A DNA stretch of 56,058 bases, from contig JAAYAN010000172.1 of the NCBI GenBank assembly GCA_012719345.1, positions 1 to 56,058 on the forward strand. Direction: 5' to 3'. The position numbers and the translations under genes were made by a program. This document shows positions 1 through 56,058 of this stretch, one piece after another. The notes beneath the pieces are model-generated. The model saw only the letters and a list, made by a program, of their open reading frames with translations, was not told the origin of the DNA and did not search any database. Positions within the stretch are counted from its first letter, which is position 1; each line of letters begins with the position of its first letter. The stretch is from Ignavibacteria bacterium (GTDB taxonomy: Bacteria > Bacteroidota > Ignavibacteria > Ignavibacteriales > Melioribacteraceae).

Positions 1-139
1 AGAAATGTTTATTTTTATGAATACTGTAATAAGACTTGTTTATTCTTAAAAGTTTGAGTTTTTGGGAGATTAATATTGTTTTTTCATTATTTTGTGCTTT
101 ACAAGATGCCTTAAAACATTTCCGGATTAAACAAACCGA

Positions 140-1342
140 TTAAAATTCTTTTTCATTATTGTTTTTCTGCAGACTTTCTTCTTTAAGCTTATTATAATAT
201 TCCAGCCAGTCTTTAGGGGTAGCGCTCAGCCTGATATCACGCAAATTCTGGAAATCAAATTCAGGAAGATCTGCAAAAAGATTGGCAATGTTAACAGCAA
301 TTTCAAAATTAAAGTGAGCCGTATTTATTTCAACTGCTTTTTTATGATTATATACAAATTCAACAATTCTTTCCGGCATTCCCCATAAAGCTAAAAAATA
401 AGCTCCTACTTCTGCATGCGATGTTCCGTATAAATGCTTTTCGGCAATTGAATATCTTATATTTTCCTGCTTCATCAGTTCAATCACTCTTTCAGGGTAA
501 TCCTTAATTTCCATAAAAACTATTTTACCTATATCGTGCAGCAATCCGGCAATATAAGCATCATCCATCATCTCAATTTCGTTTCCGAGAGTTTTACGTA
601 TAATTTCCTTTGCAAAACGACCGACTTTATTTCCGTGGTTCCACATCTCCTCAAAATATCTGTGCAAATCCTTATTAATACAATATTTAACCGAAAGATG
701 ATGAAACAGCAAAAGCGATTTAAGAATATTTCTTCCTAAAAAACTAACTGCTTGCGATGGGTCTGAAATCTGCTTAGCTAATCCGAAAAATGACGAATTA
801 ACTATTTTAAGGATTTTTGTAGTAAATGATATATCTTGTGAGATAATTTCGGCTATTTTCATAAGCGACATATCTTCCTGCGACAAAGCCTTATCGAGCT
901 TTACATAAGTATCGGGAATTGTAGGAAGTTCACTCATACCGTTAATAACTGCCATAAGAGAAGTATCGCTGAGATATTTTGTAAGGATATCAATTCTTTT
1001 AAGAATATCTTCAATTTTTCTTTTATCGAAAGGTTTAAGCAGCGTAAGATGCGCTGCGCGCGAGGCTTCGGCGCTTAAATTTCTTTCGAGGTTGCTTGAA
1101 AAAAGCACTCTGTATGTTTGCGGATATTTTTCGCGGATAAGTTCAAGAAGTTCTATCCCGTTTTTTTCAGGCATATGAAGATCGGCAAATACAACATATA
1201 TTTCATTTTTATCTAAAACAGAAAATAATTCACCAGGATCTGAAGTAAAAAACAGATTGTAAAGTTTATTGTCTTCGAAAATTTCCAAAAGCAAATTACC
1301 AATTTCCGGTTCGTCATCAATAAATAAAATATTCTTTGCCAA
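140..1342 (-). CDS. Response regulator with HDOD output domain
   Basis: This 400-residue cytosolic protein begins with a receiver domain (about 1-120). It shows the acidic pair D9/D10, the phospho-acceptor D54 in 'FADLHMP' and the conserved lysine K103 in 'LLKPFD'. An HDOD domain follows (about 128-330), with 'ILKIVNSSFFGL' and 'GLLHDIGK'. HDOD domains are HD-like helical folds found in signalling proteins; most are thought to be non-enzymatic or to act in nucleotide or cyclic-di-GMP related control, so no reaction is assigned. The gene lies 53 bases downstream of cheW on the same strand and is probably co-transcribed with it. A second HDOD protein is encoded about 3 kb away, so the locus looks like a small signalling island. 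The input kinase is not in the window. The domain call is firm; the physiological role is unknown. Confidence 0.88.
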   Translation of the reverse strand: MAKNILFIDDEPEIGNLLLEIFEDNKLYNLFFTSDPGELFSVLDKNEIYVVFADLHMPEKNGIELLELIREKYPQTYRVLFSSNLERNLSAEASRAAHLTLLKPFDKRKIEDILKRIDILTKYLSDTSLMAVINGMSELPTIPDTYVKLDKALSQEDMSLMKIAEIISQDISFTTKILKIVNSSFFGLAKQISDPSQAVSFLGRNILKSLLLFHHLSVKYCINKDLHRYFEEMWNHGNKVGRFAKEIIRKTLGNEIEMMDDAYIAGLLHDIGKIVFMEIKDYPERVIELMKQENIRYSIAEKHLYGTSHAEVGAYFLALWGMPERIVEFVYNHKKAVEINTAHFNFEIAVNIANLFADLPEFDFQNLRDIRLSATPKDWLEYYNKLKEESLQKNNNEKEF

Positions 1343-1395
1343 TTTTTATCCGATTTTTTTGATTAAATAAAGCTTACTGAACAAAAAAATCTATT

Positions 1396-1872
1396 TTAAT
1401 TTACCTGCTTAATCTCATCTTCTTTTATAATTTTTTCGAGGTCAATTAAAATTATCAGCCTGTCTTCAAGTTTTGCCACAGCTTTAATAAATTCTGTTTC
1501 AATATTTGTTACCATATCCGGTGGAAGTTCGGTAATGCTTTCCGGAATTCGCAGCACTTCGCTAACTTCGTCAACAATAAAACCCAAAGTTTTTCCGCTT
1601 ATTTCTACAACAATAATTCTTGTTTTGCTGTCGTGTTCTTTTTTATCCATTCTTAAACGGGTTCTAAGGTCTATTACAGGAATTATCCTGCCTCTCAAAT
1701 TTACAACCCCTTCAACAAAAGCCGGAGAATTAGGCATTTTTGTTATGCCTATCATTTTATTTATTTCCTGAACCTGTAAAATGTCAACTGCAAACTCTTC
1801 TTTCCCTACACGAAATCCCACAAGCTGCAGAATTTTATCACCGGATTTTTCTTTTAATTCTGTCTGTTTCAT
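1396..1872 (-). CDS. cheW: CheW-type chemotaxis coupling protein
   Basis: This 158-residue single-domain CheW protein normally bridges chemoreceptors and the CheA kinase at the membrane. Visible family features are 'LVGFRVGKEEFAVDI' at the start of the fold, 'FVEGVVNLRGRIIPVIDLR', which is the classic CheW 'NLRG..IPVI' signature, and the closing 'ILIDLEKII'. The length is normal. It is the first gene of a leftward pair with the REC-HDOD regulator and is divergent from the REC/ligand-binding/CheW fusion, with about 200 bases between them that probably hold both promoters. The CheW domain of that fusion carries the same core signature, so the two may compete for or share a CheA. No cheA or receptor gene is in the window. 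Confidence 0.9.
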   Translation of the reverse strand: MKQTELKEKSGDKILQLVGFRVGKEEFAVDILQVQEINKMIGITKMPNSPAFVEGVVNLRGRIIPVIDLRTRLRMDKKEHDSKTRIIVVEISGKTLGFIVDEVSEVLRIPESITELPPDMVTNIETEFIKAVAKLEDRLIILIDLEKIIKEDEIKQVN

Positions 1873-2077
1873 TTTTCAACTCGTTTAATTATAGTATTTA
1901 TCTTAATTTGGATTAATAATCGGCAGGTTTTAAATTTAAATAAGTTTTTATCAACGAAGAAAAAATCATAAAGAATTATTTTGTTATGTTTTTTACTATT
2001 CCGTAAACAATCATTTTGTATTTCCGATAATACTTTGAAAAATATCATCCTGTTTCAATAAAATAAAGAGGACTTTT

Positions 2078-4036
2078 ATGCCCTTGGATTTGAATGTAAA
2101 AATACTTCTTGTTGAAGATGCCCCCGTTATGCGAAAGATGGAACAGAAAGTATTAAATTCGTTAGGACTTAATAACATTATTGAAGCTGATAACGGTTTG
2201 AATGCTATAGAAAAATTGAATTCGGACAGCTCAATCGGTTTAATTATAAGTGATTGGAACATGCCTGATATGGACGGTTACGATCTTCTTCTTTGGGTCA
2301 GAAAAAATGCCAGAAATAAGAAAATACCGTTTCTTATGGCTACCGGAAGGGGTGAAAAAAAGGAAGTTGCCAAAGCGGAAGATGCTGGAGTAAGCAGTTT
2401 TATTTCCAAACCTTTTAATGCCGAAGAACTTAAAATTAAAATTGAAGAAGCTTTAGGAATCAGAAAATCAGAAAAAGCTGACTTATTTGAAAGACCTCAG
2501 ATTATTGAACTTCCCAACGGTAAAATCAAACTAAGAATGGCACATATTCAGATAACTGATCATCTTGTTCTCGGAGTGCTTAAACATTTAATAGAAAACA
2601 ACGAATTTAAACCCAAACATTTCGAACTTGAAACACAATGTATGTCCAGCTGGAATCCTGTTGCCGAAGCTCTGGAAAAAGGCACTGTTGAAGGAGCTTG
2701 CGTTCTTGCGCCTATTGCGATGGATTTATTCAGTTATAATGTTCCGTTAAAGCTTATATTGTACGCACACAAAAACGGAAGTATTGCGGTGCGTAATAAA
2801 GCCGGAAAAGAGTACAAAGAACCCTATCCGGATTTTTTCAAAGGAAAATCATTTTATATACCTCACACTTTGTCCATTCATAATATGCTCGCACATATAT
2901 TCTTTAAGGGAATAGGTCTTGAACCAGGTTATGCCGGAAAAGCAGGAAGCGATTTAAACTTTGAAGTTGTTCCGCCGGTTAAAATGCCCGAATTCTTAAA
3001 CGGAAATGAAGAAAGCTGCGGTTATCTTGTTGCAGAACCACTCGGCACAAAAGCAATAGCGGCAGGAATAGCAGAGCAACAGTTCCTTTCGGCAGAATTG
3101 TGGCCCGATCATCCTTGCTGTGTTGTTACGCTTCAGGATGAATTAGTTAAAAAATATCCCGATGCTGTTTATGAACTTACAGAATTGATAGTTAAATCCG
3201 GGAAATTTATTTCGGATAAACCGGGAATGGCGGCGCAAATTGCAGTTGATTTTCTTGATCCGCAAAAAACTTTAGGTTTAAAAGTACCTCTGTTAAAAAA
3301 TGTTCTTACAGAACCTTTAGGAATTAAAACAAATGATTTATATCCACTTAAAGAAGATCTCGATCGTATACAAAAATATATGCACTACGAAATGGGAGTC
3401 GGCAATTTAATAGATATCAATGAATTTGTAGACCTCCGCTTTGCTGATAAAGTTTGCGGAAATCCATCAAAAAACAGCCACAGTGCCGAAGCTCTTAAAA
3501 ATTCCGCAGAAACTGCAAAAAAACTGCTCAACAAAATATCCAATTCAGAAAAAAACACTTCTTCAAAAACACTTTTAAATATGGAAGGGAAATATCTTAC
3601 CTTCAATCTTAACAATCAGGAGTTTGGTATTGATATTTTAAAAATAGTTGAAATAATAAGACTTATTCCTATTACACGGGTACCGAACGCTGATAAATCC
3701 GTTAAAGGTGTTATAAATCTTCGCGGAAAAGTTATTCCTGTTATTGACGTCCGAAAAATTCTTGATATGGTTTCCGCTGAATACCAAAAACAAAGCCGCA
3801 TAATTGTTATTGACACAAAAATGGGTGATTATTCGGAACAGCTCGGTATTTTAGTTGATTCGGTATCCGAAGTAAAAGATATAAAAGCTTCCGATATTCA
3901 AGAAGCTCCCAAACTTTCGGAAACTGAAGATATCAGTTACATTATGGCAATAGCCAAAGCCGAAAATTGCAATCAGATTCTGCTTGATTTAGAAAAACTT
4001 CTGTTCCGGAAGACAAATATTAAATATGTTGCATAA
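2078..4036 (+). CDS. Fusion: receiver domain, NrtA/CmpA-like ligand-binding domain, CheW domain
   Basis: This 652-residue protein has an unusual architecture. Residues 1-125 form a receiver domain with acidic E13/D14, phospho-acceptor D59 in 'ISDWNMPD' and K111 in 'FISKPF'. Residues about 148-460 resemble the NMT1/SsuA-like solute-binding proteins of the NrtA/CmpA/NasS type ('LRMAHIQITDHLVLG', 'LETQCMSSWNPVAEALEKG', 'FYIPHTLSIHN'). A polar linker (about 461-500) leads to a CheW domain (502-645) with 'VKGVINLRGKVIPVIDVRK'. There is no signal peptide, so the binding domain should be cytosolic. The cytosolic NrtA homologue NasS senses nitrate/nitrite, so a small-anion sensor coupled to chemotaxis is possible (inference). 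The ATG follows a GAGG ribosome-binding site, and one uninterrupted frame spans all three domains. The domain calls are solid; the ligand is unknown. Confidence 0.82.
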   Translation: MPLDLNVKILLVEDAPVMRKMEQKVLNSLGLNNIIEADNGLNAIEKLNSDSSIGLIISDWNMPDMDGYDLLLWVRKNARNKKIPFLMATGRGEKKEVAKAEDAGVSSFISKPFNAEELKIKIEEALGIRKSEKADLFERPQIIELPNGKIKLRMAHIQITDHLVLGVLKHLIENNEFKPKHFELETQCMSSWNPVAEALEKGTVEGACVLAPIAMDLFSYNVPLKLILYAHKNGSIAVRNKAGKEYKEPYPDFFKGKSFYIPHTLSIHNMLAHIFFKGIGLEPGYAGKAGSDLNFEVVPPVKMPEFLNGNEESCGYLVAEPLGTKAIAAGIAEQQFLSAELWPDHPCCVVTLQDELVKKYPDAVYELTELIVKSGKFISDKPGMAAQIAVDFLDPQKTLGLKVPLLKNVLTEPLGIKTNDLYPLKEDLDRIQKYMHYEMGVGNLIDINEFVDLRFADKVCGNPSKNSHSAEALKNSAETAKKLLNKISNSEKNTSSKTLLNMEGKYLTFNLNNQEFGIDILKIVEIIRLIPITRVPNADKSVKGVINLRGKVIPVIDVRKILDMVSAEYQKQSRIIVIDTKMGDYSEQLGILVDSVSEVKDIKASDIQEAPKLSETEDISYIMAIAKAENCNQILLDLEKLLFRKTNIKYVA

Positions 4037-4047
4037 TTATTATGCAA
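4029..4047. other. Inverted repeat over the stop codon of the fusion gene
   Basis: TTGCATAA and TTATGCAA form a perfect 8-bp palindrome with a 3-base spacer. It overlaps the stop codon of the preceding gene. No T-run follows, so it is a weak terminator candidate. It could also be a transcript-end stabilising hairpin. Confidence 0.35.
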
Positions 4048-4231
4048 AATGGTATTAATGTTTGAAGATATTTTACGATAATTGTATTGAAGATTGATTT
4101 TTTATTTTGCAAATTTTCTTAATAAATATTTGATCTTATAAAAGATTATTTAATATATTGTAAAAAAAATTATTTATATTTAATTCATTCAGTGCTAAAA
4201 AATATAATTTCTAATTAAATCTAGCAAGAGT

Positions 4232-5104
4232 ATGGAACAACAAATTTTACAAGAGAAAAGGGACAGAACCAAACTGGTTCTCACTAATGTTTACAACCTG
4301 CCTGCAATGTCCGGAACAATGAAAGAAGTTTCCGAAATGCTGGATGACCCGAACACAAACAGTCAGCGCTTGGGAAGAATGATTGGGCGCGATCAGGCAA
4401 TAGCAACAAAAATACTGTCTATTTCAAATTCCCCGATGTACGGATTACGCCGAAAAGTTACCACAATAGATTTTGCTATTCTTGTTCTTGGGTTTCTTGA
4501 AATAAAGAAGATTGTGCTTGCTCTTTCTTTGATGGAATCGTTTAAGAATAAAACCGATAAGTATCTCGATCAGAAAAAATTCTGGCTTCATTCAATTCTT
4601 ACAGGAAGCGCAGCAAAAAGAGTAGCAGAAGACCTTGGTTACAGAATCGGAGGAGAAGCATTTATTGCAGGATTGCTTCACGATCTTGGAATTCCTGTTA
4701 TTCACAAATATTTTCATTCAAGTTTTATCGAAATTGTTACAAATGTTGAAACTGCCAAAGTTAAATTTAAAGATGCCGAAACAAGCCAGCTTGGATATAA
4801 TCATGCCGATATAGGTATGTTTCTTTCTGAAAAATGGAATCTTCCTATTGAATTGTGCGATACAGTTCAAAACCATCACCAACCTTCAAAAGCTTCCGAA
4901 AACAGAGTGCTTGCTTCCATTGTACATCTTGCAGATTATATGACACAGCATTTGCAGGTCGGCGATTTTTATTGGGATAGCGATATGGAACTTGATCCAG
5001 CAATATTGGATATACTTAAATTCAGCTCGGTTGACGATATGCACCATTTTATTGAAAAATACAAACCCTTGTTTGAAGATGAGGCTAAAGCTCTTAATTT
5101 ATAG
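4232..5104 (+). CDS. HDOD domain signalling protein
   Basis: This 290-residue protein consists almost entirely of one HDOD domain (about 15-215). Visible motifs are 'YNLPAMSGTMKEV', 'ATKILSISNSPMYGL', 'AGLLHDLGIPVIHKY' with the HD pair at 150-151, and 'NHADIGMFLSEKWNLP' followed by 'NHHQP'. Unlike the first HDOD protein in the window it has no receiver domain. It follows the REC/ligand-binding/CheW fusion on the same strand after 195 AT-rich bases, so it may have its own promoter. It ends at a clear hairpin terminator. The clustering suggests a role in signal-dependent control of motility or cell state, but the sequence gives no specific function. Confidence 0.87.
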   Translation: MEQQILQEKRDRTKLVLTNVYNLPAMSGTMKEVSEMLDDPNTNSQRLGRMIGRDQAIATKILSISNSPMYGLRRKVTTIDFAILVLGFLEIKKIVLALSLMESFKNKTDKYLDQKKFWLHSILTGSAAKRVAEDLGYRIGGEAFIAGLLHDLGIPVIHKYFHSSFIEIVTNVETAKVKFKDAETSQLGYNHADIGMFLSEKWNLPIELCDTVQNHHQPSKASENRVLASIVHLADYMTQHLQVGDFYWDSDMELDPAILDILKFSSVDDMHHFIEKYKPLFEDEAKALNL

Positions 5105-5110
5105 ATAATA

Positions 5111-5136
5111 AAAACCACCGTTCAGGTGGTTTTTTT
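5111..5136. terminator. Bidirectional intrinsic terminator between convergent genes
   Basis: AAAACCACC, loop GTTCA, GGTGGTTTT forms a strong hairpin followed by a T-run on the plus strand and preceded by an A-run, which gives the T-run on the minus strand. It sits between the HDOD gene and the leftward gene that ends at 5135, so it can serve both. Confidence 0.85.
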
Positions 5137-5581
5137 ATTTATCGGCTTGTTCTGTAAAATCTAACAGATAAATATCACTGCCGCTTATTAAAAAATTACT
5201 ATCCGATAAATCCAAGAGCATGTTTTTTTTTGAAGCAATATCTTTAATTGTTTCTATCTTATCTTTTATTCCCGCAATATTCTCATTTCTTTCAATTAGC
5301 AAATCCAGTTTTTCTCCCTCAGGAAATCTGCTCACCAGCAATCCCATATCTTCATTAATTTCATAAAGTTCAGGAATTTTTAAATTAATAGAAGAGACTT
5401 TTAAACTATACTCTAATATTTTGGAAAAATCTTTTCCGGTTGAATAAAGCAGCAATTGTTTTTTCCTGTTCGAAATGATAAAAATCTTCAAATCAAATTT
5501 GTTCATAAATAGCGAATGGATAAAAAAAGTTTCCTCATTAAAAGTAAATAAATCCCCGGTGGTAAAATTTTTCATATTCAA
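5135..5581 (-). CDS. Small protein with kinase-fold C-lobe-like motifs
   Basis: I do not recognise a named family for this 148-residue protein. Its second half reads like the C-lobe of aminoglycoside-phosphotransferase/RIO-type kinases: a hinge-like 'LLVSRFPEGEKLDLLI' (81-96), a helix, then 'LLDLSDSNFLI' (122-132) and 'IYLLDF' (137-142). D124, N129 (five residues later) and D141 match the spacing of the catalytic Asp, the metal-binding Asn and the DFG-like Asp. The first 80 residues are too short for a full N-lobe and lack a clear glycine-rich loop. It could be a minimal or degenerate kinase-like protein, or the resemblance could be accidental. It stands alone, convergent with the HDOD gene, upstream of the arginine operon and in the opposite orientation. 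The ORF itself is convincing; the fold is inferred. Confidence 0.6.
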   Translation of the reverse strand: MNMKNFTTGDLFTFNEETFFIHSLFMNKFDLKIFIISNRKKQLLLYSTGKDFSKILEYSLKVSSINLKIPELYEINEDMGLLVSRFPEGEKLDLLIERNENIAGIKDKIETIKDIASKKNMLLDLSDSNFLISGSDIYLLDFTEQADK

Positions 5582-5733
5582 ATATTTATCAAAAGATTTT
5601 AATATTTATAAATTTAAGTAAAATTATCAAAACATCTAAGTTTTAAAATGGAAATCTTTTATCTGCCTAATATTTAGAAAGATTTTTTTCAATTCTATGC
5701 GTTTTTATTCATATTCGAATTTGCATCTGTTTT

Positions 5734-5747
5734 TGCATAGATATACA
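5734..5747. promoter_or_regulatory. Candidate ArgR operator 1
   Basis: TGCATAGATATACA fits the ARG-box core TGnATnnnnATnCA at all ten defined positions. It lies upstream of argC and of the argR gene carried in the same operon, about 73 bases upstream of the proposed -35 element. Confidence 0.6.
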
Positions 5748-5784
5748 AATATTATTTTAACATTTATTTTTAATCACAATCTAC

Positions 5785-5798
5785 TGTATTTTTATACA
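5785..5798. promoter_or_regulatory. Candidate ArgR operator 2
   Basis: TGTATTTTTATACA is a perfect palindrome that fits TGnATnnnnATnCA exactly. It ends nine bases before the proposed -35 hexamer, about 51 bp centre to centre from operator 1. Confidence 0.65.
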
Positions 5799-5806
5799 AA
5801 TACCGC

Positions 5807-5837
5807 TTGACAATAATTTTTTTTCTTTTTAAGTTTG
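5807..5837 (+). promoter_or_regulatory. Promoter of the argC-argH operon
   Basis: TTGACA (5807-5812) is followed after 17 bases by TAAGTTTG (5830-5837), which matches the TAnnTTTG -7 element used in Bacteroidota-type promoters. The predicted start near 5843 leaves a leader of about 160 bases before argC. Confidence 0.6.
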
Positions 5838-5849
5838 AACGCAATGAAA

Positions 5850-5863
5850 TGCATAATATTACA
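5850..5863. promoter_or_regulatory. Imperfect ArgR operator 3
   Basis: TGCATAATATTACA matches nine of the ten defined positions of the ARG-box core. It lies just downstream of the predicted transcription start, where a bound repressor could block elongation or promoter clearance. Confidence 0.4.
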
Positions 5864-5929
5864 TATCGAAAAGTTAAACTATTTTGCAGGGAAGAATCAG
5901 TTCCTTACAGAAATAAGAAATAATTCCCG

Positions 5930-5948
5930 TTATCCCCTTGGGGGATAA
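5930..5948 (+). promoter_or_regulatory. Hairpin in the arginine operon leader
   Basis: TTATCCCC, loop TTG, GGGGATAA forms a perfect 8-bp stem within the untranslated leader about 55 bases before argC. It is not followed by a T-run, so it is not a standard terminator. It could affect transcript stability or processing, or act as an attenuation element. Confidence 0.4.
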
Positions 5949-6004
5949 TTCAATCATATCGCATCTTTATTCATTTTTTTATTAATCATTAACAGGAAAA
6001 TAAT

Positions 6005-7018
6005 ATGATTTCAGTTGGAATTATTGGCGGCACAGGTTATACTGGCAAACACTTATTAGAATATTGCAATAATCATCCATATGTTAAGGAAATTGCAGTA
6101 TATGCAAAAAGCAGCGCCGGAGATAAACTGCTTAATATTTTTCCGGAACTCTGCGGAATAATACCCGATCAAACAGTCAGTTCTGTTGATAACTTGTCGT
6201 ACCAACACGATTTATATTTTATTTCACTGCCTCATGGTGAAGCTTTAAAATATGTACCCGATCTTTACAAAAAGAATAAAAAAATAATTGATTTAGGCGG
6301 AGATTACAGATTAAATGATGTTACGGTATACGAAAAGCATTATAAATTAACTCATAATTCGCCCGAACTCTTGAAAATAGCAAAATACGGTCTTACAGAA
6401 TTTAACGTCACAGACAAAAACACTGACTTGGTTGCAAATCCCGGTTGTTACCCTACTTCCGCCCTTTTGCCGCTTAAGCCGTTTATCCAGAAATTTTCGG
6501 AAGAAATTATTTCTGTCTCAATAAATTCTTATTCAGGAACTTCGGGTAGTGGAAAAACCCCGAAACCCGAAATGCTTATGTCCGAAATGTACGGAAACGT
6601 TGCCGCGTATAATGTAAACAGCCACAGACATAAACCCGAAATTGAACAGGAATTGTTAAAAGACGGTCTGATGGCTCCGATGGCATTTACAACACATTTG
6701 CTGCCAGTTGCCAGAGGGATTTATACAACTTCAACAATTCATCTAAAAAAAGAGCTGGATGAAACTGATATTAAAACTCAATTTAATTCTGTTTATAAAG
6801 ACAAATGTTTCGTAAGAATGCGCGAAGTACCACCTAAACTCACTTGGGTTACTTATACAAATTTCTGCGATATTAACTTATCTTTAAGCGGGAAAACCCT
6901 TGTCATAACATCTGCCCTCGATAATCTGGTAAAAGGCGCATCGGGTCAGGCAGTACAAAATATGAACCAGATGTTCGGCTGGAACGACTGTCTGGGAATT
7001 TTAAATTCGAAGAAATGA
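6005..7018 (+). CDS. argC: N-acetyl-gamma-glutamyl-phosphate reductase
   Basis: ArgC reduces N-acetylglutamyl-5-phosphate to the semialdehyde with NADPH, the third step of arginine synthesis, in the cytosol. The 337-residue protein has the N-terminal Rossmann motif 'GIIGGTGYTGKHLL' (5-18), the catalytic cysteine C148 in 'VANPGCYPT', and the downstream 'SYSGTSGSGKTP' and 'SHRHKPEIEQ' segments typical of the family. Length is normal and the ATG follows AGGA. It is the first gene of a tight six-gene operon, only 13 bases ahead of argJ, and follows a leader with ARG-box-like sites. The substrate kinase gene argB, often next to argC, is missing here. Confidence 0.96.
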   Translation: MISVGIIGGTGYTGKHLLEYCNNHPYVKEIAVYAKSSAGDKLLNIFPELCGIIPDQTVSSVDNLSYQHDLYFISLPHGEALKYVPDLYKKNKKIIDLGGDYRLNDVTVYEKHYKLTHNSPELLKIAKYGLTEFNVTDKNTDLVANPGCYPTSALLPLKPFIQKFSEEIISVSINSYSGTSGSGKTPKPEMLMSEMYGNVAAYNVNSHRHKPEIEQELLKDGLMAPMAFTTHLLPVARGIYTTSTIHLKKELDETDIKTQFNSVYKDKCFVRMREVPPKLTWVTYTNFCDINLSLSGKTLVITSALDNLVKGASGQAVQNMNQMFGWNDCLGILNSKK

Positions 7019-7031
7019 AACTGAGGTTAAA

Positions 7032-8237
7032 ATGATAGAATACATAGAAAACGGAAGCGTTACATCTGTAAAGGGTATAAAAGGCAGCGGCGTTTTTTGC
7101 GGACTTAAAAAGAAAAAAAAGGATGTCGCTCTTATTTATTGCGAAAAGCCCTGCTCAGCAGCAGGAACTTTTACTTTGAACAAAGTTAAAGCAGCTCCTA
7201 TTATAATTTCACAGTACATTATTAATCATAAACATAACATAAGAGCTGTTCTTGTTAACAGCGGCAATGCAAATGCCTGCACAGGAGCCGAAGGACACAA
7301 CGATGCGCTTGAGAGCCAGAAACTTGTTGCTTCCAAACTTGGAATTAATCCCTCGGAAGTTTTAATAAGTTCAACCGGAGTAATAGGACAAAGAATTAAT
7401 ATGGACGCTTTACGTTCCGGAATAGAATTGGCAGTAGAAAATCTTTCTGAAACAGGAGGAATTGATGCTGCTGAAGCAATTATGACAACTGATCTGGCAA
7501 TGAAATCTTATGCGGTAAAAGTAAAATTATCTTCCGGAGAAATTACTATCGGCGGAATGTGTAAAGGTAGCGGGATGATAATGCCTAATATGGCAACAAT
7601 GCTTGCTTTTATTACTACAGACGCTCAAATAGAACAGGATACTCTTCAAAAAACTTTATCGAAAGCTGTAAATCTTTCATTCAACAGAATTACGGTTGAC
7701 GGCGATACAAGCACTAATGATATGGTGATTCTTTTAGCGAACGGCGTATCGGGAATAAGCATTTCCGAAAGAAGCGATGATTATAAGATTTTTACCGATG
7801 CGCTTTTGGATTTATGCCGTAAAATGGCTAAATCGATAGCAGCCGACGGCGAAGGAGCTACAAAATTAATCACTGTTTCAGTAAAAAAAGCTGCCAGCGT
7901 AAGTGATGCAAATATAGTTGCAAAAGCAATTTCCAACAGTCCCCTTGTAAAAACCGCAATGAACGGTTGCGACGCAAACTGGGGAAGAATAATTTCGGCT
8001 ATCGGAAACAGCGGCATCGATTTCGACCCTGCAAAAGTCTGCATCAATTTTGGCGATATTAAAATTCTTCAACCTAATTTCAAAGCAGATTTCAGCGAAG
8101 AAGAAGCTAAAAAATATTTAATGAATAACGAAATTGAATTAAATATAGAAATAAACACCGGAAACGAAGAATCAACTTGGTACACTTGCGATTTTTCAAC
8201 AAAATACATTGAAATTAATGCTTCGTACAGAAGTTAA
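7032..8237 (+). CDS. argJ: Glutamate N-acetyltransferase / ornithine acetyltransferase
   Basis: ArgJ moves the acetyl group from N-acetylornithine to glutamate, closing the cyclic arginine pathway. Some members also use acetyl-CoA to start it. The 401-residue precursor has the family core 'LVNSGNANACTG' (74-84) and the autocleavage site 'GSGMIMPNMATMLAF', where T189 would become the N-terminal nucleophile of the beta chain. Downstream, 'NRITVDGDTSTNDM' and 'CDANWGRIISAIG' are also typical. The presence of ArgJ means acetylated intermediates are used and recycled, so a separate ArgA or ArgE is not strictly required. The gene is 13 bases after argC and 17 bases before argD. Confidence 0.95.
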   Translation: MIEYIENGSVTSVKGIKGSGVFCGLKKKKKDVALIYCEKPCSAAGTFTLNKVKAAPIIISQYIINHKHNIRAVLVNSGNANACTGAEGHNDALESQKLVASKLGINPSEVLISSTGVIGQRINMDALRSGIELAVENLSETGGIDAAEAIMTTDLAMKSYAVKVKLSSGEITIGGMCKGSGMIMPNMATMLAFITTDAQIEQDTLQKTLSKAVNLSFNRITVDGDTSTNDMVILLANGVSGISISERSDDYKIFTDALLDLCRKMAKSIAADGEGATKLITVSVKKAASVSDANIVAKAISNSPLVKTAMNGCDANWGRIISAIGNSGIDFDPAKVCINFGDIKILQPNFKADFSEEEAKKYLMNNEIELNIEINTGNEESTWYTCDFSTKYIEINASYRS

Positions 8238-8254
8238 AATACGGAGAACAGACT

Positions 8255-9445
8255 TTGAATAAATCATCAGAAACTGAAATTTCGTCGGCGCTAATTAAAA
8301 ATTACACGCGCTACAATATTGAATTTACTGGAGGTAAAGGTGCCTATCTTTACGACAGCAAGGGTAAAAAATACCTCGATTTTTTAAGCGGCATTGCTGT
8401 TACGGGTTTCGGTCATTGCCATCCTAAAATTACCGAAGCTGTAGAAATGCAGCTTCACTCCTATTGGCATATTTCAAATTTATTTGAATCGCCGGGACAG
8501 GAATTGCTTGCTAAAAAGTTAAGTAAAATTTCAGGTCTTGATAAAGCATTTTTCTGCAATTCGGGAACAGAAGCAAACGAGGCAGCCATAAAATTTGCCC
8601 GTCTTTATAATAAAGATAAATTCAAAATTATTTCTGCCATAGGAAGTTTTCACGGACGGACTTTAGGCAGTCTAAGCGCTACCGGTCAGTACAATCTTTG
8701 GAAAGATTTTAAACCGCTTGTACCCGGATTTACTTATGTGCCTTATGATAATACCGTTGCAATCGAGCATTCAATTGATGAATACACAGCAGCAGTAATT
8801 CTGGAACCAATTCAGGGAGAATCAGGGATTATTGTTCCATCCGAAGGATATTTAAGAAAAGTAAAAGAGATTTGCGAAAGGAATGATATTCTTCTTATTC
8901 TTGATGAAGTACAATCAGGAACAGGAAGAACTGGGAAATACTTCGCTTATCAATGGGAAGAGGTACTTCCCGATATGATAACTTTTGCAAAAGGAATTGC
9001 TAACGGTTTTCCTTTAGGAGGCGTAATAGTATCGGATAAAGTTGCAGAATTCATTACTCCCGGTTCTCACGGTTCTACTTTCGGCGGAAATCCGCTGGCT
9101 GTTGCAGCCGCAAATCAAGTGCTCGATCTCCTCAACAGCGATACACTTAATGATATTCAGCTTGCAGGAACGGGACTTAAAGAGACACTTAATATTCTTA
9201 CATCTGAATTTATTAAAGAAATCCGGGGAAAGGGATTGATGACAGGAATTGAACTTATTCCCGAAATCAGCGCAAAAAAAACAGCAAAAGAGTTGCTGAC
9301 AAACGGATTTATTACCGGAACATCCGGCGACTCAGTTCTGCGTCTGCTTCCCCCTTTCATAATAACGGACAAAGAGATTAAAGATTTCGCCGAAGGATTA
9401 AGCTTTGTTCTTCAGCCAGAAAATGTTGATAAATTAAAGAAATAA
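8255..9445 (+). CDS. argD: Acetylornithine aminotransferase
   Basis: This PLP-dependent class III aminotransferase converts N-acetylglutamate semialdehyde to N-acetylornithine using glutamate. The 396-residue protein shows 'CNSGTEANEAAIKFAR' (101-116), 'SFHGRTLGSLSATG' (131-144), 'ILDEVQSGTGRTG' (215-227) and the PLP lysine K246 in 'ITFAKGIANGFPLG'. The start appears to be TTG, with GGAG a few bases upstream; no in-frame ATG fits better. Related enzymes can also serve in lysine or ornithine metabolism, but the position inside the arginine operon makes argD the best call. Confidence 0.94.
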   Translation: MNKSSETEISSALIKNYTRYNIEFTGGKGAYLYDSKGKKYLDFLSGIAVTGFGHCHPKITEAVEMQLHSYWHISNLFESPGQELLAKKLSKISGLDKAFFCNSGTEANEAAIKFARLYNKDKFKIISAIGSFHGRTLGSLSATGQYNLWKDFKPLVPGFTYVPYDNTVAIEHSIDEYTAAVILEPIQGESGIIVPSEGYLRKVKEICERNDILLILDEVQSGTGRTGKYFAYQWEEVLPDMITFAKGIANGFPLGGVIVSDKVAEFITPGSHGSTFGGNPLAVAAANQVLDLLNSDTLNDIQLAGTGLKETLNILTSEFIKEIRGKGLMTGIELIPEISAKKTAKELLTNGFITGTSGDSVLRLLPPFIITDKEIKDFAEGLSFVLQPENVDKLKK

Positions 9446-9464
9446 TAACTTTTGCGGAGCAAAA

Positions 9465-9941
9465 ATGTCAGCAAAATTAAAACGACAATTATTGATAAAA
9501 GAAATACTGAACAATGAATCTATAGGCAATCAGGAACTTTTAGGAAAAATTCTTAAAAATAACGGAATTGAAGTTACTCAGGCTACATTAAGCCGAGATT
9601 TTGCCGAGCTTGGCGTTGTAAGGTCTTTTACCGAAAGCGGAGTAAGATATGTTCTTAACAGCACAGAAAGCGGAAAGCAAATTCAAAAGTTAATAGGATT
9701 CGAAATACTCAGTGTTATTTCGAACGAACAGGTTGTTTTAGTGCGGACACTTGCCGGCAGAGCTCCGGGAGTAGCACATTATATTGACAGATTAAACAGA
9801 AAAGAAATTTTAGGCACTCTTGCCGGTGACGATACAGTTCTTATCATCCCGGATTCTATTGCCAATATAAACAGGGTTGAACGAATGATTAAAGAAATGA
9901 TGTATCAACCCCCGGTTCCAGAAAACTATCAGGAGATATAA
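9465..9941 (+). CDS. argR: Arginine repressor ArgR
   Basis: ArgR is a hexameric, arginine-responsive transcription factor that represses biosynthesis genes by binding ARG boxes. The 158-residue protein has the N-terminal winged-helix DNA-binding domain (about 5-75, with '[15 protein letters not shown]') and the C-terminal arginine-binding and oligomerisation domain with '[15 protein letters not shown]' and the conserved '[12 protein letters not shown]'. It lies inside the operon it presumably controls, 19 bases after argD and two bases before argG. ARG-box-like palindromes upstream of argC support autoregulation. Confidence 0.93.
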
Positions 9942-9943
9942 AA

Positions 9944-11155
9944 ATGCATAAAAAAATTGTAGTAGCTTATTCAGGAGGTCTCGATACCTCAGTAATGGTT
10001 AAATGGTTAAACCAGAATTATAATGCCGAGATTATTACTGTAACAGGAAACCTCGGACAAAAAAGCGAGCTAGAAGGCTTGGAAGAAAAAGCCAAAGCCA
10101 CAGGAGCCGTAAAATCCTATATTTACGATTTACAGGAAGAATTTATTAAAAATTATGCTTTTAAAGCATTAAAAGCCGGAGCTCTTTACGAAGGACAATA
10201 TCCTTTGGCAACAGCAATAGGCAGACCTTTGCTTGCCAAGCTAATGGTTGATGTTGCAAAAACTGAAGGGGCAGATACTGTTGCTCATGGCTGCACAGGA
10301 AAAGGAAACGATCAAGTGAGATTCGAAGTAGCTTTCAAATCATTAGGTCCCGATTTAAAGATACTTGCTCCGCTAAGAACTTGGGAATTTAAAAGCCGCG
10401 AGCAGGAAATAGATTATGCCGTAACTCATAATATCCCGATAAAAATTACAAAAAAATCTCCTTATTCTATCGACGAAAACCTTTGGGGCATAGCAATAGA
10501 GTGCGGCGTTCTAGAAGATCCTAAAGTTTCTCCGCCGGATGACGCTTATCAGATTACATCAAGTCCTAAATCAGCACCCGATGCTTCGGAAGTGGTAGAA
10601 ATTGAATTTTTTGAAGGAACTCCTGTTGCAGTTAACGGAAAAAAATTATCAGCTGTTGAAATAATGAATACACTTAATCCTATCGGCGGAAAACACGGAA
10701 TAGGAAGAATGGATTTAATAGAAAACCGCGTTGTAGGTATCAAATCGCGCGAAGTTTACGAAGCACCGGGCGCAATTCTTTTACACAAGGCTCATCACGA
10801 ACTTGAAAAATTAGTTCTGGATAAAGAAACTTTCCGCTTCAAACAAGATGTTTCAAACAAAGTTGCAAATATGATTTACGAAGGACTTTGGTTTACTCCC
10901 CTTTTCGATTCGCTTATGACATTTGTTGATGCGACCCAGAAACCTGTAACCGGAAAAATAAAACTCGATCTTTACAAGGGAAATGCCACTGTTTTCTCGC
11001 GCGAATCGCAATACAGCCTTTACAGCGAACTTCTTGCAACTTATACCGAGGAAGATACTTTCAATCACAAAGATTCCGAAGGTTTCATAAATATTTACGG
11101 TCTGCCTTACAAAACTATGAGCGGAATTTACAACAAAGCAAATGAAGGTAAATAA
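9944..11155 (+). CDS. argG: Argininosuccinate synthase
   Basis: ArgG joins citrulline and aspartate with ATP to make argininosuccinate. The 403-residue protein carries the N-type ATP pyrophosphatase P-loop '[17 protein letters not shown]' (5-21), then '[15 protein letters not shown]' and '[11 protein letters not shown]', all diagnostic. Length is normal. The ATG follows GGAGAT and is two bases after the argR stop. The stop codon overlaps the argH start (TAATG), which implies translational coupling. Its substrate citrulline must come from an ornithine or acetylornithine carbamoyltransferase that is not encoded in the window. Confidence 0.96.
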
Positions 11156-12543
11156 TGCTTTGGGGCGGAAGATTTTCGGAAAAAATAGATGATAAGGCGC
11201 TCGAATTTTCATCATCTTTATCATACGATATTGCTCTGTTTGATGAGGACATCAAAATAAGTATTGCGCATGCTAAAATGCTTTCGGAAACCGGAATAAT
11301 CTCTGCTGCCGAATTTGATATTATTTCAAAAGGACTTTTAACTATAAAACAGGAACGGGATTCCGGCAAATGGACTCCCGATCCTGCAAAGTCGGAGGAT
11401 ATCCATTCGGCAATTGAAGAAAAGCTAAAAGAAATTATTGGTCCTCTTGCGGGAAAACTTCATTCGGGCAGAAGCAGAAACGATCAGGTTGCTACAGGAT
11501 TCCGGATGTGGGTAAAAAAATCGTGCCTGCAATTAATTTCGGAAATCTGCAATCTTCAAAACACTATGCTTGCAATTGCTGAAGAAAACACAGAAACTGT
11601 TATTCCTGGATATACTCACCTTCAACGCGCACAGCCGGTTTCGCTGGCATTTCATTTTCTAGCCTACGCCGAAATGCTTAAAAGAGATGTTGACCGGATA
11701 AAATTTACATTTTCGCAGGCTGATAAAATGCCTTTAGGCTCGGGAGCTATTGCAGGTTCCACATTGCCTTTAAACCGCGAAGTAACAAAAAAAGAACTCG
11801 ATTTTGCTTCTGTTACCGAAAATGCAATGGATTCTATTTCGGATAGAGATTTTGCTCTCGATTTCCTTAATTCCTGTGTAATCGGGATGATGCATTTAAG
11901 CAGACTTTCCGAAGAATTGATTATCTGGTCATCGGCTGAGTGGGGGCTTGCAAAGATTGGCGATAAATTTACTACTGGTTCATCGCTTATGCCCCAAAAG
12001 AAAAATCCGGATATAGCAGAATTAATTCGCGGAAAATCCGGCAGAGTTTACGGAAACTATATCAGTCTTGCAACAACTATGAAAGGATTGCCCCTCAGTT
12101 ATAACCGCGATATGCAGGAAGACAAAGAACCTGTTTTCGATTCATTCAACACATACAGTAATTCGCTTGTGCTTATGAGCGGAATGCTTGCAACTGTAAA
12201 ATTTGATAATTCTGCATATTTAGAAGAAATGGACGGCGATTTCTCACTTTCCACCGATCTTGCCGACTGGCTTGTTCTTAAAGGAATACCTTTCCGCGAT
12301 GCTCATCATATTGTAGGAAAGGTTGTAAAACTTGCCGAAGAAAAAAACACAAATTTCAAAGGGCTGGATCTTAATGATTTGAAAAGCATAAATGCTGTTT
12401 TTGATAAAACTGCGTTGGATTGCTTTAAATTATCAGGCTGCCTGCAAAGAAAAGTTACCTACGGTTCTCCGAATATTAATTTTATAAAAAAGCGAATTGA
12501 AGACTTCAAAAAGGAGCTTAATAATTACCAGATGCATGATTAG
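11155..12543 (+). CDS. argH: Argininosuccinate lyase
   Basis: ArgH splits argininosuccinate into arginine and fumarate, the last step of the pathway. The 462-residue protein starts '[10 protein letters not shown]', has 'HSGRSRNDQVAT' and 'TPGYTHLQRAQPVS'-like segments ('IPGYTHLQRAQPVSLAF'), and the fumarase/aspartase superfamily signature 'GSSLMPQKKNPD' with the catalytic serine loop. It overlaps argG by one base and is the last gene of the operon. A stem-loop follows about 45 bases downstream. Confidence 0.96.
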   Translation: MLWGGRFSEKIDDKALEFSSSLSYDIALFDEDIKISIAHAKMLSETGIISAAEFDIISKGLLTIKQERDSGKWTPDPAKSEDIHSAIEEKLKEIIGPLAGKLHSGRSRNDQVATGFRMWVKKSCLQLISEICNLQNTMLAIAEENTETVIPGYTHLQRAQPVSLAFHFLAYAEMLKRDVDRIKFTFSQADKMPLGSGAIAGSTLPLNREVTKKELDFASVTENAMDSISDRDFALDFLNSCVIGMMHLSRLSEELIIWSSAEWGLAKIGDKFTTGSSLMPQKKNPDIAELIRGKSGRVYGNYISLATTMKGLPLSYNRDMQEDKEPVFDSFNTYSNSLVLMSGMLATVKFDNSAYLEEMDGDFSLSTDLADWLVLKGIPFRDAHHIVGKVVKLAEEKNTNFKGLDLNDLKSINAVFDKTALDCFKLSGCLQRKVTYGSPNINFIKKRIEDFKKELNNYQMHD

Positions 12544-12588
12544 TTTACTCATTAGAGGTACTGTGGTTGATTAAACTAAGATTCTCCT

Positions 12589-12617
12589 TCAGACCGGGTG
12601 TGATGAGCCCGGTCTGA
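12589..12617 (+). terminator. Stem-loop ending the arginine operon
   Basis: TCAGACCGGG and CCCGGTCTGA form a perfect 10-bp stem with a 9-base loop, 45 bases after argH. The following sequence is only moderately T-rich (CTTTATAAA), so termination is likely but the tail is weak. Confidence 0.7.
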
Positions 12618-12801
12618 CTTTATAAAAATCCATAACCCCTTTCCTGCTTTTAATAATTTTATACCTTCCTTTTTTAACTTGAACAATACTTTCGTAATAT
12701 GGTTAATAATTTATTGTTTTTGGCTATTTCTTTCAGTTTATTGTTACTATATTTTTAATAATATAAATTGAAATTTCACAAATTATCAGAAGGATAAAAT
12801 T

Positions 12802-15078
12802 ATGTTTGGGCATAAATTATTACTTGCTGCTTTAATATTTTTAAGTATTTCTATTTTCGGACAATCGGTTTCTTTTAACACATTCAGAAATCCGGTTATC
12901 CCGGGCGATCACCCGGATTGTACAGTAACAAGAATCGGAGATAATTTCTACACTACTGGTTCTTCATTTAATGTTACTCCGGTAATTTATCATTCAACTG
13001 ATTTAGTCCATTGGAGAGCTATTGCCCAGCCGGTCAGCGCAAGCTGGTCGGGTTACGGTGATACACCCGGCGGCGGATGCTGGGGCGGACACTTTGTTTT
13101 TTATAACGGAGAATATTGGCATTTCTTTTCACGTGCAAACACGATGCATTTTACAAAAGCTCCTGCACCCGAAGGTCCTTGGAGCACTCCTGTAAAAATA
13201 AATAATCCTACGCAGCTTTCGTACAGTCTCGGTTACGACAATTCTATTTTCATCGATGATGACAATAAAATGTACTTAGTTGTAAAAAACGGTCAGCCGA
13301 ATAACGGAATAGTTGAGCTGGGAACAGACGGTCAGCCGACAGGAGTAGTTTATAATCTTAATTGGCTTAATCCTTCTCCTGATTACCCTTACAGCTGGGC
13401 TGAAGGTCCCGTTATGTGGAAATACAGAGATTATTATTATTACTCGTTTGCAAGAGATTTAAGTGGCGGACAAAAAGTTATGAGAAGTAAAACTCTTACT
13501 GCCGATTCGTCCAGCTGGACATTTTTTGGAGATTTTTTTAATGAAAACGATCCGGCAAAAAGCGGTTCTCTTTTTACTTCTCCTAACCACGCTTCACCGG
13601 TTGTAACATTAGACGACAGCACCTTTTGGATAATCCATCCTATTTATGCCAAAGACGATTGGCGAGGACAGGGACGACAGGGATTACTAAACCAAGTTCG
13701 ATACGATTCAAGCGGCAGACCTGTTGCCGATTATCCTGTGAACAAAGCATTTTCTGCACCTGCCCTCCCTTCCGGTGGAATTCCCTGGATGGTTCCTCAT
13801 TCAGACTTTTTTAACTCAGATAAACTTAATCCAGAATGGTCATTCCTCGGGTTAACGCTACCCGGTAAATATTCCCTTTCTGAAAGACCCGGATGGTTTA
13901 GACTTTCGCCCAAAAGCAGCACCAAAGCAAACACGATAATTAAAAATGACGGAGAACATAATTATTCACTTATCACCCGTTTGGACTTCTTACCTGTTGC
14001 CGCCGGTGACGAAGCCGGATTATGGATAATGCGCGGTGACGAAACTATGAGTCTGAAACTTGTAAGTACTGTTTCAAATGAAGGAACAAAAACTGTATCT
14101 TTTAGTTTTAACGGCACATCTGCAACAGCAATTAATAGTTTTGGCGATACGCTCTGGCTTAAACTTGAAAGGATAAATCATAAAGTAAAAGGATATTTCA
14201 GCGGAGACGGAATAAATTGGGTTAACGTGGAACAGGAATTTGATATTTCTGATATTGATTCATTTTCTGATTTCTCAACATTTACCGGCACAAGACAAGG
14301 TTTATATGTAAGCGGAAAAGTATCCGCGTATTTCGATTTTTATATTTATCGCGACGCTTATTCCGAAATTCTTGCAGAATGTCCTGCAAATCAGTACGGG
14401 GTTTCAGTACAAAAAAACACCCTTTCACTTATTAATAATGGCGATTGGGCATTGTATGCAGGTGTAGAATTCGGGAATGATGAATATAAGAAAAAGCCCG
14501 ATTCTGTATCGGTACTTGCTTCCTGCACCTCCACAGGCGGAATAATAGAATTCTGGCTGGATTCGATTGATACCGGGACGAAAATAGCTGAATGCACAAT
14601 AGAAAACACCGGAAGCTGGAATACATATAATGTTTTCAAAACCGCAATCACAGAAGAAGTTACAGATTATCACGATTTATATCTTAGATTTACCGGTTCA
14701 GGATTAAGCGAACTTTATAAAATTAAGTCTTTTATTTTTTCTTCAACGGCAGATTCAGTAACAAGCGTAGGAGAATATTTGGATTTATTGCCCGGTAAAT
14801 TTCTTCTTGAACAAAATTATCCGAACCCTTTTAATCCATCAACAATAATCAGGTTTTCCCTGCCTGCCGGCAGACAGGAATTACCAATGAACAGTTTTGT
14901 TAATTTGAGAGTCTTCGATATATTAGGGCGCGAAGTTGCAACACTTGTAAACGAACAAAAACCAGCAGGAAATTACGAAGTGAAGTTCGATGCATCGCAT
15001 TTATCTTCAGGAATCTATATTTACAAACTTACTATCGGTAATTTATCGGAAGAAAAGAAAATGATGCTTTTAAAATAG
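12802..15078 (+). CDS. Secreted GH43 glycosidase with CBM6-like and T9SS sorting domains
   Basis: This 758-residue exported enzyme is probably a beta-xylosidase or alpha-L-arabinofuranosidase acting on xylan side chains. A signal peptide (1-20) precedes a five-bladed GH43 domain (about 28-335). The catalytic residues are visible: D39 in 'GDHPDC', D146 in 'GYDNSIF' and E201 in 'WAEGPVM'. A concanavalin-like C-terminal domain (about 340-510) follows, then a CBM6-like segment (about 540-650). Last is a T9SS type A sorting domain (about 665-758) with 'LLEQNYPNPFNPS' and 'SSGIYIYKL'. This is the only enzyme of the cluster with a sorting domain, so it is the best candidate for surface display or release. 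A palindromic repeat interrupts the sorting domain at 'LPAGRQE'. It opens the 34-kb enzyme cluster. Confidence 0.9.
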   Translation: MFGHKLLLAALIFLSISIFGQSVSFNTFRNPVIPGDHPDCTVTRIGDNFYTTGSSFNVTPVIYHSTDLVHWRAIAQPVSASWSGYGDTPGGGCWGGHFVFYNGEYWHFFSRANTMHFTKAPAPEGPWSTPVKINNPTQLSYSLGYDNSIFIDDDNKMYLVVKNGQPNNGIVELGTDGQPTGVVYNLNWLNPSPDYPYSWAEGPVMWKYRDYYYYSFARDLSGGQKVMRSKTLTADSSSWTFFGDFFNENDPAKSGSLFTSPNHASPVVTLDDSTFWIIHPIYAKDDWRGQGRQGLLNQVRYDSSGRPVADYPVNKAFSAPALPSGGIPWMVPHSDFFNSDKLNPEWSFLGLTLPGKYSLSERPGWFRLSPKSSTKANTIIKNDGEHNYSLITRLDFLPVAAGDEAGLWIMRGDETMSLKLVSTVSNEGTKTVSFSFNGTSATAINSFGDTLWLKLERINHKVKGYFSGDGINWVNVEQEFDISDIDSFSDFSTFTGTRQGLYVSGKVSAYFDFYIYRDAYSEILAECPANQYGVSVQKNTLSLINNGDWALYAGVEFGNDEYKKKPDSVSVLASCTSTGGIIEFWLDSIDTGTKIAECTIENTGSWNTYNVFKTAITEEVTDYHDLYLRFTGSGLSELYKIKSFIFSSTADSVTSVGEYLDLLPGKFLLEQNYPNPFNPSTIIRFSLPAGRQELPMNSFVNLRVFDILGREVATLVNEQKPAGNYEVKFDASHLSSGIYIYKLTIGNLSEEKKMMLLK
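14859..14878. repeat. Palindromic repeat translated within the T9SS sorting domain
   Basis: CCTGCCTGCC followed by GGCAGACAGG is a 20-base palindrome with one mismatch, GC-rich in an AT-rich gene. It encodes 'PAGRQ' inside the sorting domain. Palindromes of this composition recur in Bacteroidota-type genomes (general knowledge). The right end of the window holds another short GC-rich palindrome. Confidence 0.6.
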
Positions 15079-15308
15079 AGGTACGCTATTAAACGAAATA
15101 AAACAAGCATTTGCTACTGTGTAATTAACTTGAATATTTAGGGTTAAACAGAATTAATCTGTAATCACTATAGTCAGAAATTAAAAATATTTCACAAGCA
15201 ATATTTTCGTCTTTTGCTTATTCGAATTGTTCAATCTGATTATAATGAATGTAAATCTTTTTGAGTGCAAATAAGCTAATATTTAACTGTAAAAAATCAG
15301 GAGTTTTA

Positions 15309-16652
15309 ATGAAATTTTCCCAAATTATTCTGCCATTTATGGTTTTAATCTTTTTATTTATTTCAATTACCTCAGCTCAAAATCCTATCATCCGTAATCA
15401 ATTTTCTGCCGATCCTTCTGCCAGAGTTTTTGAAGGAAAGGTTTACGTTTACCCCTCGCACGATATTTTACCAAAAGAAGGTAAAGGCCGTCCCAACTGG
15501 TTTTGTATGGAAGATTACCATGTCTTCTCTTCTGATAATTTAATTGATTGGACAGATCACGGCGTAATTATCAGCCAGGAAACAGTACCTTGGGTTAACC
15601 CAAAAGGATATGCAATGTGGGCGCCGGATTGTATTTATAAAAACGGAAAATATTATTTCTACTTCCCTGCTCCGGCCAAAGATACTGCAATTGGAAGAGG
15701 CTTTACAATTGGAGTAGCCGTTGCTGAAAAACCGTATGGACCATTTATTCCGCAAGAAAAACCAATTGAAGGAGTTCGCGGAATTGACCCTAACGTTTTT
15801 ATTGATAAAGATGGACAGGCTTATTTGTATTGGTCTTCGCGTAATATCTTTGGAGTAAAGCTAAAAGATAATATGGTTGAGATTGAAGGAGAACCTGTAA
15901 CTCTGCAAGATTTACCTTCGAAAGGTTTGAAAGAAGGTCCTTATATGTTTGAACGAAATGGTATTTATTACCTTACTTATCCTCATGTTCAGGATTCCAC
16001 TGAAAGATTAGAATATGCAATTTCCGATAATCCGCTAGGACCATTTAAAGTAACCGGAGTGATTATGGATCAAAGATTGGAGTGCTGGACAAATCATCAT
16101 TCAATTATTGAATATAAAGACCAATGGTACCTTTTCTATCATTACAACGATTATTCCCCCGAATTTGATAAAAACAGATCTGTTAGGATTGACAATCTCT
16201 TTTTTAATGAAGACGGTACTATAAAACCTGTAAAGGCTACACTTCGAGGAGTTGGCATTGCGAATGCAACAAGTGAAATTCAGATTGACAGATACAGTGA
16301 AATTAGCAGCGAAGGAGTTCGGATTGATTTTATAAATTCGAATAATAAATTTGAAGGATGGAAAACGATTCTTGAAAAAGAAAATTCGTGGATACGTTTT
16401 AACAGCGTTAATTTCACTGATACCATTAAAACCATTTCGGTTAAGGTTCAATCGAAAAACGGCGGAAACCTGCAATTAAACTTAAATGACTTAAATAATT
16501 CTTCGATAGCTCAAATAGAGATTTCTCCTTCGGCAGAATGGAAAGTAATTACTGTTCCCGTAATGCAAATTAAATCAGAAATTAACGATATAATTTTGCA
16601 GCTTAAAAGTAAAAGCAACATCGAAGTAGATTGGATTAGATTTAATAAATAG
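15309..16652 (+). CDS. Secreted GH43 arabinofuranosidase/xylosidase
   Basis: I place the start at ATG 15309, preceded by CAGGAG. The frame stays open a further 16 codons upstream, but only this start gives a clean signal peptide (1-23, ending 'ITSAQ'). The 447-residue protein has a GH43 domain (about 25-315) with D35 in 'SADPSARVF', D160 in 'RGIDPNVF' and E209 in 'LKEGPYMF' as the expected base, pKa-tuning Asp and acid. A C-terminal CBM6-like beta-sandwich (about 335-447) carries 'FEGWKTILEKENSWIRF'. The domain order resembles arabinoxylan arabinofuranohydrolases. No sorting domain is present, so it is probably periplasmic. Confidence 0.87.
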   Translation: MKFSQIILPFMVLIFLFISITSAQNPIIRNQFSADPSARVFEGKVYVYPSHDILPKEGKGRPNWFCMEDYHVFSSDNLIDWTDHGVIISQETVPWVNPKGYAMWAPDCIYKNGKYYFYFPAPAKDTAIGRGFTIGVAVAEKPYGPFIPQEKPIEGVRGIDPNVFIDKDGQAYLYWSSRNIFGVKLKDNMVEIEGEPVTLQDLPSKGLKEGPYMFERNGIYYLTYPHVQDSTERLEYAISDNPLGPFKVTGVIMDQRLECWTNHHSIIEYKDQWYLFYHYNDYSPEFDKNRSVRIDNLFFNEDGTIKPVKATLRGVGIANATSEIQIDRYSEISSEGVRIDFINSNNKFEGWKTILEKENSWIRFNSVNFTDTIKTISVKVQSKNGGNLQLNLNDLNNSSIAQIEISPSAEWKVITVPVMQIKSEINDIILQLKSKSNIEVDWIRFNK

Positions 16653-16716
16653 AATTTATCTATAAGACTACAATTGATATACATTATTTACTTAATTAAT
16701 TCTAAATAGGTTAAAT

Positions 16717-18447
16717 ATGAAAAATTTAATTTTTTCTGCAGTAACAGTTTTTATTTTTATTAGCGCTTTTATATCTTGTCAATCAAACATTATACCTGAA
16801 AACTTTCAACAAACAACAATTTGCAATCCTGTAAATCTTAATTACAGATTTTGTTTGGATAAACCTTCGCGGCGAGAAGCAGCCGACCCGACGATGATTA
16901 ACTTTAAGGATGAATATTATTTATTCGCATCAAAATCGGGCGGATATTGGCATTCGGTTGATTTAATCAATTGGGATTTAATTACAACTAAAGATCTTCC
17001 ATTAGAAGATTACGCTCCGACTGCGGTGGTAATGAACGATACGGTGTATTTTATGGCATCGGCAGATAAACCTGCAGTATATAAAACCACTGACCCCAAA
17101 ACTGGAAAATGGCAAATTGTTAATCCCGAATTTCCTATTGGAATGATTGACCCTTGCTTTTTTGTGGATGATGATAATCGTTTATATTTTTATTACGGCT
17201 GTTCCCCTGTTAATCCTTTATATGCAGTAGAACTTGATCCAAAGACTTTCAATCCGATAGGAAAACCTGTTGAATTATTCAACAGCAATAAAGAAAAATA
17301 CGGATGGGAAAGATTCGGCGATTATAACGAAAGCAAAGAAAGTTCCTGGCTTGAAGGATCGTGGATGACAAAGTATAACAATAAATATTATTTGCAATAT
17401 GCTATCCCAGGTACGCAATTTAAAAGTTATTGCGACGGACTATATGTTTCAGATAAACCGCTTGGAGAATTTAAGCTTGCAAAACATAATCCAATTTCTG
17501 CTAAGCCCGAAGGCTTTATCGGCGGTGCAGGACACAGCAGCACTTTCCAGGATAAGTACGGAAATTACTGGCATATTTCAACTATGTCCATTTCAGTAAA
17601 GCATATGTTTGAAAGAAGATTAGGTTTGTTCCCAATGTTTTTTGATAAAGACGGTGATTTGTACACATATACAGGATTCGGCGATTTTCCTTACAAAGTT
17701 CCAACTAAAAAAATCTCAAGTCCGGAAGAATTATCAACCGGTTGGATGCTGCTTTCTTACAACAAACCTGTAGAAGTTTCATCTGAATTGGCGGATCATC
17801 CTAAAAAATTTATTACCGACGAAAATATTCGTAACTATTGGAGCGCGAAAACAGCAAACAAGGGTGAATGGTTTTCAATCGATTTGGAGAAGGAATGTTC
17901 AATTAACGCTGTGCAAATAAATTATGCGGAAAACGAAACACAAATCTTCGGAAGAGAAGGAAATATATTTTATCAGTATCTTCTTGAGTATTCCTCGGAT
18001 AATAAAAATTGGCAAGTTTTAACTGATAAAACACAAAATACGACGGATGTTCCTCACGATTATATCGAATTAAACAAGCCTGTTAAAGCAAGATATCTCC
18101 GCTTAACAAACTATAATATGCCGAGCGGTACCTTTGCAATTGCCGGTTTCCGGGTTTTTGGAAATGGAAGCGGAAAAGCTCCTTATCCAGTTGAAAAACT
18201 GGAAATTGAAAGATTATCCGAAGACAGATGCATTGTAAATTTAAAGTGGAATAAAAGTCCGAATACTACAGGTTTTAATATCCGATACGGAACTGATAAA
18301 AACAAATTGTACCATAATTATCAAGTATTAGATGCTGATTCGGTTACAATCAGAAGTTTGAACAGTTTGACAAAATACTTTTTTACTATTGATGCATTTA
18401 ATGAAAATGGCGTGAGCAAAGGAAAAATAATTTTTGAGGTTGAATAG
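16717..18447 (+). CDS. GH43 lipoprotein with F5/8-type (CBM32) and fibronectin III domains
   Basis: This is a 576-residue glycosidase. The leader ends 'SAFISC', so C21 is a plausible lipidation site and the enzyme may be membrane-anchored. The GH43 domain (about 50-345) shows D57 in 'EAADPTM', D145 in 'GMIDPCFF' and E213 in 'SWLEGSWM'. It is followed by an F5/8 type C (discoidin, CBM32-like) domain (about 355-490, 'NYWSAKTANKGEWFSIDL', 'VKARYLRLTNY') and a short fibronectin III domain (about 495-576). This architecture is common in hemicellulose or side-chain arabinose/xylose release. It is 64 bases after the preceding GH43. The precise sugar specificity cannot be read from the sequence. Confidence 0.87.
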   Translation: MKNLIFSAVTVFIFISAFISCQSNIIPENFQQTTICNPVNLNYRFCLDKPSRREAADPTMINFKDEYYLFASKSGGYWHSVDLINWDLITTKDLPLEDYAPTAVVMNDTVYFMASADKPAVYKTTDPKTGKWQIVNPEFPIGMIDPCFFVDDDNRLYFYYGCSPVNPLYAVELDPKTFNPIGKPVELFNSNKEKYGWERFGDYNESKESSWLEGSWMTKYNNKYYLQYAIPGTQFKSYCDGLYVSDKPLGEFKLAKHNPISAKPEGFIGGAGHSSTFQDKYGNYWHISTMSISVKHMFERRLGLFPMFFDKDGDLYTYTGFGDFPYKVPTKKISSPEELSTGWMLLSYNKPVEVSSELADHPKKFITDENIRNYWSAKTANKGEWFSIDLEKECSINAVQINYAENETQIFGREGNIFYQYLLEYSSDNKNWQVLTDKTQNTTDVPHDYIELNKPVKARYLRLTNYNMPSGTFAIAGFRVFGNGSGKAPYPVEKLEIERLSEDRCIVNLKWNKSPNTTGFNIRYGTDKNKLYHNYQVLDADSVTIRSLNSLTKYFFTIDAFNENGVSKGKIIFEVE

Positions 18448-18554
18448 TGGATATAAAATTGAGTTTCTTTTTGTTATTTTAGGAGACTTTAATAATTAAG
18501 AATTTAAGTTAAAATGCCGCTGATTTTAAAATTAGTATTTTACAATTAAAATAA

Positions 18555-20909
<2,355 letters not shown>

Positions 20910-20917
20910 AAAATATT

Positions 20918-20945
20918 AAGGTGTGTAATTAAAATTGCACACCTT
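20918..20945 (+). terminator. Hairpin after the second esterase gene
   Basis: AAGGTGTG and CACACCTT form an 8-bp stem with a 12-base AT-rich loop, followed by a short T-rich stretch. It could be a partial terminator or an RNA-processing hairpin within the enzyme cluster. Confidence 0.5.
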
Positions 20946-20987
20946 TCGTTTAAATAACTGTCACTAATTCTACAAGTAACCGACATT

Positions 20988-22145
20988 ATGATTATGAAAA
21001 AATTACAATTTATACTTTTATTTTTATGTTTAACATTTACAAGTTTCATAAATGCGCAAATACCTGCTGGAGCAAAATCACCATCTACTAACATCAGAGA
21101 AAATGATTATCCTTTTATTCTGCCCGATTTACGGGTAGTTTTTAAGGTAAATGCACCTGAAGCAAAAAAAGTGCAGATTGATTTAATGAAATTGTACGAT
21201 ATGCAAAAAGATGCATCCGGTAATTGGACAGTTACCACTGAACCTCAGGAACCCGGTTTTCACTATTACTCTTTAGTGATTGATGATGTTAAAGTTGCTG
21301 ATCCGGCGAGTAAAACTTTTTTTGGAATGGGCAGAATGGCAAGCGGAATTGAAATTCCGGAAGCAGGTGCAGATTTTTATTCAATTAAAAATGTTCCACA
21401 TGGTGACATTAGAAATGTATCTTACTTTTCAAAAGTTACAAATTCTTGGCGCAATTTAAATATTTACACTCCGCCGGGATATGATGAAAATTCAAACAAA
21501 AAATACCCTGTGCTTTATATTCAACACGGGGGCGGAGAAGATGAAAGCGGCTGGGCAGTTCAGGGAAGAACAAATATTGTTCTTGATAATCTTATTGCCG
21601 AGAAAAAAGCCGAACCAATGCTTGTTGTAATTCCTAACGGAAATGTAACCAGACCCGGAGAAAATTTTACAGGTTATTCCGAGCAGGCAATGCAGGCATT
21701 TAAGGAAGAATTGTTAGAAAACATAATACCATTTGTGGAAAGTAAATACAAAATTAAAACGGACAGAGAAAACAAAGCTTTAGCAGGTTTATCAATGGGG
21801 GGCGGTCAGTCTTTCTACACAGGTTTAAGAAATACAGACATTTTTGCAAATGTCGGAATTTTCAGCAGCGGGTTGTTTGGCGGAATTCCTCAATCGGGAA
21901 GTTCATTTGATCCTGAAAAGATTATCCCGGGAATACTTACCGATGCAGAATCATTTAATAAAAAGCTTGATGTATTTTACATTTCTGTTGGCGAACAAGA
22001 CCAGAGAATTGATGCAACAAAAAAACTTATAGGTGTTTTTAAGGATAAAGGTTTGAAAGTTCACTTTTCATCATTTCCCGGCGGACACGAATGGCAGGTT
22101 TGGAGAAAATCTTTACACGATTTTGCTCAAAAACTATTTAAATAA
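20988..22145 (+). CDS. Secreted CE1-type esterase, copy 3
   Basis: This 385-residue esterase is the most divergent of the tandem trio. A signal peptide (1-24, 'FINAQ') is followed by the N-terminal beta-sandwich (about 40-125) and the hydrolase domain with S269 in 'AGLSMGGG' and H367 in 'GGHEWQVWRKSL'. The start could be ATG 20988 or the ATG two codons later; no strong ribosome-binding site decides between them. Divergence in the lid and acid regions suggests a different ester specificity (inference). Confidence 0.87.
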   Translation: MIMKKLQFILLFLCLTFTSFINAQIPAGAKSPSTNIRENDYPFILPDLRVVFKVNAPEAKKVQIDLMKLYDMQKDASGNWTVTTEPQEPGFHYYSLVIDDVKVADPASKTFFGMGRMASGIEIPEAGADFYSIKNVPHGDIRNVSYFSKVTNSWRNLNIYTPPGYDENSNKKYPVLYIQHGGGEDESGWAVQGRTNIVLDNLIAEKKAEPMLVVIPNGNVTRPGENFTGYSEQAMQAFKEELLENIIPFVESKYKIKTDRENKALAGLSMGGGQSFYTGLRNTDIFANVGIFSSGLFGGIPQSGSSFDPEKIIPGILTDAESFNKKLDVFYISVGEQDQRIDATKKLIGVFKDKGLKVHFSSFPGGHEWQVWRKSLHDFAQKLFK

Positions 22146-22158
22146 TGATTATTTATAG

Positions 22159-22179
22159 AAGCATCGAATATGCTTTTTT
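22159..22179 (+). terminator. Short hairpin with T-run after the third esterase gene
   Basis: AAGCAT, loop CGAAT, ATGCTT is followed immediately by further T residues. The stem has only six base pairs but the T-run is clear. It may split the enzyme cluster into separate transcription units. Confidence 0.5.
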
Positions 22180-22230
22180 AATATAAATGCGATAAATAAG
22201 AGATATTGATTTACTTAAAATGGAGGCTAA

Positions 22231-24819
22231 ATGAAACTAACAACATTACTGCTGTTAATATTTACAATGAATCTTTATTCCCAGACTCTTCCCTACCAAA
22301 ATCCTAATTTAAGTTCCGAAGAAAGGGCTAAAGATTTAATTTCACGCTTAACTTTAGAAGAAAAAGCTAATCTGATGTGCGACGTTTCTGAAGCTATCCC
22401 GCGTCTCGGTATTAAAAAGTTTAATTGGTGGAGCGAAGCGTTACATGGGTTGGCAAATAACGATAGCGTAACAGTATTTCCGGAACCAATTGGAATGGCG
22501 GCATCATTTAATGACGAATTGGTTTACAAAGTATTCAATGCTGCTTCGGATGAAACCCGTGCGAAATATAATGCACTGATTAAAAGAGGCGGTGAAAATA
22601 AGAGATTTTTAAGTCTTTCGGTATGGACTCCGAATATTAATATTTTCCGCGATCCTCGCTGGGGACGCGGTCAGGAAACTTACGGAGAGGATCCTTATTT
22701 AACTTCAAGAATGGGTATTTCTGTTGTTAAAGGTTTACAAGGGCCAGATGATGCAAAATATAAAAAACTTCTTGCTTGTGCAAAACACTATGCTGTTCAC
22801 TCCGGTCCCGAATGGAGCAGACATGAGTTAAATCTTACAGATGTTAATCCCCGCGATCTTTGGGAGACATACCTCCCTGCTTTTAAATCCTTAGTTCAGG
22901 ATGCAGATGTCCGCCAGGTAATGTGCGCATACCAGCGTTTAAATGACGAGCCTTGCTGCGGTAATACAAGATTGTTGCAGAAAATTTTACGTGAAGACTG
23001 GGGTTTTAAACATCTTGTAGTTTCCGATTGCGGCGCAATAACAGATTTTTATTCAAGCCACAAGGTATCTTCCGATGCAACACATGCTGCAGTGAAAGGT
23101 GTTATAGCCGGAACTGATGTTGAATGCCAATGGGATAACCATGCTTATAAAAAATTACCCGAAGCTGTTAAAAAAGGAATAATTACAGAAAAAGAAATTG
23201 ACGAGCGCTTATTACGTGTTTTAATTGGCAGGTTTGATCTTGGAGAAATGGATAAAGATGAAATAGTACCTTGGGCACAAATTCCTATATCAGTTGTTAA
23301 CAACGATGAACATCGTAAATTAGCTTACGATATGTCTCTTGAAACTATGACTCTTCTTCAAAATAAAAGAAATATACTGCCTTTATCCAAATCAATTAAA
23401 AAAATTGCCGTTATCGGACCTAACGCCGATGATGAACCGATGCTTTGGGGTAATTACAACGGCACACCGATTCGCACAATTACAATTCTCGACGGAATAA
23501 AAACAAAAGTCCCGAGCGAAAATATTATTTACGATAAAGCTTGCGATTTAGTTGAAGACAAAGTAACAGTGAGTTATTTTGATCAATGTAATTTTGAAGG
23601 GAAAAAAGGATTTAAAGCTACATATTGGAATAACATAACAAGTGAAGGCAACAGTGTTATTTCTCATCAAATTGTTAACCCGATTAAATTAACAACAGCC
23701 GGACAGCACGAATTTGCTTCGGGAGTTAAATTAGAAGGTTTCTCTGCTAAATACGAAACCGAATTTGTTGCAAGCAAAACAGAAGAAATAGTATTTAAAT
23801 GCGGAGCTACTGGTCATTTTGAATTATTAGTTAACGGCGAATCTATTGTCAAGTATGAAAACTGGAGAACCCTTATTTCGAAACATCCTATAAAAGTTGA
23901 AGAAGGGAAAAAGTATGATATCGAAATCCGTTTTTTTCAGATGAACAATTGGGAGGCAAATCTTGAATTTACTTTTGGAAGAGAAGTGGATGTTGATTAC
24001 ACTGAACTAATTAAAAAGTTAAATGGAATAGAAACAGTGGTTTATGTCGGCGGACTTTCAACTGTATTAGAAGGCGAAGAAATGCCTGTATCGTACCCTG
24101 GTTTCAAAGGCGGCGACCGTACTAATATCGACCTTCCTTCTGTTCAGCGTAATTTGTTAAAAGCATTAAAAAAAGCCGGTAAAAAAGTAATCTTTGTAAA
24201 CTGTTCAGGTTCTGCTATCGCCCTTACACCCGAAACCGAAACCTGCGATGCAATTTTACAAGCTTGGTACGGAGGAGAATCCGGCGGTCAGGCTGTTGCG
24301 GATGTTTTATTCGGTGATTATAACCCGTCCGGTAAACTGCCTGTCACGTTCTATAAGAATTCCGATAATTTAGGCGATTTTGAAGATTATTCAATGAAAG
24401 GACGCACTTACAGATTTACATCCGATTACCTCTTCCCTTTTGGATACGGATTAAGTTATACAAAATTTAAAATAGGAAAAGCAAAATTCAGTAAGACACA
24501 GATTAATAAAGATGAAAACCTTGTTATTACAATACCTGTTTCAAATACAGGAAAACTGAAAGGGACAGAAATAGTTCAAGTATACGTACGAAAGATTAAT
24601 GATATTGATGGTCCTATAAAAACCTTAAAAGGTTTTCAGAGAGTAACATTAAATACAAGAGAAAAAACTGATGCAGTAATCACTCTGCCTGCTTCTTCTT
24701 TTGAATTTTTCGATTACAGTACCGGTAAAATGTCTGTTTCCTCCGGAAAATATGAAATTTTTTACGGTAATAGTTCGGATGCAAAAGACTTAAAGTCGAC
24801 AATAATTGCTATTAAATAA
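22231..24819 (+). CDS. Secreted GH3 beta-xylosidase/beta-glucosidase with PA14 insertion
   Basis: This 862-residue exo-glycosidase likely trims xylo- or gluco-oligosaccharides from the non-reducing end. After a signal peptide (1-18) comes the GH3 barrel, with 'CAKHYAVHSGPEWSRHE' (183-199) and the nucleophile D266 in 'VVSDCGAITD'. The alpha/beta sandwich is interrupted by a PA14 domain (about 459-582, 'FKATYWNN...'). After the PA14 insert, 'LEGEEMP' (about 613-619) carries the expected acid/base glutamate. A C-terminal fibronectin III-like domain (about 735-862) closes the protein. The order matches bacterial xylan beta-1,4-xylosidases, but beta-glucosidases share it. ATG follows GGAGG. Confidence 0.9.
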   Translation: MKLTTLLLLIFTMNLYSQTLPYQNPNLSSEERAKDLISRLTLEEKANLMCDVSEAIPRLGIKKFNWWSEALHGLANNDSVTVFPEPIGMAASFNDELVYKVFNAASDETRAKYNALIKRGGENKRFLSLSVWTPNINIFRDPRWGRGQETYGEDPYLTSRMGISVVKGLQGPDDAKYKKLLACAKHYAVHSGPEWSRHELNLTDVNPRDLWETYLPAFKSLVQDADVRQVMCAYQRLNDEPCCGNTRLLQKILREDWGFKHLVVSDCGAITDFYSSHKVSSDATHAAVKGVIAGTDVECQWDNHAYKKLPEAVKKGIITEKEIDERLLRVLIGRFDLGEMDKDEIVPWAQIPISVVNNDEHRKLAYDMSLETMTLLQNKRNILPLSKSIKKIAVIGPNADDEPMLWGNYNGTPIRTITILDGIKTKVPSENIIYDKACDLVEDKVTVSYFDQCNFEGKKGFKATYWNNITSEGNSVISHQIVNPIKLTTAGQHEFASGVKLEGFSAKYETEFVASKTEEIVFKCGATGHFELLVNGESIVKYENWRTLISKHPIKVEEGKKYDIEIRFFQMNNWEANLEFTFGREVDVDYTELIKKLNGIETVVYVGGLSTVLEGEEMPVSYPGFKGGDRTNIDLPSVQRNLLKALKKAGKKVIFVNCSGSAIALTPETETCDAILQAWYGGESGGQAVADVLFGDYNPSGKLPVTFYKNSDNLGDFEDYSMKGRTYRFTSDYLFPFGYGLSYTKFKIGKAKFSKTQINKDENLVITIPVSNTGKLKGTEIVQVYVRKINDIDGPIKTLKGFQRVTLNTREKTDAVITLPASSFEFFDYSTGKMSVSSGKYEIFYGNSSDAKDLKSTIIAIK

Positions 24820-24909
24820 TGAAGAAATTGATTTAACTAAAAAGAATCTGGTTCTTTAAATGTTCAAGTTATTAAAAAATCAGGTAAATATTTTGATTAT
24901 AAATTAATT

Positions 24910-26976
24910 ATGGAAATTGTTTTGGAAAAGAAACTTGTTATCACAATTTTAATATTACTTTCTGGACTTCTTAACTTATATGCAGAAAATGGACATAGTC
25001 TCTGGCTGCGCAATCAGATTCCTAAACAGGTAGAAGTTATCTGCTCAAAACAGTCTGAAACTTTAAGTATTGCAGTTCAGGAATTAAAACAGAATTGGCA
25101 AGGTAATCCCGGTGCGGAAGTTACCCTCAGTATCAAATTTAATAAAGAAATAAAGGGTGATGGATATATTCTTGATTCATCAGGTGTACAAGCAAATACA
25201 GATATTGGAATATTATACGGTGTTTATGATCTGTTGCGCCGCCAAAGAATTGAACAACCTACAAAGGAATTAATTTCTAATCCATCATACGAAATTCGCT
25301 TGCTTAACCATTGGGATAACCTTGATGGTACAATTGAACGCGGATATGCCGGAAAATCGATATTCTGGCGCGATGAAAATGAGATTTTAACAATTACGGA
25401 ACAAGACAAAATATTATGGCAGGAATATGCCCGTGCTAATGCATCAATTGGAATTAACGGCACTGTTTTAAATAATGTAAATTCATCACCTAAAATGCTG
25501 GAAATTAAAACTCTGCAAAAAGTAAAAGCTATTGCAGAGGTTTTACGACCTTATGGAATTAAAACATACCTGTCTGTAAATTTTTCTTCTCCTGCCGTTT
25601 TGAGCGGTCTTAAAACCTCAGACCCATTGGATTCTGATGTAATAAAATGGTGGAAAAATAAAGTGAAGGAAATCTACACTTTAATCCCGGATTTTGGCGG
25701 ATTTCTTGTTAAAGCAAATAGTGAAGGGCAGCCCGGACCTCAGGATTTCGGGCGTACTCATGCTGATGGTGCGAATATGATGGCTGATGCTTTAAAACCA
25801 TTTGGCGGAATTGTAATGTGGCGCGCTTTTGTGTACAGTCCTAAAGAAAAAGATCGTGCTATGCAAGCTTATTCTGAATTTATGCCATTAGAAGGCAAGT
25901 TTCGAGAAAATGTTATTATCCAGGTGAAAAATGGACCGGTTGACTTTCAACCCCGCGAGCCTTTTAATCCGCTATTCGGCGCAATGAAAAAAACTGCAGT
26001 TATGCCGGAACTACAAATTACACAGGAGTATTTGGGACATTCAAAACATCTTGTCTTTTTATCTACGATGTGGGAAGAATTTCTGAATAGCGATACTTAT
26101 CATCAGGGAAAAGGAAGCACAGTTGCCAGATGTACCGATGGAAGCATTTATCCTCATAAATATACTGCAATTGCAGGTGTTTCAAACATTGGTCTTGATT
26201 CTAACTGGTGCGGTCATACTTTTGCTCAATCTAACTGGTATGCGTTTGGTCGTTTGGCATGGAATAACAATTTGACAAGTGAAGATATTGCTGCTGAATG
26301 GATCAAATTGACTTTTTCAAATAAATCAAGCATTTCGGATTTTAATGATTGGCAGGAGCACTTTTTATTACCCGTAAAAAAAATGATGATTGAAAGTCGT
26401 GAAGCGGCTGTTGATTACATGATGCCTTTAGGACTTCATCATATTTTTGCAGGCGATCATCATTATGGACCCGGTCCCTGGTATGCACCTCCAAACTTAC
26501 GTCCAGATTGGACTCCTCCTTATTATCACCGTGCTGATAAAAACGGAATCGGTTTTGACCGTACCCAATCCGGAAGCAATGCAGTAAGCCAGTATCACGA
26601 ACCTTTAAGTTCTCAATTTAATAATGTAAACACTTGCCCGGAAGAATATTTGTTATGGTTTCATCATTTGTCATGGGATTATAAGATGAATAACGGACGA
26701 ATTTTATGGGATGAATTATGTTTCCGTTATGAAAACGGTTTGAATAAAGTCCGGGGTTTTCAGAAAGTATGGGATAAAGTAAAAAATTATGTTGATGAAC
26801 AAACATTTACTGAAGTGCAAAGTAAACTACGCAGCCAATGCCGAGCGGCTCAAATGTGGAAAGATGGATGTTTATTATATTTTCAGCAATTCAGTCAAAT
26901 GCCAATTCCATATGATATTGAGCGTCCTGTTTATGATTTAGATAAATTGGAGAAAATGGATTTTACGAAAGATTAG
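24910..26976 (+). CDS. Secreted GH67 alpha-glucuronidase
   Basis: GH67 enzymes remove (4-O-methyl-)glucuronic acid from the non-reducing end of xylo-oligosaccharides. The 688-residue protein has an export signal (about 1-25, 'LLNLYAE'), an N-terminal beta-sandwich and a TIM barrel with 'NNVNSSPKML', 'SVNFSSPAV' and the acid motif 'KANSEGQPGPQDFGRTHADG' with E272. The downstream 'QVKNGPVDFQPREP' and 'MPELQITQEYLGH' hold the Asp and Glu expected to activate water. Length is normal. The start is uncertain: ATG 24910 has no obvious ribosome-binding site, and a TTG four codons on (24922) is an alternative. It fits a glucuronoxylan-targeting set and needs prior chain cleavage by a xylanase, which is not in the window. 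Confidence 0.92.
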   Translation: MEIVLEKKLVITILILLSGLLNLYAENGHSLWLRNQIPKQVEVICSKQSETLSIAVQELKQNWQGNPGAEVTLSIKFNKEIKGDGYILDSSGVQANTDIGILYGVYDLLRRQRIEQPTKELISNPSYEIRLLNHWDNLDGTIERGYAGKSIFWRDENEILTITEQDKILWQEYARANASIGINGTVLNNVNSSPKMLEIKTLQKVKAIAEVLRPYGIKTYLSVNFSSPAVLSGLKTSDPLDSDVIKWWKNKVKEIYTLIPDFGGFLVKANSEGQPGPQDFGRTHADGANMMADALKPFGGIVMWRAFVYSPKEKDRAMQAYSEFMPLEGKFRENVIIQVKNGPVDFQPREPFNPLFGAMKKTAVMPELQITQEYLGHSKHLVFLSTMWEEFLNSDTYHQGKGSTVARCTDGSIYPHKYTAIAGVSNIGLDSNWCGHTFAQSNWYAFGRLAWNNNLTSEDIAAEWIKLTFSNKSSISDFNDWQEHFLLPVKKMMIESREAAVDYMMPLGLHHIFAGDHHYGPGPWYAPPNLRPDWTPPYYHRADKNGIGFDRTQSGSNAVSQYHEPLSSQFNNVNTCPEEYLLWFHHLSWDYKMNNGRILWDELCFRYENGLNKVRGFQKVWDKVKNYVDEQTFTEVQSKLRSQCRAAQMWKDGCLLYFQQFSQMPIPYDIERPVYDLDKLEKMDFTKD

Positions 26977-27083
26977 AATTTTACACTTTCTGCACTGTTT
27001 TTAACAAGGCAAAAGATTTGTTATAAGTTAATAAAAGGATTAGTTAATAGAAATTTAACAAAATTATTCAGGAGCAATAAGGT

Positions 27084-29507
27084 ATGTTCAGAAAATATTT
27101 AAGCATTTTAGCATTTGTTTTTTCTTTAGCAATAGTTATTGAAGCCCAATCTTTTAAAAAAACTGAATTAGGTATAAAATCCACAATTAATTCTGTAGAT
27201 TATGAAATTCAGTTTATTAATCCTTCAATTGTAAGAATTCTTAAATCTCCGGTTCAAAAGGAATTTAGTAAAGAAAGTTTTTCGGTAATTGCGAAACCTG
27301 CAAATACTGAAATTAATATAACCGAAAACGGCAATTCTCTGTCAGTTAGCAGTAAAGAATTAACCGTTAAAATTGATTTAAAAAACGGTGCTGTATCCTT
27401 TTTTAAGCTTTCCGGCGAATTGCTGTTATCTGAAAAAAATGAAGGTTATTCCTTCACAAAATTTGATGATATTGGCAATAGTACTTTTAGTGTAGGACAA
27501 TCGTTTAATTTAAGTAAAGATGAAGCAATTTACGGGCTGGGTCAGCAGCAGCAGGGAAAAATGATTCAGCGAAATATAAAGTTGAAAATGGTGCAGGGAA
27601 ATACCGATGACTATTCGCCTTTTTTTGTCTCGATAAAAGGCTATGGTTTATTCTGGGATAATTACTCACCAACTACTTTCACAGATAATCCAGGCGAAAC
27701 AACTTTTTCTTCGGAAGTTGGAGATTGCATTGATTACTATTTTATGTATGGTGAAAACCTCGACGGCGTAATTGCAAAGATGCGCGAATTGACAGGTCAA
27801 GCTCCTATGTTTCCGCTTTGGACTTTCGGATATTGGCAAAGCAAAGAACGGTATAAAAGTCAGGATGAGCTGGTAGATGTAGTTAAAAAATACAGGGAAT
27901 TAAATGTCCCGATTGACGGCATAATTCAGGACTGGCAATATTGGGGAAATAATTATCTCTGGAACGCGATGGAATTTCTGAATGTAGATTTTCCAAATCC
28001 TAAAAAAATGATTGACGATGTGCATAAATTGAACGCACGTATGATTATATCAATCTGGAATTCCTTTGGACCTCAGACCAAACAGTATAAAGAATTGGAT
28101 AAAATCGGAGCATTGATGGATTTCAATACTTGGCCGCAATCAGGTTCTGAGAAATGGCCGCCGAATATGGATTACCCATCCGGAGTAAAAGTTTATGATC
28201 CATATAATCCAAATGCCCGCGATATTTATTGGAGACATTTAAATAAAGGAATATTCGAGCTTGGAATGGACGGCTGGTGGATGGATTCCTCTGAACCGGA
28301 TCATCTTGATGCAAAAGATTCAGATTTGAATAACAAAACTTATCTTGGCTCATTCCGTAAAGTTCGAAACGCTTTTCCATTAATGACTGTTGGTGGAGTT
28401 TATCAAAATCAACGAAAAGTATCGTCCGATAAAAGAGTATTCATCCTAACGAGATCGGCTTTTGCAGGACAACAGCGTTACGGAGCTAATACTTGGTCGG
28501 GAGATGTTGTTGCTTCGTGGGATGCTTTGCGTAATCAAATTTCTGCCGGATTAAATTTTTCACTTACAGGAATTCCTTATTGGAACAGTGATATCGGCGG
28601 GTTTTTCTTGTGGAATTTTCCTAAAAAATTAGAAGACCCGAATTACAGAGAATTATACGTTAGATGGATTCAGTTCGGTGCTTTCTGTCCGATGATGCGC
28701 TCTCACGGTGCTGACGCGCCCCGGGAAATTTATCAATTCGGCAAAAGAGGCGATATACTTTTTGATGCGATTGAGAAATCAATAAAACTCAGATATTCAC
28801 TGCTCCCTTATATTTATTCTTCGGCTTGGGAAGTAACTTCAAAGCATTCTACAATGATGCGTGCGCTTGCGTTTGATTTTGCTAATGACAAAAATGCACT
28901 CGATATCAATAATGAATATTTATTTGGGAAGAATCTTCTTGTTTGTCCTGTTACTAATCCAATGTATTCCAAATCGTTGGTTAACGGTAAAGACACAGTA
29001 AAAATAGCTGACTTCTCGCAAACGAAATCAAGTGATATTTATCTGCCAAAAGGTTCAAACTGGGTTGATTTCTGGACAGGCGAAAAATTAAACGGCGGAC
29101 AAACAATTAAGAAAGAAACCCCGATAGATATTATCCCATTATACCTTAAAGCCGGTTCTATTCTTCCAATTGGTCCCGATGTTCAATATGCCGCAGAAAA
29201 AAACTGGCAGAATCTTGAAATAAGAATTTATCCTGGAGCAGATGGTGAGTTCACCCTTTATGAAGATGAAAATGACAATTACAATTATGAAAAAGGCATT
29301 TATTCTACAATCAGTTTTGTTTGGGATGATGCGAGCAAAACATTGACAGTAAATGATAGAGAAGGTTCTTTCCCGGGAATGCTTGAAGAACGGACTTTTA
29401 ATATTGTTTTGGTTTCAAAAGATAATGGTTTGGGTTTTATTAAATCAGAAAAATGTAATAGAATAATATCTTATAACGGAAAGCAATTAAAAATTCCGTT
29501 AAAGTAA
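27084..29507 (+). CDS. Secreted GH31 alpha-xylosidase/alpha-glucosidase
   Basis: This 807-residue GH31 enzyme has a signal peptide (1-22, 'VIEAQ'), an N-terminal galactose-mutarotase-like beta domain (about 25-230) and a TIM barrel with 'IIQDWQYWGNN' and the nucleophile D401 in 'DGWWMDSSEPD'. Next come 'AFAGQQRYGANTWSGDV' and a distal C-terminal beta domain of the DUF5110 type ('YPGADGEFTLYEDENDN'). The motif pattern is close to bacterial alpha-xylosidases active on xyloglucan oligosaccharides, but alpha-glucosidase activity cannot be excluded. It is paralogous to the GH31 gene 4 kb downstream, which carries an extra PA14 domain. Confidence 0.89.
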   Translation: MFRKYLSILAFVFSLAIVIEAQSFKKTELGIKSTINSVDYEIQFINPSIVRILKSPVQKEFSKESFSVIAKPANTEINITENGNSLSVSSKELTVKIDLKNGAVSFFKLSGELLLSEKNEGYSFTKFDDIGNSTFSVGQSFNLSKDEAIYGLGQQQQGKMIQRNIKLKMVQGNTDDYSPFFVSIKGYGLFWDNYSPTTFTDNPGETTFSSEVGDCIDYYFMYGENLDGVIAKMRELTGQAPMFPLWTFGYWQSKERYKSQDELVDVVKKYRELNVPIDGIIQDWQYWGNNYLWNAMEFLNVDFPNPKKMIDDVHKLNARMIISIWNSFGPQTKQYKELDKIGALMDFNTWPQSGSEKWPPNMDYPSGVKVYDPYNPNARDIYWRHLNKGIFELGMDGWWMDSSEPDHLDAKDSDLNNKTYLGSFRKVRNAFPLMTVGGVYQNQRKVSSDKRVFILTRSAFAGQQRYGANTWSGDVVASWDALRNQISAGLNFSLTGIPYWNSDIGGFFLWNFPKKLEDPNYRELYVRWIQFGAFCPMMRSHGADAPREIYQFGKRGDILFDAIEKSIKLRYSLLPYIYSSAWEVTSKHSTMMRALAFDFANDKNALDINNEYLFGKNLLVCPVTNPMYSKSLVNGKDTVKIADFSQTKSSDIYLPKGSNWVDFWTGEKLNGGQTIKKETPIDIIPLYLKAGSILPIGPDVQYAAEKNWQNLEIRIYPGADGEFTLYEDENDNYNYEKGIYSTISFVWDDASKTLTVNDREGSFPGMLEERTFNIVLVSKDNGLGFIKSEKCNRIISYNGKQLKIPLK

Positions 29508-29652
29508 TGGTTTTAAAGTTCTTATTTTTGTTGAGAATTATTTTCTTAAAGATGTATAAATAGATTTCTAATTTACCGGAGTTAGAGAGCAATACAGAAT
29601 ATTTTTCTTAATTTTGCTTTTAATAATTTAAATAATTAAATGGAGTTGATTT

Positions 29653-31596
29653 GTGAAAACAACATTAAGTATGTTTCTAATTTTATGTCTGACCTTAATA
29701 ACAAGGCTTTATTCTCAGGATATTGCGAGTGTTTCAAGTCCTGATAAAAATCTTTATGCAAACGTTTCCATTGAAAATGGAAAGATACTTTATTCCGTTC
29801 TTTTTAATGGAAAAACAATGATTGAAAAATCTCCCTTGGGACTGATTACAAACGAAGGAGATTTCACTTCTGATATGAGTTTTGTTGATTCAACAACAAG
29901 TAAAATTTCAAAAGATTATACTCAGTTAAAAATAAAAAAATCATTTATTCAGTATAGAGCAAATACATTAAAATGTACTTTTTCAAATAAAGAAAAAAAG
30001 CAAATCTCAATTGTATTTCAGGTTAGCAACAATGATATCGCTTTCAGATATGAGTTGCCTATTTGGGGAGAAAGATATGCTGCTGTTATCGAGAAAGAAA
30101 TTACCGGTTACAAATTTCCTTCATTCACAACTACTTTTCTTTCAGGGATGATGGAGCCGATGAACGGTTATGCACGTACTTCTCCAAGTTACGAAAACGG
30201 ATATGAAGCAGATGCGCCGATGGAGAAATCAACTTCGGCTGAAGGATATGTTTTCCCGGGACTTTTCCGCGTTGGAGATAACGGTTGGGTTTTACTTTCC
30301 GAAACAGGAGTCAGAAGTTTATACTGCGCCTCGCATTTAAGTAAATATGAAAACGGTTTATATTCTGTCGAGTATCCAAATCCTAAACAAAATAACGGGT
30401 TTGGAAGCAACGGTGCACAGATAGGTTTGCCAGGAGTTACTCCCTGGAGGACAATTACTGTCGGCGAAAATTTAAAGCCAATCGTAGAAACTACAATTCC
30501 TTTTGATGTTGTTGATCCATTGTACGAACCTTCGCAAAACTATAAATTCGGACGCAGCACCTGGAGCTGGATTATCTGGCAGGATAACAGTATGAACTTT
30601 GAAGATCAGGTGAAATACATTAATTTGGCTGCAGCAATGAACTATGAATATATTCTTATTGATGCTTATTGGGATGCAAATCTTGGTTACGACAAAATAA
30701 AAGAATTGGTCAAATATGCAGCTTCAAAAGGAGTCGGTGTATTTTTGTGGTACAATTCAAACGGTTCTTTCAACGATGCCTGGCCTACTCCGCTTAATAA
30801 AATGAATACTTCGGTTGCCCGTAAAAAAGAAATGAAATGGCTGAAAGAAGCCGGAGTTAAAGGACTTAAAGTTGATTTTCTTGGCGGCGACAAACAAGAA
30901 ACTATCCGTTTGTATGAAGACATTATGTGCGATGCAAACGAATATGGTTTGATGATTATTTTTCACGGAGCTACTCTTCCCCGCGGATGGGAAAGAATGT
31001 ACCCGAATTTTGTTGGCTGCGAAGCTGTTCTTGCTTCCGAAATGCTTGTTTTTATGCAGCACGTTCGTGATCAGGAAGCCTTCTTTGCTTCTCTCCATCC
31101 ATTTATCAGAAACAGCGTTGCAAGTATGGAATTCGGCGGCGTTATGCTTAACGATTTCCTAAATAAGGGCAATGAGAAAGGACAGCAAAGATTAACTACC
31201 GACGCTTTTCAATTAGCTACGGGCATATTGTTCCAAAATCCTGTTCAAATGTTTGCTTTAACTCCAAACAATTTGACCGATGTGCCTGAATTTGAAATTG
31301 AGTTTATGCGGAATATTCCAACCACTTGGGATGAAATCAAATTTATTGACGGTTACCCCGGTAAATATTGTGTTTTAGCACGCCGCAGCGGGCAAAAATG
31401 GTATGTTGCGGGAGTAAATGCAGAGAAATCCGCAAAACAATTAAAACTGAATTTATCAATGTTTGCAGGTCAGAAAGTAAATTTATACAATGACAGAAAG
31501 AGCAAGGAAACCTATATGGAAAGTTTAGCTATTCCGGAAAATGGAGAAGTTTCAGTAACTATCCAGCCAAACGGCGGATTTGTAATTACAAAATAA
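29653..31596 (+). CDS. Secreted GH97 alpha-glycosidase, copy 1
   Basis: The 647-residue protein has a signal peptide (about 1-21, 'TRLYSQ'), a large N-terminal beta domain ('VSSPDKNLYANVSIENGKILYSV' region), a TIM barrel and a C-terminal beta domain ending 'IQPNGGFVITK'. D408 in 'LKVDFLGGD' is at the position used as nucleophile by the retaining, alpha-galactosidase-like GH97 subgroup. 'CEAVLASE' further on would supply the acid/base. The inverting SusB-type subgroup lacks that Asp, so a retaining alpha-galactosidase is my preferred inference. GTG is the start, supported by GGAG. A second GH97 follows after 15 bases. Confidence 0.86.
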   Translation: MKTTLSMFLILCLTLITRLYSQDIASVSSPDKNLYANVSIENGKILYSVLFNGKTMIEKSPLGLITNEGDFTSDMSFVDSTTSKISKDYTQLKIKKSFIQYRANTLKCTFSNKEKKQISIVFQVSNNDIAFRYELPIWGERYAAVIEKEITGYKFPSFTTTFLSGMMEPMNGYARTSPSYENGYEADAPMEKSTSAEGYVFPGLFRVGDNGWVLLSETGVRSLYCASHLSKYENGLYSVEYPNPKQNNGFGSNGAQIGLPGVTPWRTITVGENLKPIVETTIPFDVVDPLYEPSQNYKFGRSTWSWIIWQDNSMNFEDQVKYINLAAAMNYEYILIDAYWDANLGYDKIKELVKYAASKGVGVFLWYNSNGSFNDAWPTPLNKMNTSVARKKEMKWLKEAGVKGLKVDFLGGDKQETIRLYEDIMCDANEYGLMIIFHGATLPRGWERMYPNFVGCEAVLASEMLVFMQHVRDQEAFFASLHPFIRNSVASMEFGGVMLNDFLNKGNEKGQQRLTTDAFQLATGILFQNPVQMFALTPNNLTDVPEFEIEFMRNIPTTWDEIKFIDGYPGKYCVLARRSGQKWYVAGVNAEKSAKQLKLNLSMFAGQKVNLYNDRKSKETYMESLAIPENGEVSVTIQPNGGFVITK

Positions 31597-31611
31597 ATTA
31601 GGAAGCTAAAA

Positions 31612-33531
31612 ATGAAAAAAATATTTGCATTGCTTATTCTTTTAATTTCATCTGTTTTTACAATTGCTCAGGTATCATCCGTAATTTCACCAAACGGAAA
31701 AATTGAAATATCACTTCTGAATAAAACGGAAAGTAAGACCGGTGAGTGGTATTTAAAAATAAACGAATTAAAAAGTTCTGGCAGTAATGCTGTAATTTCG
31801 GAAGTTAAACTTGGTTTGGAGAGAAATGACCAGAAATTTCAAAGCGAGCTAAGTTTAGTTAAGGTCAGTTCGCCTAAAAAAATTGATGAGAAGTATTTAT
31901 CTCTGATTGGGAAAAAATCGCAATGCAGCAACTCGGCAAACGAGATTGAAGCTTCTTTTAAGAATCCTGACGGCTCAATTCTAAAATTAGTTGTTCGCGC
32001 TTATAACGACGGCGCAGCTTTCCGGTATGAATTTCCTGAAAAATCGGGGACATTTGTGATTAAGGATGAACTTACTTCTTATAATATTTCTTCCGATGCA
32101 AAAAGGTGGATGACGAAATGGGACCTTGCCAACGAAGGATTATTTTCTTTTATTAAAGATATAAACGTGCAGCAGACCTGGGGATATCCGGCATTATTCA
32201 ATTCAAAAGATTCTACAACCTGGTTTTTAATTCACGAAGCCGATTTGGATAGAACCTATTGCGGAACTAAGCTGAGCAATGTTGATGATAAATCCTATTT
32301 CAAACTGACATTTCCCGATCCTGGAGACGGAGACGGCGAAGTGCAGCCCAAAATAAACCTTCCTTGGAAATCGCCTTGGAGAGTAATAATTATTGGAAGT
32401 CTTGCAGACATCGTTGAATCAACTTTAATTGACGATATCAGCCGTCCTTCCACAATTACTAAAACCGATTGGATTAAACCGGGAGTTGCTTCGTGGAATT
32501 ATTGGTCAAGCAATCACGGTACTAAGGACTTTAAAGTAGTGTGTGATTTCGCTGATCTTGCAGCTTCAATGGGCTGGCAGTACACGCTTCTGGATTGGGA
32601 ATGGGATCAGATGGGTAACGGCGGCAAATTGGAAGATGCTTTAAAATATATCCATTCTTTGGGCGTTAAACCTTTAATGTGGTATAATTCGGGAGCTTTT
32701 AAATGGGTTACGGCTACCCCCCGCGACAGGATGCTGACGCATCAAAACCGTATTGAAGAGTTTGCTAAATTAAAAGAACTTGGCGTTGCCGGAATTAAAG
32801 TCGATTTCTTTTTAAGTGAAAAGCAGGATATGATTAAATACTATCTTGATATTTTAGAGGACGCTGCGAAATACGAAATTATGATATATTTCCACGGCTG
32901 CGTTGTGCCGAGAGGATGGGCAAGAACATACCCGCATTTAATGACTTATGAAGGAATAAGAGGGGCAGAATGGTATAATAACGGTCCGGATTTTACAACT
33001 ACCGCTCCAAAGCACAACACAATTATTCCTTTTACACGTAATGTTGTCGGATCAATGGATTACACTCCTGTAACTTTTACTAATTCTCAATTTCCTCATT
33101 TAACATCTTACGGACATGAACTTGCACAAAGTGTAGTTTACGAATCAGGAATCCAGCACATGGCAGACCGCCCCTCAGGATACAATAATTTGCCTGATGC
33201 AGCCCGTTCATTCTTAAAAGAGGTAACAAGTTCCTGGGATGATACAAAGCTTGTTTCCGGTTATCCCGGTAAAGATATAATACTCGCGCGCCGGAAAGCA
33301 GATAATTGGTTTATCGGCGGAATGAATTCGGAAGATAAAGAGAAAACCTTAACTTTTAATTTTCCATTTTTAGAAAACGGAGTAAAATATAAACTGACAC
33401 TGATTGCCGACAGTGAACACGATAAGGATTTAGCAATAGATTATTCAGTTATTGATAATTCAGGTTCAGTAAAAGTTAAAGTTCTTCGTCGCGGCGGTTT
33501 TGCTGCAATTCTTAAACCTATAAAGGATTAA
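31612..33531 (+). CDS. Secreted GH97 alpha-glycosidase, copy 2
   Basis: This 639-residue paralogue of the preceding gene has a signal peptide (1-20, 'FTIAQ'), the N-terminal beta domain, a TIM barrel with D398 in 'IKVDFFLSE' and the family segments 'GCVVPRGWARTYPH' and 'YEGIRGAEW'. The candidate nucleophile position is conserved as in copy 1, but 'LASE' is replaced by 'RGAEWYNNG', so the active-site surroundings differ. Two side-by-side GH97 enzymes of different sequence may remove two kinds of alpha-linked sugar (inference). It is 18 bases ahead of the second GH31 and probably co-transcribed. Confidence 0.86.
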   Translation: MKKIFALLILLISSVFTIAQVSSVISPNGKIEISLLNKTESKTGEWYLKINELKSSGSNAVISEVKLGLERNDQKFQSELSLVKVSSPKKIDEKYLSLIGKKSQCSNSANEIEASFKNPDGSILKLVVRAYNDGAAFRYEFPEKSGTFVIKDELTSYNISSDAKRWMTKWDLANEGLFSFIKDINVQQTWGYPALFNSKDSTTWFLIHEADLDRTYCGTKLSNVDDKSYFKLTFPDPGDGDGEVQPKINLPWKSPWRVIIIGSLADIVESTLIDDISRPSTITKTDWIKPGVASWNYWSSNHGTKDFKVVCDFADLAASMGWQYTLLDWEWDQMGNGGKLEDALKYIHSLGVKPLMWYNSGAFKWVTATPRDRMLTHQNRIEEFAKLKELGVAGIKVDFFLSEKQDMIKYYLDILEDAAKYEIMIYFHGCVVPRGWARTYPHLMTYEGIRGAEWYNNGPDFTTTAPKHNTIIPFTRNVVGSMDYTPVTFTNSQFPHLTSYGHELAQSVVYESGIQHMADRPSGYNNLPDAARSFLKEVTSSWDDTKLVSGYPGKDIILARRKADNWFIGGMNSEDKEKTLTFNFPFLENGVKYKLTLIADSEHDKDLAIDYSVIDNSGSVKVKVLRRGGFAAILKPIKD

Positions 33532-33549
33532 TTATAAAAAGGTAAACTT

Positions 33550-36159
33550 ATGATTAAATGTTTTATCTATTTGAATTTACTCTCGTTTTTTTGTTTTGGA
33601 CAATTAGTAAAAAGTTACAAAAGCTTTGACGACAGAATTGAAATGAAATTACAAGAAGGTACTTTATGTGTTTATCCGTTAGCGGAAAATGCAGCAAGAA
33701 TAAACTTCTTTGTTTCGCAGAAAAGCGACTTACCCGAACTGATTTTAACATCAACCGTAAAAATGCCAAAGTTTGAAGTAATTGAAAACTCTGAGAAAAT
33801 TGAAGTTAAGTTGAATAAATTAAAAATATTCGTCGATAAAAAAACTTCTTCAATTTCTTATGCGGATGTTAACGGAAATATTTTTCTTTCTGAAAAAAAC
33901 GGAAGCAGAAAATTGACGCCTGGTGAAACTATGGGTGAACCCTGCTATGATGCCGGACAAAGTTTTTTATCTCCGGATGATGAGAAGATTTTCGGTTTAG
34001 GTCAGTTTCAGGATGGCAATTACAATTTGAAAAATGTAGCTCGCAGACTGACACAAGTAAATTCTCAAATTGCAATTCCTTTCATTTATTCGAGCAAAGG
34101 CTACGGACTTCTTTGGAACCAGTATGGATTAACTGATTTTAATCCAGCAGATAATAAAATTGAATTGCAAAAACAAGTTCAAGTAGAAAACAAGGAAAAT
34201 AAAACTGCCGAAGTAACAACAACGGCAGGGACAAAAACAATTTCGCAAAACCAGTCGCTTTATCAAGGAAAATTTTCTGTTCCGAAAGACGGCGAATATT
34301 CAATATTTCTGAATCTTGGGGATATGGATAACCGCCAGTCTGTTTTAATTGACGGTGAACCTGTAATCGATTTAAGCAATCTTTGGCTCCCCCCGACAAT
34401 AGGGAAATTAGTAAACCTCAAATCGGGCGAACACGATATTCAGGTGGTTTGTAAATCGGAAAACGTGCCGGAATTATTTTGGAAACTTTCTGACGATTTA
34501 ACAACATTCCGTTCGCCGCATACAAAAATGCTTGATTACACAATTTTTTACGGACCTTCCGCCGATGAGGTGATTTCTACTTACAGGAATCTTTCCGGAA
34601 ACGTGCCGATGCTTCCCCGCTGGGCTTATGGATTTTGGCAGTGCAGAGAAAGATACACTTCAGGAAATCATTTGACCGAAACAGTTAAAGAATTCCGCAA
34701 AAGAAATTTACCGATGGATGTTATTGTTCAGGACTGGCAGTATTGGGGAAATAACGGCTGGGGTGTTCCAATATTTGACAGTACGAATTATGCTGATCCT
34801 GAAAAGTTCATAAAGGAAATACACGATTTAAACGCGCATTTTAATATTTCTATCTGGTCAAATCCTGATAAAAATTCTTCAATCGGGAAAGATTTCCTTT
34901 CAAAAAATCTTTTTATTCCGGATACAAAATGGCTCGATTATTTTAATCCTTTAACCAGAGAGGCATATTGGAAAACATTGAAAGACAATCTTTTTGATTA
35001 CGGTGTAGATTCCTGGTGGATGGACGCAACAGAGCCCGAAAATGACGCTTTACATAAAACTATGACTTATCTTGGTCCCGGAGATTTTTACAGACTTACC
35101 TACCCCTTGTTTGTCAGCAGATCAGTTTATGAAGGGCAGCGCGAAGCAACCGATGCGAAAAGAGTATGCATACTTACTCGCTCGGCTTTTTCGGGACAGC
35201 AAAGATACGGCACAATAAATTGGTCTGGAGATATCGGCGGAAACTGGGATTCATTTCAGAAACAAATTGTTGCAGGATTAAACTTTTCAGTAACCGGTAT
35301 GCCGTACTGGACAACTGATATCGGCGGATTTTTCAGACCGGGAAAAGCGCAATATACAGATAAAAATTTTGGCGAACTGCTTATCCGCTGGTTTCAGTGG
35401 GGAGTTTTTAACCCGATTTTCAGAATTCACGGTTATCAATCGGAAACAGAACCATGGAAATACAGTGCTGAAGTTGAAAATAATATGAAGGAAATGCTGA
35501 ATTTGCGTTATCGTTTATTGCCTTATGTTTATTCCGAAGCTTGGCAGATTACAAAAAACGGCTCGACAATGATGCGTCCGCTTGTTATGGATTTCCGCGA
35601 AGATGCAGAAGCTTTAAAACACCCCTACGAATATATGTTCGGGAAATCTTTTTTAGTTAATCCCGTTACTGAATTTGGATTGAATGAAATTGATGTTTAT
35701 ATGCCTGAATCAAGTGGTTGGATAGATTTCTGGACTGGCGAAAAATTCAACGGCAGTCAGGTTGTAAAATCATCAGCCCCGCTGAATAAAATTCCATTAT
35801 TTGTTAAAGCCGGTTCAATTATTCCAATGGGACCCGAAATCCAGTATGCTGCCGAAAAAACAGATCCGGTTGAAATAAGAATTTTTCCCGGAGCTGACGG
35901 CGAATTTACGCTTTACGAAGATGAAAACGACAGCTACAATTATGAAAAAGGAATGTTTTCAACTATTAAATTCGAATGGAATGAAGAAAATAAAACTCTG
36001 ATTATCAACAAAAGAAACGGTTCGTTCCCTGGAATGCTTGATAAACGGGTTTTTAATATTGTAATAGTTTCAAAAGGAATTGGCGCAGGAATGAATGCTG
36101 CAAGCCGATTTGATAAAACAATCACTTACACCGGTGAAAAAGTAGTTTTCAAAAAATAG
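33550..36159 (+). CDS. Secreted GH31 alpha-xylosidase-like enzyme with PA14 insertion
   Basis: This 869-residue GH31 enzyme has an export signal (1-18, 'FFCFGQ'). A PA14-like domain (about 225-325, 'DGEYSIFLNLGDMDNRQSVL') sits between the N-terminal beta domain and the barrel. The barrel has 'IVQDWQYWGNN' and nucleophile D492 in 'SWWMDATEPEND'; the DUF5110-type distal domain ends the protein. PA14 inside the GH31 N-terminal region is known from bacterial xyloglucan-active alpha-xylosidases (established for the family), which supports a xyloglucan side-chain role. Its last 120 residues closely match the upstream GH31, suggesting duplication followed by domain gain or loss. Confidence 0.89.
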   Translation: MIKCFIYLNLLSFFCFGQLVKSYKSFDDRIEMKLQEGTLCVYPLAENAARINFFVSQKSDLPELILTSTVKMPKFEVIENSEKIEVKLNKLKIFVDKKTSSISYADVNGNIFLSEKNGSRKLTPGETMGEPCYDAGQSFLSPDDEKIFGLGQFQDGNYNLKNVARRLTQVNSQIAIPFIYSSKGYGLLWNQYGLTDFNPADNKIELQKQVQVENKENKTAEVTTTAGTKTISQNQSLYQGKFSVPKDGEYSIFLNLGDMDNRQSVLIDGEPVIDLSNLWLPPTIGKLVNLKSGEHDIQVVCKSENVPELFWKLSDDLTTFRSPHTKMLDYTIFYGPSADEVISTYRNLSGNVPMLPRWAYGFWQCRERYTSGNHLTETVKEFRKRNLPMDVIVQDWQYWGNNGWGVPIFDSTNYADPEKFIKEIHDLNAHFNISIWSNPDKNSSIGKDFLSKNLFIPDTKWLDYFNPLTREAYWKTLKDNLFDYGVDSWWMDATEPENDALHKTMTYLGPGDFYRLTYPLFVSRSVYEGQREATDAKRVCILTRSAFSGQQRYGTINWSGDIGGNWDSFQKQIVAGLNFSVTGMPYWTTDIGGFFRPGKAQYTDKNFGELLIRWFQWGVFNPIFRIHGYQSETEPWKYSAEVENNMKEMLNLRYRLLPYVYSEAWQITKNGSTMMRPLVMDFREDAEALKHPYEYMFGKSFLVNPVTEFGLNEIDVYMPESSGWIDFWTGEKFNGSQVVKSSAPLNKIPLFVKAGSIIPMGPEIQYAAEKTDPVEIRIFPGADGEFTLYEDENDSYNYEKGMFSTIKFEWNEENKTLIINKRNGSFPGMLDKRVFNIVIVSKGIGAGMNAASRFDKTITYTGEKVVFKK

Positions 36160-36184
36160 AGTAAAAAAAATATTGGAGAAAGTT

Positions 36185-38560
36185 ATGAAAATCAAATTAA
36201 TTATTTTTGCCGCCGTTTTACTAATCAGTAATTTGAATGCGCAAGACAAGCTGTACTCAAATGAGTTTCCGCTGGAGGACGTAAAATTACTTGACGGACC
36301 TTTTAAAGATGCTTTTAATCTTAATATTGAAACGCTTCTTAAATATGATGTTGACAGATTGTTATCGCCATATAGAAAACAAGCGGGTTTATCCGAAAAA
36401 GCTAAAGGTTATCCCAACTGGGACGGACTTGACGGACATGTCGGCGGACATTATCTTTCTGCAATGGCAATGATTTATTCTTACAATAAAAATGCAGAAT
36501 GTAAAAAGCGGATTGACTATATAATTTCAGAAATTAAAGATTGTCAGGAAGCCAATGCAGTTAATAATCCTGACTGGGGAATCGGTTATGCCGGAGGAGT
36601 TCCGAACAGCAATGAAATCTGGTCGACTTTGAAATCGGGCGATTTAAAAGCTTATAATTCAGCTTGGGTTCCCTGGTATAATATTCACAAAATGTACGCA
36701 GGTTTGCGCGACGCCTGGATTTATTGCGAAAACGAAGAAGCTAAAAACATATTTATAAAATTCTGCGATTGGGCAATAAATATAACATCAGCGCTTTCGG
36801 ATGAAAAGATGAAAGAGATGCTGGCAATGGAGCACGGCGGAATAAATGAAATATTTGCGGACGCATATCAAATAACCGGAGATATTAAGTATTTAAATGC
36901 AGCAAAAAGATTTTCGCACAAGGAATTTCTTGACCCTTTATCAAAAGGAATTGACAATTTAGATAATAAGCACGCAAATACGCAAATTCCCAAATTTATT
37001 GGCTTTGGAAGAATTGCAGAAATTGATAAAGATGAAAAATATTTAAAAGCCGCTTCATTTTCCTGGGAAACTGTTACTTCAAATCGTTCATTGGCTTTTG
37101 GCGGAAACAGCCGGAGAGAACATTTCCCGAGTGTAACATCCTGCATCGATTACGTAAATGTAAATGACGGACCCGAATCCTGTAATTCGTACAATATGCT
37201 TAAACTTACAGAAGATTTGTTCCGGATAAATCCTGCTGCAAAATATGCCGATTATTACGAAAGAACAGTATTTAATCACATCCTTTCTACACAGCATCCC
37301 GAACACGGCGGATATGTATATTTTACTCCGGCTCGTCCAAGGCATTACCGTGTTTATTCCGCTCCAAACGAAGCAATGTGGTGCTGCGTGGGCACGGGAA
37401 TGGAAAATCATTGCAAATATAACGAGTTCATTTATACTCATTCCAACGATAGTCTTTACTTGAATTTGTTTATCGCTTCCGAATTGAATTGGAAAGATAA
37501 AGGCATTAAAATCCGGCAGGAAACAAATTTTCCGTACGAGGAGAAAACAAAACTTACAGTTACAGAAGGTAATTCAGAATTTAAGCTTATGATAAGATAC
37601 CCATCTTGGGTTGGCAAAAATGAGCTGAATATTATAATAAACGGGAATGATTTTTCTTACAATTCCCTTCCCTCTTCTTATGTTTGCATTGATAGAAAAT
37701 GGAATAAAAATGACGTAATTGAAATCAGTCTTCCGATGCGGAACACAGTTGAGCGGCTTCCTAATGTTTCAAATTATGTGGCATTTATGCACGGTCCCAT
37801 TCTTCTCTGCGCCAAAACAGGGACTGAAGATTTGAAAGGGTTAATTGCCGACAACGGACGCTGGTCGCAATTTGCCGCAGGAGAATATCTGCCGGTTGAT
37901 AAAGCCCCGATTTTAATTGAAGACAATATTGACCGGATTGCCGAAAAGCTTGTTCCGGTAAAAGATAAGCCTCTGAATTTCAAATTAAATATCGATATGA
38001 TTAATAGAGCGGATTTAACTCTTGAGCCTTTCTACAAAATCCACGATTCGCGATATATGATGTACTGGCTGGCATTGACTAATGACGGTTATAAATCTTA
38101 TCTGGATTCGTTGTCAAATATCGAAAAAGCAAAATTAGCGATTGAAAAAAGGACAATCGATTATGTTGCTGTTGGCGAGCAGCAGCCCGAAACCGATCAT
38201 AAAATGCTTAAAGAAAATTCGAATACAGGAAATAATTTGCATGAATTTTGGCGTGAAGCATCTAGCGGCGGTTTTTTCAGTTACGATTTGGCTACAAATT
38301 CCGAAACCAATATAAGTATGCTTGTCCGCTACTGGGGAGCTGAATGGGGAAACAGGAAATTTGAGATTTACATTGATGATGAAAAACTTATAACAGAAGA
38401 CAATACCGGCAGATGGAATCTTTCCGCATTTCAAGATGTGGTTTATCAGATTCCTGATTCGATGGTAAAAGGTAAAAGTTATATTCGTGTGAAATTTCAA
38501 TCGCTTCCGGGAAATACTGCCGGAGCCGTTTATGTTGTGCGCTTGCTTAGAAATGATTAA
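36185..38560 (+). CDS. Secreted GH127 beta-L-arabinofuranosidase
   Basis: I place the start at ATG 36185 with GGAGA upstream; a TTG four codons earlier is less likely. The 791-residue protein has a signal peptide (1-18, 'NLNAQ') and an (alpha/alpha)6 barrel of the DUF1680/GH127 type. The metal and catalytic residues expected from the HypBA1 family are present: E331 and C333 in 'GPESCNSY', and the C400-C401 pair in 'MWCCVGTGME', where one cysteine is the nucleophile. A C-terminal beta-rich domain (about 680-791) matches the DUF6805-like tail found on many Bacteroidota members. The likely substrate is a terminal beta-linked L-arabinofuranose. It is 25 bases after the second GH31. Confidence 0.9.
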   Translation: MKIKLIIFAAVLLISNLNAQDKLYSNEFPLEDVKLLDGPFKDAFNLNIETLLKYDVDRLLSPYRKQAGLSEKAKGYPNWDGLDGHVGGHYLSAMAMIYSYNKNAECKKRIDYIISEIKDCQEANAVNNPDWGIGYAGGVPNSNEIWSTLKSGDLKAYNSAWVPWYNIHKMYAGLRDAWIYCENEEAKNIFIKFCDWAINITSALSDEKMKEMLAMEHGGINEIFADAYQITGDIKYLNAAKRFSHKEFLDPLSKGIDNLDNKHANTQIPKFIGFGRIAEIDKDEKYLKAASFSWETVTSNRSLAFGGNSRREHFPSVTSCIDYVNVNDGPESCNSYNMLKLTEDLFRINPAAKYADYYERTVFNHILSTQHPEHGGYVYFTPARPRHYRVYSAPNEAMWCCVGTGMENHCKYNEFIYTHSNDSLYLNLFIASELNWKDKGIKIRQETNFPYEEKTKLTVTEGNSEFKLMIRYPSWVGKNELNIIINGNDFSYNSLPSSYVCIDRKWNKNDVIEISLPMRNTVERLPNVSNYVAFMHGPILLCAKTGTEDLKGLIADNGRWSQFAAGEYLPVDKAPILIEDNIDRIAEKLVPVKDKPLNFKLNIDMINRADLTLEPFYKIHDSRYMMYWLALTNDGYKSYLDSLSNIEKAKLAIEKRTIDYVAVGEQQPETDHKMLKENSNTGNNLHEFWREASSGGFFSYDLATNSETNISMLVRYWGAEWGNRKFEIYIDDEKLITEDNTGRWNLSAFQDVVYQIPDSMVKGKSYIRVKFQSLPGNTAGAVYVVRLLRND

Positions 38561-38626
38561 TAAATTCAATAATTGACTAAGCCTAAAGAAGAAATTTTGT
38601 AATTAACTGAGCTAATAAAAAATTAA

Positions 38627-39505
<879 letters not shown>

Positions 39506-39528
39506 GTTATACGGAATTAAAACATTAT

Positions 39529-39564
39529 AAATGCTTCATCTTTTAAAAATGATGAGGCATTTTA
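39529..39564 (+). terminator. Intrinsic terminator after the acetylesterase gene
   Basis: AAATGCTTCATC and GATGAGGCATTT form a 12-bp stem containing one G-T pair, with a 10-base AT-rich loop and TTTTAT at the 3' end. It would separate the two GH2 genes from the upstream enzymes. Confidence 0.72.
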
Positions 39565-39619
39565 TGTAACAGAAATGTGTAAAGATTGATTTAGAAATTA
39601 TAGTTTTAAGGTAACGTAA

Positions 39620-43429
<3,810 letters not shown>

Positions 43430-43474
43430 TTTTGTAGAAAAGTGATTTGAGTGAAAATTCAAGGAAAATTGTAG

Positions 43475-46612
<3,138 letters not shown>

Positions 46613-46688
46613 TGAACTGATTATTTTACGTGATAATTATCTGGAAAACAATCAACGGTTATCGATAAGAATAATTGGGATTATGAGT

Positions 46689-46994
46689 TTATTTTTCCCC
46701 TTTTAATCTATTCTTTAAGTCCATTTTTTCGTGCAGTATTCTTATAATTTCTATTTGGCTGTCTGCTGTCTTTTGATAGAAAATAATATGCCGTCCCGAC
46801 TTTACTCCCATCAAAAAATCTCTTATGCCGGAGTAATTTCTTCCTGAATCAGGATTTCCGGCTGTTTCTTTGCAAGTTTCTATAAGCATTTCATAGTAAA
46901 TGTCTGCTTGTTCTTCCGACCATTTACTTACAGTATAATTCCAAATATTGGTTAAATCTTCAACAGCTTTATTCGTGAATTTGTAACCAGGCAT
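46689..46994 (-). CDS. parE: ParE/RelE-family toxin
   Basis: This 101-residue toxin has the RelE/ParE fold. Family features are 'YKFTNKAVEDLTNIWNYT' at the start, 'GRNYSGIRDFLMGVKSGRHIIFYQ' in the middle and a closing 'EIIRILHEKMD', close to ParE toxins that poison DNA gyrase. Its ATG directly abuts the stop of the ParD gene, the usual antitoxin-first order. The module runs against the flanking GH2 sequences and lies between two copies of the GH2 3' end, as expected for an acquired or stabilising element. Confidence 0.88.
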   Translation of the reverse strand: MPGYKFTNKAVEDLTNIWNYTVSKWSEEQADIYYEMLIETCKETAGNPDSGRNYSGIRDFLMGVKSGRHIIFYQKTADSQIEIIRILHEKMDLKNRLKGEK

Positions 46995-47237
46995 TTATCT
47001 TTTTTGAGCTTTTAGTTTTTGCAAATGTGTTTGTGGATTAAAGTCAGCAGCAATTCCGCTTTCGATTCCTTCTTTAATAGCTTCTTTAAGCATAATAATT
47101 CTGTTTTCTTCTTCTTCCAGCAGTCTTAATCCTGCCCTTACAACTTCACTTGCGTTTTTATACCTGCCGGCGTGAATTCTGCTTTGAATAAAACTGTCGA
47201 AATAGTCTCCTAACGATATTGAAGTGTTTCTATTCAT
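46995..47237 (-). CDS. parD: ParD-family antitoxin
   Basis: This 80-residue protein begins 'MNRNTSISLGDYFDSFIQSRI', a ribbon-helix-helix DNA-binding segment, followed by 'YKNASEVVRAGLRLLEEEE', the diagnostic ParD core. The tail is a charged toxin-binding helix. It should neutralise the adjacent ParE and repress the pair through the palindrome just upstream. Confidence 0.9.
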   Translation of the reverse strand: MNRNTSISLGDYFDSFIQSRIHAGRYKNASEVVRAGLRLLEEEENRIIMLKEAIKEGIESGIAADFNPQTHLQKLKAQKR

Positions 47238-47256
47238 AATCTTATACTTTTTTCTT

Positions 47257-47278
47257 CAAAGATACCAATTTTTGGTAT
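47257..47278 (-). promoter_or_regulatory. Promoter -7 element and operator of parDE
   Basis: On the minus strand TATCTTTG (47264-47257) matches the TAnnTTTG element about 20 bases before the parD start. ATACCAA-TTT-TTGGTAT (47262-47278) is a perfect 7-bp inverted repeat overlapping it, a fitting site for ParD autorepression. Confidence 0.6.
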
Positions 47279-47333
47279 TTTCGTCAAGGCTGTTTTTCTC
47301 ATATTTCCACGGAAAAATTCTAAACATATAGTT

Positions 47334-47566
47334 CGGGAGAGCAGCCGCTGTGTTTCCGCGCGTGGAATTATACCGAGGACGATTTGGAGAAAGCAAACCA
47401 TCCTTATGAACTGCCGGAACGCGATTTTATAAACTTGAATATCGATATGAATATTCACGGGGTTGGCGGCAACGATTCCTGGGGTGCGTGGACTTTAGAT
47501 AAATACACAATCAACGGCAATAAACCGTATCGCTTCAGTTTTATTTTGGAGTATGGGGAAGATTAA
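47334..47566 (+). pseudogene. Detached second copy of the GH2 gene 3' end
   Basis: This 233-base block repeats the end of the GH2 gene at 46380-46612 and keeps the frame and the stop codon ('[15 protein letters not shown]'). It lacks any upstream part of the gene, a start or a ribosome-binding site. It begins abruptly at CGGGAGAGC after unrelated sequence. I count about twelve substitutions, several of them silent. It is either a remnant of a lost tandem GH2 gene or a 3' end carried in by an inserted element. It is not expected to make a useful product. Confidence 0.85.
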
Positions 47567-47587
47567 CTTTGTCGTTATGACTAGTAA

Positions 47588-47606
47588 GGGATTCCGGGCG
47601 AATCCC
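47588..47606. other. Short hairpin downstream of the GH2 remnant
   Basis: GGGATTC, loop CGGGC, GAATCCC forms a perfect 7-bp stem between the GH2 remnant and the cassette region. No T-run follows in either direction. It may be part of a degraded recombination site. Confidence 0.35.
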
Positions 47607-47682
47607 TGTCAAGTTACGCAAAAGTTGAAGCGTGCTACCACTATTGTATAAACTACTATCTTGACAATTTTTTATACCTCGT

Positions 47683-47692
47683 GTTATAGCGC
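47683..47692 (-). repeat. Cassette-end box (R''-like) of cassette 2
   Basis: On the minus strand this reads GCGCTATAAC, the exact complement of the box GTTATAGCGC that opens the same cassette (48405-48396). It overlaps the stop codon of the last cassette gene. A complete attC downstream of it is not recognisable. Confidence 0.55.
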
Positions 47693-47986
47693 GTTTTTTA
47701 TTTTTGTCTTTTCAGTCTCCGGGATGTTTTCCCAATCTGTCTTTTCGTTTAATTTTAAGTCAATATTCAAACTACTTCTCACAATATCTTTAATATGAAA
47801 GTACCAATCAGAAATAGTCCATTCTTTTAATTCTGTCGATTTAAACCCTTTTTGTTTTTCGTCCCAATAAACACCAGCAGCCTCTCTGTAAACATATTGA
47901 TACATCGGTTCACCGTTGCTCTCTAATAGTAAAATAAATTCATTCCTATTATTTAGAACTATTTTATTAATGGTTTCAGTCTTCAT
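47684..47986 (-). CDS. Hypothetical protein, integron-like cassette 2, second gene
   Basis: I do not recognise this 100-residue soluble protein ('MKTETINKIVLNNRNEF', 'YREAAGVYWDEKQKGF'). It has no signal peptide or membrane segment and is acidic toward its C-terminus. Its ATG overlaps the stop of the upstream gene (ATGA), so the two are translationally coupled. Its own stop lies within the cassette-end box. Both genes fit inside one cassette of about 710 bases, which suggests a two-protein function that moves as a unit. Confidence 0.6.
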   Translation of the reverse strand: MKTETINKIVLNNRNEFILLLESNGEPMYQYVYREAAGVYWDEKQKGFKSTELKEWTISDWYFHIKDIVRSSLNIDLKLNEKTDWENIPETEKTKIKNAL

Positions 47987-48387
47987 TTTTCTATTCTAAT
48001 TTCAAGCACTTCTTTTGTTGTTGGTCCGAGCATACCTAATGGTCGTTTAAATTTCTGTATCACAAAGTCAATTTCAACCAATTTCCCAACTTGATAAAGC
48101 TTGTCGTCTCCTTCGCGAGTCCAAATTGATTGTCCTTCACTACTTTTTATTTCGAATTCTGGCCAGTCATTGTGTCCAGACATATATACTTTAGTTATGA
48201 TTCCAGTCAAGGTTTCTTTGGGAATTGTTTTGTCAGCAATTGCTTCGAACCATTCACTTGTCCCAACTAAAAGTCCGTTTTCCACTTTAAGTCCATAATT
48301 ACTTCTTGAGTCAACTGAAACCTCTTGAAGTCGTTTTATAGCTTCTTTGTCGTCTATGAACCTGTATGCTGTTTGAAATTCTGTCAT
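47983..48387 (-). CDS. Hypothetical protein, integron-like cassette 2, first gene
   Basis: This is a 134-residue soluble protein of unknown family. It has mixed alpha/beta character with a beta-rich second half ('TGIITKVYMSGHNDWPEFEI', 'LYQVGKLVEIDFVIQKFK'). There is no signal peptide. The start lies nine bases after the cassette-opening box GTTATAGCGC and has no clear ribosome-binding site, as is common for cassette genes. It is coupled by a 4-base overlap to the next gene. Confidence 0.6.
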   Translation of the reverse strand: MTEFQTAYRFIDDKEAIKRLQEVSVDSRSNYGLKVENGLLVGTSEWFEAIADKTIPKETLTGIITKVYMSGHNDWPEFEIKSSEGQSIWTREGDDKLYQVGKLVEIDFVIQKFKRPLGMLGPTTKEVLEIRIEK

Positions 48388-48395
48388 TTTAAAAT

Positions 48396-48532
48396 GCGCT
48401 ATAACGTTCAGCGGTATGCGCAGTTGCCGATTTCAGAGCGCTCACTTGTCGTGTTACCCGAAAGATAACCAAATGAACCAACTTTAGCAACCCCTCTGCC
48501 CGGCAATTGCGTATGACCGCTTGTTAGGTGCC
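48396..48532 (-). mobile_element. attC-like recombination site of an integron gene cassette
   Basis: Read leftward, the site opens with GGCACCTAAC (48532-48523, matching RYYYAAC as ACCTAAC) and ends with GTTATAGCGC (48405-48396). Between them two arms, 48411-48429 and 48501-48520, pair over 19 positions with two G-T pairs and one unpaired G at 48515. An extrahelical base in an otherwise paired arm is a hallmark of attC sites. The site lies just past the stop of one leftward gene and just before the start of the next, the exact position expected between cassettes. Confidence 0.75.
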
Positions 48533-48543
48533 GTGTTTTATTA

Positions 48544-49362
48544 TTACTTAATTTTTTCAATTAATTCTTTTGCCAATAGTCTATGTTCCGCATTTTTCGA
48601 GTTTTTGAAAATATCTGTATATACATTAATCAACTCTTCTTCAGGCTCATCATATTTTATAATATAATTCGCTAAATCAATCTTTTCTTTGCCTTGTCTT
48701 TGTTTAAATATTTCAAGAAATCCAATCGGATTATTCTTAATTGCCTTAATAACAAACTCAGGCATTGCCTCAGCCAATTCAACATTTATACTTATGTTTT
48801 TATCTAATTCAATCAATGCTGAAATATAACATGTATCCTTATTACTCTCATTTGCCATAATCTGAAAAGACTTCCAAACCAGATTATAATTATCGTCATT
48901 TGTAAGCAATTGAGAAAAAAGGGATTCTCCTGAGAAATAGTCATAGTCCGAATATAATGTCACTATTGTATCAACCTGTGATTGATTTATACTATTTGTC
49001 TTGGTTATCTTAATTAATAATGGCTTTAATTTGTTATTAACTTTATTATATCTTTCAACTGATTCTTTGGAAGTTAACTTTTTAAGACGTTCAATTTGTT
49101 GATTTAGTTTTTCCGTATCCTTTGCTGGAAACCATTCATAGTAAAATCTGTATAGTGATGCACTATCATTAGGAAATGTCTTTACAGCTTTCTGAAAAAC
49201 ATCTGAAAGTGTTGTTATCGTGTCATTTAAAGAGTTATCGACATAGGAATCTATTGCCTTTCCTGAATTATTATCCAATGCCTGATTAGCATTTACTATG
49301 TCTGATTTACTATTGCATGAATGAATCAGAAAAGTAATCAATATTATAGTTAATTGTCTCAT
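48544..49362 (-). CDS. Cassette-borne putative lipoprotein of unknown function
   Basis: I place the start at 49362 (272 residues), giving 'MRQLTIILITFLIHSC', a short lipoprotein-type leader with a cysteine at 16. An ATG six codons earlier (49380) directly abuts the cassette box and is the other candidate. The open frame extends further upstream, beyond the cassette boundary, which argues against the longer form. The mature part is polar and helical, with long Asn/Lys/Glu-rich stretches ('AEAMPEFVIKAIKNNPIGFLEIF', 'EEELINVYTDIFKNSKNAEH') that look like alpha-helical repeat pairs. No family is recognised. Cassette-end boxes flank it on both sides. Confidence 0.65.
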   Translation of the reverse strand: MRQLTIILITFLIHSCNSKSDIVNANQALDNNSGKAIDSYVDNSLNDTITTLSDVFQKAVKTFPNDSASLYRFYYEWFPAKDTEKLNQQIERLKKLTSKESVERYNKVNNKLKPLLIKITKTNSINQSQVDTIVTLYSDYDYFSGESLFSQLLTNDDNYNLVWKSFQIMANESNKDTCYISALIELDKNISINVELAEAMPEFVIKAIKNNPIGFLEIFKQRQGKEKIDLANYIIKYDEPEEELINVYTDIFKNSKNAEHRLLAKELIEKIK

Positions 49363-49380
49363 TATGAGGTCTTTTAACAT

Positions 49381-49390
49381 GGCACCTAAC
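49381..49390 (-). repeat. Cassette-opening box of cassette 1
   Basis: On the minus strand this reads GTTAGGTGCC (GTTRRRY-type) and is exactly complementary to the R'' box GGCACCTAAC of the same cassette's attC (48532-48523). That is the relation expected when a circular cassette inserts between G and TT. Confidence 0.6.
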
Positions 49391-49512
49391 TTAGATTTAT
49401 AGCAATTAATTGCGTTAATTCCATTTAAAGAGAATACTTTGTTGCTATAATTCCTAAAAAACATTGGTTAAACCGTAATTAAATTATTTTTCACAATCAT
49501 AACTTAAATAAT

Positions 49513-49534
49513 AAAACCATAAATTGTAAATATT
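49513..49534 (+). repeat. 22-bp direct repeat, left copy, flanking the transposase gene
   Basis: A 22-base sequence beginning AAAACCATAAATTG is repeated exactly at 50232-50253. The two copies bracket the REP-associated transposase gene and may mark the ends of the unit that moved in. Confidence 0.7.
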
Positions 49535-49573
49535 CTTTTTCTGTTTCTATTGCCTTTTCTAATTTTTCTTTGG

Positions 49574-49598
49574 TAAATTTTATTCTATATAAAATTTA
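49574..49598. terminator. AT-rich hairpin at the 3' end of the transposase gene
   Basis: TAAATTTTAT and ATAAAATTTA form a 10-bp perfect stem with a 5-base loop overlapping the transposase stop codon. It may act as a weak terminator or be an element-end structure. Confidence 0.4.
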
Positions 49599-50191
49599 TC
49601 CTCTAACCATTTTACAGGATTGTTAATTATGTATTCCGAAATGATTCGATATGATTGTTCATTACGGATAATGTGTTCGTGGTAATTGCGTTGCCACAAT
49701 TTGCTATCAAAGGGTCGCCAACCAAATGTTTTAACCCCGCGGATATATTCAACGGTTGTTATTGATTTAAATGCGTCCATCATATCGCCGATGGTTTTGT
49801 TTTTTACGGTATCGGTAGGGGCAATCCCTTGTGGTTGCCCTTTTTGTAAATCACCATTATTATACCTGCCCGAAACGTTTTGCGCATCGTCATCATTAGG
49901 GGCGACCACAAGGGTCGCCCCTACGATTTCCAATATGGCGTGGAAATGGTTCGGCATAACCACATAATCGTGCAATTTAATACCGGGAAAACGTGTTTTC
50001 AAATTCAACCATTCTGTTTCAATTAATTTACCCGCATCATTCAATATTATTTCCCCGTTTTTCACGTGACCGAACCGGCAAATTCTATCCTGACAACAAA
50101 TGGTTATAAAATACAAACCCGCCTGTGAATAATCGTATCCTTTTAACCGGATTGAACGGCGATGATGAATGCTGGGATTATATTTGTTCAT
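49580..50191 (-). CDS. REP-associated tyrosine transposase (RAYT, Y1/IS200-like)
   Basis: This 203-residue HUH-type single-strand transposase starts 'MNKYNPSIHHRRSIRLKGYDYSQAGLYFIT', typical of RAYTs. The metal-binding motif is 'MPNHFHAIL' with H82 and H84. The C-terminal helix carries 'WQRNYHEHIIRNE' with a probable catalytic tyrosine near Y170. RAYTs act on REP palindromes in trans rather than on IS ends. Unusually, residues about 88-130 contain a low-complexity insert, partly encoded by two REP-like palindromes ('GATLVVAPND' and 'QPQGIAPTD'). The frame is intact, so it may be functional. A 22-bp direct repeat flanks it. Confidence 0.88.
   Translation of the reverse strand: MNKYNPSIHHRRSIRLKGYDYSQAGLYFITICCQDRICRFGHVKNGEIILNDAGKLIETEWLNLKTRFPGIKLHDYVVMPNHFHAILEIVGATLVVAPNDDDAQNVSGRYNNGDLQKGQPQGIAPTDTVKNKTIGDMMDAFKSITTVEYIRGVKTFGWRPFDSKLWQRNYHEHIIRNEQSYRIISEYIINNPVKWLEDKFYIE
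49815..49840 (+). repeat. REP-like palindrome 1 inside the transposase gene
   Basis: The segment begins GTAGGGGCAA and closes with GTTGCCC. It contains inverted GGGCAA/TTGCCC arms around a CTTG-containing loop. It is GC-rich against its surroundings and is the same family, in the opposite orientation, as palindrome 2. Confidence 0.65.
49898..49924 (-). repeat. REP-like palindrome 2 inside the transposase gene
   Basis: AGGGGCGACC, loop ACAAG, GGTCGCCCCT is a perfect 10-bp stem. Read on the minus strand it begins GTAGGGGCGACC and aligns with palindrome 1 nearly base for base. Confidence 0.7.
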
Positions 50192-50615
50192 AAATTTCTA
50201 ATTTTCTACTGTCGCCAATTTTGAAAATAAGAAAACCATAAATTGTAAATATTTTTTCACTGCCACTTTTCAAAATTTCTGCTAAGGTTTAAAACATTCT
50301 TTATTCTATGAAGGATGTAACAGCGATATCAACATTCAGATTTTTTTTATTCTTCTTATACTTTTACAATTCAATTAATAAACGTTCGTTAGCTGTTTAT
50401 AATCAGTATGAGCAAAATACAACTCAATTGGTTGAACGTAAAAGAGCCGAATATTGGAATGCTTTTTACAAGGCAGCTTAATTTATGTTAACTTTCCCAA
50501 TTATATTTTTTTATCAAATGTATCTTTTCCCTTGATGCATTACAAAATACGCAATTCTATTTCTGATATTCCAATATTTCTAACATCAAATTCTCATATT
50601 ACAGTTAAACCCCGC
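50192..50615. other. Intergenic stretch without a convincing gene
   Basis: This 424-base gap lies between the transposase and the PorD-like gene. It holds the right copy of the 22-bp repeat and a 57-codon rightward frame (50308-50481, 'QLVERKRAEYWNAFYKAA' at its end) with no good ribosome-binding site or recognised family. That frame may be a fragment of a decayed gene. Confidence 0.5.
50232..50253 (+). repeat. 22-bp direct repeat, right copy
   Basis: This is an exact repeat of 49513-49534, located 41 bases upstream of the transposase start. Confidence 0.7.
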
Positions 50616-51494
50616 TTAATTACTTGTTGCTTCGTTATATTTTGAAATATGCGCCGGATCAATTTTACGCAGCAGCTCGAATATTTCAGGGTCATTTTCT
50701 TTCCGGAAGATTTCAATCAGTTCCCCGTTTTTGGCATCAAAAAACACTTTAAGGAATACGCTGCGAGTATATTTCGGTTGGTTTTCCAAGATGTTATTCA
50801 GCATTTTTTTAATGTTTTTTATTCCTGTTTCGCGCTCGTCCGCAAGAAGGTCTAATCCGTTATAGTGGTAATTGAAAAAATCATCGCGAACCTGGCTGTA
50901 TTTCTCGCCCATCATTTCGTCCAGCAGACCTCTTTTATTGTAACTGCTGCGGTCAAGCTCCCAGCCTTTTTTATATTCGCTGTTATTCCCTAAAATAGCC
51001 AGATTATAAGCTTTCTGATACATTTCGGAACCGGAAAATTCTTTATACGAATCGAGTTCGTAACCGATTATAAGATATGCATAAAAATCTAAAAAGCTAG
51101 TCAGCGGATCAAAATTCAAAGGATCGAACCTCATTGTTTGCCGCGGTTCGTATCTGAATTTCCAAGAATCATCCATTATGCTGAGCATTAAAGATTTTGA
51201 GGATGAATTATAAACATCGCGCTGGCTTGTAATAACAACGTGAGCGCTGTAATTTACTTCATCGCTCCCATTCACAAAAAATACATTGAAATTACATTTT
51301 ATTTTCTCGCCTTCCCAAGCGGTTTCGGTAAAACTTGTTGTGTTCAAGTAAGTTTCAACCGTGTTTGAAAAATCGGCAACAAGATCTTTATACTTTAAAG
51401 TCAGCTGCTCTTTATTAATAGTTACAGTTGCTTCAAGTTCCTGAGCAAAATTGATAACCGAAGCAAACAAGAAGAAGAATAAAATATTTTTCAT
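50616..51494 (-). CDS. porD: PorD-like (DUF4835) protein linked to type IX secretion
   Basis: This 292-residue exported protein has a signal peptide (1-17, 'SVINFAQ'). The sequence matches the DUF4835/PorD family: 'LEATVTINKEQL' at the N-terminus, 'EWEGEKIKCNF'-like 'AWEGEKIKCNFNVFF', 'FDPLTSFLDFYAYLIIGYELDSY' in the middle and a C-terminal segment 'FLKVFFDAKNGELIEIF'. PorD is required for T9SS function in Porphyromonas (established for the family); its mechanism is unclear. It is divergent from the PorV/PorQ-like gene, with a shared upstream region of about 80 bases. This placement agrees with a T9SS-using host, as does the sorting domain on the first GH43 enzyme. Confidence 0.78.
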   Translation of the reverse strand: MKNILFFFLFASVINFAQELEATVTINKEQLTLKYKDLVADFSNTVETYLNTTSFTETAWEGEKIKCNFNVFFVNGSDEVNYSAHVVITSQRDVYNSSSKSLMLSIMDDSWKFRYEPRQTMRFDPLNFDPLTSFLDFYAYLIIGYELDSYKEFSGSEMYQKAYNLAILGNNSEYKKGWELDRSSYNKRGLLDEMMGEKYSQVRDDFFNYHYNGLDLLADERETGIKNIKKMLNNILENQPKYTRSVFLKVFFDAKNGELIEIFRKENDPEIFELLRKIDPAHISKYNEATSN

Positions 51495-51576
51495 AATAAT
51501 CCAAAAATAGAAATTAATGTTGATTTAATATATGCAAATCATTTATATTAAACAATAAGACAAAATAAGGTTGCAA

Positions 51577-52386
51577 ATGAAATCACTTCTTGCATTTATT
51601 CTTATTTTCCAAATTAATATTTGTTATCCGCAAATTTTACCCGGCGCCCGCCAGACTGCTTTATCTAATGCGGATATTGCTAACGGGAGCAATCTTTTTA
51701 ATATTGAAGTAAATCCTGCAGGACTTAACGGTATAAGCGGCACCGAACTTGGCGTATTTTATTCTCCTTCTCCTTTCGGAATGAAAGAGCTTTCCACCGG
51801 ATATGCAGTTTTTTCGTATGGTTTCGAAAACCTGCGTTTATCCCTTGGTTATTCGAATTACGGATTCGAGCTGTATAAAGAGAATACATTATATTTTTCG
51901 GCAGGCAAAAATCTTTTTAATAATTTTTCTGCGGGAATTTCTCTTTCGCTTACTAATATTTCAATTAAAAATTACGGAAATACAAATGTTTTCCGGATTA
52001 ATTGCGGAACGATTTACTCTGTCCGAAACGATTTTAATATTGCCTTCTCAATTCAAAATCTAACAAACAGCAAAGTAAAAAACGACAGCCAGCCTTTGCC
52101 TGTAATTTATAATTTCGGTCTGGCTTATTCTCCCGTTAAAGACATTTCGCTAAACTTAGCCGCCGAAAAGGAAGTCCGGTTTAATACATCTTTACATTTT
52201 GGAATAGAATTTATTCCCATAGAATTTATTGCATTAAGAACCGGAATTGCTAACGAGCCAGATACTTTTTCGGGCGGTGCGGGAATATTTTATTCGCGAT
52301 TTAATTTTTCGTACGCTTTTAAAAACCATAATGAGCTTGGAATTACACACCAAATTGAACTGATTTATAAAATAACTGAACAATGA
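51577..52386 (+). CDS. PorV/PorQ-like outer-membrane beta-barrel protein
   Basis: I place the start at ATG 51577, six bases after AAGG; a TTG two codons earlier is less likely. The 269-residue protein has a signal peptide (1-17, 'NICYPQ') and then 'GARQTALSNADIANGSNLFNIEVNPAGL', the FadL-like opening of PorV/PorQ-type barrels. Alternating beta strands run to the end. These barrels act in T9SS cargo handling or lipid transport, but many family members are uncharacterised. Its stop overlaps the next start (ATGA), so the two products are probably made together. Which T9SS component it is cannot be decided from sequence alone. Confidence 0.7.
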   Translation: MKSLLAFILIFQINICYPQILPGARQTALSNADIANGSNLFNIEVNPAGLNGISGTELGVFYSPSPFGMKELSTGYAVFSYGFENLRLSLGYSNYGFELYKENTLYFSAGKNLFNNFSAGISLSLTNISIKNYGNTNVFRINCGTIYSVRNDFNIAFSIQNLTNSKVKNDSQPLPVIYNFGLAYSPVKDISLNLAAEKEVRFNTSLHFGIEFIPIEFIALRTGIANEPDTFSGGAGIFYSRFNFSYAFKNHNELGITHQIELIYKITEQ

Positions 52387-54290
52387 AATTTTCCTTTATT
52401 TTATTTTTTATATTATTCTGTAAAGTTTTAGCTCAAACCGATTCGGTTTTTTCAGATGATATTCTTGAAATCTACACCGGAAGCCGCTCTTCTGAAGATG
52501 AATATTCGGACGAAATAATAAATCTTTACTCAAATCCAGTAAACATTAATACAGCTACTGCCAGCGAACTTAAACAGATACCTTTTTTAAGCGAAAATGA
52601 TATTAAATGCATAATTTTATACCGCGATTCGTTAGGCGGATTTTCTGATTCGGAAGATTTTAAGAACATACCGGGCGTTCATTCGGATTTAACGGCAATT
52701 ATTCCTTTTATATATATTTCCACACCCGAAAAACCTGTTGCCACTGAAAGAAAAGTTCAAATAAACCTGAAAAACAATTTAATTTATGATAACTACCGAA
52801 ATGAAGATTACCCTTACGATAATTCGTATAAAGTAAATCACAAATTAAAAATAAATTACGGCGAAAACATTTTTATTTCAGCCCAAACAGAAAAAGATGC
52901 AGGCGAAACTGATTATGCCGATTTTTCTTCCTTTTCGCTTCGCGCAAACCATTTGCCATTAAACGGCAATGTTATTATCGGGGATTATTCAGTGAAATTC
53001 GGGCAGGGATTGGCTTTATGGTCGTCTTACAGTCCTGTTAAAAGCACGGAAGCAGTCTCGGGAATTATTAAAAAAGGGTCGAATATTTCGCCGCACACAG
53101 GGAGTAACGAAAATAAATTTTTCCGCGGAATTGCCTCAAATTTCGATTACGGGTTTATGGCTTTTTCACTCTTTTATTCCGACCGCAAAACTGATGCAAC
53201 TCTTGACGACAGCGGAAATATTACATCACTTAAAACTGACGGATACCACCGGACAGTAAACGAAGCAAATAAAAAAAATAATCTTGCTGAAACTTTTTAC
53301 GGATTTTCGGCTGATATTTTGCCGCTTGAAAATTTGCAAATAGGTTTTTTGTTCGGGAAAACCGGTTTAAGCAGGAATTTTTCGGAAGAATCTAAATATA
53401 GAGACATACCATCATCGCTGCCTTTTTATTCTGTGTCGTATTCCTGTTACTACAAAAATTACTCAATTTCGGGCGAAACAGCTTTTAATTCCGGAAATAA
53501 AGCTTCCATAAATAATTTATATGTAAATGTTACAAAAAACATAAAATTTGTTACCTCATTCAGATACTACGATCAGGATTATTTCAGCTATTACTGGAGT
53601 CCTTTCGGCGAACTTTACAGCAGTTTAACCAGCGAAACCGGAGTTTATTCGGGAATTAAAATTAATACCGGTTACGGAATAATAAATTTGTATTATGATT
53701 TTTATAAAATAAAGAATAAGTATAATCAGCCTTTCCCGGTAAAAGGAAACGAATTTTTACTGGGATACAGTGTTTCTCCATTCAAGAATTTTGCAGTAAA
53801 AGTATCCTTTAAAAACAAAAATAAAGAGCTCAATGGATTAGGCGATGAGTTTTTCGCCAGTTCGAAAAAATACCGGTTCGAAATTCAGTATTCGCCTTCC
53901 AAAATGCTCAATTTAAAATCCCGTTACGAAATAAAAACAATTAATAGTCCAGACGAAAAGGGCGAACTTTTTTTTCAGGATTTAAGGTACGATTTTACGA
54001 AAACTTTCCGGCTTAACTGCAGGTTTATTATTTTCGGTACCGGCTCATATAACACAGCTCTTTACGAAGTGGAAAACGACTTGCCCGGCTTATTTTACAG
54101 TCCCCCGCTTTACGGTGAAGGATTAAGGTGGTATATTAATCTCAGTTATAAATACGGTCTGTTCCGGATTTCTGCAAAGTATTCGCAGACCAACTTAAAC
54201 GGAACTTTTGATTCCGACGAAAATTTGAAACTGCTGAACAAAACACGTGACCGTCTGAATCTGCAGATTGAACTCACTCCTGAATTTTAG
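52383..54290 (+). CDS. Exported helix-hairpin-helix protein with predicted beta-barrel
   Basis: This 635-residue protein has a signal peptide (1-18, 'KVLAQ'). A helix-hairpin-helix segment (about 50-115) carries 'NINTATASELKQIPFLSENDI' in ComEA style. About 500 residues of alternating aromatic beta strands follow, typical of outer-membrane barrels. HhH motifs normally bind DNA non-specifically, so an exported version is notable. A role in surface binding of DNA or in barrel assembly is possible (inference). Such HhH-plus-barrel proteins are known as uncharacterised proteins in Bacteroidota. It overlaps the preceding barrel gene by four bases and converges with the DUF1846 gene 17 bases away. 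Confidence 0.72.
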   Translation: MKFSFILFFILFCKVLAQTDSVFSDDILEIYTGSRSSEDEYSDEIINLYSNPVNINTATASELKQIPFLSENDIKCIILYRDSLGGFSDSEDFKNIPGVHSDLTAIIPFIYISTPEKPVATERKVQINLKNNLIYDNYRNEDYPYDNSYKVNHKLKINYGENIFISAQTEKDAGETDYADFSSFSLRANHLPLNGNVIIGDYSVKFGQGLALWSSYSPVKSTEAVSGIIKKGSNISPHTGSNENKFFRGIASNFDYGFMAFSLFYSDRKTDATLDDSGNITSLKTDGYHRTVNEANKKNNLAETFYGFSADILPLENLQIGFLFGKTGLSRNFSEESKYRDIPSSLPFYSVSYSCYYKNYSISGETAFNSGNKASINNLYVNVTKNIKFVTSFRYYDQDYFSYYWSPFGELYSSLTSETGVYSGIKINTGYGIINLYYDFYKIKNKYNQPFPVKGNEFLLGYSVSPFKNFAVKVSFKNKNKELNGLGDEFFASSKKYRFEIQYSPSKMLNLKSRYEIKTINSPDEKGELFFQDLRYDFTKTFRLNCRFIIFGTGSYNTALYEVENDLPGLFYSPPLYGEGLRWYINLSYKYGLFRISAKYSQTNLNGTFDSDENLKLLNKTRDRLNLQIELTPEF

Positions 54291-54307
54291 AATGTGGATT
54301 TCTCGAT

Positions 54308-55825
54308 TCAGCCTAAAAACAAACTCTTCGAAGAAAATTCGGGGTCGCAGGTTAAATTAACACCCAGTTTTCTTAACCCGGCTTCGTCACCCGGCGTAGG
54401 AATATGAGTAATATGAACTTCGCATCCAGCAAGCTCTTTCAGCTTTTCAACAGCCATTTGCGCAGCAGGGTTTGAAATACCGCTTATGCTTAAAGCAATC
54501 ATTGTTTCTTCCAAATCCAGACTTGCCATTCTTCTGTTAAAAATATTTTTCTTTAAATAAGTTATTGAATCTGTAATATTCGGAGGCAATAAATGAAGAC
54601 TATCGGGTAAACCGGCTAAATATTTTGTAGCATTAAGTACAAGACTTGAAGCAGCGTGCATAAGAGTTGAATTAACGCCGGTTATAATAGTGCCGTCTTT
54701 TAATTCAATAGCAGCACCGCAGTAAATACCTTCATTTCCCTTCCCTTTAGCCTTAGCGGATTCTGCTGCTTTTCTTGCAGGTTCAACAACAATTCTGTCT
54801 TCAACTGAAGCACCTATATTTTTCATAATTAATTCGGCACTGTCGCGTGTGCTTTTTTCCGCAAGTCCCAAAACATATTCGCAAGCACTTCTAAAATATC
54901 TTCTTATAATTTCCTGATGAGCTGCTTCCTGCACAACAGCGTCATCTACAATTCCGTAGCCTGCTCTGTTAACGCCCATATCTGTCGGCGATTTATAAAA
55001 ACATTCTTTCCCCGTAATCTTTTCCAATATTCTTTTCAATAATGAAAAAGCTTCTATATCTCTGTTATAGTTTACTGCTTTAACGCCGTACGCTTCAAGA
55101 TGAAAATGATCCAAAAGATTTACGTCTCTTAAATCTACTGTTGCGGCTTCATAAGCAACATTAACTTTATGCGTAAGCGGCAGATTCCATATCGGGAAAG
55201 TTTCAAATTTTGCATATCCGGCATTATTTCCGTTTTTATATTCGTGATATAATTGTGAAAGGCAGGTTGCCAATTTACCGCTTCCGGGTCCTGGACCTGT
55301 TACAACAACAATAGGTTTTTCTGTCTTAATAAAATCATTTTCACCGTATCCGTTGTCGCTCACAATAAGATCAACATCCATAGGATAGCCTTTCGTAGGC
55401 TTATGTGTATAAACTTTTATTCCTCTCATTTCTAGAATATTCTTGAAAGTCTTTGCAGCTGGCTGATTATCGTAACGAGTTATCACAACAGCCGAAATAT
55501 TAATTCCCCAATGAGAAAAATCATCGATAGTTTTCAGCGAATCCGATTCGTATGTAATGCCAAAATCGGCGCGTATTTTTTTTCTTTCTATATCTCCGGC
55601 ATAGATACATAAAATAACGTCTATTCTATCTTTTAGTTTTTGTAAAAGCCTCATTTTTACATTAGGATCGAAACCCGGTAGAACTCTAGATGCATGATAA
55701 TCGAATAAAAGCTTTCCTCCAAATTCGAGATAAAGCTTATCGTTAAATTTGTTTACTCTTTCAAGAATTGCAGAAGATTGTTCCATAAGATATTTTTCAT
55801 TATCGAAACCGATTTTGTAAGGCAT
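54308..55825 (-). CDS. DUF1846 (UPF0371) family protein
   Basis: This 505-residue protein covers the whole DUF1846 family length. It opens 'MPYKIGFDNEKYLMEQSSAIL', has a nucleotide-binding-like 'VVVTGPGPGSGKLATCLSQLYHE' (about 173-195) and 'SPTDMGVNRAGYGIVDD', and ends 'HITHIPTPGDEAGLRKLGVNLTCDPEF'. It is cytosolic, without a signal peptide. The function of the family is not established, though the motifs suggest a phosphate or nucleotide-using enzyme. It is well conserved among anaerobes and Firmicutes. It seems unrelated to the neighbouring T9SS-type genes, with which it converges. Confidence 0.88.
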   Translation of the reverse strand: MPYKIGFDNEKYLMEQSSAILERVNKFNDKLYLEFGGKLLFDYHASRVLPGFDPNVKMRLLQKLKDRIDVILCIYAGDIERKKIRADFGITYESDSLKTIDDFSHWGINISAVVITRYDNQPAAKTFKNILEMRGIKVYTHKPTKGYPMDVDLIVSDNGYGENDFIKTEKPIVVVTGPGPGSGKLATCLSQLYHEYKNGNNAGYAKFETFPIWNLPLTHKVNVAYEAATVDLRDVNLLDHFHLEAYGVKAVNYNRDIEAFSLLKRILEKITGKECFYKSPTDMGVNRAGYGIVDDAVVQEAAHQEIIRRYFRSACEYVLGLAEKSTRDSAELIMKNIGASVEDRIVVEPARKAAESAKAKGKGNEGIYCGAAIELKDGTIITGVNSTLMHAASSLVLNATKYLAGLPDSLHLLPPNITDSITYLKKNIFNRRMASLDLEETMIALSISGISNPAAQMAVEKLKELAGCEVHITHIPTPGDEAGLRKLGVNLTCDPEFSSKSLFLG

Positions 55826-55981
55826 TTATACTCCGAAGGTAAGAATATTTAAATATATTTTAATCGGGTTTAAAAATAACCAAAAAGATTATTATTTGGG
55901 AAATGTTTTTTAGAAATATTTGTTTATTCAGAAATCGTTTGTAAACCCGATATACCTTTTTGAATCGTTTAAACTTTTTAG

Positions 55982-56000
55982 AATGTATACCCAATACATT
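55982..56000. other. AT-rich inverted repeat near the right edge
   Basis: AATGTAT, spacer ACCCA, ATACATT is a perfect 7-bp inverted repeat followed by a T-run on the plus strand. It could be a terminator for a rightward transcript or an operator. The neighbouring gene on the right is outside the window. Confidence 0.35.
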
Positions 56001-56035
56001 TTTTCAAACTTATTTTTCGAGGCGGCGGTCGGATT

Positions 56036-56052
56036 CGCCTGCCTAAGGCGGG
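56036..56052. repeat. GC-rich palindromic repeat at the window edge
   Basis: CGCCTGCCTAAGGCGGG contains inverted CGCCT/AGGCG arms. Its composition stands out against the AT-rich surroundings and resembles the dispersed GC-rich palindromes of this kind of genome. It is cut off by the window end only six bases later. Confidence 0.45.
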
Positions 56053-56058
56053 TTGCAG

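Follow-up and report, generated by a model that had tools for sequence, protein, structure and literature searches.

What might a cell gain from a single cytosolic protein that joins a phosphorylatable receiver, a solute-binding domain and a CheW domain? The gene that raises this question lies on a 56,058-nucleotide stretch of Ignavibacteria DNA (the window; all of it was analyzed) at positions 2078..4036 of the forward strand, and encodes 652 residues from an ATG start without an internal stop. Pfam matches above the gathering scores place a CheY-like receiver at residues 9–122 (PF00072, Response_reg, E 7.7e-24; 2102..2443, +), with D59 as phospho-acceptor together with D14, T89 and K111, and a CheW domain at residues 505–642 (E 1.8e-32; 3590..4003, +), with R549 in its NLR motif. 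Between them, NMT1_2 (PF13379) matches residues 150–389 (E 3e-23, 83.4 bits versus a cut-off of 24.7); together with fold matches (see below), this defines an NrtA/SsuA-type solute-binding domain spanning about residues 148–462 (2519..3463, +). The domain contains a HIQITDHL motif (residues 156–163; 2543..2566, +), typical of the receiver-linked clade described below, and an HPCC motif (residues 345–348; 3110..3121, +), and a variable linker (residues 463–504; 3464..3589, +) connects it to CheW. At E ≤ 1 no further Pfam family was found in the fusion, a CheR-like sensor domain included. The earlier note had read the gene as one uninterrupted frame encoding a receiver with D59 and K111, an NrtA-type fold and CheW, and this reading is borne out by the open reading frame, the Pfam matches and the superposition of an AlphaFold2 model. 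It had also seen no signal peptide; indeed, the receiver begins at residue 9 and therefore leaves no room for one, from which we infer that the protein is cytosolic.

A stand-alone CheW gene (1396..1872, reverse strand) is divergent from the fusion and is its probable partner; downstream of this CheW gene lies a REC-HDOD gene (140..1342, reverse strand). An HDOD-domain gene (4232..5104, forward strand) follows the fusion co-directionally after 195 bp, and the other neighbors are arginine-biosynthesis-like genes (named by eye). Permease and ATPase genes typical of an ABC importer are not among these neighbors, and no ANTAR domain was detected by Pfam in the five genes scanned, namely the fusion and four neighboring genes. 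The earlier note had named conservation beside HDOD genes as support for a system; an HDOD gene recurs close by in six related loci that form one group, but not in most others. When the best matches within the same genome were sought in the window and three other contig stretches, the fusion receiver was closest to the single-domain receiver of a flagellar-cluster stretch on contig C157 (40%, E 5e-31), and the fusion CheW to the neighboring CheW in the window (40%).

Full-length copies of the fusion, without internal stop and at 55–63% identity, occur in 8 of 57 related genomes, and about 30 further contigs carry it at full length. We therefore reject an assembly or sequencing error that artificially joined separate genes, against which the earlier note had cautioned, and take the join to be real. 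A scan of the collection gave 79 loci, 58 of which were aligned with the window (alignment A2); 32 of these 59 rows contain the CheW part, including 31 rows beyond the window, one of which (L090) comes from a genome already counted among the eight. The alignment leaves out L097–L107 (partial or lacking the binding domain), L067, L077 and L094 (partial), L083, and six loci with another architecture or an insert (L058, L063, L065, L068, L073 and L093), all six of which were put into the tree described below; L014 and L090 apparently represent one genome, as their contigs are equally long and their positions overlap, and the tree holds L090 only. By record titles, carriers belong to Thermodesulfobacteriota, KSB1, Ignavibacteriota, Bacteroidota and an uncultured Thiotrichales metagenome-assembled genome. 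Cultured carriers include Desulfatibacillum alkenivorans, Desulfacinum hydrothermale and Desulfurivibrio sp. AMeS2. The distribution is patchy: at E ≤ 1e-60, the binding-domain profile matches 10 of 198 genomes from the phylum of Desulfatibacillum (Desulfatibacillum itself counted), nine of them in frames of 645–734 residues. Within the phylum of the window, matches at E ≤ 1e-8 occur in 22 of 296 genomes, and just four of these have them in frames as long as the fusion.

An AlphaFold2 model of the fusion, with the 59-row alignment as input, reached a mean pLDDT of 90.4 and a pTM of 0.83. Residues 148–478 of this model superpose on NrtA (2g29) with Z 36.4 and rmsd 2.6 over 315 aligned residues, and residues 149–462 superpose on 3un6 from S. 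aureus with Z 35.6 and rmsd 2.2 over 288 residues; CmpA follows with Z 35.5 and the regulatory domain of CmpC with Z about 35, and TauA, SsuA and Thi5 are more distant structural matches (Z 23–27). With NrtA, 3un6 and CmpA as its best matches, the middle segment is predicted to adopt a binding-protein fold, as the earlier note had supposed. All entries of the VIA structure list matched the middle domain or the receiver; evidence for the CheW fold comes from Foldseek, in which this part matched the CheW structures 8c5v_E and 2qdl and the receiver matched CheY.

Among the 32 CheW-type rows, mean pairwise identity is highest in the binding domain (0.61), as expected for a functional pocket, followed by the receiver (0.55), CheW (0.49) and the second linker (0.21). 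D14, D59, T89 and K111 are invariant in all 59 aligned rows, window included, and R549 is kept in 32/32 CheW-type rows. Twelve pocket-region residues, placed by alignment with NrtA, are invariant in all 73 receiver-linked binding domains used for the tree. Among the 21 positions checked in these domains, H156, I157, T160, D161, H162, W192, N193, H231, G234, S235, P262, H263, S266, H268, W342, H345, P346, C347 and C348 do not vary, and Q158 and N233 are found in 72 and 67 of the 73, respectively. In 15 stand-alone rows, W192 is kept in 14, H268 in 12, H345 in 13, C347 in 12 and C348 in 13; most stand-alone proteins have Y/F-L-P-I (importers mostly YLPIT) where the receiver-linked clade has HIQI. 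W192, H268 and H-x-C-C at 345–348 define what we term the HxCC group, to which the fusion and all 73 receiver-linked domains belong. H-x-C-C, or at least CC, is common to the fusion and a set of importer proteins: those of plasmid and chromosomal ABC systems beside CooS-type, cyanase or acyl-CoA-dehydrogenase-like genes, and 3un6, the closest solved relative by sequence, which keeps the tryptophan, both histidines of IPHxxSxH and CC.

The receiver-NMT1_2 pair is a portable module with varying outputs. CheW is one of these; others are no output at all, HATPase_c_2 with STAS (L065), SpoIIE (L068) and a histidine kinase that stands before the receiver-NMT1 part (L058), and in L073 two receiver-NMT1 units lie ahead of one CheW. 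The HATPase/STAS, SpoIIE, histidine kinase and double-unit forms were each seen at a single locus. Output types were assigned by Pfam for 12 receiver-NMT1 proteins and for the others by alignment coverage of the CheW region or by length. The module lacks CheW in 27 of the 59 aligned rows, one of them doubtful, as the contig of L062 ends 119 bp past the stop and may hold a frameshifted copy. A tblastn search with CheW domains against 17 loci without CheW output found CheW in just two, L065 and L068, and there in genes of its own. Since many versions lack CheW, chemotaxis would be one output of the module among several.

In a quick IQ-TREE analysis of 88 binding domains (73 receiver-linked; 42 rows with CheW output), the receiver-linked domains form one clade with a support of 99 (SH-aLRT only). 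Its nearest outsiders are three cytosolic stand-alone domains (99), and importer proteins lie beyond; several of these outsiders are long-branched, which leaves their exact position uncertain. At least six changes of the output label are required on this tree. Importer genes also occur near the module. One locus (L085) carries an array of CheD, a cytosolic NMT1_2 protein, an ABC ATPase, an NMT1_2 protein with a weak TAT_signal match, a permease, REC-NMT1, an unknown gene and Hpt (the named ones checked by Pfam), and in a Desulfurivibrio locus (L039) importer genes lie about 5–9 kb from a CheW fusion. These arrangements suggest that the module descended from an importer, with which it perhaps shares a ligand. 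A permease gene of one cluster is found in the spans of 16 Desulfobacter-type loci and of L039. The unknown gene adjoins REC-NMT1 in 17 loci (16 aligned), and the one member scanned, in L082, has no Pfam match. In the genome of the window, no other NMT1_2 domain and hence no NrtA/SsuA-type importer of PF13379 was found; the ligand would therefore arise inside the cell or enter by another route. Tentatively, and with slightly less than an even chance in our estimate, the receiver and HxCC domain would together constitute a previously unnamed portable sensor, which arose once from an ABC importer protein and passed through a stage as a separate cytosolic protein before it was put to use in CheW arrays, HATPase/STAS partner switching, a SpoIIE-type phosphatase, a hybrid histidine kinase and an output-less form in an importer operon.

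How closely is the CheW-bearing form tied to chemotaxis? The genome of the window contains two CheA genes (on contigs C157 and C217) and six CheW matches, two of the latter inside CheA. On contig C157, a single-domain receiver, CheA and CheB lie beside flagellar-type genes (the latter named by eye), with a CheZ-like gene below the Pfam cut-off (22.5 versus 30.7 bits). Because the only CheW match on this contig sits inside CheA, the stand-alone CheW of the window likely serves the C157 cluster. The earlier note had envisaged input into a CheA complex without a membrane receptor; however, MCP signaling domains above the cut-off occur in seven frames of the genome. CheW domains normally act together with receptors. 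CheA is present in 9/9 fusion-carrying genomes versus 32 of 49 others, a statistically weak association (one-sided Fisher p 0.033, not corrected for kinship). The earlier note's reading is supported in that the unit of a cytosolic NrtA/NasS-type domain, a receiver with all phosphorylation residues and CheW is conserved, and that these nine carrier genomes all encode CheA.

Across 72 module loci, whose spans differ in length and some of which are close relatives or from one genome, uncontrolled counts place CheA in five spans (L065, L068, L074, L093 and L156), MCP in 6, CheX in 2, CheD in 10 and HDOD in 9. Pfam confirmed CheA in L065, L068, L093 and L156, MCP in L020 and L049, both CheX genes and CheD in L085. 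The gene caller missed the fusion itself in L046, L055 and L072, and further genes may be under-called. A CheX gene separates the fusion from a stand-alone cytosolic HPCC protein in Desulfatibacillum alkenivorans, and in Desulfamplus magnetovallimortis the fusion is followed by genes for a receiver and CheA. CheA comes immediately after the STAS version, and the SpoIIE version is preceded by CheA, CheW and CheR. In eight of nine Ignavibacteria/Bacteroidota-type loci (L017–L022, L024, L090 and L092), no che genes were recognized in the span; L020 has an MCP gene. With genes for CheX-type phosphatases close to the fusion at two related loci, gating by receiver phosphorylation is plausible.

Based on these results, we suggest that the fusion is probably a cytosolic coupling protein akin to CheV and CheWS, which would dock into CheA-receptor arrays, be phosphorylated on D59 and report on an intracellular ligand. 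Its CheW domain would place it in the arrays along with the ordinary CheW encoded by the adjacent gene, and its CheY-like receiver would be phosphorylated on D59, probably by CheA as in CheV, as a feedback or gating input. The middle domain, putatively the descendant of an ABC importer solute-binding protein kept inside the cell, would close on an intracellular small molecule of the kind that HxCC-type NrtA/SsuA relatives bind. Acting together, ligand and phosphate would then alter the coupling of receptors to CheA by the CheW domain, such that the internal state of the cell would bias swimming. The analysis shows the architecture, the predicted fold, the conserved pocket-region and phosphorylation residues and the co-occurrence with CheA; docking, phosphorylation by CheA, ligand binding, gating and the sign of the effect are steps that we infer.

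Other explanations of the middle domain have to be weighed. According to the earlier note, it would be a sensor of nitrate, nitrite or bicarbonate of the NasS/NrtA/CmpA type, and the fold (Z 35–36 to NrtA and CmpA) fits this reading. In NrtA, we take W102, Q155, H196 and K269 to be the nitrate-binding residues, with K269 as the nitrate-binding lysine. In the profile alignment, the equivalents of W102 and H196 are W192 and H268; however, Q155 is replaced by S235 and K269 by C348, and the signature is that of the HxCC group. In NasS, by contrast, every nitrate-coordinating residue is reported to be kept (PMC3795266). Moreover, no further NMT1_2 domain and thus no importer protein of this family was found in the genome of the window. 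Since a cysteine takes the place of the nitrate lysine, these ligands are unlikely as judged from the alignment, and we regard a nitrate-type sensor as highly improbable. A further possibility is that ligand binding was lost and the domain serves as a scaffold or in protein interaction, the protein being merely a large CheV. In support, CheV is described as a CheW-like domain fused to a receiver (PMC12691637) and needs no sensor domain; however, the residues of the pocket region do not vary across at least three phyla (by record titles) and five outputs, and the binding domain exceeds the receiver and CheW in conservation, which makes a scaffold very unlikely.

The main rival to an intracellular-ligand sensor in the chemotaxis array is a metal or redox sensor, in which H156, H162, H231, H263, H268, H345, C347 and C348 would bind metal or react with an oxidant or NO-like species, with no report on a nutrient or metabolite. 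These eight residues are present in all 73 receiver-linked domains, the 3un6 entry is titled "with zinc bound", and the structural matches include Thi5, a cytosolic enzyme of the same fold that presumably uses a histidine and a CC-type motif with iron. However, HxCC is also found in ordinary ABC importer proteins, C348 being kept in 13 of the 15 stand-alone rows. The hybrid cluster protein Hcp occurs in three of nine fusion genomes versus 0/49 others (p 0.0027, uncorrected for kinship and for the families tried), but not in the genome of the window; we give this co-occurrence little weight, because Hcp was one of several families tried, kinship was uncorrected and the window's own genome is negative. 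Overall, we consider a metal or redox sensor unlikely and prefer the coupling protein that reports on an intracellular ligand.

Which ligand that might be was approached through the gene contexts of HxCC importers. Of the ABC importer relatives found in the phylum of the window, the nearest adjoin CooS-type genes (L130, L131 and L133): the gene in L130 (3061–5157) scores 503.7 bits against TIGR01702 (cut-off 478), the one in L133 scores 449.9 bits and is thus below the cut-off, and the one in L131 (2870–4873) matches Pfam Prismane with 466.8 bits. On the Ruminococcus albus plasmid pRUMAL02, an annotated cooS comes after the importer. A ligand linked to CO or CO dehydrogenase was nevertheless rejected, as CooS above the cut-off was found in none of 58 genomes (the window's own and 57 relatives), where three weak matches overlap Hcp genes. 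Further importer relatives have as neighbors acyl-CoA-dehydrogenase-like genes (L144, L145, L147, L148, L149 and L151), cyanase (L152) or both (L150). The contexts disagree on a single ligand, and cyanate, thiocyanate (small and linear) or an organosulfur compound are guesses.

The proposed coupling protein can be compared with several known systems, of which CheV, CheWS and NasS-NasT serve as precedents. In CheV, CheW precedes the receiver and no further domain is present; the fusion likewise has one CheW domain and one receiver with a phospho-acceptor aspartate, but the order is reversed, with the receiver first, and a 315-residue binding domain lies in between. A phospho-mimic of CheV is reported to bind certain receptors (PMC12691637). 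CheWS of Treponema denticola is a SAM sensor that is fused to CheW and anchored to arrays; the 2023 report on it describes it as the first CheW-fused sensor to be characterized (PMC10653840). The fusion likewise joins CheW to an intracellular small-molecule-binding domain (here by sequence and predicted fold); however, the sensor of CheWS is a C-terminal CheR-like SAM-binding domain, whereas the fusion has an NrtA/SsuA-type domain before CheW and a phosphorylatable receiver. The fusion thus belongs to a known kind, the CheW-fused internal sensors, and the reusable multi-output module is the less expected part. We found no description of the REC-NMT1-CheW order in the part of the literature searched, in agreement with the earlier note; PMC10653840 counts 30 further undescribed CheW architectures in its Fig. 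S10, a set that may include this one.

In the NasS-NasT system, a cytosolic NrtA-like protein is reported to retain a receiver protein as long as neither nitrate nor nitrite is bound (PMC3795266). Like NasS, the fusion has an NrtA-type fold without an export signal, and it likewise pairs a cytosolic NrtA-type binding protein with a CheY-like receiver; the portable module is in effect a NasT-type receiver fused to a NasS-type binding protein. However, NasS and NasT are separate proteins, the latter has a C-terminal ANTAR domain, and the nitrate residues are retained in NasS. NrtA-type domains also occur on cytosolic proteins in the C-terminal domains of NrtC and CmpC (8wm7, 9u9z, 9uai and 9uak), which are thought to be regulatory (PMC11349869), but there they sit on an ABC ATPase and without a receiver or CheW. 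With the solute-binding proteins of ABC importers, the fusion shares the NMT1_2 profile and the periplasmic-binding fold, but it has no signal peptide. It shares W192, H268 and CC with HxCC importer proteins (3un6; L130, L131 and L146 by CooS-type genes; L145 on pANL; L144 in T. roseum). These importer loci fall outside the receiver-linked clade and beyond the cytosolic stand-alone forms in the tree, which does not include 3un6; the importer proteins mostly have export-type N-termini (by eye, with one weak TAT_signal match, in L085) and YLPIT for HIQIT, and permease and ATPase genes lie alongside where seen.

CheW is usually regarded as a passive linker. If the fusion is a coupling protein that senses an internal ligand, a second, unrelated design of CheW-fused sensor would make internal sensing via adaptors a more general theme of chemotaxis, and the fusion would be a soluble, tractable protein for studying how the array integrates ligand and phosphate signals. 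If the module is indeed a portable sensor, the same intracellular ligand would steer other responses as well as swimming, and the receiver would set the sensitivity. To our knowledge, there is no established ligand for the HxCC group beside CooS-type, cyanase and acyl-CoA-dehydrogenase-like genes, and one ligand found for the HxCC pocket would inform many transporters.

At window positions 140-5104, the gene encoding the receiver-NMT1_2-CheW fusion and a CheW gene are flanked by two genes for HDOD proteins, one of them receiver-bearing. Elsewhere, one group of six fusion loci (L034, L035, L043, L044, L045 and L056) carries an HDOD gene no more than about 650 bp from the fusion gene and convergent to it, the HDOD identity of this neighbor having been checked against Pfam in L034. 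At another locus (L049, 7321-9837), a receptor gene lies immediately 5' of a fusion gene, and its product comprises Cache, CZB and MCP signaling domains. On contig C213 of the window's own genome (L028, 8155-9063), we observed a gene for a 302-residue protein with a C-terminal CheW domain, the long N-terminal extension of which gave no Pfam match; nearby genes, assigned by eye, encode an ExeA-like ATPase and two STAS-like proteins.

An acidic gene follows the receiver-binding-domain (REC-NMT1) gene at L082 (11396-12193), and a similar gene occupies this position in 16 further loci; the loci are of the Desulfobacter type and similar. The one member scanned had no Pfam match. In these products, a conserved N-terminus (ITDPxVIKxGEKDLIES) and a conserved C-terminal peptide (DILKESRxFWExKK) enclose a variable, acidic middle region.

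Without correction for kinship, hybrid cluster protein was found in three of nine fusion-carrying genomes (G012, G013, G024) and in none of 49 relatives lacking the fusion; a search of the window's own genome found none.

Binding proteins of the HxCC type adjoin anaerobic CO-dehydrogenase-type genes in genomes of the window's phylum (L130, 442-5157; L131, 1874-4873) and on a Ruminococcus albus plasmid (L146, 6983-11721). The plasmid-borne binding protein, which is accompanied by an annotated permease and an annotated ATPase, retains the CC pair and lacks the histidine of the motif. On plasmid pANL (L145, 3797-10993), an HxCC importer is grouped with an acyl-CoA-dehydrogenase-like gene, a DUF4242 gene and cysteine synthase, and the acyl-CoA-dehydrogenase-like and DUF4242 genes again adjoin HxCC-type importers in T. 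roseum and Pseudonocardia. The pANL gene group is possibly a sulfur-related uptake cassette.
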